From positions 806,001-870,000 of the forward strand of contig CP137870.1 in the NCBI GenBank assembly GCA_034406715.1: 64,000 nucleotides of DNA. The letters run 5' to 3'. Positions 1-64,000 of this stretch are shown piece after piece. Each line of letters starts with the position of its first letter. The first letter of the stretch is position 1. A program made the translations under genes and the position numbers. The notes below the pieces were generated by a model that worked only from the letters and a program-made list of their open reading frames with translations, made no database searches and was not told where the DNA came from. This DNA comes from Rhodotorula mucilaginosa. Its lineage: Eukaryota > Basidiomycota > Microbotryomycetes > Sporidiobolales > Sporidiobolaceae.

Positions 1-824
1 GCGTGAACGGCGTCAACGCGAACCCGACCGCTGTTCGGGCCGTACTGCCGACCAACAAGTCTCCGATCGGAGTGAGCTTGACTTTGCCGCCGCCGCCACC
101 GCCTGCTGATGCTGCTGCTGTTGATGATGTGCTGGATGGAGAGGTCTTTGCGCGAAAGAGGGAGGAGCGGCCGATGAGGGCTCGGAGGCGCGAGAGGGAG
201 AGGAAGTAGAGCGAAACGCCGGGGACGTTTCTGTGAGGCGTAGCGACGTAAGAAGCACCGCCCGGTTAGTCAGCGCGCGGCGCGTTGTCGTAGGGGACGG
301 TTGGGAAGTGGCTCCTCACCGATAGAGAGTCGGCACAGTCCCTCGCCAGAGACCCTGAACGCCGTCTATTCTGACGACCTCTCGCGCCGTCGTCAAAATC
401 TTGGCTCGCGCGACTTTTGGTTTCCTCAATTGCGGGGGTTGTTGCTTTGAGCTAGTTCCCGCCGAGGCTGGAGGTGTGGAAGATCTTGTTGCTGTTGCGG
501 AAGAAGTAGCGGTCGAGGAGGGAGGTGGTCGGTCTTGCTGGATCCGGGTTTTGATGACTGAGCACGGGGCAAACGAGGGTCAGGGATCGCGCAATGGAAA
601 GAACGCTGACCCGGCTCACGGTCTAGGGGTTGAAGCATGAGGACGCTGGCAGCACCCGAGAGGGCACCACTCGCGAGGTGCCACGACGCCGGCAACGCCG
701 CGTGCGACTTGGCGACGGCCGGTTCCGCAGCTGCTGCTTGAGGTGGAAGTTCCGCTTCTGTAGAGACGGGCGGATCGAGCATCGTAGCGGGAGCGATTGC
801 AGCAGTCGCCGGAGGGGGAGCCAT
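1..824 (-). CDS. HEM25: Mitochondrial glycine carrier Hem25/SLC25A38 (3' end off the window)
   Basis: Mitochondrial carrier family protein of the Hem25/SLC25A38 type, which brings glycine into mitochondria for the first step of heme synthesis. Exons read as 620-824, 320-557 and 1-230, joined in frame. The first carrier repeat has SGALSGAASVLMLQPLD spliced to LIKTRIQQD, the PxD-K-R signature. It is followed by GLWRGTVPTLYRNVPGVSLY and the start of the second repeat, GSTARTAVGFALTPFT. A low-complexity Ser/Thr/Pro insert follows the first signature. The start at 824 (MAPPP) is chosen because the carrier domain begins about 45 residues later; an upstream in-frame codon at 884 is possible. The remaining helices lie left of base 1. 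Family assignment is strong; the choice of Hem25 over other SLC25 members rests on the VPTxxRNVPGVSLY-like stretch. Confidence 0.85.
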
Positions 825-1686
825 GACGCGGCGATTCAGCAACACGCTCGATGGTGATCTTGTGCGCGCTGCAGGCTGCGGCAATCACACTGCTCGATGG
901 CCTGCGCTTAGATCGGGAAAAGGTCCGAGGGCGAGGTGTAGCCGCGATCGATGAGCAGATCGCACTCCGGCGACTTGCGGATCTTCGCGGCGACAGAAGC
1001 TCTTCCACAGCCGGAAAGCATCGGATCGCTCTCACGACGCTACAGATGTCGCCATGGAACGTATAAGCCCGAGAGGGTCTGTCTTATGTGGACACGCCGT
1101 TGAATCGCAAGAAAGGCGGCCGCTGCCCGGCACCGAGAAGCCGGCTGCAAGTTTTCTCTCCCTCACTCTCGCCATGAGCCTGATCCGCCTACTCGGGCAT
1201 CGCAGGGACAAGAGCACGAAGCAAGTTGATGTGAGGACACGTAGTTGCAAAGTAGGCATATCGACGAGCGAGCCAAGGGTTGACCGCGAGACCGTTTGCC
1301 GGAACTCGCGCAGTCAGACGAGCTGCTTCACCGCTGTTCACCGGGACGTGTTGAGTGCGTACCCCTCCGAGGAACCAGTGTAACGCGCGGGAAGGAAAAT
1401 GAGAATCTATTGCGTGGGCGGGAGAGAAAGAAAGCGAGGTCAGCGCTCGGATCCTTGTCTCCGCCAGAGTTGGTGGCCGCTTGTTCCGCACAAGCACGCA
1501 CACACGCGCGCGCAGGGTGGTATATGGGTAGTGGGGGATCAGTGTAACTATGAAATTCCAGCAGAGATCCCTCGTAATGGGGCTCATGAGTCTGGCTCTC
1601 CCCCTCGCCCGTGAAGGCGAGAGGTACCGAGGATTGAAATAAACGCAAAATTGGCGGCTGCGTATCATCTTGTCCCCCCTTCGCGT

Positions 1687-1722
<36 letters not shown>

Positions 1723-2080
1723 ATGTGCGCGCGGCGTGTGTGCGGTGTGCGAGCAGCGAGGACTGGGTTTGTGAGAGGGAGGAGCGTGAACGTACGGTGA
1801 GGTGATTGCGCGCGAGTTGAGCAGCTTGAGATGCGAGTGCTAAAGCAAGAGAGCAAGACGTGTTTGGCGAGCCGGAGGGCGAGCGAGCGTAGAGAGTGAA
1901 GAGTCGAAAGGAAAGAAGAGAGAGCAAGCTGGGCTCGCTCGCTCGACGCGCGCGCCCCGAATACAAAACTTTCAGAGATTAGAAATAGGGATTACAATGA
2001 CTTGGAATACAACATTCAGTGCCGTGTGCATGCATGCGGAGTGCGACGGGGGAATAATAGACTCGGGGGAATGAATCCAA
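825..2080. other. Intergenic region, upstream of HEM25 and downstream of mS34
   Basis: About 1.25 kb with no convincing coding exon. Several overlapping open frames of 70-210 codons occur on both strands, but none has family motifs or sensible splice structure. It should hold the HEM25 promoter and the 3' UTR of the mS34 gene. The only distinct feature is a GT dinucleotide run at 1691-1719. Confidence 0.6.
1691..1719. repeat. (GT)n microsatellite
   Basis: An uninterrupted GT dinucleotide tract of about 14 units in the intergenic region upstream of HEM25. It is likely to vary in length between strains. Confidence 0.95.
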
Positions 2081-2550
2081 CTATGCAGATTCGGCCGCCG
2101 CCGATGCCGTAGCTGCTGCTCGTCGTGCCTCGATCGCCTTTGCCTCTTCGACGAGGACGGGAGGGACCTGCGCCGCCTGCCACAAGTACTTGAGTCCGCC
2201 TCGGATCGGTTCGTATTCGCCTTCGGTCACTCGCTTGCCTATTTGACCGTCCGTCCGTGCGGGCATCAGTCCGCGTTTCTTTTTCGGGAGAGAGAGAGAG
2301 AGAGAGGGAGAGACGAACCTTTCCAGTTCAAGACTCCGTACGCGCGCCCTCGGACGTGACCGGCTTCGGTGACTGCCAACCGCACTTTCTTGACATCCCA
2401 GTAGCACGACGATTGATCCTCGGTTGAAGTCGGGACGGGGAGACCTTTGGCGGCCCAGCGGGCGGCGTAGACGCGCGCGCCGACGCCGTCGTTCGGGAGG
2501 AGGGAGAGCAAGCGGGGCAGAGGGACCGAGACTGCTCGTGCTGCCGGCAT
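2081..2550 (-). CDS. MRPS34: Mitochondrial small-subunit ribosomal protein mS34
   Basis: 129-residue protein from two exons (2319-2550 and 2081-2238). It matches the mS34/MRPS34 family: LPNDGVGARVYAARW near the N-terminus, then CYWDVKKVRL and HVRGRAYGVLNWKGKR. These parallel the animal GVGRLV, CYWRLTRVR and HGKAWGILTFKGK segments. The intron falls inside the WKGK motif (donor GTTCGT, acceptor ATAG) and contains an AG-repeat tract at 2288-2307. mS34 is a structural protein of the mitochondrial small ribosomal subunit. The gene is divergent from the small YABBY-like gene, with 276 bp between the two start codons. The short Ala/Glu-rich C-terminus after LKYLWQAAQVPP is the least conserved part. 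Confidence 0.85.
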
Positions 2551-2826
2551 GGTTTTGGTGGAACCTGTCTCTACGTAGACGTGGAGACGAAGGGTAGGAA
2601 GAGGTCAAAAGATGGAAAAAGTCGCCGAGAACGTCTTTGCGAGCGACGGCTCACCCCTCGACTCGAATACACTCGGAGTGTCAGGCCAGGCACAAGAGGA
2701 CTAGTCCAGATCTGCTCTGCTCAGCTGCGTGCTCGTCCCAGCTCTCTCTCTTCGCTTGTTTGCTTCTCATCAGCAGCTCAGCTTGCGGCACCGCCTCCTC
2801 CTCGCGCTCTTTCGGATACGCTAGAC
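2551..2826. promoter_or_regulatory. Shared divergent promoter between mS34 and the YABBY-like gene
   Basis: A 276-bp interval separates two divergent start codons, so it must carry both core promoters. It contains pyrimidine-rich stretches on the plus strand near 2740-2810, just before the plus-strand ATG, as is usual upstream of start sites in GC-rich basidiomycetes. No TATA box is evident. Confidence 0.5.
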
Positions 2827-3377
2827 ATGCCGCGTAACGATTCGACAGTCAAGAAGAACAAAGGTGCGCCTTTGGAGAGGCGGCTCCGGGCGGCAATGAG
2901 CGCTGATCTCCCTCCTCCTCTGTGCAGTCGCCCAACCCATCAAACGAAAGTCGGCGTGAGTCTGGCACACATTCAAGTCGATCAAGCGATGGACGAGCTG
3001 ACACAAGAAGTATCAACGTCAACAGGACGAAAAAGGGCAAATCCTCGACCTACAATGCCGTGCGTTGCGCCTTCTCCCTTTTTGTGCAGAGCAACCTCAG
3101 CTGTCTTGGCGGCTCCGTGCGCTGTACTGAGTCTGTAGGGGTATTTGCACGACACGCACAGTACATGAACGTCAAGCTCGCCGAACTGAAAAAGGCCGAC
3201 CCGTCGCTCGCGCACAAAGAGGCGTTCCAAAAGGCGTTCGACGCTTGGAAGGTGAGACTTAGATCTTGGATCAGACCCTTTTTGTTGGGCGGAGTGGCAT
3301 GGATTACTGCTGACACTGACGCTTCTGCAACATGTCTCGTGCTCTCGCAGGCCGAGCAGAAGGCGAAAGCCAAATGA
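2827..3377 (+). CDS. Small YABBY/HMG-box-like nuclear protein (77 aa, five exons)
   Basis: Five tiny exons (2827-2863, 2928-2955, 3008-3059, 3162-3251, 3351-3377) join in frame into a 77-residue, very basic protein. The core is KGKSSTYNAYMNVKLAEL, then KKADPSLAHKEAFQKAF and DAWK. This resembles the YABBY/HMG-like helix-turn-helix pattern SxYNxFMKxxLxxLKxxxPxLxHKEAFxxAAxxW seen in short fungal proteins. The N-terminus has a Lys/Arg-rich stretch (QPIKRKS) that could serve as a nuclear signal or DNA contact. All four introns have good donors and AG acceptors. Likely a small DNA-binding or chromatin protein; the exact role is not known. Coding is less than half of the span, so automatic gene finders could easily miss it. 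Confidence 0.75.
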
Positions 3378-3943
3378 AGGGCCGCCCGCATCCATTCACT
3401 CCTGTATCCTGCTTCCTCCGTTTCTCTAACATAGAAGTTGCATCATCGTCCTCTTACCCTTGTTGTCTGCAATCCTTATCAGCGCGTCTCTTTTTCACAA
3501 GTTCTGGATGAGCTCTGCCGCAACGCAGTGGCGTTTTCATCGCCGATGCGGAGACTCGCGACTTGGCTCTTACTACGAGTACAGCCCGGCCAGGAGGCAG
3601 TCACAAAAGCACCGACAACAGCACCGAATAGCTAGTACTTCCCAAGCCCCGAAATTCAAAAGGAGAAAAGAAACAAAGTGTTTGTTCGAGGGGGAGGTTA
3701 GAAGGGAGGGGGAGTTTGCTATTACGTCAGGATTGTAAAAAAGATGCATATATAAGGTTGATTTGAGAACTTTGATGGGGAGGGATTGGGTAAAATTGAG
3801 AAGAGTGTACTGCGCCTTTGCTTCTTGTTTGACAGAGAGGGTCGGCGGGGGCGGGGGCGGGACGGTATCGCGAGTCAACAGCGAGAGAGTCGGAGGGCGG
3901 GGGGTACTGCACAGACCGGGGGTTGTCGTGGCGCGCGCTTTGT
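3378..3943. other. Convergent 3' region between the YABBY-like and MARVEL genes
   Basis: Both flanking genes end here, so this should be the two 3' UTRs. It is AT-richer than its surroundings around 3610-3830. It includes a G-rich tract at about 3841-3864 (GGCGGGGGCGGGGGCGGG) that could form a G-quadruplex. No coding signal seen. Confidence 0.55.
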
Positions 3944-5055
3944 TTAGACGCTGACGACGGCGCCGCCAAAGCCGTTACCGCTGCGTGCGGACCGGGCTCC
4001 GATCCAGACGGCGAACGCGAGCATGAAAGTGAGGAGCTGTTTGCGGGCGGGGCCCAAGGCTGTTAGCGCTGCTGGTCCTGACAACACTACGTATGCACCA
4101 ACGCGCGCCGACTCACGATCCAGCAGATCCAGCCGAAGGCCTCGAGGGCGTTGAGTTGGCTGCAGTGCGGGCCGTTGTAGAAGCTGCAGTCGAGGCTGCC
4201 GCCGAGGGCGCTCGAGAGGGCAGCAGTGCCGGCGAGCCTGTCAAAGAGTTCAGACAACAGTCAGCTCCTTTTCGCTATCTACAAACTGTAGCGCGAGACT
4301 GAGAGTAGCAGGGACTGGGGTCTTCCCGCAGCGCGAGACGATGAGGAGCGACGTACTGGAAGACCCAGGTCACGAAAAGCCAGACGACGTGGCTCGCGAT
4401 CGAGAAGAGGAAGTTGGTCGCAGCGGTCAGGAAGCCTGTGTGGGGTAGGTAGTGTCAGATCGGCGCGCGAGGGGAGTAAACGTCAGGATTTCGGAGGTTG
4501 ACCAAAAAAAGAGGGAGACGTACCGGCGATGTAGACGAATGAGAATACGAATGTCCAGAGACCAGCAAAGAGCAGGAAGCGGACGCGGTCGCTGTAGAGA
4601 GCGTGGGCCGGACGCAGAGAAGGAAGGCCAGGGAAGCCGAGGGAGTCAGCGTTCGCTCGCTCTTGAAGTGCCGAGCTATGGCTAGTACTCACCGGACCGA
4701 GTTGGACGGGTAGTTGTGGTCCTTGTTGTACTGCAGGGGACGGCGATCAGGGTCAGCAAGGGGGCGTCCGAAGACGAGGTTGGAGCCGATGACGCTCGAA
4801 GCGGAAGGCGGTCGGCGCAGCGGACGAGACTCACGTAAGAGACGAGGGCGGCGGCGATGATCCACTCGATCAGCGAGAAGAGGGCCAGCAGCGAAAAGGT
4901 GATGACATGGCCGCGCTTCTGTATGCACATAGCGAGCGTCTCTCGCCCTTCGTCAGTTTCCTGAAGTGGGAATTCGATCCGAGCCGAGGGGGAGGCTGGT
5001 CCACGTGAGAGAGGCGTAGGGTACGCACGATGTGGGCCTCGGCGGGAGCAGACAT
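3944..5055 (-). CDS. MARVEL-domain four-helix membrane protein
   Basis: 169-residue polytopic membrane protein assembled from seven exons: 5029-5055, 4835-4918, 4693-4730, 4524-4591, 4357-4435, 4117-4237 and 3944-4036. All junctions are in frame with GT...AG introns. Four hydrophobic segments are visible, starting HVITFSLLALFSLIEW, RFLLFAGLWTFVFSF, FSIASHVVWLFVTWVF and AFGWICWILLTFMLAF. A loop carrying two cysteines (LDCSFYNGPHCSQL) precedes the last helix. This layout fits fungal MARVEL-domain proteins, which act at the plasma membrane or in vesicle trafficking and membrane microdomains. The first exon encodes only nine residues (MSAPAEAHI). The specific role is unknown. Confidence 0.8.
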
Positions 5056-5389
5056 GGTTAGCGTTTGGTGTGGTTGAAGGTGAGTTCGGCGGGAGAGTTG
5101 CAGCGGCGAGAGAGTGTAGCGACGCCGACTGAGAGGCAGCGCGAATTCAAAGTCGCTTCGCGCCGCCAACCTCGGTCGACCTCCGTCGTCATCAAGATTC
5201 GCGCTGACGTGGCACTTCTCTCGCCCCGCGGATCTACATCCTCGTATGATCATGATCACCCGCCAGCCCCTCGCATCACTGTAGAGCTGCATCAAGCACG
5301 ATCAGAGCTGTAGTTCCATTACCACTCGACGCGGCGATCGACAGCACGGCAAATCTTGTATGCACTCGGAGAGATCACCTGCAACGTCT
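5056..5389. other. Intergenic region between the MARVEL gene start and RPN10 stop
   Basis: 334 bp without coding signal. It should contain the promoter of the minus-strand MARVEL gene and the RPN10 3' UTR. Confidence 0.55.
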
Positions 5390-7348
5390 CTACTTCTGAT
5401 CGCCCTCAGAGGGCTTCTTCTCCTCAGCTTCCGCATCCTGCATCGACAGCGCAACTGGGGGCGGAACAAGGTCAGTTTACCCCAGTCCCACGCTCACGGA
5501 GAGAGAGAGAGAGCAGAAACGACGAAAAAGACTCACTCGCTCGCGCAATGTCGTCGTCCTCGTCATCGACAGTCTCGTCCAGGCCACCCGCAGCGCCCAT
5601 CTCGACATCCCCTTCCTCGAGTCCCTGACTGAGCGCCAACGCGCGCTTCAAGTCCTCGTCCTCATCATCGTCGCCTCCCGCTCCCGCTCCCGGTCCGCTC
5701 ATCATGTCCACCTCCGCCGTGTTCTCAGGCGGTCCTTGCAGCATCGTCTCGCTGCTCGTAGGGAGGGCCGCGCCCGTCAACTCGGCACCCTTGGGCTCGG
5801 TCGCAGGGGTCGGGTCCGTGATCTGCGTCGAGACGCCTTCCGGTACGGGTTCGAGCTGCGCTGCCGCAGTCGTCGACGCCGCGGCCGAAGACGCAGCCTG
5901 CCGTGCGCGCTCCTCCTCGAGAGACATGCGAAGCGCCTGCAGGGAGTTATGTCGTTAGAGTCAAATTGGCCAAAGCAGACAGCGCTCCCGCAGCCCAGAA
6001 AGCGGTTCTGGTTCGTTCGAGACCGCGCATCTTGAGGCCTTGTGAGACTCACCATAGCCAGTTCCGGGTCCAAATTCGGATCGACGCCAAACTCGCCCGA
6101 GTCTCCACCTCCTCCACCACCGCCAGCACCGCCCATCTCCATATCGCCGCCGGCCTCCGCACTCCGCAAAATCGGGCTCGACCCGATCCGCTCCGACAAG
6201 AGCGCCGGCCCCGGTTCGACCGACAGGAAGTGCGAGTTGTCGGAAGAGGAAGTCGCTTCGACGAGGGCGGCGAGCTTGGTGTCGTTCGTCTCGGTCGTGG
6301 AAGCGGGAGCGGGCGCCGCTGATGATGAGGAGGAGGAAGAAGGGAGAGAAGGGATCGAGAGGTCGACGTCGGGCGTTCCGAACGAGACAATGTCGAGCGC
6401 GACATTGTTCTTCTTCAACTTCTTGCCGAGCTGTAAATTGAGGATTCTGGTCAGTCTGTGATCTTTTCCGGCGCTTACGAGCTGCTCGCGCATTACCTTG
6501 ACGAGCGCAGCCTGGCTGTCCTTGACGGGACTGCACACCAAGACGATGATCCGCTGCCGTTGGTTCTTGTTCTGCCGGTGCTTGAGAGCAAGCTACGCAG
6601 GGAACATACTCGAGTCAGTGTGAAGCCGAAGGGAAGACTGGGGAATCTCGCCACGGACCTGAGCGACCTGGATTCCCGTCATCAGATCCGACTCGCCGCC
6701 CGACTTGAGACCGTGCAGCGCGGCTCCGACTTTGCCTTCGTCGGTCGTCAATGTGACCAAGACTTCGGGTCTGGGGGATAGTTCAAATGTCAGCCATGCG
6801 CACGAGATCGGAAAGGACATGCTGCTCGTGGGTCTGGCATGGCAAACCAGCCAGGTAGCTAGGCTCTGCTCGATTGTCTCAGACCGTCCCATGGGATGCC
6901 TCCGAGGCTGCTCTGTACTCAAATCGGCGACAGAGTCGGGCCTCGTCATCCCCACCATGGACGCTTCGCCTCCTCCAGCACTCGCTGTACGCCGTGGCCG
7001 CAATCGAGAGGCGATCACTCATAGCAACGGGAGTGTCCTGTCCGGTTCACCAGTACGGCAGATCGAGTGGAAATGGACGACTGACCCTTTGCCGCCCATG
7101 ACCATCAACCCGACCTCGTTCTCCGGGTGCGCCCTGCATTTGGCACCAAAGATCCGGAACACTGAATCAGACTGAGCCTGTAGCCTCGACGCTGTTGCAC
7201 AGCAAGGCGGGGAGAAGCCCAAAGTGTGTGTCAGCGAACTCAGGCGACGGCGGCGGCACGGTCTCGTCTTCCAGAACGCACGAGGAAAGTCGCCGTTGAG
7301 GCTGTTGGCGCTGTTGTCCAGCACAATCATCGTGGCTTCGAGCGACAT
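5390..7348 (-). CDS. RPN10: 26S proteasome ubiquitin receptor Rpn10
   Basis: Regulatory-particle subunit that captures ubiquitinated substrates for the 26S proteasome. The N-terminal VWA domain starts MSLEATMIVLDNSANSLNGD (exon 7282-7348). It continues with SRLQAQSDSVFRIFGAK, HPENEVGLMVMGGKG and PEVLVTLTTDEGKV, then VCSPVKDSQAALVKLAKKLK and NNVALDIVSFG. The C-terminal half carries ubiquitin-interacting motifs: DPELAMALRMSLEEERARQ, and DLKRALALSQ preceded by an acidic run. The last exon adds a third candidate, IALSMQDAEAEE, before the stop. Linkers are rich in Gly, Ser and Ala. At least six exons. The start is fixed by the universally conserved MxLEATMIxxDNS. Confidence 0.92.
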
Positions 7349-7613
7349 CTTGGAGCGTACAGTCGCCGCAGCGTGTGGGAAGGCGGAAAAGATGACGGCG
7401 AGTCTGCTCTCCGAGGAGGCGACATGCGAAACATCACAAGAGCACCGAGAGACTACAGATACGGCGATGAAATGGAGCAGCATAGCATACGAGGCAGAGA
7501 CTCTCATAGGGCGAGGGCTTATACGAGGTTGATCGAATATTCTTCTATTTACGAGCTGACGGTGAGAGAGACCTCCTCGCGACGTCTAACCCCCTTCTAG
7601 TTCCGCCGGGCGT

Positions 7614-10600
7614 CTACAGGTACAGCGATCCAATAAAGATGACGTCGCGGCGGATCAGTTCCGACGCAGAGGCCATCTTGGTGTACAAGTCCGCGTTGCC
7701 CATCACGCGAGCGGCGTCGCGGACCTCGCGGCACGCCTCGTCGAGCCGAGTCATGCAGCGGACGATCGTGCCTTCTTGGACGTCGGTGAGCTGCGTGATC
7801 TGCTGGAATGACTGCGGTGCGCAAAGAGCGAGAGGGAGCGTCCAGTCAGCCTGCTCAGCCCGACACTCGAGAGAACCGGTTCGGGCTTACCATGCCCTTG
7901 GCCCATTCGTACACGACCTCGATCAAGCCAAACTTGAGTTCGCCCGAGCCATTGAAGCCCTCATCGGCAAAGTTGGCGCGGTTGCGCTCCTGCACAGCCA
8001 TCACGCGATCGTACGTCTCGAGGATGCGCGCTTTGCCCTGTGAGCGTGACGGGATGGAAGAGAGTCAGCAGCGCTCTGGTGTGTCCTTCCCCGCACCACA
8101 CACTATGCCACGTACCTCTTCGAGCTTTGGAGTCAGGAGCGGCTCCGACTCGGACTTTTCCTGGAAGACAAAGCCGGAGAGAAGGGCGACAACCTCGGCG
8201 GGCTCGTAGTCGGCAAAGACGTTGTCGAGAATCAGCTCGGTCAAGACGAGCTCGTTGGCCGAGTTGATCTTAACAGACGAAAGCGTGGTCAATTCACACG
8301 AGATCGCCAGATTCGGCGCGGGACCTTTCTGCACTCACCTCGCAGGCGACTCGCCCCTTGAGCTGCACCGTCTGGTTCTCGTCGATGAACTGGAGCTCTT
8401 TCAGCACAGCGATGCGCTGCTCGTAGTCGGGCAAGAGCTCCAGGTTTTGGTCGCTCAAAGCCATGCGCAACCTGCGAGAGTGATGCGGGTGAGCGACAGC
8501 TTTCAGGAAAGCGCGAGTCTAGAGACTTACTGTGCGATCTTGGCTTCGAGCGTGCGCTCAGCATGCAGCGTAGCATACTGCCGAACGAAAGACGTGAGTT
8601 TGTATCCCCGTGCGCCTCGCCCTGACGTTCAACTCACCATCTCGCCGAGGTCCTCTTCCTCGATAGCCAAGAACTCGAGCTGCTTGACCAGCTCATCCCG
8701 CTCCTGAAGTGCCTCGCGAAACTCGAGGCCGCGAACCTTGGACCAGTCCGCCTCTTCGAGTAGGGTCTTGTCCGCCGCGACGTACTCGGCGAGGGCCGCT
8801 TCCATCGCAGAACGCCGATGTCGGTCCGCGATCGCGTCGACTTCGACTCGGAGGGTCATGGACGTGACGAGAGACACCGACGTGAGCGGAACGATCGCGA
8901 GCTCGTAGGTGAGACCTTCGGCATTTGCGATCGATGCCGTCTTTGGCGGCCAACGAGGCGGGACGGCTTCGGCGGCAACATCTGCATCCGTAGAGGGAAT
9001 TCGCTCAGTCTCACGGCCGCGTCGCAATCGCAAGCACAACCGCGACGTACCGTGCGTTCCGGCGCGGGTCTCGGGCGGGACAAAGGCGAGCACAAAGAAC
9101 TGCTTCGTGCTGTCGATGACTCCGCTCGGCAGAACAGCGGGCGGCGCCGACTTGAGCAGGACTGCGGGGCTGTCGCGGAAGTGCTGTAGTGCAGTAGGGA
9201 ACAGTCAGCGGATGGTGCAGTGTGAGCCATTAGCTGAGCCCACTCACGCCGTCCGAAAGGATCACGACGCGACCCGCGCTCATCGTCCGGCCGGAGGACG
9301 GGTGCGCGAGAACGCCCTCGAGCACAGCGGTGTTGAGCTCGACGATTCGCTGCGAGAGGTCGTAGAAGCGGCGAAGCTCGTCCGTCTTGGCGCCCGGCGG
9401 CAGCTTCTGCAGCGCTTGGAGCTCGCTCTCTCCCTGTAGGAGGCGAGAGAGAAATGATCAGCTCCCTCTGAGCTTCAGTCAAAGGAACTTCTCGGATCAG
9501 AACAACGCACCTCTGCCACCTTCTTCTGATGTTCAGGCAAGAGTCGCTGCGCTGCGTTCTCGGAGAAACTGCGCTTGATCATCTCCTCGACGCGGAGGGC
9601 CTCGACTCGCAGCAAGTTGAGGATCATGGAATAGGTCAGGCGGAACTGCGACTGCAGCTTGGTCGGCTGACCGAGCAGCATGTGCGAAAGCGTTTGACTC
9701 TGTGACAGGGCAGCGTTAATTCCCGACTCTTGGGTGCAATAGTGGAATGCAGCCGGGGCTCACGTCTGGCACTTCGGAGTCGGCGTTGATGATGACGACG
9801 CCGGTCTTGTCCAGTCCACGTCGACCAGCACGACCAGACATTTGTGTGCTACGTGGAAAGGTCAGCACACGAGGTCCTTGTCTGAGTACGTGCCGCTAGT
9901 GCTCACTATTCGCCCGGCAGGAGCTCGCGGAAAGATCGCCCGTCGTGCTTGCGGATGCCGGAAAAGACCACGCATTTGGCCGGCATGTTGACTCCCTATA
10001 GATCGAGCTATCAGTGAGCTGTCACGTCGTCAGAAGGGCAAAGTACGGACCATGGCGAAGGTCTCGGTCGCAAAGAGAACCTTGACGAGGCCTCGAGCGA
10101 AGAGCAACTCGACAATCTGTGCACTCAGGTGGTGTCAGCGTCGTCAGAATCTCAAGACGGGTACGACGGTTCGCCCTCACCTCCTTGACGATTGGCAAGA
10201 GTCCTCCGTGGTGCACACCGACACCGCGCGACAGGAGTTGCCGCATGTTCTGGATCTGAGGCAAGTTCTTGTCGGAGCCTACCAAGGAGGACTTAATCAG
10301 ACAGATCTCCAAGGATCAGATGGAGTCTCGGAGAGTGCGCACCTTTGAGCCTCTGGAGACTCCGCTCGAACGTGATGTGGACTTCGCTCTTCTCCGCAGC
10401 GGTACACAGATCGGTATTCGGCATGCTCCCGGCGTATTCCTCACATCGCTTCTTGCTAAAGACGAACACGACGACCGGCAGCAACTCCTTCTTGCGGAGC
10501 AAGCCGACGAGGTGGATCCAGAGGTTGGCGTCCCGAGACTGGTTGTTCCGGTTGAGCGGGCCTCCGCCGGCTCGTCGCTGGGCTGCCATCGCGCCTCGTG

Positions 10601-12844
10601 CAGCGACTTGGCGCGCTGCCGCCCCTCCGCCGCGATTTGTGCTACCGCCGCGAGCAGCAGCGCCGCCTCGACCGCCGCCACCAGCTCCACCTCGCACGGG
10701 ATGTCCGAGACCTGCCGCTTCTCGCTCCTTGTCTTGTTTCCGGCGGATGGCCTCGTTCGCCTCCTTGTGTCTGAGGTATATATTACGAGTTAGCTTTTGA
10801 TGTTGGCACGGAGTGCGGAGGTGAAAGCGAATGCGATACGGACCCGGTACCGAGGAACTGGCCCTTCGCATCGACAATCTTGTGCAACTCCTTGCCAGAG
10901 TAGAGGAAATGCTCCAGCGGTACAGGTCGCTTAGATGTCGAGATGACGTAAATGTCTTTGCGCTTGGTCCGTCTTCCGGGATGTCATCCGAATTAAGTCA
11001 GTAACAGTCGACGAGTGGTGCGGGAGGCAGGAGAGAAGTCTTACCCGACCCAGTCGGCAAACTCCTTCGTGTTCGGTACCGTAGCGGATAGCAGCACGAT
11101 CCCGATATGATCAGGAAGCATGATGATGACCTCCTCCCAGACCACGCCGCGCTGCAAAGAGAAGGGGCTTGATCAGGAAGTGCACGCGAAACCAGCGATG
11201 CCTATGTAGCCCGTACCTCAAGATCGTTCACGTAGTGGACCTCGTCAAAAATGACCCACTCGACATCTCGAATGAGATCCGCACCCTGCGTTCAAGACAT
11301 TTCGATCAGTGGATGCCCCGGCGAAAAGACAGGCGGGAATCGACAATGGTGGCCGTACCTTGTAGAGCATGCTTCGCAGAATCTCGGTCGTCATGATGAG
11401 GCAGCTCGCTTCCGGATTGATCTGGACGTCTCCGGTGAGGATGCCGACTTCGGCGGGATCGAACGTCTTCTGGAAGTCGCGGAATTTCTGGTTCGAGAGC
11501 GCTTTGATCGGAGACGTGTAGATGGCGCGGGTCATGTGCTTCTGGGCGAGAGCGATCGCATACTCGGCCACGACCGTCTTGCCTGCCGAGGTGTGCGCGG
11601 CGACGAAGACCGAGTCGCCGACTTCCATGTGATAGATGGCTTCCTTTTGGAACGTGTCGAGCTCGAACGGGTACTGCAGACAGTCAGGGTGATCAGCGCG
11701 GCACTCACCCCACTCATCAAGGTTCCAAGGCATACTTCTCGAGCCATGTCGGGTACGAGGTCGCGGAAATTGACAATCTCTCGGTTGACGTCGACGACGT
11801 GGGCCCAGTCCCGCTTGGCGACGACGGGTCGTCGGCGAGACGAAACGGCTGCTGGCGCTTTGACCAGCCGCTGCACAGCAAGTGGGCGGTCAGTTATAGT
11901 TGACGATGTAAGAGGCAGCGCGGGCTTACCCTTGTGGGCAGCAGCTCCTCGATCGCCGCGTCGAGTTGCGGACGGGCGCCATCTTCGGGTTGACCGTTCT
12001 GCGGCATGGGTGTGAGCTCGACGTTGACGAGACCGTGTGCATGTTCAACAACGTACTGTGATTGCCCTCGCTCGTCCGGCTTCATTCGACAGCTCGAGCA
12101 TGGGTCGGTAGATGGGTTTCACCTCGACCTCTTCCTCCTCCTCCTCGATCAGTGCGCTCGTCGGATCGTCGGCGAGCGGCCCAAAGTCGAGACCTCGGGT
12201 GAAGCCGGGTGGAATAGTGCGAATGCCACCTGTTGCCAGAAGGTGTCAGCAGGGTGTCTGCTGCATCTGCACGCTGGAAGCACTGGAGATCGTACCTCTG
12301 CCTTTCTCGAAAGCCTTTTCGAGTCCTTCGACCGCCAGTGTCGGCGTCCCGTCCGTACTGTCTTCCTCCTCGCCTGTGAGAATCGCATCGCCGAGTCCAC
12401 CTGGTCTGAAAGGGAAGTAGGAGCTCTTTCCGCGAACGAAACTGCCCTGGTAGTCGGCCGGCTTGCGCTCCATACTCGTGCTGTTTGCGGCGGTACGCGC
12501 ATCGGCCGTCGTCGTGACTTCTCGGTAGCCTGTGATCTCGCCGGACAAGCCGGTCGAGATGAATTCGAGCGAGGTCGTCGGATGCGTCGGGTCGATGTGC
12601 AGCAGCGAACGCAAGTCTGGCTCGCGCCCCCAGTGTCTATAGAGGCAGAGGTCAGCACAATTCGTCTCACTCTTGAGACTTTCTGCAGTACGTACAGCGC
12701 CCACTCCGGACCGGCGAGCTCCTTCTGACCGTCCTGTGACGGCATCAGCCATTCGTCCAACTCTTTGCGCGCCTCATCGGGCGTGAGCTGTTTGCCGATG
12801 CCAAGCTCTTTGAGGAGCTCATTCCGCTCCTCTGGAGAGAGCAT
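7614..12844 (-). CDS. SKI2: Ski2-type DExH RNA helicase (Ski complex)
   Basis: Superfamily-2 RNA helicase of the Ski2/Mtr4 group, with about 17 short exons. N-terminus [18 protein letters not shown]; the segment near 12050-12110 reads [15 protein letters not shown]. Helicase core: [18 protein letters not shown]; Walker [15 protein letters not shown]; motif Ia [32 protein letters not shown] in [16 protein letters not shown] near 11245; SATVPN-type motif III. Then [15 protein letters not shown], and the arch and helical domains. It ends [10 protein letters not shown], like the family C-terminus. An Arg-Gly-rich insert (about 10600-10720) lies between the RecA lobes. Ski2 rather than Mtr4 is favoured by the long N-terminal region and [18 protein letters not shown]. 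Ski2 unwinds mRNA for the cytoplasmic exosome. A TCACGTGA palindrome lies 77 bp upstream of the start. Confidence 0.88.
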
Positions 12845-14337
12845 CTCGACCGCCGGCGATCGTCTGCGATGGCGTCGGAGGCAGCCTTTTTCCTCGGCCG
12901 ACCGCTTGCTCTCTTCCCCGTCACGTGACTCTGGTCCATACACAGGCTGATAGTACGCACAGGTTCACGACATGCTACTCTGCGGTGACCCGCTCCGACA
13001 TGCTCACCCTCATCGCTCTCACTGATCACGGAGGGATTCTTTGCTCCATCTCGTCGCCATCTCGCCTGCCGCGACGTCGGCGAACCAGCGCTCGACTCGA
13101 CCGGGCGGCGCTTCGTGCGAGCCATCTCTACTGTACGCGTGCGTACGAAGCTCGGCGCACAGGACCCGCTGCATCGGCAGACCGCGAGGTCAGCTCGTCC
13201 GATGCACCGTTGTCCTTACGGCAATAGGCAGCGCTGCTCCTGGCGAGGGCGGGCTACATACGGCGATCAGGACTTTCTCATGCTAAGTTATTACCGCTGC
13301 CCGGTGCGCAGGCTGCTTCGAGGAGTGCGGACACAGCACTACCTTTTTTTCCGCTGCTCAGTCCGGCTTTCGCAGCGTGCATCAGGCTTGAGGAGGCGCG
13401 ATGAACAAAATCGCCCTCCCGATGCCGCGTGCTGTGACCGACGGAGCGTACGCTATGCAGTCGATAATCTCCGCATTGGACGAGCAGCTCGCACGGGGTT
13501 TCGGCCCTACCTGCTTGCATTCGCGGCGGCTCGAATCCGTATCAATGCCCTCCCCCGTTGGACGCCGCCGAAGCAGCCGAGGCATCAAGGACTCGCACGA
13601 GAAGAAGCAACGGCAGCTGGATAACGGACTCATCGGCCGCCGCCACGCAGGGGAAACTTGCGGCAGGATTGTCGCTCTTCCCGTGCTCAAATGTCCTTGA
13701 GGCTCTGGATCGGATTCACACTCCCGACGGGAACGAGGCTATGCCGCTCATCGACACGGACGTCTCTAGTCTGCACAGCCTCTGCAGCCTCCAAAGACGC
13801 AACGGTCGAGAATTGGTCGAAAAGAGAAGGGCGTGACCACGTCACCCTTGCATTTTCACGTGCTTCCTTCCGTAAATCTCGGGGCGGGACGATCGCTCCC
13901 GCAGCGAACCAACTTTCTCTCCCGGACCTAAACGGCTTCGATGGCTATGGGACTTGTAGAGATTGATCTCTGCCATGGCTTGAGAGGCTGGCAATCATAC
14001 GTCGTACTGTATTGACATCATTAGGCCCTGTGTACAAATCGGCATACGGTGATTCGCTCCTGATTTAGTTCAGCGAGTCTTCTCGGGCGTGGTTGAGCTG
14101 CGAAGGACGTCGACTTTGGTCGAGGCCCGGCTAGAGAACGGAGGTTCTTTCGGACTTGATCGTGGAAGGAGGCGGTGTGGATTCGCAGTAGCCTCTTTCG
14201 GAGATCGTACAGCTTCAAGTTTGTGCGTCAACGGTCCGCGCAGAACCGCGGACGAACGACGTTTCCCGATTCCCTTGTCCTTTCCCTCTTTTGCTCAGCG
14301 ACCACTCCCTGGAACTCGACCGGACGTGTCGTGCAAG
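12845..14337. other. Divergent intergenic region between SKI2 and the DOMON-b561 gene
   Basis: About 1.5 kb between two divergent genes. Open frames of 100-170 codons exist on both strands (for example 13115-13624 plus) but look like GC-driven noise: no motifs, no consistent splicing, biased Arg/Ser/Ala content. A small unrecognised exon of either neighbour cannot be excluded. Both promoters must lie here. Confidence 0.5.
12921..12928. promoter_or_regulatory. TCACGTGA E-box palindrome upstream of SKI2
   Basis: Eight-base palindrome with a CACGTG core, 77 bp upstream of the SKI2 start codon. The same 8-mer occurs upstream of two F-box-like genes in this window (43533-43540 and 45456-45463). 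CACGTG is the usual site of fungal bHLH factors such as the Cbf1 type. Function is inferred. Confidence 0.4.
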
Positions 14338-16035
14338 ATGCTCATGTTCAGTTTGGGAACGCTGCTGTCACTCCTGCTCGCCTGGGCGCAACTCGCGCAC
14401 GCGCTCTCGGCGGACCAGATCCAGCAAGTGTTTGGTTCGGAACCGATTCGCGGCGCGACGAAACGGCTGCCGCGCTTCAATCTCAGCGTGGTCACCAATT
14501 CAAGTAAGCAGGCAGGCTTGGGTACCAGTCTCGACCCAGCTGACGCGGTCCGGCGCAGGTCATGCCTTGTTCGTCCTCAACTCGAGTACTCCCGTCGCTT
14601 CGATCGGCTGGCTCGGCACGGGCACCGGAGGCGTGAGTCTAGCCCTCTCGTCAGTCGGATACAGCCTCACTGACGCCATGCGGACCGCGCAGTCCATGGG
14701 TGGCGCCGACTACATCATCGCTTGGCCGGACGTTTCCGGATCGTCCGCCAACTGGACGCTGTCGCATCGTGTTCCCGGCCACTCTTCGCACGACATGCCT
14801 CAGCTCGCGTCGTCGGCAGCCGGTACAGACACCCAGTCGTACTACCAGCTTGTCCCCTCCCTTTCGACCATGGACGCCTCGTCTCCCTACGGAGCAGTCG
14901 CATTCCTGCGCGTTCTTGATCCGGCGTCGGGTTACCCGAGCAAGTCGGGCGTGCAGACTTCGCTCGCCTCGGATCAGACGCAGATGATCTACGCATCTGG
15001 GAGCGAGAACCCGGGCAGTAGTAGCGAGGCCGCCAGCTTTGCCCAACACGACCAGGTATGTCTTCCCGCCAAAAGCTCTTCCACCGTGGCTGACCAACTT
15101 GTCCTCGTAGCCGAAAGGTTCAATCTCGCTGAACCTGACCATGCCGGTCGTCCTCTCGGCCCTCGTCGCTGGCGCGGCTGGTCCGAACGACTCCGACGCC
15201 GGCAGCTCTGGAGGGGGTGCCAACCGCAACATCTTGATTGCGCATGGTGCGTACAATCGCTCCACCCGCCTTCTCTCGGAGTTGCTTGATAGCTGACAAC
15301 GACATGGTCTGCAGCGGTCCTCGGTTCCCTCGCCTTCTTGATCCTCACACCCGCCGCGATTCTCATCGCCCGCTTCGGTCGCGACCGCATTTCCTGGTTC
15401 CCGCCACACTGCGTTCTCAACCTACTCTCTGTCATTCTTGTCATCGTCACCTTCGCTCTCGGAACGTATGCGCGGGGCAACGGCTGGTCGACCACCCATG
15501 AACGGTTCGTCACCTGAAGGGGCCTTCTCAAGCGCCGACGAAGCGCGCAGCTGACTGACTTGGACGCCGCCACAGCCTCGGACTCGCCGTCTTCATTCTT
15601 GTCCTCTTGCAGGCCACGCTCGGCCTCATCGGCCACCGGACGCAGCGCACTCAGCTCACTTCCTCCCGGCCCTCCTTCAACCCGTACGCTCCCTCCGCCA
15701 GAAGGCGCTCGTTCCCCTTCGTGCGCCTTTCACACGTCCTCCTCGGATTGGTCACACTCGGACTCGGCTACTGGCAAATCGAGACCGGCCTCTCGGACGA
15801 CGGTGAATGGAACACGATGGCGGAAAACGGCAAAGTGCCAAAATCGGTCCAGGTCATCTTTTGGATCCTCCTCGGAGTCGAGGTCGCCGCATACGTCCTT
15901 GCCTGGCTCTGGCATATCACGGCGCGCGTCAAAAAGGGTCCGCTCCGTGACGCATCGGGTCGCTCCGGACGTGCGAGCGACGAGAACACCCTCATGGACG
16001 AGCTCACGCCGGCCGCTCAGCCCAAGTACCTTTGA
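14338..16035 (+). CDS. Secreted-entry DOMON plus cytochrome b561 membrane protein
   Basis: 482 residues from five exons: 14338-14503, 14559-15055, 15111-15246, 15315-15504 and 15576-16035. A clear signal peptide (MLMFSLGTLLSLLLAWAQ) leads into an extracellular DOMON-like beta domain containing IGWLGTGTGGVSL and ADYIIAWPDVSG. These resemble the haem-binding cytochrome domain of fungal cellobiose dehydrogenase-like proteins. A b561/ferric-reductase transmembrane unit follows, with helices starting LIAHAVLGSLAFLIL, WFPPHCVLNLLSVILV, LGLAVFILVLLQATLG, FVRLSHVLLGLVTLG and FWILLGVEVAAYVLAW. Histidines at helix ends fit haem ligands. Likely a transmembrane electron-transfer protein (ascorbate or metal reduction); the substrate is unknown. 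The C-terminus is short, polar and cytoplasmic. Confidence 0.85.
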
Positions 16036-16306
16036 GCGCGGTTTGCCTTGCTCGCCCTCTCTTCGTATCTGCTTCTGGCTTGCCCGTGATCGATACCGGC
16101 CCTCTTACCTACCCATTCTCCCCCGGAACCGTTCAGTAGATTTCCTCCCTTGCATATCAGTCCGTCTTGCGTAGCTTTTTTTGTTGTGTGACATACATGT
16201 GCAACTATCTTGTCCATCGAGTCTCCTGTCTGAACGAGCGCATGCTGGCCGGGCGAGAGAGTGCGCAAAGCGAGGAAAGTAATGTGATCAGATGGCGAGA
16301 AATCGT

Positions 16307-17409
16307 CTACTCCGATACCGCCGCCGCCGCCGCTTTGTCTAGTCGCTGTGCCGTCTCCCATAGTCCCTCCTCACGAGAAAGCCCCGCCATTGTACGCAGC
16401 ACGTTCCGCCTTTCGTCGCTGAGTTGTTCTGCTCGATCGTGCCCGCCGATCTGCTCCTTGTACCGACGCAGCCGCAAGAGTCGCCGTTCGCTCGCCGCTC
16501 GTTCGGCGGATGAGATGCTGCGGTCGTCGCAGGCGACGCAGCAGCACTCAAAGTGGAAGACCTGGCGCAACTCTTGTTTCCGTGCTTCGACGCCTTCAAA
16601 TTCGTAGGTCACGTTGAGGTACGTCCATGTGAGCTCTTCGCCTTCGGCGATATCGCGAAGCGCGTAGAGCTTTGTTGAGTTTGTCGAGGGGTCCCAGGCT
16701 GGTCTCGAGAGGGTGGGGCGACAAGAAGAGTTGAATCGAGACAACATGAGAAACATGCCACCGATCTCGCCGTGCGTTCTGCAATCCAGGTTCATCAGCA
16801 GCCATCTCGGAGAAAGTCGAGCTCGATGCGCCGTAATCGAGGAAGGATTCAGATCCAGCCTTGCGCGTACAGACAACGGAGCATGAGGAAAAGGAAATGG
16901 ACTGACTGGACCGCATTGGTCGCAAAGATGCCGTACGCGGGAGGGAGGTCCGCTCGGGTGTTTGCCAGATCCCAGAATTGTTGGCGCTGCTCCTCCTGCT
17001 TCCAGCTCAGGACGGTCTTGATGTTGCGCTCGAGAAAGTCGTCAAAGTCCTTTGCGGGCGAGTCGTCTTCCTCATCCTCGTCGCCTTCGACGGGGGTCGG
17101 TCCACCGCCACCGCCCGCCTGCACGCGCTGGAACAAGTACGCCTGCAACGGCGCATCGAGCGTGAAGAGCGGCGAGTCGTCGAGGACGAGGGTTCCGGCC
17201 GAGATCGATCGCGTCGCGAATGCGCCGAGAAAGCCGGCGGGATGAGCGCGGATCTCAAAGAGGGCTGCTGTGGCATCTAGAGTCGCCGTGTCTGCCGCAA
17301 CCATACGGCCAGGAGATGGCCCTGGGTACAAAGAAAGAAAGGGACAGTCCGTGTCGGCGACGCGCTGAAGCAGCCCGTCAGCTCGAGCCCTCAGCGAGCC
17401 TACAGACAA
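16307..17409 (-). CDS. SET-domain protein (putative lysine methyltransferase)
   Basis: 324 residues from two exons (16907-17409 and 16307-16778). The SET core starts with ALFEIRAHPAGFLGAFATRS and ISAGTLVLDDSPLFTL. A long helical insert with an acidic run (EGDEDEEDDS) follows. The domain resumes with YGIFATNAVQTHGEIGGMFL, then the key MLSRFNSSCRPT (the RFxNHSC-like motif) and DIAEGEELTWTYLN. A post-SET cysteine cluster FECCCVACDD follows. The intron splits the sequence between NAVQ and THGE. The insert between SET halves and the post-SET motif resemble the SMYD/SET5-like groups. The histidine usual in NHSC is serine here (NSSC), as in a fair number of non-histone SET proteins. Substrate unknown. 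The start could also be the in-frame ATG at 17304, just before the SET domain. Confidence 0.82.
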
Positions 17410-17606
17410 CGCTGTACCTGCGTCGGGGAAGGGTGAAACTACAGACTCTGCTTTGCACCGAGAGGCTCGTCGGAAGAAAATGGCGAAAGGAAGAAGGAAA
17501 GCAAGAACGAAAACGAAAGAGAAAATCGGCAGACGCGCACGTGAAAGAGCTTCGTCACAACTGGAAACAACAAGCTAGACCCACAAACAGGAAGCAAACA
17601 CGTCCC

Positions 17607-20600
17607 TCAAGCACCCGCACCGGCAGCCTCCATCTCGTCGATCCGACGCTGCCGCGCCTCCTCTTCCATCTCGAGCCGGATCTGCAGAAGCTCCTCGTCT
17701 TCCTCCTCTCCATCCTCGGCGCCACCCTCGTCCTCCTCTCCGGGCATAAAGCCGACAGCCGCACCAGCCGCGCCCTTCTTGCCCTTGCGTTTCCGACCGG
17801 CTCCGAGGACGGCGGCGTCGTCGTCGTGCTCGCCACCTTCCTCCTTCTTGCCCTTGCCCTTGCGCTTCCGTCCACCTTGTTGCTCCGGGTCCACGCCGCC
17901 GTTCGCTTCGATCTCGGCTCGACGACGGTTGACTTCGTCCATGGGATCCTCGGGGACGGGCCCCGACAAGTCGGCGCCGGTGATCTTGGCGATCGCTTCG
18001 ATGTCTGCGCAGTTCGATGCAGGTTCCCACCTGTCAGCGAAGATTACAGCCAGGCATACAGCATCGAGGGAGGACACTCACCGACCCGTTTGCGGCGCGC
18101 GAGCGCAGCAGTGATCAGCTTCGGGTTCAGCTTGTCCTCCCGATTGAACTTGCGGCGGATCTCGTGGCGTGTGCGATGCGGGAAAAGGAGAGCGATCATC
18201 TCAAAGTTGGTATAGAATTGCGAGATGGCCTGCAAAACGTGCGAGAACGAGGTCAGCGATCAAAAGACCGGGAGCGACAGCGGTGTAATTGGCCGTACAT
18301 CGTAGAACATCTCGGTTTCCTCCTTCGACCAACGTGCACCGCCTTTGCGCTTGCTGTAGGTCGAAGAATTGACGAAGCGGTCTTGCGCCGACTCCTCGAC
18401 CACTTCGCGGTTAATGATTTGCTGAGTCTGTCGGAGGGCACAAGGAAAGGCAAGTCAGCAAGAAAAATGGAAGTCAGCGATCACAGCTGCAGAACTCGAG
18501 ATCACGTACGTTCCCGCCACGCTCGACCTGAAGACTCGACTCGTCGAGCACCAGTTGACCATCCACGATCCGCATCTGAGGTGCCCACTCGGTCTCCTGG
18601 AAGCCGGCGTCGTCTTCCTCGTCCTCGTCTCCGTTTCCTCCATCCTCGTCGCCCGATCCGCCCTCGTTCTCCCCGCGAGCTGCCATGGCCGCGTTGATGG
18701 CGTCAAGACCACTGAACGGTCCACCGTTTTCAGCCGCGGCGTCATCGTCGTCGTCCGCACCGAGCGAGGGGAGGCGGAAGCGCTGATCGACACCACCGGC
18801 GGCCTCGTCGTCCGCATTGTTGACCGGCAAGTCTTCTCCACCACCCTCCGCGTCCGAACCAGCAGCACCGTCGCCGTTCCGGTTGGCGGCCGCAGCCGGC
18901 GTCTGATCGCCTTCATTTTCGTCGTCCGTGACGGGCAAGCCCTTCTTGATCCGCTTCATGCGTTCGCGCTTCAGTTTAAGGAGCTTTTTGCGCTCGGCCT
19001 TGACGCGCTGCTCTCGCTCCTCGAAAAAGATCGTGCGCTGCGAAGGCCGACCGATCGAAACCTTGGGACGAGGATCCGCGAGGACCGCCATGGTGGTCTC
19101 GTCGGGCTCGACCGGCGGGAGCGGTTCTGGCGATTCGGCTCGAGGCGACGCGCCGTCTCCGTTTTCGTCCACTTCGGCGTCGCTGTTCACTTCACCCGCG
19201 CCGTCTTGCCCTTGCTCCGCAGCATCGCCCGTGACGGCCTTCTTGCTCTTCTTGGCCGCCTTGCCCTTCTTGACGGTCTTTTTCGGCGCGTTCCGTTTCT
19301 TCTTCTTGGGCTGCTCATCTCCATCGTCGGCAGAGCCCTCGGCGTCACCGACAGCAATGTCTGCTTCGATAGCGTCCTCGTCGTCCTCGTCGCCAGACCC
19401 GCCGAAGAGGAAGCGGTCGACCGCGCCCTTTTTCGCTGGTTTGCGCTTTCGGGCACGTTTCTTGGGCTGGACGCGGTCTTCGTCGCTGGTCGACTCTTCA
19501 GCTGCGTCGCCAGCTTGTGTCGATACGATCGCCGGCGCCGCAACCGTCTCGGCCTCTTCGGCTTCCAGCGTACGACGGCGTGAAGCGGGTCGACGCATCT
19601 TTGGCCGGGTGGTCGGTTTCTTCGCGGCAGTTCCGGTCGCGCCAGGCTCTGTTACTCCCCCATCAGAGACCGCGTCGTCCGCTTCTGCGTCGCTGTCGGC
19701 GGGGGCAGGCGCGCTGCGTTTCTTGCCTGCCGTCGAGGCCGCACGTTTCGCCGGTGGCTCATCATGTGAAGCCTTCTCCTTCCCTTTGCCCTTGCTCTTT
19801 GCGCGCAGCGACGCTGCCTCGGCGCTACTGCCTTCCTCCCCCTCGCCAGCGTCGTTCGCAGGCTGCGCTTTGCGCTTCCGCGGTAGGCCACCTGAAGGAG
19901 CGACGGGCGGCGGCGGCGGCGGCGAGGCTAGTCGTTCGGGCTGGAGCTCGACAGCGCGCCGCGACGGCGACAACTGTGTCGGAGGAACGTTCGAGACTGA
20001 GAAGGCGGTACCGCGGGTGGGTGAAGAGCTCGAGGGTGCGGCGGCGGAAGCGGGTCGAGGAGAAGTTTCCGGATCAGGGAGGAAGAGGCTGCCTGGCCTT
20101 TGTGGCGATTTCGAACCCGATGGAGGCTGAGTCGGTGCGCCAAAAGAAGTAGCTTGAGTGGCCGTATAGCCAGAGTTGCCCGTAGAGAAGGGGGCGGACG
20201 AGGAGGGAGTGAATCCGAGAGCGTTCGAGGTGGACGCCTGCGATGACGAGGCCGCGGTCGGGTCGCTCGGCGCAAAGAAGCTGGCCCCTGGACGGAAGCT
20301 CGTCCCCACCGTAGCCGTAGCCGTCGCCGGTGCAGTCGAGCCGAGAGTCGCTGCGGTGGTGCCCTGCTGCTGGGTCGGCTGGTCCGGCTCTCGCTCCTCT
20401 TCGATCGGGTCTTCTCCGAGGGGCGGGAGACCGACTGGCGGAGGCTTTGGTGTGGGTCCGGCCGTGCTCGACGCTACAGAGCCTTCGCGGCTCGGTCGAC
20501 TCGCACTCGCTGGCGGGTTCTTGCGTTTCGGCACGAACCGCGGACCCGACTTGTCTGCGGGCGGTGGAGGGGCGCTGTGAGTACTTCTGTGGGTCGTAGA

Positions 20601-20641
20601 TTTCAATGCACGTGCTCACTGATCCTGCCCGCTGTCGACAT
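17607..20641 (-). CDS. BDP1: Transcription factor TFIIIB subunit B'' (Bdp1)
   Basis: Pol III initiation factor. The SANT domain is spread over exons near 18090-18430. It reads KGGARWSKEETEMFYDAISQ, then FYTNFEMIALLFPHRTRHEI, RRKFNREDKLNPKLITAAL and ARRKRVGDIEAIAKITG; this is the diagnostic Bdp1 extended SANT. The N-terminal 680 residues form one long exon (to about 20578). It is low-complexity, with Pro/Ser-rich then Lys/Arg and acidic stretches, and a conserved-looking GPRFVPKRK near its start. The C-terminus is acidic and ends EMEAAGAGA. A likely first exon begins with the ATG at 20641 (MSTAGRI), but I could not find a canonical donor/acceptor pair that keeps frame with 20578, so the 5' end is provisional. 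Bdp1 joins TBP and Brf1 at tRNA and 5S gene promoters. Confidence 0.85.
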
Positions 20642-20904
20642 GCTGCCGTCGTCGTCGCGCTGAGCGATCAAAGGACGACAAGTTCGAAGTCAAACAGACG
20701 CGTGTTGGGGGTGCGCGCTCATAGTCTAATAAGGCGCATTCGCGGAATATAGCAACTTTAAGCGAAAATTCACTGGCATGTCTACAGGGTTTGGAGAAAA
20801 CACATTCGCAGCGGTGTCGCGGGAAAAGATGGGAATACCAAAGAGCTGGCTTCCTGCGAGGACGACGGGCTCCCGTCTCTTGTGAAGTAGAGGGTTCGAT
20901 TGCG

Positions 20905-21853
20905 TCATCGAGAAGCTACGTGCGTTGGAATAGGCGCCGGTGGTCGTTCGGTCGAAGGAGGATGGTCGGACGAGAAACTGTCGCGGTATTCTCGGAACAG
21001 GTGCTCGACGTCCTTACCACCGAGCAGCCTTTTCAGGACCGCACCCTCCTGCCATTTCTCCTGACACATTGCTCGGTTGAGCTGAGGGACCAAGTCTGCG
21101 TTGTCGAGGCGTTCCGACAGCCACGAAAGGAAGAAGCCCTGTTGGCGGCGCAGGCTATCAGCATCTTTCACAACGAGACTGGCGAGCCACGCCCCCCTCA
21201 GCGCGCCACACAGTCACGTACCGTCTTCTCGTAGCCTTGGTCCCATCGGTCGCCGTCTCCGGGCCGCGTCTTCTGCCAATGCGGCGCACCAACTCCCGCT
21301 CGGTCGCGCACCCAATCGGCGACGCCCTCGACAACTCCGCCGGGCACCGTACCTCGACCGTTGTGCTGGAAAACGTGGACCATCTCGTGGGTTACCACGC
21401 CCCGTATTTCGAGCGCGATGTGTTCGGGTGTAGCTTTCGAGCGGTGCGCGACGCCGGCGAGGTACGAAAGTGAGAGATGCAGCTCTTTGTGCAGCGGGTC
21501 AAGGTCGGAAGAGCAGGTATACGCGACGCCTTCAAAGGCGTGTAGGTACAGGATGATGCATCGAATGGGCGGTATAGTCGACTCGGTGGCCTCATGCGGG
21601 TATAGGATCCGTAGCACGGCGGCGACGGCGTCATCGAGCAAGCGGTCGGGCGGAGGGCAGTGCTGGAAGAATGCTTGAGAGCCTGCAAGCCGTATCGTAG
21701 CGGGCTCAGTGGCTGTTACTTAGCGAGCGACAGCCAAAGTTTACCCTCGTGACCGAGATCGCGGCATTCGAGGTGAAGTCGCGGTTGCGGTCTCGGACGT
21801 GGCGGGGCAGGAAGTGCGTTCTCTGCGGACTTTGGCGAAGCGAGAGGCGCCAT
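20905..21853 (-). CDS. Plant-type basic secretory protein family peptidase-like protein
   Basis: 267 residues from three exons (21745-21853, 21222-21682, 20905-21138), all in frame. The family signature is clear: PRLHLECRDLGHEGSQAFF near the N-terminus, and the zinc-binding EIRGVVTHEMVHVFQHNG with HExxH. This is followed by VPGGVVEGVADWVR and WDQGYEKTGFFLSWLSERL. The basic secretory protein family (BSP, PF04450) was first described in plant defence and also occurs in fungi. HEMVH with a downstream Glu (EGVADWVR) fits a zinc metallopeptidase. I see no signal peptide at the N-terminus (MAPLASPKSAENALPAPPRP), so a cytosolic form or a missed 5' exon is possible. The C-terminus ends in a Pro-rich tail. 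Confidence 0.85.
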
Positions 21854-22198
21854 ATGTTGCCAAAGACGATCAGTGCGTGAGAGCAAGGAGGAAAAGAGAG
21901 GCTCGGCGCAGTCTCGCCGCGGTGTGGTTTTGCCCGAGAACAGCGGGACGGAAATGGTTTGCAGGGCTATACAGATATGCGGGATATACGGATGGGCAGA
22001 TAGTACATGACGTGTCGGGTATGGTTGATTTATCGTGAGTGTAAAAATGTCTACGGCGGATTCAAGCGATTTATGGAGGCCAGAGCTGCGGATGAGAGGT
22101 TGCCAAGGGAGATTTCCAACGGCGAGAAGATCGGAGCGAGAACCGCCTGCTGTACCGAAGCATGAGATCTAGAAGTATCTCCGGGGCGACGAGGTCGT
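21854..22198. other. Intergenic region upstream of the BSP-family gene
   Basis: 345 bp between the BSP-family start and the HSF gene stop. It is AT-richer near 21980-22060, consistent with 3' UTR or promoter. No coding signal seen. Confidence 0.55.
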
Positions 22199-24497
22199 CT
22201 AGTGGCGCGCACGCTTGATCTGAGATCGTTCGTCTCCGGCGGAAGGGAGTCGATCTCGCGTGGACGACTCGGGCCAAGGATGTGACGAGTCGACTGGATT
22301 GAGTAACGACGACAGAGGTGGCAGCGACCGATTGGTGCCCTGACCGTCGACCCTTTCGAGTTCACGCTTGATCGGCGGGAAATTGGAAGCCGGCGCTGGG
22401 AGGCCGCTCGCGTACGGATATGCCGAGACCGAGTGCGATTTGTAGAGAGGCACGGAATCGACGGCGCCTGGCGAGGCGTCGGCTATTCCGGGTGCCGAAC
22501 GGCGGTCGATGGCGTCGACTTGGGATCCACTCGAAGCTGGTCGGAGGTCGCCGTGCGACACGATTGATGGGCGCGCATCCGGAGGGGCAGCTCGCGTGTA
22601 GGATTCGATAGCGGGGACTCGGTTATAGTAGAACTGGGTGGCCGTCGCTGGCCGCGTCGAGTAGTGACTCGCAGAGTTCGGACCGTGATCGGTCCAGTGG
22701 CTCGGGAAAGTGGCGAGGTGCGAAGCTCCTGGGTACGTAGTCGCCGGCGACGTCGACGTCTCGATGCGGCTTAATGCGCGACGAGCGGATTGCACTGCCG
22801 AAGCACGCCGAGGTCTGTTAGCTAAAAGATCGCGACCACTGAGCCTGCAAGGGGGCACGCACGTTCATGATGAAACTGCCCCTCTCGGTCTAGTCCTGAC
22901 AGACACTCTACGAGAGTCTGCATGACGGAGTACGATGTCGCCCGCGTCGAAGCGTGTTCGAGCTGTTCCCGATTCAAGGCTTCGCCGAGTACCCGAACTT
23001 GGTTCTCGAGCGTCTCGAGTTGTCGGAGTATGGGTTCATCGCCGGAAGCGTGACGATGCGAGGTATAAGCGTTTTCTGCAAGGAGTGGGTATAGACGTGT
23101 TGCGGGCGAGTAGCGTGACGGTCCCGCAAGCGGGTACAAGGGAGGCGGGCCGGCTTGCGAGGGAGGACGATCTTGTCTCGAGGGAATCTCAGGCGGTGAA
23201 GCGGGACCTGGCCGACAAACACACGTCAGCTTGGCACACGCAGCTCGTGCGAAAACTGTAGACTCACCTTCGACACTTTCATTCCGCACCTCCTCCGTCG
23301 CCATCTCGACGGAAGCCTGCGGAACCGGAACCGGAGCGAAATGATGCTCGCTGTGCGCCCCCTTTTCGAAAACGCTGTGGTGCAACTGGTCGCCTCGGGA
23401 CCGCGGGCGACCTGCTTCTGTTTCCGTTGCCGCTTCCGGCCGCACCTCGGCGCCGCTGTCTCCTGACCTGCGATCAACCCTACTATCGATCCGAGCGGCT
23501 TGCGCGGGCGGTAAAGATGTGACGGATTCTTGTCTGCGGGACAACGCTGGACTCGGCGCCGAGTTGGTCTTTGCCGTCTTCCGCTTGATTTTTGCCAGCA
23601 GGTCCGGCCGACCTCGCTGAAAAGAAGGATTCCTGAACTCCCAAGCGTGCCCTTGCGAGCCGTCGGAATACGTGAACGAGTTGGTGTTGCTGAGCGCGTC
23701 GTTGACCCTGCGATATCGCGATTCGTCAGATTCTGCCCGTATACCTTTCGGGCGTCGGTGCCGGCAACGGCGGAAAACTCGACGCACTTGGACCAGTTGT
23801 AAAAGTTGCACTGCCGGTGGAAACGACGCCCGTCAGCTTCATGCGACGCGCCCAGCACTGACACGCCTTGAGACGCACCTGCCGCAGAAAGCTGGAAAAG
23901 TTGCTATGCTTGAAGAAGCGAGGAAGAACATCGCGAGCGAAGTCAGAAGGATTGTAGACGAGGAAGGATTTCCCGTCTTCGCTCCAAGCGATGTAATCTC
24001 GCAGCGTCGGGTCTTCCAACATGCTGTTTGACACGGACGACATAAGCGTTCTATACTCGAAGCAACACAACGGAAGACTTTGTTGGACGACTTACGCCCA
24101 GACTCTGCAGGTCGTCCTCCGTCAGTAACTTTCCTTTCGACGCGCAAACCCGGCCACGAGAAACTCACTTGTGCACGAACGATGCTTGCGACTTGGCCGG
24201 CGGTAGGATCGCCTGAGACGAGGTGACCATCTTCTGACCGACGCTGCCCGGACCGACCGCGGCAGCTTCTGCTTCGACGCTCCGGCTCCCGGCGTCGCTT
24301 GAGACGGCGTCGTCAAGGTCTTCCTCGGCGTCATCACCGCGGTCGCCGGAATCCCGGTCCCTCACTTGACGACCTATCGATCCACTCGGCGAGGGTAGAT
24401 TGGATGGACCCCTGCTCCGGGAGGCTTGAGGCGGAACTTCTGCGTCGGTAGCGGCACAGACCCCGTCCGGTCGGATCTCCAGACCTCGATTCGACAT
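22199..24497 (-). CDS. HSF-type DNA-binding transcription factor with microexons
   Basis: Heat-shock-factor-type regulator with about seven exons. The acidic/Ser-rich N-terminus (exon 24169-24497) ends SQASFVHK. The HSF domain is built from exons 24096-24104 (9 nt), 23879-24023, 23788-23810 (23 nt) and 23268-23707. It reads FVHKVWAMLEDPTLRDYIAW, SEDGKSFLVYNPSDFARDVL and PRFFKHSNFSSFLRQCNFYN. It continues WSKVNDALSNTNSFTYSDG and HAWEFRNPSFQRGRPDLLAK. Every hallmark is kept; a Cys replaces the usual Leu in RQLN. A heptad-rich coiled coil follows (ILRQLETLENQVRVLGEALN), suited to oligomerisation. The C-terminus ends in basic SQIKRARH. No response-regulator domain is seen, so it is not Skn7. It is of Hsf1/Sfl1 kind; which one is unresolved. 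The junction near 22820-22870 is uncertain. Confidence 0.85.
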
Positions 24498-26555
24498 GCT
24501 TCCGGGCTCGGCTACCACGGCGATTGGTTCGCACGAGACTGCCTTCGGCGCGCGCGTCGACTCCACCGAAAGGCGGCCGAGTGAGGAGAGGCGCCGAGGG
24601 GAACCGCTTAGACGCGCGAAACGTCGCAGCGACGTAGAAGGCGACCAACGGGGGAAGCGCGACGCTTTGGGTGCTCCAGCGGGAACGGCTTGCTCGTGTC
24701 GTGGCGGTGCCACGAGGAACAGGAAAAGGCGGCGCCGGCGTTCTTCAGAAGGAGAAGAGAATGCGACCTGGCGGAAGATCAGCCTGCTGCCGTACGAATC
24801 TAGCGCCGGACTCGAGAGGCCGCGTCGCCAGGCGCGTTCGATTGCGTCCGGTCTTCTGGCTCGGCGAACCGGACTTTGAAGTCTGGATCCGAAAGAAGGA
24901 AGCAGGCGTGCAGCGACGGATCTGGACGCCGGCGCTATCGAAGCGGGCGACAGCCGAGCCGATGCGCGACGTCAAAGGTGGTGCCGGTCGAGCGAGCCTG
25001 TTGCGCTACCGAATGCGTCAAGGCCCAGGATCCGGCGTCTCCTGCGTCCGAAAAGCCGCGTGCGCAGCAAGAGAAATGCAGCGAGGTCGGACGGCGGAAG
25101 GCTGGAGCGCGCGGGCGGACTTGCGCTGCTCAGAGGACCACGTGCCCGTGCAAGTGACAAGGGAAGTTGACGCAGCGCGTCTTTGCAGTGCCAGGCACCA
25201 CGAGCACGAAGGAACGAGAGGGTCTCAATTGAATGCGGTCGAACTGTGGAGCCCGGGGACCGAGACGAGAGTCGTGTCGATCCTCGCTTCTCCGCGCTGC
25301 GATCTGCACCAAAAACTGACGAACCTTGTCTTTCTGCTACGAAGCGCTCGAGCTCGAGCTCGAGCTCTTCAGCACTACTGTGTGTTATGTACATGCATAC
25401 CGGCTCTTGTGAGCTCCCGTGTTCTCAACTCTTAAACAGCCTGTCCGTATTTCGCTTCTCCCAGGGAAACTGCCCTTACGCACCCCTCTGATCAAGTGAA
25501 CGCCAGCGCTGCGCTCTAGTTAATTCTTGCCCCGTGTGTGTGCATGCTCGCTTCCTTCCATTCGGTAACTGTCGGAAAGGGAATGCGCGCGGTGCGCACC
25601 AGCTGGAGAACACCTCCTGCAGCTCGGGCCTTCCCTTCGCATTTCACGGTCTTCTGCAAGCTGGTTTCCTCGCAGGCTTACATGACTTGCACATTGTTCT
25701 GTTCGTGATTTTGTCGAGGCCTATGCGGAAAAATGCCTCTGGGCTAGGTATGAGCATGACTTTACTTGCAAGACAGCCGCGCGCACCCTACCGGCCTGAC
25801 CCTTGTTCTGCGAGCCGTCCACATCCGCGCGTACGCAGGATGATTGATCGGTCGTCATACTCTGTCCCAAGCTAATTAGGGACGTCTGGTCGGTACACCG
25901 GCCATCGGACGTTGCAGCTGGTGAGCAGCTGGTGACGGATAATGTCGCAAAAGAGCCAGGTTGACGCCGGAAGGCGAGAGCAATCTGTGCTGCGCGCGAC
26001 TGCTGGGCGGAGAACTGTTTTGAAAGAGTCTGCACATGCACGTGAAAGAACTCTTTGATCACGGGCGCGGAAAGTCCGTGACTCGTTCGCACTTGGCGGA
26101 TTAAGGGGATAGACAGCTTGCCCACTCGACGCTCCTTGGACGCACCGGAAGAACGCGAGAGATCAGAAACTTCTGCCATCTCGGTCTCTAATGAGCATGC
26201 GGTCGACTGCGAGCTTTGCCCGTGTGGTTAAAGGAGATAAGGCGGCGTTGACGCCGCTCGGCGATTTGAGCGCGAGGTCGTCGCGATCGCAGCAGCCGCC
26301 GGCGCCGACGGCCCGTCTCGGCAGACGCTCGCCATGGTATGTATAGCCATCCTGCAGCATATCCATGCCCGGCATGACGGCGAACGCGGCGCAGCTGATC
26401 ACCCACCACGCGTACGGCAAGCGTGAGCCGACAAGCGACTGTTGCCCGGCGCAGCGCCTTGTCTTTGCCACTTTTGATCTTTTTGCGGACTGTCTCCGCT
26501 GATCTCCTCATCCCGCTTTCGAGACGTCGACCAAGGCGACCAGGTCGAGGTGCCG
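24498..26555. other. Large divergent intergenic region (HSF gene to F-box gene)
   Basis: About 2 kb between divergent start codons. Part is the HSF gene's 5' leader and promoter. It holds several unexplained open frames: 25721-26179 minus (ATG at 26179, 152 codons) and 26188-26511 minus (ATG at 26511, starts MRRSAETVRKKIKSGKDK). Neither has a recognisable motif. A short CTCGAG-type tandem repeat lies near 25346-25367. A real unannotated gene here is possible but unproven. Confidence 0.45.
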
Positions 26556-27764
26556 ATGGCTATGCATCTGCCACTCGGCTATCCGTCCCTCCTGCCGGAC
26601 GAGATCCTGTCGATGATCCTGTATCCACTGGTGGGGCGCGTCGACACTCCCTATGCAACGTCCGAGGAGCAGCGCGAGCGCCTACTGCTGGCAGCGAAAG
26701 TCGCGCGACTCTCGCGAGCGTGGCGGGCTCTAGCTCGCTCGTGGTGGTCACGTCTAGAGTTCGAGATCGGTCACCCTCTCGACCCCCTCCTCCTTATCCT
26801 TCTCCAAACCGGTGCGCTAGAACGACACGCCCAATACGTCCAGCACCTCACCTTCACGACTCCAGTCCACGCGCGTGCGACCAGCTTCAGGGATAAGGCG
26901 CAGGCGGACGCGGAGGACGCAGCCGAGATGGTCCCCCTCACTTTTCGAAATTTCTGCACCGAGGTCGAAACGGTCACTCTCGGGTCAGATATCACCACCG
27001 CCAAGTACTGGACCTGGGCGCTCTATGCTCCACCGTTACCGCGACTCGAACGTCTAAGCTGCGTCCTCTCCTTCAGCCAGCGACGATTCCTGCACCGACT
27101 GGAAGACGCACCGTCTCTCCGGCACTTGGACGTGACCGTGCGTCGCTCCGAACGGAACATTCGCAGATGGCTCGAGGAGCCGTATAACGGTGCACTTCCG
27201 ACGCTCGAGCTGAGGGAGCTCCGCCTCGTGTCCGAACTCGACAAGCCGAACACGATCTCGTTTGCACAACTGGTTCACGACCTGTCGTCCATGATCGACC
27301 CGACTTGCCTCGCGAACGTCGACATTGCGTACTATAGCGAGCATGCCGACGTCTCTGCGCTACTCGCTCGGTGCAGAGGTCTCCGGAGCCTTGCGCTCCG
27401 ACCGGCGGTGTCGTCAGAAGGAGCACGCGACCTCAGCAAACTCGTGGCAGCGCAGGCATCCGACTGGCCGGTCCTCGAGCGCCTCGAGCTGGAACTTCAC
27501 CCGTCCGATCTCCTCCGGCATCCGGATCGCCCGGTCTCGATGGTTCCGCTCGACCTCTCCGACTTGATCGCCCATCTACCCGCCACCCTGAACCAACTCA
27601 ATGTCGCCTACGTTCTCGAGTCCTCCGACGAGCTCTTCTTCCGCAGCGTCTTCAGCGACAAAGCACATCCTCACCTCACGAGTATCGGCGCGTATGTTCT
27701 GTCCAAGCCGTCGGACAAAACCGCAGAACCGCTGCCGATTCGGAAACGGTGGCAGCGCTCGTGA
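26556..27764 (+). CDS. F-box/leucine-rich-like protein, single exon
   Basis: 402 residues without introns. The N-terminus LPDEILSMILYPLVGRV is followed by a helical stretch ARLSRAWRALARSWWSRL, the fungal F-box pattern LPxEIL...SxxWR. The rest is irregular leucine-rich repeat material: LPRLERLSCVLSFSQ, SLRHLDVTVRRS, LELRELRLVSEL, LRSLALRPAV, VLERLELELHPSD and TLNQLNVAYVLES. This is typical of SCF substrate adaptors, which bind Skp1 through the F-box and a substrate through the repeats. The start at 26556 is the first ATG; a GTG two codons upstream is in frame. It is separate from, and only loosely similar to, the minus-strand F-box cluster at 40823-47117. Substrate unknown. Confidence 0.72.
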   Translation: MAMHLPLGYPSLLPDEILSMILYPLVGRVDTPYATSEEQRERLLLAAKVARLSRAWRALARSWWSRLEFEIGHPLDPLLLILLQTGALERHAQYVQHLTFTTPVHARATSFRDKAQADAEDAAEMVPLTFRNFCTEVETVTLGSDITTAKYWTWALYAPPLPRLERLSCVLSFSQRRFLHRLEDAPSLRHLDVTVRRSERNIRRWLEEPYNGALPTLELRELRLVSELDKPNTISFAQLVHDLSSMIDPTCLANVDIAYYSEHADVSALLARCRGLRSLALRPAVSSEGARDLSKLVAAQASDWPVLERLELELHPSDLLRHPDRPVSMVPLDLSDLIAHLPATLNQLNVAYVLESSDELFFRSVFSDKAHPHLTSIGAYVLSKPSDKTAEPLPIRKRWQRS

Positions 27765-28158
27765 GGCATCGAGATGTGCGCGTTGCGGCGTCGGCGGAAC
27801 CCGAAAGCGAGGAGCCCTGCGTTTACTTTCTCGCGCACGTCGGGTGCTCACAGACTTTGGCGGCAGCCGGATCTTCAGGAGATGCGCTACGGTGCGGGCA
27901 GTGACGCGGAGATCCTCGCTCGTAGATCACGTCCCGTATGCAAATCAATCACCCCGATCGAAGAAGCACCCAACATAGCTTTTGGGAGGAGTGGAAATCT
28001 CTCCCTCGACGGGGACGAAGGATGACGCAGTGGGTCAACTTCACTCGCTCTGTCCGCTGCCGAGAACGGGGACCAGGGCGTACTCCGACTGGTGCCGAGC
28101 AGACACACTGGCGCGTATACGCCTTGCTCGCTTGCCCGCGCGCCGTACTGCTCCTTGC
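27765..28158. other. Intergenic region between F-box and lipase genes
   Basis: 394 bp between two plus-strand genes. It holds the F-box gene's 3' UTR and the lipase promoter. No coding exon is supported, although the lipase frame stays open upstream of the chosen ATG. Confidence 0.5.
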
Positions 28159-30759
28159 ATGTCGCGTTCGGCCGCCGACTCTGCGAACTCATCTTCAACA
28201 CGCGCATCGCCCGACGCCACGCCCCGATCCATAGAGGCAGATGCCGAAGCAGATGCACAGTCGACCTTTGCGAGCTCTTCCACGCCGATAGCGAAGCCGC
28301 CTCTCGCGAGATTGGCGTCGGTCTCGCCGCATCTCTCGCCGAGTTCGCCTCTGCTCCTCGAGTCGCTCACTCGCTCGACGCTGCCGTCTGCGAGCCTGAC
28401 TGCATCGCACGCGTCATGGGTCGATCTATCGAGACCGGCCGGTCCTCCGGCAACCTCGCCGCCCAAATCCCTCCTCGCATCGACCTCGGCTTCCCCCACC
28501 AGCCCCAACTCGCTCGGCAAGGACGCCAGACAGTCCAGCGAGCGACCGACGTCGCAGTTTCGGAAACGGAGTGCGAGCGTCGGGAGTCTGAAAGCGCTCA
28601 TTGAGCGAGACCGGTCTGGGAGCGCGGGCACGGAGGCGGCAGCAGCAGCACCGCGGCGCAAAAGCAGTCAACTCGAACGACCTTCAGCTCTCGTCGAGGA
28701 GGACTCGGCATCGACTTCGTCCAAGGCAGGTGGACCGGACGTCTCGCAGTTGAGCTGGGGCAGATGGTGGCCTTTTGCGGTGGTGGACCCGGCGGACGCC
28801 GATTCCAAACCTCCCCCTCCGCCGCCGACAAAGGACGGCTCAGCAGATCCGACAGAATCGTTCCTCTCTCTCTTTGCGGGCAAGAAAGCGGTGCAAGAAG
28901 CGCGGAGTCACCACCTCGCACGAGAAGAGCAGGATCGCCTCGAGGCAGAACTCCTCAACGCGAGTCTCGACGAACTCGACATCAGCGCCGGCTCGTTCGC
29001 CCTCGAAGCCGACGAAGTCTCGCGCGAGATCTCTGCGGCCGATGCGCGAGGCAAGCCGCTTCCTCGCACACCAGCGGCGGGCGAGACGGGGAGAGGCTCT
29101 TTCTTGCCGGGGATGCCCTCGCTCCCGAACCTGTTTTCTACCTCCGGAGCCAGAGATACCGCGGCATCGACGTCGTCGCCGGACCGATCACCGCCGACTC
29201 AGTCATCATCCAAGGCTGCAAACGGCGACGGACCCTCCTTGCTCTCCTCATTCGCCGTGCCGAACCCGTTCACCTCCTCTCCGGCTGCCTTCTTCCCTTC
29301 CATCGGCTCTTCGAAACCTTCTCCTCGCAACTCGGCTCGACCTTTTTCGACTAGCCGCACGGCGAGCAAGCAAAAGGATGACGGCCCGGATACCAAGGCG
29401 AGCGAGGCGAAGAAGATGGTCGATCCCGAAGACCGGGAAACGATCAAGGAGGAAGAGCAGGTCGACCTCGACACTTTCACTTTGCTCAAGGACAAGTATC
29501 GCACGCCAAAGCTGCCGATCGTGTTCTGTCACGGCCTCTTCGGTGTGTCTCCTGTCCCCATTCGCACCCACTGACCCGAGAAAGCTGACCTCGCTCGGTC
29601 GCAGGCTTCGACTACATCGGTCCCGCGGCCGTCAAACCTCTCCGCTTCTCGTACTGGATCGGCGTGGAAGAGGCCCTGCAGGCCATGGGCGTCCAGACTT
29701 TGATCGGTCGAGTCCCCGCGAGCGCGTCGATCGAGGAGCGCGCCAAAGTCCTCTGTCAGATGATTGGCGAAAAGTTCCCGGGGCAGGACGTCAACCTGAT
29801 CGGTCATTCGATGGTGCGTGCCGCCTGGCTTCCCCAATCTCGCGAGATGAGAGAATCGTTCAGGAAGCTGATCTTTTCGCTGGATGGCTCGTGGCGGGCA
29901 CGCAGGGAGGTCTCGACGGCCGATTCCTCATCTCGCACCTCAAGCCGACCAACTTCCGCGTCCGGTCTCTCACGACCATCTCGACGCCCCATCGCGGCTC
30001 TTCTTTCGCCGACTACCTCCTCGAGGATATCGTCGGCGTCGAGCGGGTCCCGGCGCTGATGGGGGCTATGAAGGCGCTCGGGGTACCCGGTGGTGGGAAA
30101 GCGTTCGACGATTTGACCACGTATGTTCCCTTGCTCTTCTACCTGGTCGCGTGAGGAGCGCTAGCAGAAAACTGACTTGCGTTGCGTCAACGCGGCAGAA
30201 CCAAGATGGCCCGCTTCAACGAGGAAACGCCGGACGACCCGAACGTGCGCTACTTCTCGTACGGCGCCTACTTTGAACCGAGCTGGTCCAATGCTTTCCG
30301 GATCCCGTGGGGAGTGGTCTACGAGCGCGAAGGTGAGCAGTGCTCCTTGTCTTACGCTTGCGCTTGTGCTCTCCGGCTGTTCGGAACCAGCGCGCTGGAC
30401 GAAAGACACTGACCGTTACCCTCTCACAGGCGCTAACGACGGGCTTGTGAGCGTCGACTCGGCCAAGTGGGGCGAGTACCGCGCCACGCTCGAGAATGTG
30501 AACCATCTCGGTGCGTTCTTTCTCCGTCTCGCGCTCTCTCTCCGTCCTTCTCCGGAGCGCCTACAGACCCGTAACGCGCGGCGCCGTAAGTACACCCGAC
30601 TCTGACCCCGATCTGCTCTCTCTCGCGGCTACAGATTTGGTCGGCTGGATCGGCAAGTTCCGCTACTCGTACGCCGCCTGGTCCGGCAACGACATCAAGT
30701 TCCGCCCCGTCTCGTTCTACTGCGCCGTTGCCGAACAGCTCGCCGACGAAGGGTTCTGA
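28159..30759 (+). CDS. Triacylglycerol-lipase-like alpha/beta hydrolase with long N-terminal region
   Basis: 715 residues from six exons: 28159-29542, 29605-29813, 29906-30120, 30199-30332, 30430-30510 and 30635-30759. The first 430 residues are disordered (Ser/Pro/Ala-rich, charged), with one ordered-looking stretch WGRWWPFAVV. The C-terminal 280 residues are an alpha/beta hydrolase. The oxyanion-side motif LPIVFCHGLFGFDYIG is followed by the nucleophile elbow NLIGHSMGGLDGRF, split by an intron after GHSM. Then come TTISTPHRGSSFADYLL, GANDGLVSVDSAKWGEY (catalytic Asp region) and ENVNHLDLVGW (catalytic His). This is close to fungal Tgl2-like and bacterial-type triacylglycerol lipases. No signal peptide is seen, so it is probably intracellular. 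The long N-terminal extension, if translated from this ATG, is unusual; an internal start is possible. Confidence 0.85.
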
Positions 30760-31659
30760 TACCGAAGATACGTCGCCGATCTGCTCAACTTGGCCATCCC
30801 GACACACGGACGGAGGCTGTCTGTGAATAGATTGCAGATCGTGCGGGCGAGCAAGATGAGACCCCCGCGTTTCATAGGTATTCCGTGCTTGTTTCTTTGT
30901 TGTGTAACATTGTGCACCTCCAAAGTCGCAAGATCTGCGCATATCCGCCCATCTGATGTGCCGAAAGGGTGCCGCCCCTCTTCGGTTGACAGCGAACAAC
31001 TCCCTTCTCTCCCCTGCCAATTGCAGCGGCTCTCTCGCCTTACTTTCGCCTGCTGGGATAATATAGCTCTAAGAGGACCGACGTTCATCGCCGCTGGATA
31101 CGCTCGTCAGACGGCAGACTCGAGGTGCCGCGAAGCAAATCCGCCACCTTCGGCTGCGTCCTTTCTTCTTCCATCCTCCCCGACTGCAGCCGCCCTCTCC
31201 TTTTCCGCTCTCGCCGGCCGGACCTATCTCACCAAGATGCGCGAGCCCATCCAGCGTCTCCTACCAGCGACGCAAGGGCTGCCAGCCCTCCAATGATGTT
31301 GCTCTCGGATGCGGGGGAAACGTCGAGACGTCAGCGCTCCGACCCTCCATCAACCACTCCACCTACGAGCGCGGTTGGAGCCCAGACGGGATTGAACCCT
31401 TGGCTTAGCCGCTCTACATTCCGCCCTGATCTCTTTCCCGGTCTGTGGAGCGCTGGACGGGCTCCTCGCTCAGAGCGGAGGTCGTTCCGCGTGAGTCGCA
31501 CAAATTTTTCTCTCGGCGCGCGCGCAAAGTCGTCCGAGTCCAAGGCGAACGGACGGCGCTGCTGGCCTCTGTCGGTCGACGGACTCGTAGTACAGCTCGC
31601 CCGAGCCAGTCCCAGCTACTCAGCTCCGCCCAGCTTCGTGCTCCCCGCCAAGCCAGACG
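30760..31659. other. Intergenic region and long leader upstream of the CCCH gene
   Basis: About 900 bp between two plus-strand genes. Frames open over 100-200 codons (30790-31296 and 31125-31769 plus) carry no recognisable domain. It probably holds the lipase 3' UTR, the CCCH gene promoter and its 5' UTR. Confidence 0.5.
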
Positions 31660-34600
31660 ATGGTCGCCGCGCCAGAGACGCTCGTGTCGGCTGCAGCTCA
31701 GCCTGCTGCTCCGCCGGCCCTCCCGACCGACTCGCAGCCCACCAACCCCGCCAAGGAGGTCAAGCGTGAGTCCCTTGCTCGAATCTGATCCCTCGCAGTC
31801 TACAGTGGCGGCGTCCAGCAGGCGGTGCGGAGTGGTGGTCGAGAGCGGAAAGGCGGCATTCTCGGAGTGGGCGAGCAAACCGGCTCAGAGCACGGCCGGA
31901 TTCCCGCCGCGTGGAGAACCAGCCAGGGGCGCGCGTGTACGGCCGGCACGCATGTATGGTCACAGCCTATTACGCCGCATTGCGTGCGAGTGCGCAGGCC
32001 GGGCCGGGGCGGTGCACGCGAGCGGAGGAGCCGGCATTGACTCGCCCTCGAAAACGAGCCGCGAGGAGACTCTGGAGGTCAACAACAGCCGAGCTGGCGA
32101 GTCTAGCGCGGATTGTAAGACACGCTCGTATGCATCCATGAGCATCGGGGGCAGGACCGCCCACAAGGCTGGGACGTGCAGGGCTGGGCGGTCTGAGCGG
32201 GTGCAAAGCCAAGGCAGCCGCGGAGGATGCGAACCGCGAGGAACGAGCACGAACGCCTCTCAAAACGACCCGTAGCTGACTCTTACATCCTCACTCATTG
32301 CAGAGAATGGCGCGAGCGTGAACGACGGAGCTGCGTCGCCCGGAGCCGAGTCGGCCTCGTCGTCGGCGCCGGCCAACCTGCCCCCGGCTGAAGTCGCGCG
32401 CAACATCCCGTGCCGCTTCTTCCCGCTCGGCCAGTGCAAGTACGGCGAGCACTGCATCTTCTCGCACGGGATTCCGGGCACCGCCGGCTCGCCGGGCGTG
32501 CCGCCGTCGCCGTCGGTCGCAGCGCAGGTCGTCAACGGTCAGCAGGGCGCCCAGAGGCAGGAGCATTCGCTTGCTCAGGCTTCTGGCCCCAACCAGCACC
32601 AGCACCAGCACCACCAGCAGCAGCAGCAGGCGCAGCAGCACCACTTCCAGCACACGGCGCCGCAGCACCACCAGTTCCACCCGCAGCAGATCTCGATGGA
32701 ACAGGCGTACGCGATGCAGGCCGCCGGCATGCCCTTCTACTACCCGGAACAGGCCGGCATGGAGTACGGCTACGCTCCGCAGGTCGCGTTCGGCGGACCG
32801 CAGCCGGGTTACTACTACCCGCCGCACTTTGCCGCCGCCGCCGCCGTGCAGCCGCCTTTCCCGCCGCAGCCGTACTACGCAGCCGGGCCTGTCGCGCAGG
32901 CACCTCCCCCTCCGCCTCATGTCGCCGTGGCCGAGCAGCTGGCCGTCTCGCCGCCTCCTGCGGCCGTTTCGCCTTCGCAATCCTCCGCTCCCGCGACTTC
33001 GCCTTCGCCTGCCGACCCGTCTGCGTCGGCGGCAGAAGCACCGGTCGAGAACGCGGCTGCTGCCGTCGCTCCTGTCGAGGCTGCTCTGGCGGCTCCGGTT
33101 GACCCGCTTGCCGCCGCCGCTGGCGCCGCCGTTCCGCCCGTGGCGTCCCTTCACACCTTCTTCCAGACCGGTCCTCCCGCTGGAATGCCGCCAGCGCTCC
33201 TTGCTGGAGCGCCCAACGGCGCGCCGTACATGCGGAACGGCGTCCCGCGCGGCCCGATGGGACCTCGTCGCTCGATCGGCGGTCCGAACGGACCGATCCC
33301 GGGACCGGGAGGAAAGCGCGCCTCGTTCGGCAACGCTCGCCCGCCTTGCTCCTTCTTCGAGGCGAACCGCTGCCGCCACGGCGACAAGTGCCTCTTTGTC
33401 CACCTCTTGCCGGACGGTTCGGACGCGCGCGCGCTCGGTCGCGGTTTGATCGGAATTGACGGACGGACCGAACACCCCGAGGCGACCGGGGGGATGCCGC
33501 CCGCGTGGCTTGCGACGCAGAAGGCGATCAAGGCCGCCAACCAGACTGCGCGCAAGCACCACGAGCAGGGAACGATCCTCAACGGCGGGTACTCGTACCG
33601 CGAGCGGATGTCGGCGCAGACCAACGCGCAGGAACAGGCGGTGCCTTCCGTTCCGCCTCAGGACGCCAACGGCGCCGCTGTTTCGCAGGAGGAGTCGGTC
33701 TCGGCCACTCCGAGTGAAGCTACCCAGCCGGCTCCCGTCTCGGCGTCGGTGCCCGACGCCAGCGCGCCGGTTCCCGCTGCGATCCAGCAGCAGCAGCAGC
33801 GCCCGATCCCGAACGGCGCAAACCAGCGCAACGGCCCGCTCCCTCCCGGCTCGGCTGCCCCGCAGCTCGTCGCCGCCATCAACGGCTTGACGCGTCGCAT
33901 CCCGCCGGCGCACATCAACAAGCAGCAAGGCGGTCCGGCCGGCCAGAGGCAGGGTCACCAGCAGCAGAACGGCATGCACGCCCACCAGCAGCAGCACAAC
34001 AACGGTCAGAAGCAGCAGCAGCGCAAGCCGCAGCGCGTCCCGTCGGGCGAGAACGACTTCCCTGCGCTCTCGCCGGCTGCGCCTTCTTCGCCCGCGTTCG
34101 AGAAGGAGGGTTTCGCCGCCGCCCTCGCCGCACCGGCGCCCGCACCCGCCTCTGCTCCCGCTCCGCCCGCGACTGCTGAGAAGCCTGCGCCCGCGCCTGT
34201 CGCAGAGTCGGCCAAGCCGACCTCGCCGTCCGAAGAGACGGAGGGCTTCGTCATGGTCTCGCACGCGGACGCTGGTGTCCCCGCACCGGCAGAGTCCAAG
34301 GCGGAGGCTTCTTCTGCCCCTGCCCCTACCGCCGCAGCTCCCGCTCCTGCGGCTGCTGCCCCGCGCCCGAAGCTCATCGGCGGTTGGGCTTCCGCTGCTG
34401 CCCGCGGCGCGAGCGTCGTCGTTCCGGAGAAGCCGAAGGCCCGCGCCTTCTCGCCCGTTGTGGTCAACCGTTCGGCGACGCCCGCTGCCGAGAACAAGGA
34501 TGCGCCGGCTCCGGTCAAGAAGGAAGAGTCGGCGCCCGCCGCCGCCGCCAAGAAGGACTCGCGTGAGCGCGAGAAGGTCGACGAGGACGGCTTCGTCCGC

Positions 34601-34684
34601 CAGCAGCCGAAGCGCAAGGGTGGCGCGCACAAGGCCAACAAGGCTGCCCCTCAGCACCAGCAACCGGTCGCCATCAAGGCCTAA
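31660..34684 (+). CDS. CCCH zinc-finger RNA-binding protein with long low-complexity regions
   Basis: 828 residues from two exons (31660-31765, 32304-34684). Two CCCH fingers are visible. The first is CRFFPLGQCKYGEHCIFSH (C-x8-C-x5-C-x3-H). The second, about 320 residues later, is CSFFEANRCRHGDKCLFVH with identical spacing. The spacer is rich in His/Gln (32590-32670), Tyr, Pro and Ala. Downstream lies a conserved-looking helical part (PPAWLATQKAIKAANQ and TARKHHEQGTILNGGYSYRE), followed by a long Ala/Pro/Glu region and a Lys-rich C-terminus. Paired fingers of this kind bind RNA; likely a post-transcriptional regulator in cytoplasmic or nuclear mRNP. The first intron is 538 nt, far longer than others here. 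Strong codon bias (GCC/CTC/AAG) suggests high expression. It is convergent with the SNF2 gene downstream. Confidence 0.85.
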
Positions 34685-35182
34685 TCGCCTCTCGATTTTT
34701 CCGTCTTCCGTCCTCCGCTTCTCGACATATACCGATCCCGATCCTTCCCATTTGGCTTCGCTTCGTTCCTGCTTGTTTGTGACACATCCCATTGCCCCTA
34801 ATCCGACGACTCTCTGTACCATCATTTCCATGGTTGTTTTATTCGCTTCTCCGTTTTCGGCTTTTAACCCTGCAGCATAGCATCTTTCCAGGCTTTTTCA
34901 CAGCCTTATAACCCCTGGCCCCTTCCAAAAAGGCCCGATCCGGGCTGTCCACCTCTTTCTTTTACACTCATTCTTTCCATGTCGTTGTTGGGACCGGCGC
35001 GCGGAGGCTGGCGTTGGCGGTTTGTAGACGTTTCCCGTGAGCAGAGGGAAAAATGTTTCTGGCGTCACAGACGGTTCCGCGATCGGAAGGAGAGAGAAAG
35101 AATTGCAGTAGAACGACAACAGATTGAGGACGGAACGCAGGGAATCGCGAACATGGGGAATAGGGTTGTGCGGTGACTGATC
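34685..35182. other. Convergent 3' region between CCCH and SNF2 genes
   Basis: 498 bp between two stop codons on opposite strands. Pyrimidine-rich, T-containing sequence at 34690-34900 is typical of a 3' UTR. No coding signal seen. Confidence 0.6.
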
Positions 35183-38100
35183 TCAGTCGAGGAGAATCCG
35201 CAGCTCTTCACGGCGCTGCTGCGCGAGTTCGAGCTTGCTGAGAGTGCGGCCGACACTCATTCTAGACGAGCACAGTTGTCAGCGCAAGCTGGGCAACGCC
35301 TTCGAGCGAGAGGAAAACAAACTCACTGGGCAAGCTCTTTCTTCCGCTGTTGGATCTTGAGCATGTTGTCCTCGATCGTCTTCTGCATGACGAAGCGGAT
35401 AGTCTGGACCGGCTTGGTCTGACCGAGCCGATAGATGCGGTCGACAGCTTGATTCTGCGGAGGGAGAAAGAGAGTGAGCCGCCGGTCAAAGTGGGCGACG
35501 ATCCGCAGACCGACTTACCTCGACTGCCGGATTCCAGAACGGCTCCATCAGGTATACTCGGCGACCGGCGGTAAGGTTGAGCCTGCACATGGTCGATTGT
35601 GAGTAAAGCTTTCTCGCCGAGTCTTTTTAGGGTCATGCCAGCGCACCCGACGCCTCCAGCTCGCAGCGAGACTAGCAAGACCTCGCATCGGGGATCAACC
35701 TTGAAGGCTTCCATCGCCGCGTTGCGCTGCTCGCGATTCATCGCGCCATCGAGACGATCATAGCGAATATGCTGGTCCGTGAGAGCGTCGCCGAGGCGGT
35801 CGAGCAAGGTCGTCCACTGCGAGAAGACGACCGACTTGACGATTTCGCCCTTGACGGGTTGGAAGCCGATCGTGCCGCCAGTCTCTGCGGTCTGGGTCGA
35901 GGGGTCGTAGTTCGGGTCGTAGTTGTCCGATGAAGGGTTGACCATCGAGAAGGGAAGGAGATCAGCCAGCAAATGGCTGTACGCAGACAAGAAAGCGGAA
36001 TGTCAGCGCTGGCTATTCAAAAGGGCGGCAGAGGTCGAGGGACCTGACCCACCGAGTCTTGGTGCTGTGTTCGAAGAGCCGAGTGGCCGGCTTCTTGCCT
36101 TTGCCTTTCGTAGTCTTAGTCTGATTCGACGCTTGGGCCATGACTCTCGCGTATTCGCGCGGGTGAACCTCCACCGCATCGACAGCGGGTTGGAACTCGG
36201 TCTGGCAGACGCGACATTGAGTCTTCTCGTCGCTCTTGACCTGCGGCCAATTGTGACTCATGTGCTGTCGGAAGCACCGAGGGCAGAAGGTGTGCTGGCA
36301 GCGCGTGACGATGTAGGGAATGTCCTCGTCCGCCGACGGTGCGCCAGAGTCGTCATCCGACGTCGCCGCTGACGTTGGTGCCGACTGCGACTTGGTCGCC
36401 TTGCGTGCCTTCTTGGCCGGTTTGCGAGCGCTCTTGCCGCACGCCGCTGCGCCGTTCTCTTCATCGGCGAAGCCTTCCTCGCCCTCCGCTCGCGCGAACG
36501 CAGGCATGTCATAGCCACACTCGAGGCACCCGCCGCCGCCTGCGTCCAACATGAGCGAGAGCAACTGCACCGCTCGGGGCTTTGTGATGCCATGCTTTTC
36601 GATGGTGGCCACCAGATCGCCGCCACCTTCGCCGGCTGCCGCGGCTCGGTCCTGCGAGTCTTGCAAGAGGGCGGGATGGACGCAGATTTGACGCAGCTTG
36701 AGGAGCTCCTGCAGGATGGAGCAGAAGTTCTTCATGACGGAGTCCGTCTCCTCGAGCTTGGCAAAGTCGTGCTTGTAGCGAGCGTGGTGATGGCTATAGA
36801 ACGCGCGCTCGGTCTCGCTGAAGTCGAGCTTGATGAGCTTCGAGTCGATCGGCGGCAGAGAAAGGATCGGCTTTCCGCTCGCGTCCTTGGTGTCCTTGGT
36901 GCGGCGAAGGGCGAGGTGGCGCATGATGACCTTGAGCCGTTCGGCGCCGAGCGCGTCGCCTTTCTGCGCGAGGACGCCGACGTATTGGTTCCAAACATGA
37001 CGATCGAGGAACGGTTCGAGGCGGATGAAGCGGATGAGGGAGAAGATATCGTTGAGCGAGTTCTGTAGCGGGGTACCGGTTAAACAGATGCGGCGCGAGG
37101 TCGACAGATCGCAGGCGGCGCGGGCTTGGATCGTTCGGGCCTCCTTGATGATGCTAGAAAACAGCTCGGGTAAGCGATTTGCTCGAAGCGAGAATGCGTA
37201 GCGGTGGATGGACTTACTGGGCCTCGTCGAGCACGACCCGGAACCACTGGATCGCCTGCAGAGGGCTGACGCCGGATCCCTCGACTCGCTTGCGTTTCCT
37301 CTTGGCCTTCTTCTCCTTCTCCTTCGCCGCCTTCTGCGCCGCCTCTGCATCTTGCCCCGGCGGGCTCGTCAAGATTTCGCCATTCGGGCCGAACCCAAAG
37401 ACTTCGACGATGCCGTCCTCTTCTTCGGCGGCGCGTTTCGCAGCGAGTTCCTCCTCGTCTTCGCGCTCTTCGTCCGCGCGGACTTGCTTCGAGTACTCGG
37501 TCGCGAGGGTCGAGAACGTGGTGATGACGACGTCGTGATCGGCGAGGCGGCGAGGGTCGTCACAACGAGAAGCGCCGTGATAGATGTAGATCCTGAGGGC
37601 GCTCTTCTTCTTCTTTGGTCGACCCGAGTACGCGTCAGACTTCATCGAAGAATCGCTGATGTCGTCACTGTCGTCGTCTTTAGCGATGAGGTCGTCCTCG
37701 TCGCTATCGGCGACCCGCATCTTGCGCTTCAACGCCTTGCTGACTTCGCTGTCCGCTTCGATGCGGATGGACTTGCCGCCGTGCGAGTCGCGCTCGACCG
37801 CCGTCGTGTGCTCCTCGAACTGCGACTCCCAGTTCTGCACCGTCGAGAGCGGACAAACGATGAGGGTCGCGCGGGACCGACAGACGAGCTTCTCGAAGCG
37901 CAGCTGGACCGCTTCCTCTTTCGCCTTTTCGCGCCGCTGTTTCGCCTGCTTCTTCTTCGAAAGAGGTTTGCCGAAGGAGCCTCCGTCGAGATCGGCGCCC
38001 GGTATCCGAGATTGGAAATCGTTGATGCCGACCGAACGTCCCTGCACTTCGGAAGCCTTGACCTTGTCATCGAAGCGCGAGTCGAGCTTGTCTTTGGTGG

Positions 38101-40281
38101 GTGTTTCCTTTGCCCACTCGCGCGCTTCGTCGAGAGTGGTGCAGACGAGCGAGATGACGACGATCGTCTTGCCGAGACCCATGTCGTCGGCGAGGATGGC
38201 ACTGCGCAGGACGCACGACGAGTCAGCATCCGACGACGAGCCTCCTCTTGCCAACACGCGCAGGCAAACCTACCCTCTCGCTTGTGGTGGCGGACGGGCA
38301 CCGGCAACCTCGAGGTCCGTGACAAGATTGGTCCAGCCTCGAACTTGGCCATACGCGTCCGACTTTCGCTGCCAAAGCGACACCATCGCGGGCGGCTGAC
38401 CCTTGACGTCCTTCTCTGGAATCTTGACGAGGCTCTCGCGATCGAGCAGGAACGCGAGCGCCTGCTTCTGATGCGGATAGAGGGTGGTGGACACGATTGG
38501 AGCTGTCGAGCGGGCGAATCACGAATTAGTCGCGAGGCGAGGCCACAGGATCCCGGGGCGGAATTGAAGCTTACGAGGTGTTACTTGCTCGAGATCCGTC
38601 CCGCTCTTGAGGTTCATGAAGACCTCCTCGACTTGCTGCTTCTGGACGTCGATCGCCTTGACGACCTTTTGCGCGCTGACACTCGACCCGCCATAGATAC
38701 CCGAAACGAGCGCGTTCCGCCTCCTCTCGGCATCGGCACCGCGTGCTCCGACGCCCGGCGCGGGATTGTGCGGGTTCTGGTACCGCGCTCCGCCGTGCTC
38801 GGCGCTGATGTAGGAGGCAGGGTGGTCGAGCCACATTGGCGGATTCGTTTCTTCGAGGGCTCGGGCGATGGCGGGGACGTCGAACGGTCGGGCGAACAGG
38901 AGCAGGCGCAGTTTCAAGATGTGAGGCTGGCGAGGGACAACATCGCGTGATCAGCGCTTGCCTCCTGCAACCGTCCGCGAAAGAACTGCAAACTCACGTT
39001 TGTTTCGCCTCTGCGCTCGACGCACGCCTCCGCAAAGAGCTTGCCGTTTCCTCCTTGTGTCACGCCCGTACCGTGGAAGCCGTCGCCGAACAGGGGACCG
39101 AGCGTATTCGCTGCCTTGTAATCGATGAACCCGAACTGCTCGTGCTTGACGGGCGTGATCAAGCGGAGCATTTCCTTCCTCTGCCCGTTGATCGACGAAT
39201 GTTGATCCCGGAAGATATGGACCGGCAGCGGGAGCCGGTACCGTTGCAGAGCCTGCTCGTACCGCGAGCGCATCGCGCTGGCTTGTTCTTCCGGCCAGGC
39301 CGACCCGTCCGATCTCGTCGCAGGTGGGGGATTCGGCGGGACAATCTCCTCGACGCGGTTCAGGATGAGCGCGAACGTGTGGATCTCGCCGATGCAGACG
39401 GGCGATTCGTCGATCACAATGTCGTCCTCATCCGATTGCGCATCGTCCGCCGTCAAGTCGACGACGTCCTCTCTGCCTTTACCCTTGACGTCCCTCTGAG
39501 CCTGCTGCGACTCCCGCTTGATCGCTGCACCGGCTGCGTTCGCGGCTGCCGCCGAAGGTGGAGGCGGGATCCGCTGCGAGATGGGCTTGTTGGCATCGAA
39601 CGCCTTCTGCGTTTCTTGCAGGATCTTGGCGGTGCTGAAACCGGTGCCGGCGGCGAGCGCCGCTGCGGCGGGTGAGCTAACCGGCTGCATGAAGCCCCCG
39701 TACGCGGACGAAGTCGAAGAGGTCGGGAGATGGGCGGAAGGTGTGCGAGCAGTCGCGGCGGAGGAAATGACGGGGACCTGGCCGAACGCATGTGTCTGTC
39801 GTGACGAGTTCGCGGACGGCGGATAGTCTGAGATGACTTTTCTCGGTGCGGTAAAGTGTCCCGCTGCTTGCCCGGCCCGCTGTGGCGATGATGACTGAGC
39901 AGAAGTCGAGGCGAACTGTCCGAACCCGCTGCTCGAAGCGGTCGCCCGCACGGGGGATCGCGCCGCCGCCTGTCCGTTGTTCCATGCTGATGCGGATGCG
40001 CTCGCGTTCATGCCCGCCGTCGTCGTGCTCGCCTTACCCGCGCCATCGTCTCCGAGCCACGCATCGAGAGCAGCCTTGCTCGCCTCGCCATTCGCTCGAG
40101 CAGTCTGCGCGGGCCGGATCTCGGGTTCGGGCGAGTCCTCGGTCAAATCGAGCGTGTTGACGGTATGCTTGATGGGCTTTGCAGCTCCGTTCGACGTGGC
40201 GGCTGCATGACGAGGTTGCGGCGAAAGTGGACGAGGCAACGGATCGTCCTCCTCCTGGAACCCGTTCGAGAACGCCTGCAT
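35183..40281 (-). CDS. Rad5/HLTF-like SNF2 ATPase with embedded RING finger
   Basis: Large (about 1,500 residues) DNA-translocase/ubiquitin-ligase type protein with some nine exons. The N-terminal 300 residues are disordered, with KVISDYPPS and DVVDLTADDAQSDEDD. A region starting VCIGEIHTFALILNRVEE sits where HIRAN is found in this family. SNF2 motifs follow: LYPHQKQALAFLLDRE; Walker A ILADDMGLGKTIVVISL; LIVCPLSTVQNWESQF; DEAH split by an intron (VVLDEAHIIKEA); LTGTPLQNSLNDIFSLI. The RING between the two helicase lobes reads CLECGYDM ... CQHTFCPRCFRQH ... CRVC. The C-lobe has SVVFSQWTTLLDRLGDAL, VLLVSLRAGGVGLNLTAG and AVDRIYRLGQTKPVQTIRF. The protein ends EELRILLD. By family: replication-stress tolerance, PCNA polyubiquitination or chromatin remodelling. 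Confidence 0.88.
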
Positions 40282-40822
40282 CGTCTGGCCGTACTAGCGA
40301 GGCCTCGCTGCTCCTCTGGCTAGCCGCAGGCTACGCAGACGGCTGCGGTCGTGTTGATCGCTGGCGGCGACTCGACTTGCGTTCCGCGTCAGGTCTCGGA
40401 CAAGTCGGCGCCACTCGAGGCAGCAGCGCGACGTCCAAGAGGCGGCGGTTCAGCGGAGAACCGACGGACAGTGGAGGGGAGAGCGAATGCGAGTGCAAGC
40501 GGTCGACACCGAGCAGGTCCGGAAGCAAAGACAGCGGCTGCTTTGTCAGCGGAGCAAACTCTCCAGACTTTCGGAATCCGCTCGTGAAGCTGCTGGATCG
40601 GTCGCAATGTACTGGGATCAGATCTGTACGAAACGCTCATCGGAACGATTGCATAAAAACCCCAGTTTGCATCCCGATGGAAAAGCAAAGCATTTCACAA
40701 CCTCTTCACAATCAGCATCAGCAAGCGAAACCTCCCGCCGTTCATGCGTCCCTTCAGCAACCCACAAATACCTCCTTCACCTCGTCAGCTATCACCTCAA
40801 GCGATATCCCACCCCTTCCGGC
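40282..40822. other. Intergenic region upstream of the SNF2-RING gene
   Basis: 541 bp between the start of the SNF2-RING gene and the stop of the first F-box-cluster gene, both on the minus strand. It is the likely SNF2 promoter plus a 3' UTR. AT-richer near 40610-40800. No coding signal. Confidence 0.5.
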
Positions 40823-41967
40823 TCAAGCGCGCGAGCGAATGTAGCGCGAGAACGCCGGCTCGATGCCGTCCGAGTCGCCTTCTTGCGGCGGGATCACGAC
40901 AAAGTTGCTCGTGTCGAGGTATTCGCGGACTTCTTTCTCGCCGCTGTAGTCGATCTCACCGAGGCGTCCCGTCCTGTACGTGAACGTTCCTGCAAAGAAG
41001 ACCGCTTCGAGGTCGGGAAGCGCTTCGAGCGTGTTGAGGATGTCGTGTGGATGCGCAGGCTCGAGGCGGATGTACTTGAGGCCCGGGATCTCAGGCGAAG
41101 GCGCGTGTGCGAGGAGCGATTCGTCGTAGGTGATCAACAGAGGCGTACTCGTCTCGAGAGTTCCAGCCTGGATCATTTTGACCGCCCAATCAAGGTTGTC
41201 GGCCTTGAGATCGATCTGTATCAGCCTCAACTGGTCGAGAAAGTCCTTGGTGCAGCGCGGCAACCAGTGGCAAGACAGGCGGAGCGTCTCGAGGTGAGGC
41301 AGACACTTGCGGGTCAAAAATTGCTGTTCGAGGCCGCTCCCGGGCGCGTTCTGAGGTTCTTGCTGCAGAGCGCCGATGTGAAGGTGTCGAAGGGCGAACT
41401 TGACGTGCTCGAGTGACGATTCGAAGTAGAAACGACTGTCACGGATTGACAAGGTGGCACACCCTGTTCAAGAGGGTGAAAAAGAAGTCGCGCGGGAGAG
41501 TGAGCGTGCTGCAATCCCGACCTCGGTGATCGCCTTCACGCACTTCTGAAAGGGTTGTTCTGGGCTGTGGCAAAGGTAACCGCTCCGGCTTGTACACCGT
41601 CTGGCGGGAGAGGGCTCGCCGCGATGTTGCGGATGTAAACCGCTTTGACCGCAGGCAAGGCCGCCAAAAGGCGGGTCAAGTCACGCTCGTCGATTTGCAG
41701 CGCATCTTTCAACTCGGTGTTGGTGCCGTCATGGCCGATCAAGAGCGTAGTGACGAGTTTGCGGCAGCTGGTTGGCCACCGCTTGATGACATTGACCGCG
41801 TCGGTGCGGTCGACATGCGCAAACTCGTCGGCGATGGGCTTGATTGCGCGTCGGATGCTTACGCAGACTATGCCGAGCTGCGTGAGGCACTCGCTGCGCT
41901 CCCAAACGGAGGGCGAGACCTGTTGGATGATCGCCCTCAGAACTTCGGTCGAGAGGCGGTCAAGCAT
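40823..41967 (-). CDS. F-box-like protein, cluster gene A
   Basis: 354 residues from two exons (41544-41967 and 40823-41463). The N-terminus MLDRLSTEVLRAIIQQVSPS matches the LxxLPxEILxxI start of fungal F-box proteins. The next helix is LTQLGIVCVSIRRAIKPIAD. The remainder has leucine-rich, LRR-like pieces: LAALPAVKAVYIRNI, LPHLETLRLSCHWLP, LRLIQIDLKADNL and LPDLEAVFFAGTF. It shares the two-exon layout, minus orientation and general fold pattern with genes B, C and D in the same cluster, but not close sequence identity. Likely a substrate adaptor of an SCF ubiquitin ligase. Rapid divergence between cluster members suggests relaxed or diversifying selection. Substrate unknown. Confidence 0.7.
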
Positions 41968-42223
41968 GCTGCAGCGGTCGCGAGTAGCGTAGCGAGCGAT
42001 TCTAGTGAGTGTCTTGAGCGTCCCGAGCGAGCTTAACCGTCTCGTGGTAGGAGCAGGTAGGTGACGGAGGCAGGCTCACCGTCCGGCCTTCCTCGAGGCG
42101 CTCCGTCGGCCAAGAGCAGATGCAACGAGGAGGGATGCTCAAATCCAGTATTTGATTCACAAGCTGTTTGTTGCAAAGCACCACGACTACGCCAAAACGC
42201 CAAAATGGAAGGCAGGAACGGAA

Positions 42224-43389
42224 CTACTGGGAGGACTTCTTACGGCGGAGGTATGCTAGGAACTCGGGATCAATCAAAGTCCAGTCCACCGGAGGCGCGC
42301 CATAGACAAACTCGACCTTGCGTCGCGCAAAGTCGGCGAAGAGCTCGCGCGCATCGTCTTCCGCGTCCGGGTCCACCGAGAGCGAGAATCCGTGCGGGAC
42401 AAAGACGGCTTTGAGGTTCGGCAGCGACATGACGGGGAAGAGACGTAAGGGGTTGTCGGCGATGGACTGGTCGATCTGGACGTATTCCATGTGAGGAACC
42501 ACCTCAGGACGAAGCCAAGACGGGTAGATGCTCGTGAGGGTGAACAAGACGGGCGTGACCGTCTGGGTATACGCAAGGGGAATTCCGCTGAGGGCCGCCG
42601 AGGTTTCCCTTGCCGCCACCTGGATCGCCTCGAGCCGGTCGAGGAACGCCACCGACGGAGCTGGATGTTGAAATGGCTGCCCCAAAGGGCCTCGGTAGCG
42701 GACTCCGATCTGCAAGGTTTGCAGGTGCGGCAAATGCTCGCGTGTGAGGAATGTTTCGAGTCCGGCTATCAAGTCCGTGGTCGTGTCCGTATCGAGTCCG
42801 GCTATCGAGTCCAAGATCGTGTCGATATTGAGCTCGATGCGCAAGTGCTTCAAGGCGTACACGTCGGTCGGGGTCAAGCTGCGCACATGGAGGGCGACGT
42901 TGACCGCGCAGAGGGACAGGTAATCTGTCACGGAGCGTTGCAATGTAGTGAGTATGGTGGACTCCGTCCTCACCTCAGGAGAATGGTGACTCAACCGCGC
43001 AAGCCTCGCCCGCGGCCAGACTGCAAATCGACGATGGGAGTGAGGTTGACAAGCACGGCGCGGCGAGCATTGGGATAAAGCGCAAGGAATTTATGCAAGT
43101 CGGCCACCGCGGCCCGTTGATGCCAGAGTCTGGGTGGCAGCTCCTCTATAGGAGTAGGTATCCCGACGAGGACCGTCGTTGCCCGCTCTCGGTCGGACTG
43201 AGGTCGCGCACGAGCGAGAGCGAGGCTGTTCCGAGTCTGGAGATGCGGCACTCGGAGCGGCTGAAGTCGATGTCGCCATTCCTTGCAGATGAGGCTAGCG
43301 GTGTTGACGTTGTCCTCGAGCTCCCACGGTCCGTCGCTATGCTCCAGGAGGATCTTGTGACCGATCTCGATGGGGAGGCGTTCCAGCAT
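42224..43389 (-). CDS. F-box-like protein, cluster gene B
   Basis: 364 residues from two exons (42996-43389 and 42224-42924). The N-terminus MLERLPIEIGHKILLEHSDG and CKEWRHRLQPLRVPHLQ fit an F-box. The C-terminal part is LRR-like: ALKHLRIELNIDTILDS, LPHLQTLQIGVRYRG, VPHMEYVQIDQSIAD and LPNLKAVFVPHGFSL. It ends FVYGAPPVDWTLIDPEFLAY. The intron donor is GTTGAG and the acceptor ACAG; the same intron is present at the same place in gene C. Exon 1 is nearly identical to that of gene C for its first 62 codons or so, and the identity continues into the upstream region, whereas exon 2 has diverged. Likely an SCF adaptor. Confidence 0.75.
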
Positions 43390-43558
43390 CGGTACAAGCG
43401 CTGAGAAGGCGGGTCGTCACCCGAATCGCCACACTTGAATAGGTCGAGTTCCGCTAGGCCTACAGCGAGCGAGGCGAGTATGGGTGGAGAGAGAGATGCT
43501 CGTCCCGGAGGCTTCCCGATGCAGTTTCGGAATCACGTGATCGCAGCTGGGTGGCTTG
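43202..43558. repeat. Copy 1 of a nearly identical segmental duplication
   Basis: Direct repeat with 45123-45479. It spans the 5' half of F-box exon 1 and about 170 bp upstream. From 43202 to about 43436 the two copies are identical by eye. After that there are two substitutions, a short scrambled stretch near 43495-43510, then identity again to about 43558. Confidence 0.85.
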
Positions 43559-43825
43559 AGGTGGCGCTCGAGCTTGAAAGGAGTCTCGATGGCGGCACTG
43601 ACTCTCAACTGGATGTTGTCGGTTGGCTCTTGTGCAGTCACCTGCGCAGTACTTTGCGCTTCCCCGGGGTAACCAAGTAAAGCGAAATCCGAAGGCATAA
43701 AAGCGGTCGCGCAGGCGCTTCTCGTTACGAAACGCGGATCAGCCAAAGTCCGGACGCGCATGTTCCAAGCGGTCTACAAGTGTTTCGGAAGCGCCAAGCT
43801 TCGAGGTATACCCTCCGTCCACACG
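43390..43825. other. Upstream region of F-box gene B, part of a duplicated block
   Basis: Non-coding. The first 170 bp is nearly identical to the region upstream of gene C. Further out (43680-43800) it still shows patchy similarity to 45600-45720, including a shared GCGCATGTT(C/T)CAAGC stretch, so the duplication once extended through it. It contains a TCACGTGA palindrome at 43533-43540. Confidence 0.6.
43533..43540. promoter_or_regulatory. TCACGTGA palindrome upstream of F-box gene B
   Basis: CACGTG-core palindrome about 145 bp upstream of the gene B start, conserved at the matching place upstream of gene C (45456-45463). Candidate bHLH site; function inferred. Confidence 0.4.
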
Positions 43826-44060
43826 CTATGGTTCGTTCACGCCGGTGCGGTTACCGTCTGCTTCATTTTCGATGTACCTCGCAGATTCCGACAGGAGCGG
43901 ATCGATCAGATCCCTGTTGGCGTGCTTGCGGACGTTGACCCCTTTAGGATATAGTTGCTGGCCCAGTGACTCGATCAATTGGCGGCCCTGCGTCTTTGTA
44001 CAACTCTTGCGCAAGGAAAAGACAGCGTAACGAAGCCTCACCCTTTTCGGCACGCCAGTC
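43826..44060 (-). pseudogene. Relic of the C-terminal end of a gene-D-like F-box gene
   Basis: Read on the minus strand, this piece resembles the last 65 or so codons of gene D. One frame gives FLAQELYKDAGPPI against FLARELYDSADTCDF of gene D. After a frame change the next gives IESLGQQLYPKGVNVRKHAN against VNPLAQRLIARCVDVRKHID. It continues DLIDPLLSESARYIENEAD where gene D has SYVLPEFKDYLKMKQE. No F-box or upstream exon remains. It lies between genes B and C exactly where a second copy of gene D would be if a D-C pair had been duplicated. One frame disruption is visible; the 5' part is gone. Confidence 0.65.
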
Positions 44061-44143
44061 GGCGGGCTGAATGGGAGCACGCGTCAGGTTTGCTGGCGCG
44101 AATCTGTATGGCTACATTGAGAGCCAAGGAACAGCAAGGGGGG

Positions 44144-45310
44144 CTACACGGAGGACTGTTTCCGGCGGAGGTATGCTAGGAAATTCGGATCAATGCAAGT
44201 CCACTCCAGCGGAGGCTCGCCATACACGCATTCGACTTTGCGTCGCGCAAAGTCGTCGAAGACCTCCTGCACTCTGGCCTTTCCCCGGTCCGGGTTCGTC
44301 GCGAAGGCAAAGTCGTACGGGAGGAAGAGGGCTTTGAGGTTCGGCATCGACATGACGATCAAAAGGTCCTCGTCGACGACCGAGTCATCCAGCTGGACGT
44401 ATTTGGCACGAGGAAACAGCTCGCGAGGGAACATGATCGGGTGAATGCCCTGGACAGCGTACAGGATCGGGGTGGTGGTCTGGTAATAGACGCTCGGAAT
44501 GAGCTCGTGGCCGAGGATGTTGTTGACCACGAGCTGGATTGCTTCGAGTCTGTTGAGGAACGCGACTTTTGGCGCTGGAGGACGGGCGTCGGCCCTCCGA
44601 GGGTTGCTGTTCTGAAAGCCGATTTGCAGAGTGCGCAGGTGCGGCAGTGCTCAGGCGTGAGGAGCGCTTCGAGTCCGTCGACCAAAGTCGTGGTGCCGAC
44701 GAGTTCGATGCGCAAGTGCTGCAGAGCGTAGACGTCGGTCGGAGCCAAATCGTGCGCGTAGATGCCGACATTGACGGCGCAAAGGGTCAGATAATCTGTC
44801 GCGGAGGCCGAGTTAGCCCGAGCGAGGACGGACGCACGCGGTCGGGGAGACAAAAAGAGAGACTCAACCACGCAAGCCTCGCCAATGGCCATTCTGTAGA
44901 TAGACATAGGGGACTCGATCCCCGCCAAACATCTCGTTCTCGATGAGCGTGTCCCCCATGAGGTTCACGAGGACGGCATGGCGAGCGTTCGGATGAAGCG
45001 CGAGGAACTCGTGAAAGTCGTCAGCCGGCACGGCCGGGTGTTGCGCAAGTTTGGATGGCAAATCCTCTGTCGGGGTCGGCGTCCCAACGAGGACGGTCGT
45101 CGCCCGTTCTCGTTCAGACTGCGGTCGCGCACGAGCGAGAGCGAGGCTGTTCCGAGTCTGGAGATGCGGCACTCGGAGCGGCTGAAGTCGATGTCGCCAT
45201 TCCTTGCAGATGAGGCTAGCGGTGTTGACGTTGTCCTCGAGCTCCCACGGTCCGTCGCTATGCTCCAGGAGGATCTTGTGACCGATCTCGATGGGGAGGC
45301 GTTCCAGCAT
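44144..45310 (-). pseudogene. F-box-like gene C, broken by a one-base deletion
   Basis: Paralogue of gene B with the same two-exon layout. Exon 1 (about 44866-45310) starts MLERLPIEIGHKILLEHSDG and is longer than in B (extra DTLIENEMFGGDRVPYVYLQ). The intron (GTTGAG...ACAG) joins RGLR to DYLTLCAVNVGIYAHDL as in B. In exon 2 the frame reads LVDGLEALLTPEH and then shifts at about 44647. Where gene B has CATTTGCCG for HLP, gene C is one base shorter (CACTGCCG). The other frame then continues with clear homology: LHPNF-type LRR pieces, FPRAKYVQLDDSVVDED, MPNLKALFLPYDFAFA and the terminal VYGEPPLEWTCIDPNFLAY. Either a recent pseudogene or an assembly error. Exon 1 and promoter remain nearly identical to B. 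Confidence 0.72.
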
Positions 45311-45479
45311 CGGTACAAGCGCTGAGAAGGCGGGTCGTCACCCGAATCGCCACACTTGAGTAGGTCGAGTTCCGCTAGGTCTACAGCGAGCGAGGCGAGT
45401 ATGGGTGGAGAGAGAAGCACTGCTTATCCCGAGGCTTCCCGATGCAGTTTCGGAATCACGTGATCGCAGCTGGGTGGCT
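45123..45479. repeat. Copy 2 of a nearly identical segmental duplication
   Basis: Direct repeat of 43202-43558, offset about 1.92 kb. It covers the start of F-box-like gene C and its upstream region, including the TCACGTGA at 45456-45463. Confidence 0.85.
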
Positions 45480-45737
45480 CTCCCATCTTGCTCCATCGAC
45501 GCCGCTGACCGTCGACTAATTAACGTCGTCCTGCTGATTCTCAGGCAGTTACCTGCGCAGCTCTTTGCGCTTCCTGACTCATAGCGAAAAGAGCGGAATC
45601 GAGAATCACGAAAAGAAAGGCCTCGCAAACAGTCTAAGAATCCTCAACAAGCTCGATGCGCATGTTTCAAGCTTTATCTACACAAACTTCGCAAGCAACG
45701 AGCTCTGCACTATCGCCACCTTGCAAGCTGATCCCGG
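45311..45737. other. Region upstream of gene C and downstream of gene D
   Basis: 427 bp. The part next to gene C is the second copy of the duplicated upstream block; the rest is a probable gene D 3' UTR with patchy similarity to 43600-43820. No coding signal. Confidence 0.55.
45456..45463. promoter_or_regulatory. TCACGTGA palindrome upstream of F-box gene C
   Basis: Same palindrome and spacing as upstream of gene B, inside the duplicated block. Confidence 0.4.
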
Positions 45738-47117
45738 TTACGCCGTTGCCATCGTCTCCTGCTTCATCTTGAGGTAATCTTTGAATTCCGGGAGGACATA
45801 ACTACCCACGGCCTTGTCGATATGCTTGCGGACATCGACACATCTGGCAATGAGACGCTGGGCGAGTGGGTTGACAAAATCACAGGTGTCTGCTGAGTCG
45901 TATAACTCCCGTGCGAGGAAGATGCAGCGCAACGACGAAAGCGAGAGCAGAAAGTCGGAAAGTTCCGAGCGCTTCGAGGACAACTGCGGCAGCCGATCTA
46001 GGCGCACATACTGCATTGGATGTTGCTCGGCGTTGTACGGCTGGGAACGGCCGTTGAAGGCATAGTCGAGGCAGAACAACGTAGGCGTCTTGGTCTCGAA
46101 GAAGCATTTCGGCAGGTCGGGTACAAAATCCTTAGGAAGGGCGCAATCTACCTGCAGGTATTGTAGCGTAGGTGGAGCATTGCCGATTTCCGGGATCTCG
46201 TATCGACCGTCCGCATCGTTCACCAGGTAGATTGGTCCGAAGCGCAAGGTCTGGAGCTGCGGGAAGTGCAGACCGAGGCGAGAGAACAGAGCCAGCGCAG
46301 CGATTCGAGGCGCGGTGATCTTGCCGAACAGTACAAGCCCTTGGCATGCGCTCTGCCCAACACCTGCGCCATTCGGCAAACGGACCTGGAGATCAAGATA
46401 GGTTTTGCTGCACCACAGATAGAGTAGTCCTATTCCGAGCTTTGGTCAGAACATCATCGTCTTTGGAGAGTTATGAGCAGGAGGAAAGCCTGCTCACTGT
46501 TGAATGGACTGTTTGGGGATGAGAATGGAGAAACGGAAAGCATCGCGTCGAGTTTCGTGAGTGACCACCCCGCGAAAGCTCAAGTGCAGCTGGTTTACAG
46601 CTGGAAGGAGTTGCAAAGCCATCAGGATTTCCCCGGGCAGCAGGTTGGGGCACGGGTACGTCGAGACCGCTGACTGTTGGCCATCGGGCAGAGGCGGTCG
46701 AGCTTCGACGAAAAGAGTCCGGCATTGAACGCGGATCGTGTACGGCAGTGTGTGGAGGGTCTCGATTTGGCGACCGGACAAGACGTGAAAAGTCCGACGT
46801 GCTTCGGGAAGGAGCACGATTGCGAGTCTGCGATTGACCTGCGCCATCGTGGCGAGCAGTCGCGACCGAGGTCTCCAGCCCTGCGAGGCTGCCGATACGA
46901 TCGCGAGCAAGAGCTCAGTTGGCAAATTGTCGAGGTTGGCCGCTTCCGTAGGCGTGCGAGTGTTGTCGTCTACGGCGGGCGAGGGAGCCTGCGCATCTGT
47001 CTTGACGGTGGTCTCGGCGGGCTCGGTCGGCGTCGTCTTCAGCTCGGACTGGGCCCGACGGCGCGTGAGGCCTCGACATAGCTTGCCGACAACGTATATG
47101 AGCTCACGAAAGCCCAT
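45738..47117 (-). CDS. F-box-like protein, cluster gene D
   Basis: 429 residues from two exons (46498-47117 and 45738-46407). After a 60-residue Thr/Ala/Pro-rich N-terminus comes an F-box: LDNLPTELLLAIVSAASQG, then LLATMAQVNRRLAIVLLPEA. LRR-like pieces follow: LQLLPAVNQLHLSFRGV, FPQLQTLRFGPIYLV, PPTLQYLQVDCALPK, HPMQYVRLDRLPQLSS and LSSLRCIFLARELYDS. It ends KDYLKMKQETMATA. The intron acceptor was chosen at 46408 because it alone keeps the frame (QHKTYLDLQVRLPNGAG). It is divergent from BUD22, with 239 bp between starts. Its C-terminal end is echoed by the relic at 43826-44060. Presumed SCF adaptor; substrate unknown. Confidence 0.72.
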
Positions 47118-47356
47118 GGCGTGCGCTGTCGCTGGCTGCAGGCGCGACCTCCACTTGAATTCGTTCGAGGCGATGAAAGCGGGAAGGCGGGCGAGCGGGC
47201 GTTCGGACAGGGCGTAAAGCGAGTGAGCGGCGGTCTGTCGGTCGTAGCTTGTTCCCCAGACCCCTTCAGACCAGTTTCAAGCAGACTTGTGATAGAGCGA
47301 GAGGTTGACCTTGAGCGTCGCGCCTATTCGAGCTCTTTCACTTTCAACCAAATACG
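47118..47356. promoter_or_regulatory. Shared divergent promoter between F-box gene D and BUD22
   Basis: A 239-bp interval separates two divergent start codons. It must contain both promoters. No TATA box or obvious palindrome seen. Confidence 0.5.
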
Positions 47357-49245
47357 ATGTCGACGCGGACTGACCAGAAACGGAGCAGGCCGAACGGCAA
47401 TGCAGGCAACAAGGTAAGGTGCTCACTGGGGGGTCCCGCTTGCCGTCGAAGGAGCTGACTCGCCTTAATGCAGCAGTCGCAGAACAAGCGATGGCAAGGT
47501 GCAAACCAGCAACACGACGAGGAAGGACAGGAAGCAGACCCAGTAGCACAGGAACAAGCTCTCAAGGCCTACATGGTCAGTCTAGAGCCAGCCCGGCAGG
47601 CGGAAACGCAGTGCTGACCAGCCTCTGCTTCATTTCAACAGCACCACGCCGTCAAGTTGCTTCACAAGGCGGTCAAGAAATCAAAGACTTTCGAGGTGCA
47701 GAAGCTCACACGCAAGGTCAAGCAGACAAAGTAGGTCGCGACGTGTTGGGTCAAAAGAAGAAATGCGCGAGCGCTGACACGAAACTCTCGCAGGGAACCG
47801 AAAGACGGAAAGGCGGACGAAGCGCTCGCAAAGGACCTTGACGCCCAGCTTTCCGCTCTCAAGGTATGCACCAAATCATTGCCAATCTGTGACCATTCGC
47901 TAATCCGTGATGCCCCCGGTAGAAACTCGACATCAACGCCATCCCGCCTCACCTCCTCGCGAACCGCATCGCCAAACTCGGACCGCTCCGTTCAGTCCCT
48001 TACCTCCCCTACCTGATCGCCACAATCCCCCAAACCCCCGCATGGGTCGAATACGAAGCCACCTCTGCCGAAGCCAAGGCGCGGAATCGCATCTTGGCCA
48101 ACAAGGCGGTCGGAGAGGCGTGGGACGAGATTGTCCGCGCGGTGCGGAAGCGACTCGGCGAAGAAGTCGAGCCGAAGGAGGGTGGGAAAGGCAAGGGCAA
48201 GGCGGACGAAGAAGTCCCGCGGAAGGGAATGACGATGGACCCGGGTCGACAGGCGGCCATCGAGGCGGCCTTCCTCCAGGGCGCCGGCGACGACGAGGAT
48301 GATGAGCACCAAACTCACGAACGAATTGAAGCGGTCGACGATGCAGACGAAGAGACGAGCGAAGACGAAGGACCCGTCGCGGGCTTCTCGTCTGGAGAAG
48401 AAGAGTCGGAAATGGACGACGACGAGGCGATCCAGCGCGAGTTGGCCGCGCTCGGAGGCGACGACTCGGACAGCGAGGGTGGCTGGTCCGGCTCCGAGGA
48501 CGACGAAGATGCGATCGGTAGCGACGCCGACAGTGCTGTCGCCGCCGAGCCGGCGAGCAAGAAGCGGAGAAAACTCTCCGCGTCGCCACCTCCCGCTCCA
48601 CCCAGCAAAAAGGCCAAAGCAGCAGCAGCTGCCGCCGCTGCCCCGGGCAAACCGATCACTTCGTCTTCGTTCCTGCCGTCGCTCGCCGCGGGGTATATCT
48701 CGTACTCGGACTCGGACGGCGAAGAGGCTCGGTGGATCAAGGACGAGGAGCGCAAGGACAAGAAGGACAAGCGCAAGAACCGGCGAGGACAGCGTGCACG
48801 ACAAGCGTGAGTTTCCGCACGGCTCCTATGAAGACTGTAACTGGGCAATATCGACTGACACATACATGGAAATCGCAGGATTTGGGAAAAGAAATACGGC
48901 TCAGCAGCAGCTCACGTCGTCAAAGCGAACGGCGGCAAACCGGTCCCGCTCGCCAAGGTCAAGGAACAAAAAGCGAAACGCGCCGAGCGGCAACGCAACG
49001 CGCCTCCTGGCCCTGCCGCGCCTGCCTACGACGCCCCGAACGCAGAGGTTCCGCCCCCGCCGCGGAGACACCAGTTCCAGGAGCCCAAGGCCGACGTTGG
49101 GTGGAAGAAGCGCGAGGAGGTCAAGGCGGCCGAGGCGGCGGCGGAGAAGGTGCATCCCTCGTGGGAGGCGAAGCGCAAGGCTGCCGAGGCGCTCAAGCAG
49201 AGTGCGGCGCTCAAGCCGCAGGGCAAGAAGATCACGTTCGACTAG
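47357..49245 (+). CDS. BUD22: Bud22/SRFBP1-family ribosome biogenesis protein
   Basis: 522 residues from six exons: 47357-47413, 47474-47575, 47642-47730, 47794-47863, 47923-48806 and 48879-49245, all in frame. The basic N-terminus leads into the Bud22 helical region: HHAVKLLHKAVKKSKTFEVQ, KLTRKVKQTKEPKDGKAD, DAQLSALKKLDINAIPPHLL. A long acidic Ser/Asp/Glu region follows (48290-48530), then nuclear-localisation-like KKRRKLS and a Lys-rich stretch. The diagnostic C-terminus is HPSWEAKRKAAEALKQ followed by KPQGKKITFD. Bud22 is needed for 18S rRNA maturation and 40S subunit assembly in the nucleolus. Four of the six exons are under 105 nt, so the N-terminal half is easy to mispredict. Confidence 0.88.
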
Positions 49246-49399
49246 ATCCTGCCTTCCTTTTGCGAACGCCGGTTACTTCTCGCACTCATACAGGCACTTG
49301 TTCATTTCGAGAGATTACTTGCGATTGCGAACGACAGAGAAAAGGGGCCGGGAGGTACAAAGGAGAGCTGTGGGTATCCGTTTGCGAGTCATCTATAGT

Positions 49400-52300
49400 C
49401 TAGATGGAATTGCGCCGGATCGGTTGACCGCGCTTCTGCTTCCGAGGCGCGACGGCGTCGCCTTCCATGCCCGTCGGGAGCTTCTTGTCGGCGGCCCATT
49501 CGTCCAACAGGCTGTTGGCGAACTCGGAGCCGACGTCAAGAATCTCGGTGAAGCGCTTGAACTCCATCTGCGAGCGCAAACACGGTCAGCAAGGGTCGAC
49601 GCAGGCACGGAGAGACAAGTACTCACGGTGCCGAACTGTGTCACGGGCATGCGCATGTAGAGGACGCCAGGAGTAGCCTTTGCTTCTTCGAGCATCTTGA
49701 CGCTCGAGACGCTGCGCGAGACAATTCAGTGACGGTCAGGTTTGAGCCGCGAAACAGATAGCGTCGCGAGAAGAGGGACTGACTAGGTCAGGCGAGACTG
49801 GATCTCGGTGATGTTGGGGATGTTGGGCTGCTTGCCGAAGGGATTCCACCGCTGCAGCAGAAGGTACCAACCCGAGACCGACTCGCCGTAGTCGCGAGGC
49901 GAGGTGTCGTCCACCGATCCGACGTCGATGGCAAAGACGGAGGCGGCGCCTTGTCCGAGCATGACCGAGACCTGCACTCGAAGAGACGTGGTCAATCGCG
50001 AGCAGGGTTCTGGAGAATGAAATGCGGAACGCACGGGCAAATTGTCAACGTAGCCGCCATCGACGAGCATATCGCCTTCGTCACAGAGAGGCGGGAGGAG
50101 ACCGGCGAGCGACATCGAGGCGCGGACGTAACGCCAGGCGTAGCCGGTCGTGTGGACGTCCATGCGGGAGTGGGTGATGTTGGTCGTGTTGCAGAAGTAC
50201 GGAAGCCACCTGCCCGCACGCGGGGTCAGCACGTCGTTCGACAGCAGAGTCGGCTGGACTCGTGCTTACATGTCCTCGATGTGAGTGTCGTAGAAGGATT
50301 TGTAGATGCCGCGGTTGAACTCGTGACCCGTCGTGTAGGCGACGACCGGGTAAGTCAAGTCCGTCAAGATCCGCCACAGCGTCGACATGCGACCACTAAA
50401 GCGTTTCGCCCGTCCGTACATCGAGACAAGGTCGCCCTCCTTGGCGTACAGTCCGCCGACGAAAGCGCCAATTGAAGTTCCTCCGACCATGTCGATCGGA
50501 ATACCACGGTCATGGAGCGCTCGCAGGACACCGACATGCGAGATTCCGCGTGCACCACCACCACCAAGAACGATACCGATAGACTTGCCGCAGAGGCGAC
50601 GAGCGAGGCGAGCAAAGTCGGAGAAGGCAGGAGCGCGCTGGGGAACAGGACGTGGCGCGGCCTTCTTGTATTTGCTGATCTCGAGCTCGAATCGTGCGGC
50701 GAGCTTCTGCAGGGCGACCACCGCCGTCGGGTTGTGCGCCTGCGAGCGGTTGACCTCCGGAGTAGCGCCGAGCATCTCGACGTGATGGTGGGCGTGGACC
50801 CAGGGCCGGTTCTGCGAGAAAGAAAGAGAGTCTCGGTCAGAGTCCGCTTTAGTGGGGAAAGTCGGGGAGCACACTACTCACTCGGAGCCACGGCCGTGTC
50901 GAGCCGGAGATCACGTTGCGCTCGGCGTGCAGCAGCACGAGCTCCTTTCGTGCGGTCGTCTTCATGCTGACGAGCAGCTTCTCGTGCTCGCCGAGGTCCG
51001 GCTCAGCTCCAGCGTCCGCCACGACGAGGATACAGTCCGCCTGTCGAATGCAGGTCTGCGTCCACGGTGCCGAGATGGCAGTGTCGGCAACGTAGAGCAC
51101 GATGCGGTACTTTTGCTCCGTTTCGGCGAGCCAGCCTGCGAGCTTGAGCTGTCCCATCTTGGAGAAGGCGTGACGACCGAGGACTTGCATGACGGTCGCC
51201 TGGTTGAGGTAAGAAGTCGGTGCCCCGATGCCTTCCAAAGCGGCGTGCAGCTTCGAGGCGAACTCGGAGACCGGGACATGTCGGTTCGTCGGGATGACGG
51301 CGACGGTCTGAGCGAGGAATCAGGTGGAGTCAGTGATCGACGTCGGGGGACTACAAGACATGCAAAAGCAAGCATACCTTGAGGTTGAAGTTGTTCTTGC
51401 CCATGCCGTTGTCGCCCATCCCGGGCGCGCCAAGTTCCTTCGGCAGACCACCTTGCAGCTTGGACTCGCGCGTAACCTGAAGGCGCAACCTCGCAGCGAT
51501 GATCCGGCTGATCTGGATCGTCACCAGAGGGTGGCGGACCGAGATCGCGTTGAAAAGGGTCATCGGCATGCGAGCAAGTTCGGTGTCGCGGATGGCGTGC
51601 AGCGTGGTCGGACGAGGGGTCGAGGTGATGCAGTCGAGTTCGCCGACCGATTCGCCTTGACCATGCTCTGCCTGCACCTGGATTCCGCCCTCTTGCCGGT
51701 CGGTGATGGAACGCAAACGACCGTTGATGACGATGTAGAACGAGTCTGCCGAGTCGTTCTGTCGGTAGATGACCTGTCCCGCACTGACGTGCATCCAGTC
51801 GAGGGCCGAGTCGATGTGCAAGACGAGTGGCGAAAGGAGGCTGATGAGGCGCTTGGCGAGCGTGAGCAAGACGATCGGTTTGCGGTCCATTATGCGTTCC
51901 AGAGCCTTGGCCGGCAGGAAGCCGACGTAACACTCGGTCTTGGCGGTGATGTCGACATAGGAAGGGAACCCGGACAAGGAGGAGAGGTAGCCGGCGATTC
52001 CACCCGGACGGACGGTGAAGAGGTGGATCGACTTGGCCTTGGAAGGCGAAGTAGGCGAAGCGGTCCCGTCCGAACCGACCGGTGTCTGCTTCCGAGCTGC
52101 CTTCGGACCCGTTGCTCCCGCTCCCGTATGTCCGCGCGTCGTCTTCGTCGTCGACGAGGCGCCAGGCGTCGTCGCCTTGGTGCGCGAGCTGGAACGCTTT
52201 CCAGCTGCGGTCCCGTTCTTGGGCCCGGAAGGCTTGCGACCGCGTTCCGCCGCGTCACCGCCGGGCATTGTTGCGTTCCCTGACGCCAGACCGGGCTGAG

Positions 52301-55218
52301 TTTCTGGCATGCTGACGTCGAGGAAGCCGTCGATCACAAAGTACAGGCCGGCATTTCGTTCGCCCTCCTTGACGAGTACGCTGCCTTGAGGGAAGTAGAG
52401 GATCTCGACCTCGTTCTCGAGGTCCATGCTGGTGAAGCTGCCGACTGCACCGGCGTCGGCGTTCCGCAAGCTTGACAAGCTCGAGATGGACGACTCGTCG
52501 TCGTTCAGGCCGGACAAGCCGAGCATCGACAGGGAGCCGAACGACGAGTTGAACGCGGCTTGGTCGCGTAGGTTGCCGTTTGCACTGCTTTGGCGCTCAT
52601 GTGGACGGAGGGCGGGCGAAGCTTCTGCCGACTGCGACGGGGTCACATGCGGTTGAACGAGTCCGATCGCCTTGGAGATGCACTCCATGACGGCGTCGCG
52701 GAGATCAAAGTCGCGTTCTCCGCCATCGTCGGTGCGATCCGTCTTGGTCCGCTCGAGTCGCGGAGTCTGAACGGGCAGCATGCCTTGACCCGGAGCGACG
52801 GAGCTCATCGTGAGCAAATCTCCGGCTTTGCGCAGAGCCGGAGCAGCTTTGCCATTCGCAGTGGCCGAGGCGAGGCTGCGGCGACGACTCGCTGGCGATC
52901 CGAGGAGTGAAGACTTTGGCGCGCGGTACTTGAGTCGGACGCCGTCGTCGGAAGAGTGCTCGACGTTGACCTCGTCCCAGAACACCTCGCCCATCTTGGG
53001 GCCCGCGTAGGGAGTCATGAGTGGCACGTTGTACCGTCTTGCAGCTCCAGCATCTCCGCCGGAGCCTCCTGTACGGCCACCGCCTTTGCCGGGACCGCCT
53101 CGACGAGTCATGATCTCTCGCCTCGGACCAAAGTAGTCCTCCTGGAGGTTCTTGCCCGTCACTCCACCGAGCACCGCCGCATCGTGCTCGTACGGACCGT
53201 CGAGTTTCGTCTCGGGCACGAAGCGAGCGCGCAGTCGCTGAATGCCACCAGACTCCCAGAACGCCGGCGGGAGAGGGTAGCAAGCGAGGTCGTTGATCGC
53301 CTTCTCGGTTCGAACGACTTCGCGCGTCAGGCCGAGGTATTTGTGCGCGGTCAAGAAAGTGACGCGCTGCAGTCGAGTGAGGATGACCTGCACAATGTGG
53401 CTGTGCAACAGGAGCTCCGCATTAGTAAATGGTTCGGGCGGGTGAAGCAGGTAGAGGGCGCGAATACTCACGCCGCGGCGTTCGGGAACTTCTTTGTCAA
53501 CCTCCGGAAAGCCTCCGCGGGGATGACGGCCAAAGTCGTGTCCGTAGCGGCCCTCGCGATGGTCGATTCGCCAGCAATCGTCTGCGGACCGGTCGACTGC
53601 CTCCGCTTTGTCTTGGAAGTTGTGGCAGTCGAGCGGCGAGACGGCATTCCCGGACGGGAGAACTGCGCATTCGAGTACATCGAAGGCGCTCGAGGTCGAG
53701 ACGGGTTCGACTGGCTCGAGAGGGTCGAGAAGGCTGCCGGTCCGGGTCGCCGAGGGTTCTTCTTCGCGGAGGAGGTCGAGGAAGCGCGAGACGAGTTGTG
53801 CGCGAAAGTGGGAGGAGAGGAGAAGAAGCTTGTCGGGCCTGTTGTGGGCGAAGCGATCGAAGCAGGAGTAGTGGCGTTCGAGCGCGAGTCGGAAGGAGCG
53901 ATGGTGCTGTCGAGGTGGTCCAGCTGACCACGGTCATGCAGCGTCTCGTTCTCTGCTTCCGTGTCTTCGTAGGGCGAAGCCAAGGTCGTCTCTGTGTCGT
54001 CTGCCCGCGCGGCGTCCTCGACATCGGCATCGTCCGTGTCGTTCAAGGCGGCGGTACTGAGCGAGCCGAAATCGCGCGAGGTCAAATTGGGCCGTGCAGC
54101 TCTCCTGGCCGCATGGATCGCCCCGCCGTCCAGCTCGAACGTCGAGACGTCCGCATCCCGCTCTCGATGCTGTTTCGCAAAGGCAGCCGCCGCGCCGCCA
54201 TCGTCCGAAGCGGAAGACTCTTCCGCGGCATCCTTGTCCTCCTCGTACCGCAGCTTGACATCCTCCGTGAACAGCCTCAAGATCGTGAACAGACTCGAGA
54301 GCGTTCCGCCGCTCTCGACGTTGTTGAGGAGTTGCCACCCCTTGCCCTCTGCATCATCGTCCGAGGGGTCCGTATCTGAGCCGTAGTCGTCAGCGCCGTT
54401 CGTCGCTGCTTGCGGGGTCCGCGCGAATACTTCGACTCGGCCATCGACGACAATGTAGAACGATTTGTCTTGGGACAGGTCGAGGGTGTCTCCGGCGACG
54501 AGGCGGCGAGTTTGGAGGTGCCGCGCGAGCTCGTGGAAGACTGGCTTTTCGAGGTAGCCGAAAACCTTGATCGCCGAGACTGCAGAGCTCGCTTTTGTCA
54601 GAGTGTCCAGGAAGGTGTAGTTCTGGAGGGAGACACTCACGGAACTCGTCGAGGTAGTTGTGGAAACCGCTCGCAGTCTGATCATTCGCGAGGTCCGGGT
54701 CCCTGTGAGGACGGCCTTCAGCACGGGTGTACCTAATCGAGCTCGACCAGGGCGGCCTCTTCTCGACACGAAAAACCCGCTCGCGGTACTCACAGGTCAA
54801 AGCCCACGTCTCCCTTGATGCGATTCCCGCCCGGCAGGTCCCTCAGCTCCGTGTACCGGTTCAAGTATCGCACCTTCCAGACGTAGCTCGCAATGGTCGT
54901 GACGATCAAGAGGAAGGCGACGATCTTGAGGAAGGTCAGGTGGAAGGTGAGCGAGGCCGAGTAGTGCAAGGCCGAAAAGGCGAGCGAAGGGAGCGAGAGC
55001 GTCACGAACGCGACAACGCGGGTGGTCTGCGGGCACGGGTGCGGGGCTTGAATCAGTACAGAGACCACTTCTAGAGAGCTGAGTGGTGGTTCCGAGCTGC
55101 TCACGACTGTGAGTGCGGTGTGAGCGGTAAAGACGAGCAGCCGCGAGAGCAAGCCGGCGAGGACGCTCAGGTCGTCGAGGAGCGCCGGCGCTTCCGGTGG
55201 CGGAGCACCTGATTCCAT
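49400..55218 (-). CDS. NTE1: Lysophospholipase NTE1 (neuropathy target esterase homologue)
   Basis: ER-anchored patatin-like phospholipase B that deacylates phosphatidylcholine to glycerophosphocholine; more than 1,500 residues, about ten exons. The N-terminus has hydrophobic segments ([36 protein letters not shown]). Cyclic-nucleotide-binding-like domains follow: [16 protein letters not shown] near 54440, [20 protein letters not shown] near 52370, and [17 protein letters not shown] near 51740. The first two are separated by a long disordered Ser/Pro insert. The patatin domain has [18 protein letters not shown], the nucleophile elbow [12 protein letters not shown] near 50475 and the catalytic Asp in DGGYVDNLP near 50050. 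These give the Ser-Asp dyad of the family. The C-terminus ([20 protein letters not shown]) is basic. The start at 55218 fits the membrane anchor. Domain order and length match fungal Nte1. Confidence 0.92.
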
Positions 55219-55564
55219 CCTGTCGTACAGTCCAGCAGAAGCGGTCGTCTCGATCTCTGAGCGAGGTGGATGCGGGAGAAGCGGATCGAAACCCGAACGT
55301 TGAGAGTGACGCGGGCCGCATACACCCTCACAGCCACGAAGCTCTGGAGTGCGGGTGGCTGAAGAGCTTCGAGTACTATATATTAGAGCTACTCAGACCA
55401 GTCCAGAGGCGACTCAAACAGTGCTGGGAAGAATTGGTCGAGCTGCGTCTTCGGCATTCACGCGCATCTGCACTCGCCTGTGGAAAAGGCACAACAAGCT
55501 CAAGATTACGGTAAGGAGGAAACAGGGCACATCTACAAGTATGTCACAGGCGCATGTCGGATGG
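55219..55564. other. Intergenic region between NTE1 start and LDAH-like stop
   Basis: 346 bp, NTE1 promoter and the 3' UTR of the LDAH-like gene. AT-richer near 55370-55390. No coding signal. Confidence 0.55.
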
Positions 55565-57154
55565 CTAGGAACCGCTGGTAGCGGCGGCGGAGGAAGACTC
55601 GGCGAGGTCGGCGACGATCCAGTCGGCGCATTTGCGAGCGAGAGAGGTCGTGTGGCCTGCACAGAGAACGAGTCAGTCCTTATCGACCTGCTATCACCGA
55701 AACGAGGAGTGTGGTGCCGAAGCACCGAGGAGCACTCGTATGCACGGGCACGGCGACGGGGACTGACCTTCGTCGAGCACGAACGCGTGAGGCATCCCCT
55801 CTCGACACCTTGCGCGGCGTTTCCTGCCCGCCTCTCCCCACTTCTTCTCCAAGCACGCCTCGATCTCCTGGATCGCTTCTTCCGTGACCCATCCATCCCC
55901 ATCCTTCTCAGTCCAGTAGATCCAGAGTCGGTCGCCATACTGATCGAGCAAGTCGACGTCGAGCGCCGTGACCTTGGCGAGTTCCTGCCTCGCCATGACG
56001 AGAGCGGCGATGACCGTCTCGGGGGAGGAGACCAGCTCGGTCGTAATATTGGCGCCGGAGCCGGATTGTCCGGTCACGAGCGAGACGAGCCGCGAGGTGA
56101 GCCCGGTCGGGAGGTACGAGAGGAAGGAAGTCGAGTAGAAGACGGGTCGGAGCGACCACGAGGAGAAGAGAGGAGACAAAGAGCGACCGTTGGGAGTTTG
56201 GGCCATGTGAGAAAAGGTGGGGAAGAGGGCATGGACCGCAGAGACGAGCGACGGCCGCTCTTTCAGCATCTGTGCGCGCTCCGCCAAACGTCAGCGTCTC
56301 GGAACGCAGAGACCGGGGCTGTATCGGGTACGCACCTGCAAACCGATCCATGCGCCAATCGAGTGGCCCAGCAGGATCAATTTCGGCGCGCCCTCCTCGC
56401 CAAAGCGGTACGTCTCGGCCAGCTCGTCGAGGTACGCGACCTTGTCCGCCACCTGATCCTCGAGCGTGGGCTGCGCATTCGGCTTGAACCCTCTCCGTTC
56501 AGCGCTCGTCGCGTTGGGCGTGTGTCCGAGGTGGCCGATCGCGTGGATGACCGTCTGCCCTTTCAGGTCTGCTGGCAATGCGTCCCGAATCGAAGGGAGA
56601 AACTCGCGGTAGTACGAGACGAGGCCGGGGTTGCCCGGCACCATGAGAATGACGAGCTTGGTCGGTTCGGCGAGGGCCGGTTGATCGAGCAAGAGGACGT
56701 CTGCAGGCCATTGGTCTTGTGCATCTGCGCCCGTCGAGCGAGGGGGACCGTACCGCCGGTGGAGCCTCGCTTCGGGCGCAGGCGGTAGCGGCGCGTCAAA
56801 CGCTGGCAGGATCGGCTCGCCGCGAGCCGTACTTAGCGGTGGACTGACGCTCGGCATCCTCGTGGTGGCCGGAGTGGCCTGGAGCGCCGCTGCGTCCGCA
56901 ACGACGCGTGAAGGTGCCCTCGTCCGCTTCTGCGACCCGGATCCGCCGCCAGCCGTCCCGCCGCGCTTGAGGCTCAAGTCGAGCTCATCGGGTGCGTCGT
57001 TGTAGTGCTGACTCTTGACTGACTTGTGGCCTCGGCGCGGTGCAGGCGGTGCGAGCGATCCTTCGCCTCCAGGTTCGCGTGTCGACGGAGTCCCGGCAGT
57101 CGACGCTTTCGGGGGTGGAGGAGCAGGCGGACCGCGTGGGATCAGACTCGACAT
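55565..57154 (-). CDS. Lipid-droplet-associated hydrolase (LDAH-like) protein
   Basis: 470 residues from three exons (56336-57154, 55768-56269, 55565-55656). A disordered, Pro/Ala/Ser-rich N-terminus of about 155 residues precedes an alpha/beta hydrolase: KLVILMVPGNPGLVSYYREF, then VIHAIGHLGHTPNA. The nucleophile elbow is LILLGHSIGAWIGLQ, followed by SLVSAVHALFPTFSHMAQTP with NGRSLSPLFSSW. The catalytic Asp region is RLWIYWTEKDGDGWV, and the conserved MPHAFVLDEGHTTSLARK carries the catalytic His. GNPGxxxYY...GHSIGA is the signature of the LDAH/C2orf43 family (PF10230), which sits on lipid droplets. The start at 57154 (MSSLIPRGPP) was preferred over the in-frame 57298, leaving room for a divergent promoter. 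Confidence 0.85.
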
Positions 57155-57551
57155 TGTGCGCGCTTTCAGTAGTCTCTTGACGCGCAGCAGCTTGGCTTGC
57201 GGCGTGTAGGTCGAGACTCGAGACTGTATGCCCGTCCTCGTCTCGATCACTTTGGTTTGCTTCCGCGCGAGTGACGAGTCGATGAAAATTTTTCTCATCT
57301 TGGACGTCGCCCCCGGCTTGGCGCGCTCTCGCCCTTGACCAGCTCCGCTTGCCTGGACTTGCTGCTCAGCTCCATGCACTGCTGTAGCTCTACCACTCTG
57401 TCTACGCCCGTGCACACATGAGGCTGAATGTGGAACGACCTGCTTGATTCGGCCGGCCTTGTGGGGCGACGCAACTCTGTCCGCAATCGACTGCTCGCTT
57501 CCCCTGACTACACGCGCTGTGCTTGCGCATGCTCCTAGCCCTGACGTCGAC
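57155..57551. promoter_or_regulatory. Shared divergent promoter between LDAH-like and membrane-protein genes
   Basis: 397 bp between divergent starts if the LDAH-like gene begins at 57154. The minus frame stays open through most of it, so a longer LDAH-like N-terminus cannot be excluded. Confidence 0.4.
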
Positions 57552-60305
57552 ATGACCTCGACGGACCGCATCGAGGCAGCGTATCACCCCATCGAAGGCG
57601 GCTCGGTCCCACGCATTCGCAAAAAGCAGACCACCTCCAGCTGGCTCTCACCGGCGCGGTTCTGCCTCACCGTCTGCTTCCTGCTCGCCGGATGTATCGC
57701 GACCGGAATCGTCTACGCCTGCTACAACGCCGCTGCCACCTTCTGGCAGATCGAGAGCGCGCCGCACCTCGACAAACACGCGAACGCTTCCCTCGTCGCA
57801 CAGCCCATCCCTCTCCGCGACGCAAACGTCGTCAGGTCTTTCTTTGGGCCCAAGGATGCGGGAGGGGTCGACATGTTTGACTTGAAGGCTGCACTGTGGG
57901 CCAAGGTACTCAGGCCGAACATGCATTGGCTCGGTAGGTCCCCGATTCGCTCTCTCTTTCGGAATCTCCGAGGTTGTGTGAGGCAGCTGACATGGATGTG
58001 GCGCAGACACTCCTTGGGAGCTCGTGCACGATGCGACGGTTCTTGAGAACGTGGCAATCGATACACAGCCAGTTCACACGGTGCAGCAGGTTCGGCTACC
58101 GAAGGAGCTCGTGTGAGTGTTGTTCGTCGAAGCTCTCTCTCCGGAGGGGCCAGCGCTGATTGTGCTTGGAGGGAATTGCAGTCGCGAATTGGCGACTGCT
58201 TTGACAGTCGAAGTCGAGGCGACTTACGCGATGGTGCCGTCGAAAGGCCGGATCGACCCTACTCTCGACCACCATACCTGGCACACTTCGCGCAACGCTT
58301 CCGTCTTTGGCGTCGACAGACCGTTGCCTCCCTTTACAAGCGAGATGATCGATGCGCCCAAAGAGGTCTTCCCGCGCTTCATCGCCAACTCGGGCACGAT
58401 GGGACGCATGCTCCTCCGCTCGGCAGACAACGAGATCCTCGTCGCCGAATCCGGGCTGAACCACAGCCAAGTCGAGGCGCTCTTTCCTGGACGGCATATT
58501 GCTACCAAGTCCAGAGTGACAATGGTCCGCGACTTCCCCGTCTACGACTTTGACGCGTTCAACAAAACTCTTCTCGACCGCTCGAAATTCCTTGTGCGTC
58601 TTTCTGAAGCCATCTCCAGCCGTCCATGGGGTCTTGACTCTGATTTGCGCACAGAGCGAGCAATGTTCGGGAGGTACGAGCGGCGGACCTGCCTGCGAGC
58701 GTACTTACGGCCGCGTGGGCCATTTCGAGAACTTGATCGAGTTTGACGATGCCGCCGATGGCAAGCCGGAGACGGCGACTCGGACCGGATGGAGGTACGG
58801 ACCGTTCTTGACCACCAAGTTCGGTCACCCTGGACCGCTCGATTATAAGCACATTGTGGGGAACGAGACCGAAGGTGAGCGGCCCGCACTCGTTCAGATC
58901 TTTGATTTCCGTTCTCGTCCAGGAGACAGGCCTAACGCAACGCCCGTTGCAGACGTCGTCTACGATTGGCACATCACCTGGTCCTCCGTGACGCCAGGCC
59001 GACTCGGCGCTCTGTCCACGTTCCTTAAAGGCATTGCCGCGACCGTGGCGATGCCGCACAACCGGACGGAACACGAGCTCGCATCGGCACAGCAGATGAA
59101 CGAGTTTTGGCGTGAGTTGCGTCGGATAGAGAGCTCAGACGTTATCAGTCTTTCGGAACGTTTGCTAATCCACCTACTACACGGTCCGGATGCAAATGCA
59201 GATGTCGTCGCCGGTCATGACGAGCCACAAGCTGTCCGACCCGTCACGCGACTCGTCCTGGAATTTTTCGGTGATGTGACACTGATGGCGCAAGAAATGT
59301 GAGTGCGGTCTCGGTACTCACTTGTCCTTCCATGTCGCGCGGGCTGACGCGTTCTCCGAAACGACAAGCCTGGAATGGCACTTTTGGGCGACTCGCTCCG
59401 TCGCCACCGGCATTGCGCTCCCGATGGAGCTCGTCACTTCGACCTACTTTGCCCTCCAAGGGGTCTCTAGCAATGTCACGCACGTCCGCGAGCACGGCTT
59501 CGATGCCGCCGCTGCGCTCAGTCTCGTCTTCCTCGCCCTGTTCTTCATCCCGTACTTTGCCAAGCTCTCGCTCTACCTCCGACTCGAATGGCAGTGGGGC
59601 GGGCCGAGGGGGTGGATACCGGTTGGCGTGACGAAGCGGAGGGCCACACATTCGGAGCGGAACAGCGCACGCGCGGACGCCAAGTTCGATTGGAAACTGC
59701 GCATTGCGGTGAGTATCTCGGACGCGATGGCGCGAGCAAGCCATCCTGCCTCTTTTACTGATCTATTTGATTCTCTCAAATTACCAGCTCGGCATCGCCT
59801 CTATGTTGGTCACACGCCTCGCACCAGGCTTGCCGCCCTTGATTCCGGCTTCACGACTCGCAAATCCTGAAGGCGACAGCTCGCTCGCTACATCGTCTTT
59901 GGCGAGCAGCTCCACTCTCAATCCTCTCAAGTCGCAGCACGTCATGACTGCGTTCCGCGTCGTCAACGAAGCGTCGCAGGTGAGTTTTCGGGCGCAAACG
60001 GAGCCTCCAGTGGAGTTGCCACTCTCGGCAAGCAAACGTGCAGCTCTTGACAAGTCGCGCATGCATTCTCACAGCTCCACCTGATCTACCGCCTCGGCGT
60101 CTTCGCCTCCGCCTACCGCATCACGGCCTCCCTCGTCCTCCTCCATTCGCTGTTCGAACTCGTACCGCGGTTCCTCTGGACTTGGTCGACCCGTCCCGCA
60201 GTCACGTACGCCGAACTCGTGTGGGTGGCGGGAGAGGTGGCGCTTTGTTGGGCGGCGTGGACTTTCCCGGGGGTGTCGCAGGAGGAAGAGGAAGAGGAAG
60301 AATAG
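57552..60305 (+). CDS. Unrecognised multi-pass membrane glycoprotein
   Basis: About 700-750 residues from roughly nine exons. I do not recognise the family. A short basic cytoplasmic N-terminus leads to a first membrane helix, FCLTVCFLLAGCIATGIVYA. A luminal or extracellular region of some 400 residues follows, with N-glycosylation sequons (NASL, NCSR, NASV, NHSQ, NKTL, NRTE) and patches such as PFTSEMIDAPKEVFPRFIA, FPVYDFDAFNKTLLDRSKF, YGRVGHFENLIEFDDA and VVYDWHITWSSV. The last third is polytopic: SVATGIALPMELVTSTYFAL, AAALSLVFLALFFIPYFAKL, LGIASMLVTRLAPGLPPLIP, HLIYRLGVFASAYRITASLV and ALCWAAWTFPGVSQ. The C-terminus is acidic (EEEEEEE). Topology suggests a cell-surface or ER protein with a glycosylated ectodomain. 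Intron phases and frame joins are consistent across the span. Confidence 0.7.
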
Positions 60306-60470
60306 CCGCTCCTCCACCTATAAAACGTGAATAGAGCTATTGCAACAATTACTCTTTCCGCTTATACTTCTCTCTCACAGCAAAGAGGCAGCAGAGTACA
60401 TACCGTCATCATGAATTACACGCTGTACAGAGATACGAAAATGGCGCAACAAAAAGAGAATCGCTGAAAA

Positions 60471-61679
60471 CTACTGCTCCTTCTCTTGACGCTTCTTGAT
60501 CTCGGCCGCCTCGCCTTGCCGCATGACGCCGACGCCGTACTCGTACACGAGCGAACCGCCGAGGTAAGCCGAGTAGAGGAAGAGGGGGATCGCTCTGTAC
60601 GCCCGGGCAACAGACTCATCAGCAAGAGCCTCCGGCAGTACGACGGACACAATCAATTGAAAGAGCGCTGCGACTGGAGGGACGTACGCAGCAGAAAGGG
60701 CGGCGTTGAACGGCGGGAGGATCAAGTCCTTGCTCTGGCGGCGGACCCACCTGTGCGAAGCGCAGCGGTTGTGAGCACAAAAAGCATGACCGAACCTCGA
60801 CTCGGGTGGACGAGCAAGGTTGCGGCTCGGATATGTGGCTCGGAGCTGAGGACGCACCAGTTGAAAGCGGCGATGCCGAGGACGATGTCGTTCAAGGTGG
60901 CGTGGGTCAAGGTGACTTTGAGTTTCTCGCCTGCGAAAAACGAGCGGAGAGCCGGTCAGGCACGTTGCAACGTTCGGGGCTGCCCCATGATTGCGCAGAC
61001 ATCGGTCCAGTCTTCGCTTCGTCTGCGAGGGGAACACGGAATGTCGATGAGGGGAGCAGCCGAAACGTACCCGACACATTCTTTTTGGCGATGGCATCCT
61101 TGCCGGCCTCTTTCGCCGAGCCTTTGGACTGAGCCTGGCCTTGCCACATCCCGTAGCTGTGCATCGGGCGGAAACGCCATCTTTCAGCATCCTCGGTTTT
61201 GACAGGCCTTTCGAAAGAAAGCCTTCCTAACGCAACACATCGAAGACGCAGTCAATCGCGATCGACGTACAGTTCTGCGATCCCGCTCGCGAGAGTCGGC
61301 AGCGCGGCGATCAGACCCGCCGCGCCGGTGTAGTGCGAGAGGACGTTGACGACCGCGGCGGGCGGCATGATCTTGAGCCAGGTAAGGCCCGAGGTGAGCC
61401 ACGGCGCGAGCTGGAGCGCGTCGAGGCCGAAGGAGATGGAGAGCAATCCGATCGGGTAGTGGACTGTACACGGTGGTCGAGCACTTGCAAGAGTCAGTTC
61501 TAGCTCGAGATGGGTGACGAGGACCCCGTTGAGCGAGAGGCTGCCTCTCTGCTGCGGGAGACGCGGACCGACGCACCTGTCGCCGGGTGGATCGGATGAC
61601 CCCAGTTCCCAATCTTGCCCATTCCAGTCTTGACGGCGGGCTGGACCGCCTTGTCTGCCTTGTTTGCGACGTCCGACAT
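60471..61679 (-). CDS. DUF2231-family membrane protein
   Basis: 252 residues from five exons: 61577-61679, 61271-61463, 61071-61180, 60858-60930 and 60471-60750, all in frame. The start MSDVANKADKAVQPAVKTGM is followed by the family motif NWGHPIHPATVHYPIGLLS. Hydrophobic segments follow: SISFGLDALQLAPWLTSGL, HYTGAAGLIAALPTLASGIA, LNDIVLGIAAFNWWV and AALFQLIVSVVL. A Gln/Lys-rich loop (WQGQAQSKGSAKEAGKDA) lies in the middle. HPIHPAxVHxPIxL is the hallmark of DUF2231 (PF09990), small polytopic proteins of unknown biochemical function. The C-terminus is charged (EIKKRQEKEQ). It is the gene nearest the HD1 homeodomain gene, tail-to-head, 631 bp away. Confidence 0.82.
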
Positions 61680-62310
61680 GGCGGGTGTGGAAAGTGGTCG
61701 AAAGGGTAGACGTGGGATCGGCAGCGGGTGGTTGCTAGTGGAGAGGAGCGAGGTCCGGAGGACTGCGGAGCGGCTGCGAGTGAGGCTGCGAGGAGCTAAG
61801 TAGCACTTGGCAAGAGTAGGAAGGAGAGGAAGGAAGGCCAGAGGCGGTTTCGCGAGCGAGACGGACGACGCACGTGAGAGCTGATGACGTCCTCGACCGT
61901 CAGCCAATCACAGCGCGTCATATCGTGCAACCGCTTGATGTAGCCGTACAGCTTAGAGTTGGATAGCCTGTGTCGATCCGTCTACGTAGCATAGTATGGG
62001 CAGGGTGCCGTGATGAGAGCACGCGTGTTGGCAGCGTGGAGCGAGAGAGCGGCGGCAGCAGCTGCAAGTCCCGCTGAGGGAGAGCGCGGATCGGACGAGG
62101 CGGTATGCCAGGGGTCGGACCTTGTGAAGCTGGAGCAAGCGAGTCCTGACTTCTTCTAGTCCGAGTCTCGGTATGGTCGGACGGAGTGAGATCGAGGCGG
62201 AGTGGTGTTCCTTCCTCTCCTTCAAACCGCTCTGACCACTCGGCCTTACTGAGCCTAGAGAGGATGTACGACAGCTGCACATACACAACACGAACTACTG
62301 AGCAACCGCC
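61680..62310. other. Intergenic region between DUF2231 gene and HD1
   Basis: 631 bp holding the DUF2231 promoter and the HD1 3' UTR. No supported coding exon; open frames at 61918-62291 minus have no motif. Confidence 0.55.
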
Positions 62311-63879
62311 TCAAACCTGCATCGCAAACTCTGCGTCGCCGCGCTGCAAGTCGTCCATCCTCAGCGTCAACCCGCCAGAGCCAGTCGACTCGCCATTAAG
62401 CCCGGGCAGACGACCGTCGCCCAACACGCCATCGACTCCAATCCCGACCTCCATCTCGAACCCGAGCGAACTGGACAAGTTGCGGTAGAACTCGTCGTCC
62501 ATCCACGCGTCGTTGGGCGCCGGCACGTACGGCAACTCGTCCTCCGCCACGGCCAGCGTGGGGAAAGAGTCGAGAGGGTTCGGAGGAGAAGGGGACCACA
62601 CCGAGGAGGGAGAGGGAGAAGACGCCGAGGAGGCCGCAGGCGTGAAGTGGTCCGTTCCGAAAGCGGGAGCGGGCAGGCTCAGGAACGCGTCTGCGCGTTG
62701 AGGCGGCCGCGGAGTGACGTCGGCGGCGGGGACAGAGGCAGGCGATGCGGTCGACGACGCCACTGAGAACCACCCCGACGGATCGAGCGCAGTCGAAACG
62801 TCGAACTGGACCTTGTTCGCCGGGGCAGGCGCAGCGGACGGTGGAGGGAGGAGGAAGGCCGACGCGGCCGAACTCGCGTCGTCTTGCGCCGACTCGGCAT
62901 ACTCGACCAGATCGAGCGACGACGTGGACGACGAACCGATGCTGCTGTTGAGCGAAGACGAGCCGAACGACCAAGTCCTTTGCTGACTTTGCTGCTGCGG
63001 GGGGTGCTCCGGGGTTTGCTGCTGCATGCTGGTCGGGTACCGCTGCTCCGCTGACGATTGTCGCTGTCGATGCTGAGGTGCCATGTCGATACTGTACGGT
63101 ACCGACCTTGCGCTTGTCCGCTTCGTTGTCGTCGTTGCCGTCGCTCCGCCGGACGCCTCCCTCCCGCGCCGCTTCCTCTGCCGCTGTCTCGTATTCCCAA
63201 ACTGCGCCCATTCGACCGCTCGTCAGCTCTTTGCTCTCTCGCGTCTCATAGGATGGACGACCCTCCCACTCACCCAAGTGACCACCTGCTTCTCACTCAA
63301 GCCCGTCGCGCGCGCGAGTTCCCGCCTCTCGCCCTTGTTCGGCAGGGCGCCCGTCGCGTTCGCGTCGTACGCGGATTGGAGGAGGGCGGTGATGGCCGGG
63401 GTGAAGTGGCCGGAGAGGGTGGTAGTCGCTGCGTCGGTGGCGGGTGGCTGTGGTGGTGGAGGAGAGGAAGAGTGGCGGAGTTGGGCGGCGTGGACTTCCT
63501 CTCGGAAGATTCCCTGCAGGCGTTGCAGTGCTGAAGCGTATTGCGACAGGAAGGCTCTTCGCACAGCCTCGTACCACGAATCGCCTATGTCGTCGTAGGC
63601 CAATTCTTCCATTGTGGCGGCGAATTGTCGAAGGTATGCTCCCCGCAGATCTGCAGCGTGGCGCGAAAAGAGGCAGTCTAGCCCCTCGGCGGCCTTATCA
63701 CTACATCCTGCTTGCTTTAGAGCAGCGCAGATGCTCCGCGGTGGCTCAATGACCAAAGGAAGGTAAGGCTGCTTCCCTTTCGAAGGTGGCAGCGCTGCCG
63801 CTTGGAGCGCTGCGCTTTCGAATAGCGGATGCTTCAGGAGACTGTGCGCAATTGCGGCTATCTCTCTGAAGCTGGACAT
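62311..63879 (-). CDS. HD1: HD1-class homeodomain protein, candidate mating-type gene
   Basis: 498 residues from two exons (63274-63879 and 62311-63201). The N-terminal 150 residues are helical and probably carry the dimerisation/specificity region (FREIAAIAHSLLKHPLFESA; LQQRLQGIF-type helices). The homeodomain follows: HFTPAITALLQSAYDANATG, ALPNKGERRELARATGLSEK and QVVTWFGNTRQRQRKR. From the helix-1 Leu to Trp there are 35 residues, three more than in typical homeodomains, so it is TALE-type. That is the HD1 (bE/alpha2-like) class. WFxNxRxR in helix 3 is kept, and the intron splits it between W and F. The C-terminal 280 residues are Ser/Pro/Gln-rich, as in HD activators. The start at 63879 lies 121 bp from the window edge; in basidiomycetes HD2 is normally divergent from this position. 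Confidence 0.85.
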
Positions 63880-64000
63880 GGTGCGCTGCTGGGTGTATCC
63901 GCCAGCCGTTCGAGTCGATGTGTCTCTGAACACCGTCGGCCCCAAATTCCCTTTGTCTTCCGTCCGGACGCTCAGGCCCACTGCCCCGAATCCGTTCTCC

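Follow-up and report, generated by a model that had tools for sequence, protein, structure and literature searches.

The homeodomain gene at the right edge of the analysed stretch of Rhodotorula mucilaginosa DNA (64,000 nucleotides, hereafter the window; contig C7, positions 806001-870000, of a 20.35-Mb genome in 19 contigs) is most probably the HD2 member of an HD1/HD2 pair, with the HD1 gene lying just outside the window; judging from the sequences, we give this reading a probability of about 0.93. What the sequence adds is a new allele at a locus of familiar type, the HD (b-type) mating-type locus. An initial annotation had already proposed a mating-type homeodomain locus at this position, a proposal that the divergent HD1/HD2 pair bears out, and had assigned the two classes the other way round.

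The divergent homeodomain gene pair

The homeodomain gene that had been annotated at 62311-63879 (minus strand) was found to be an intact two-exon frame with a spliced protein of 498 aa, which matched the Pfam families Homeodomain (E=4.1e-10) and Homeobox_KN (E=1.7e-8), both above cut-off (Table 1). The intron was predicted from sequence, without a transcript; its removal yields the motif WFGNTRQR, and the unspliced frame encounters a stop inside the intron. The long Ser/Pro/Gln-rich tail described in the initial annotation was also recovered, with 16.7% Ser, 11.0% Pro and 6.0% Gln over 282 aa. A second homeodomain gene diverges from the first on the opposite strand, with the two start codons 187 bp apart, and the shared intergenic region presumably acts as promoter. 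The homeodomain of this partner contains a PYP loop and the sequence WFINARRRSGW. Its best Pfam match was Homeobox_KN at 43.4 bits, with PF00046 at 16.2 bits, below cut-off, and all 19 PDB sequences matched by its homeodomain at E<=0.01 were TALE proteins according to their names. A genome-wide search for Homeobox_KN, restricted to the best candidates and ignoring introns, gave five matches, the only two above cut-off being those of the window gene and its partner.

Table 1. Features of the proposed HD2/HD1 locus; positions refer to the window unless a contig is given
Feature	Position	Strand	Description
HD2 exon 1	63274..63879	-	Codons 1-202; N-terminal head and homeodomain to W48; ATG at 63879, open frame, donor GTGAGT
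HD2 intron	63202..63273	-	72 bp, phase 0, GT..AG, predicted; between homeodomain W48 and F49
HD2 exon 2	62311..63201	-	Codons 203-498 and stop; recognition-helix end, basic stretch, Ser/Pro-rich tail
Variable N-terminal head, residues 1-130	63490..63879	-	Divergence from P0001; helical in the P0001 AlphaFold2 model
Homeodomain, residues 157-216, intron-split	63160..63411	-	Pfam PF00046 39.7 bits, PF05920 34.6 bits; spacing 31
Conserved acidic/aromatic C-terminal motif DAWMDDEFYRNL, residues 433-444	62476..62511	-	10/12 positions invariant across P0001-P0005
Window share of the 187-bp HD2-HD1 intergenic region	63880..64000	.	Extends 66 bases past position 64000, as far as the HD1 ATG
HD1 (outside the window)	G000:C7:870067-871386	+	439 aa, intronless, ATG at C7:870067

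The relatives of the window gene were P0001 (R. mucilaginosa), P0002 (R. pacifica), P0003 (R. sphaerocarpa), P0004 (R. taiwanensis) and P0005 (R. toruloides), and this family is named HD2 because its partner bears the HD1/TALE features. Small held-out profiles were used to separate the two genes, one made from four HD2 relatives (P0002-P0005, the window gene and P0001 being excluded) and the other from six distant HD1 relatives (P0015-P0020). The HD2 profile scored 329 bits with the window gene and -3.1 bits with the partner. Conversely, the HD1 profile scored 440 bits with the partner and -9.5 bits with the window gene, which contradicts the HD1 label previously given to the latter. The window homeodomain alone reached 100.2 bits with the HD2 profile vs 14.3 bits with the HD1 profile. 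The initial annotation had also expected HD2 to the right of position 64000; a divergent homeodomain gene does lie there, within 2 kb, but it reads as HD1. Pfam alone was discarded as a classifier since both genes exceed the Homeobox_KN cut-off (the best family of the window homeodomain is PF00046, with the KN cut-off passed too), and it is the held-out profiles that separate them.

The HD1 side also provides the connection with the b locus of Ustilago, in which bE is the HD1 and bW the HD2 protein. This connection is made through P0021, a protein with a precomputed match to PF05722 (which we take to be the Ustilago mating-type domain) that scored 70 bits with the HD1 profile and 6 bits with the HD2 profile. 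Both systems are homeodomain pairs, and self/non-self recognition by bE/bW resides in their variable N-terminus (PMC2916851).

A carrier gene, spliced by prediction, adjoins HD1 on the side away from HD2, and this neighborhood recurs in other species. In R. pacifica the tags of HD2, HD1 and carrier are consecutive (JCM10908_000927/928/929), and in four further species HD2 or HD1 lies no more than two tags from the carrier. HD2 and carrier are two tags apart in R. mucilaginosa JCM8115 (003631/003629) and R. sphaerocarpa (2471/2473), and in Rhodosporidiobolus ruineniae the consecutive tags are those of HD1 and carrier (5675/5676). R. taiwanensis provides a point against the pair, since its HD2 tag is followed directly by that of the carrier (3281/3282) and no HD1 tag intervenes. 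Regarding the flanking genes named in the initial annotation, the LDAH-like one was supported by PF10230 matches in two ORFs; for the DUF2231 flank, two raw ORFs had no Pfam match and an exon-level search of the genome, ignoring introns, gave 0 matches.

Allele divergence and the proposed role of the heads

Comparison of the window HD2 with P0001 (JCM8115_003631) revealed a divergence located at the N-terminus, since only 27 of 89 head residues (30%) were identical, as against 20/26 in residues 131-156, 58/60 in the homeodomain and 214/244 in the tail, gaps omitted. These values correspond to one allele pair, in which the annotated start of P0001 is perhaps wrong, with about 40 N-terminal residues absent. 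Within this pair, they agree with the polymorphic N-terminus anticipated in the initial annotation. Over its whole length, the adjoining carrier gene shares 99% identity with JCM8115_003629, from the same strain as P0001, so that the genome belongs to R. mucilaginosa or a very near relative. The alignment of the two heads scored 77, vs a mean of 11 and a maximum of 36 in 500 shuffles, and the heads are therefore regarded as diverged homologues. The window HD2 thus shares loop length and a near-identical homeodomain with the JCM8115 protein and differs from it in the head, as a different allele.

A similar pattern was observed for HD1, for which 12 sequences were compared. Heads showed 10-28% identity in 54 of 55 pairs from 11 sequences, P0007, headless in its model, being excluded from this count. 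Among the partner and P0006-P0014, identity was 83-100% in the homeodomain region and 74-99% in the tail; the R. pacifica proteins P0015 and P0016 were more distant (60-67% and 51-63% in these two regions). Two pairs showed mosaic patterns: P0006 agrees with the partner at every position from 1 to 280 and shows 85% identity to it in the tail, and between P0010 and P0013 identity is 18% in the heads and 99% in the tails. From these alignments, HD1 heads and tails appear to differ in history, as might result from recombination or conversion, with assembly chimeras as another possible source. The annotated HD1 of Rhodotorula sp. CCFEE 5036 (P0007) starts just upstream of the homeodomain, either through a wrong gene model or through real loss of the head.

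The helical N-terminal region described in the initial annotation was recovered in a model of the orthologue P0001 (helices within residues 6-107). The AlphaFold2 model of P0001, built with 5 sequences (mean pLDDT 56.9), contains head helices at residues 6-21, 26-61 and 66-107, homeodomain helices between 131 and 188, and a low-confidence tail. Amid this tail, the DAWMDDEFYRNL motif, a candidate activation helix, is shared by all five of the HD2 relatives that were aligned, and in the P0001 model it includes a short helix (residues 402-411, block pLDDT 68). The window copy of the motif runs on as NLS, and all five aligned relatives have NLF. The HD1 model (P0006, 14 sequences) had a mean pLDDT of 59.7 and a helical head at residues 2-97.

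If the locus behaves like the HD loci that have been characterised in basidiomycetes, HD1 would not pair with the HD2 of its own allele. Once two cells carrying unlike alleles have fused, HD1 from one parent would join HD2 from the other through their variable N-terminal helices, and the resulting heterodimer would use both homeodomains to bind DNA and would start the dikaryon programme. The expectation that heads pair between unlike alleles and not within one allele draws on studies of mushrooms and smuts to which PMC2916851 refers. Residues 1-130 of the window HD2 would then constitute the self/non-self recognition domain, and heterodimerisation and allele discrimination are likewise expected from these systems. 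The locus resembles those of Sporidiobolus salmonicolor and other red yeasts, described as divergent with variable N-termini (PMC2916851; PMC3236058), in its divergent HD1/HD2 genes, HD2 intron, variable N-termini and conserved homeodomains. Altogether, we consider an active mating role of the HD2 locus probable.

The explanation that competes best with this role accepts the same identity with a different function, namely that a true HD1/HD2 pair by descent has been kept for a non-mating role in an effectively asexual yeast. R. mucilaginosa and Rhodotorula have been described without a sexual cycle, and strain JGTA-S1 of R. mucilaginosa was reported to carry HD1 together with a "remnant" of HD2 (PMC6476726). 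Early stops were reported in the HD2 gene of some asexual red yeasts, and none were found in HD1, for which an extra role was discussed (PMC3236058). In the genome analysed here, however, HD1 and HD2 are both intact, the divergence is concentrated in the N-terminus, and a STE3 match is present together with pheromone-like genes. We regard retention for a non-mating role as rather unlikely.

Loop length and the HD1 alternative

A 60-residue homeodomain has a canonical spacing of 28 between the helix-1 aromatic residue and W48. In the window protein this spacing is 31, so that the three extra residues between helices 1 and 2 noted in the initial annotation are indeed present. The same value was obtained for P0001 and P0002, with 30 in P0004, 29 in P0003 and 28 in P0005. 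Expressed as homeodomain length, the window gene has 63 residues and its relatives 60 (R. toruloides), 61, 62 and 63. In Agaricus, HD2 has a classical 60-residue homeodomain and HD1 a TALE one (PMC8305134). Read strictly, a 60-residue definition of HD2 would leave out the window gene with its 63 residues, but the members of this family vary in length, which therefore does not define it. Loop length was consequently abandoned as a class marker. Since HD2 relatives span spacings of 28-31, a loop of TALE length is unsafe as a marker of HD1 in Rhodotorula, and reliance on this variable feature explains the earlier HD1 label.

Structural comparison with the P0001 model did not settle the class either, because the model fits exd and typical homeodomains alike. 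It superposes on several exd chains at 1.0-1.1 Å over 55-56 columns and on many typical homeodomains at about 1.0-1.7 Å over 50-62 columns. Foldseek returned 323 matches at E<=10, none of them at E<=0.001, and the best 50 of the 323 mix typical and TALE homeodomains.

That the window gene is nevertheless the HD1 member, with HD2 outside the window, would be suggested by its loop, three residues longer than the canonical one, by its KN match above cut-off and by the presence of TALE proteins, as assigned by name, among the PDB sequences matched by its homeodomain at E<=0.01 (14 of 57, the six best being DUX4 or DUX4-like). This reading has to face the PYP loop, the WFINARRRSGW sequence and the exclusively TALE matches of the partner, profiles that set the two genes more than 300 bits apart, and the spread of spacings among the six sequences of the window family. 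Furthermore, the window gene has an intron and the partner has none, as expected from the HD2 gene of S. salmonicolor, which is depicted with an intron (Fig S1 legend in PMC2916851). We consider an exchange of the two classes highly improbable. Equally improbable is a non-mating homeobox regulator that happens to adjoin an unrelated homeodomain gene: PF00046 matches above cut-off do occur at five other places in the genome (contigs C1, C4, C8, C9 and C18; in a motif scan of seven loci there, a plausible WFxNxR core was found at two of the five, C18 and C1), but all five proteins matching the window gene at E<=1e-3, in a search that scored the 7995 candidates sharing most words, came from Rhodotorula, the gene order with HD1 and carrier recurs across species, and the heads diverge.

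With the window gene taken as HD2, the spacings of 28, 29, 30 and 31 in its family suggest, as far as the sequences go, that the three loop residues may reflect a later gain and not TALE ancestry. The neighboring carrier of the window is 96% identical to that of R. pacifica, 88% to that of R. taiwanensis and 80% to that of R. sphaerocarpa, and the loop is longest in the species nearest to the window by this measure; the HD2 loop may have grown rather than shrunk toward the window species. In PBX/exd the TALE loop is a partner-docking pocket. It is conceivable, though we give the idea little credence, that in the R. mucilaginosa lineage the HD2 loop lengthened stepwise to TALE length, converged on HD1 geometry and now acts as such a pocket. 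If this were true, the HD locus would encode two TALE-shaped homeodomains, and partner choice would have shifted partly from head to loop.

The pheromone-receptor locus and sexual biology

Matches to the pheromone receptor STE3 were restricted to C12:498066-499029, where two ORFs matched STE3 again; the first-look match crosses two stops, which were taken as introns. A filtered six-frame scan of 70 kb around STE3 identified two genes with tandem Y[PR]GLGYTRNGC repeats (4 and 3 repeats), presumably rhodotorucine-like, and three PQVGNYLAC genes with 2 repeats each. Two unrelated families of CAAX pheromone precursors thus flank one STE3, with members at G000:C12:484305 (-), 509201 (+) and 510495 (+) and at 491203 (+) and 496917 (-). 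Near STE3 we also found an importin-beta gene (KAP95-like), an LSM match and RPL18ae. The rhodotorucine-like genes beside the importin-beta gene suggest that STE3 may be of the A1 type. The A2 pheromone peptide sequence was not found in the literature search. If the PQVGNYLAC repeats were the opposite-type pheromone, one haploid would produce the two types together, a point relevant to self-fertility. RibL6, sought with PF01159, gave one match, on C5, although the papers may intend another L6.

Contig C12 (828,085 bp) was covered in its first and last 6 kb, in the 460-540 kb region without its last 10 kb, and in short loci around family matches. CCCTAA repeats were found at its start (7 hexamers in the first 6 kb) and TTAGGG repeats at its end (12 in the last 6 kb, including one at the inner limit of these 6 kb). 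No telomere-repeat array was found at either end of C7. With telomere repeats at both ends, C12 looks like a whole chromosome, apart from the HD-bearing C7. Because of these telomeric ends, the HD and pheromone/receptor (P/R) loci appear to be unlinked, on different chromosomes, unless C12 is misassembled.

This arrangement differs from that of S. salmonicolor, which is pseudo-bipolar with some HD-P/R linkage; in the R. mucilaginosa genome studied here the P/R locus lies on a separate telomere-ended contig. Strain JGTA-S1 is of the same or a very near species, and HD and STE3 are on different scaffolds in both genomes. In JGTA-S1, however, HD2 was considered a remnant and HD-STE3 linkage was left undecided (PMC6476726), whereas here HD2 is intact after removal of the intron and the contig ends oppose linkage. 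Pheromone receptor alleles were not found in R. mucilaginosa in a PCR survey (PMC3236058), which counts against an active mating role. No other account of R. mucilaginosa mating loci was recognised in our literature search, most subscription papers being outside its scope.

For a common red yeast that is treated as asexual, the locus described here supplies an HD1/HD2 allele that is intact and correctly labelled, and its N-terminal divergence between alleles is of the kind maintained by sex. Furthermore, the structural evidence for separate HD and P/R loci in this assembly addresses a point left open by the published study, so that cryptic tetrapolar sex becomes testable in this yeast.
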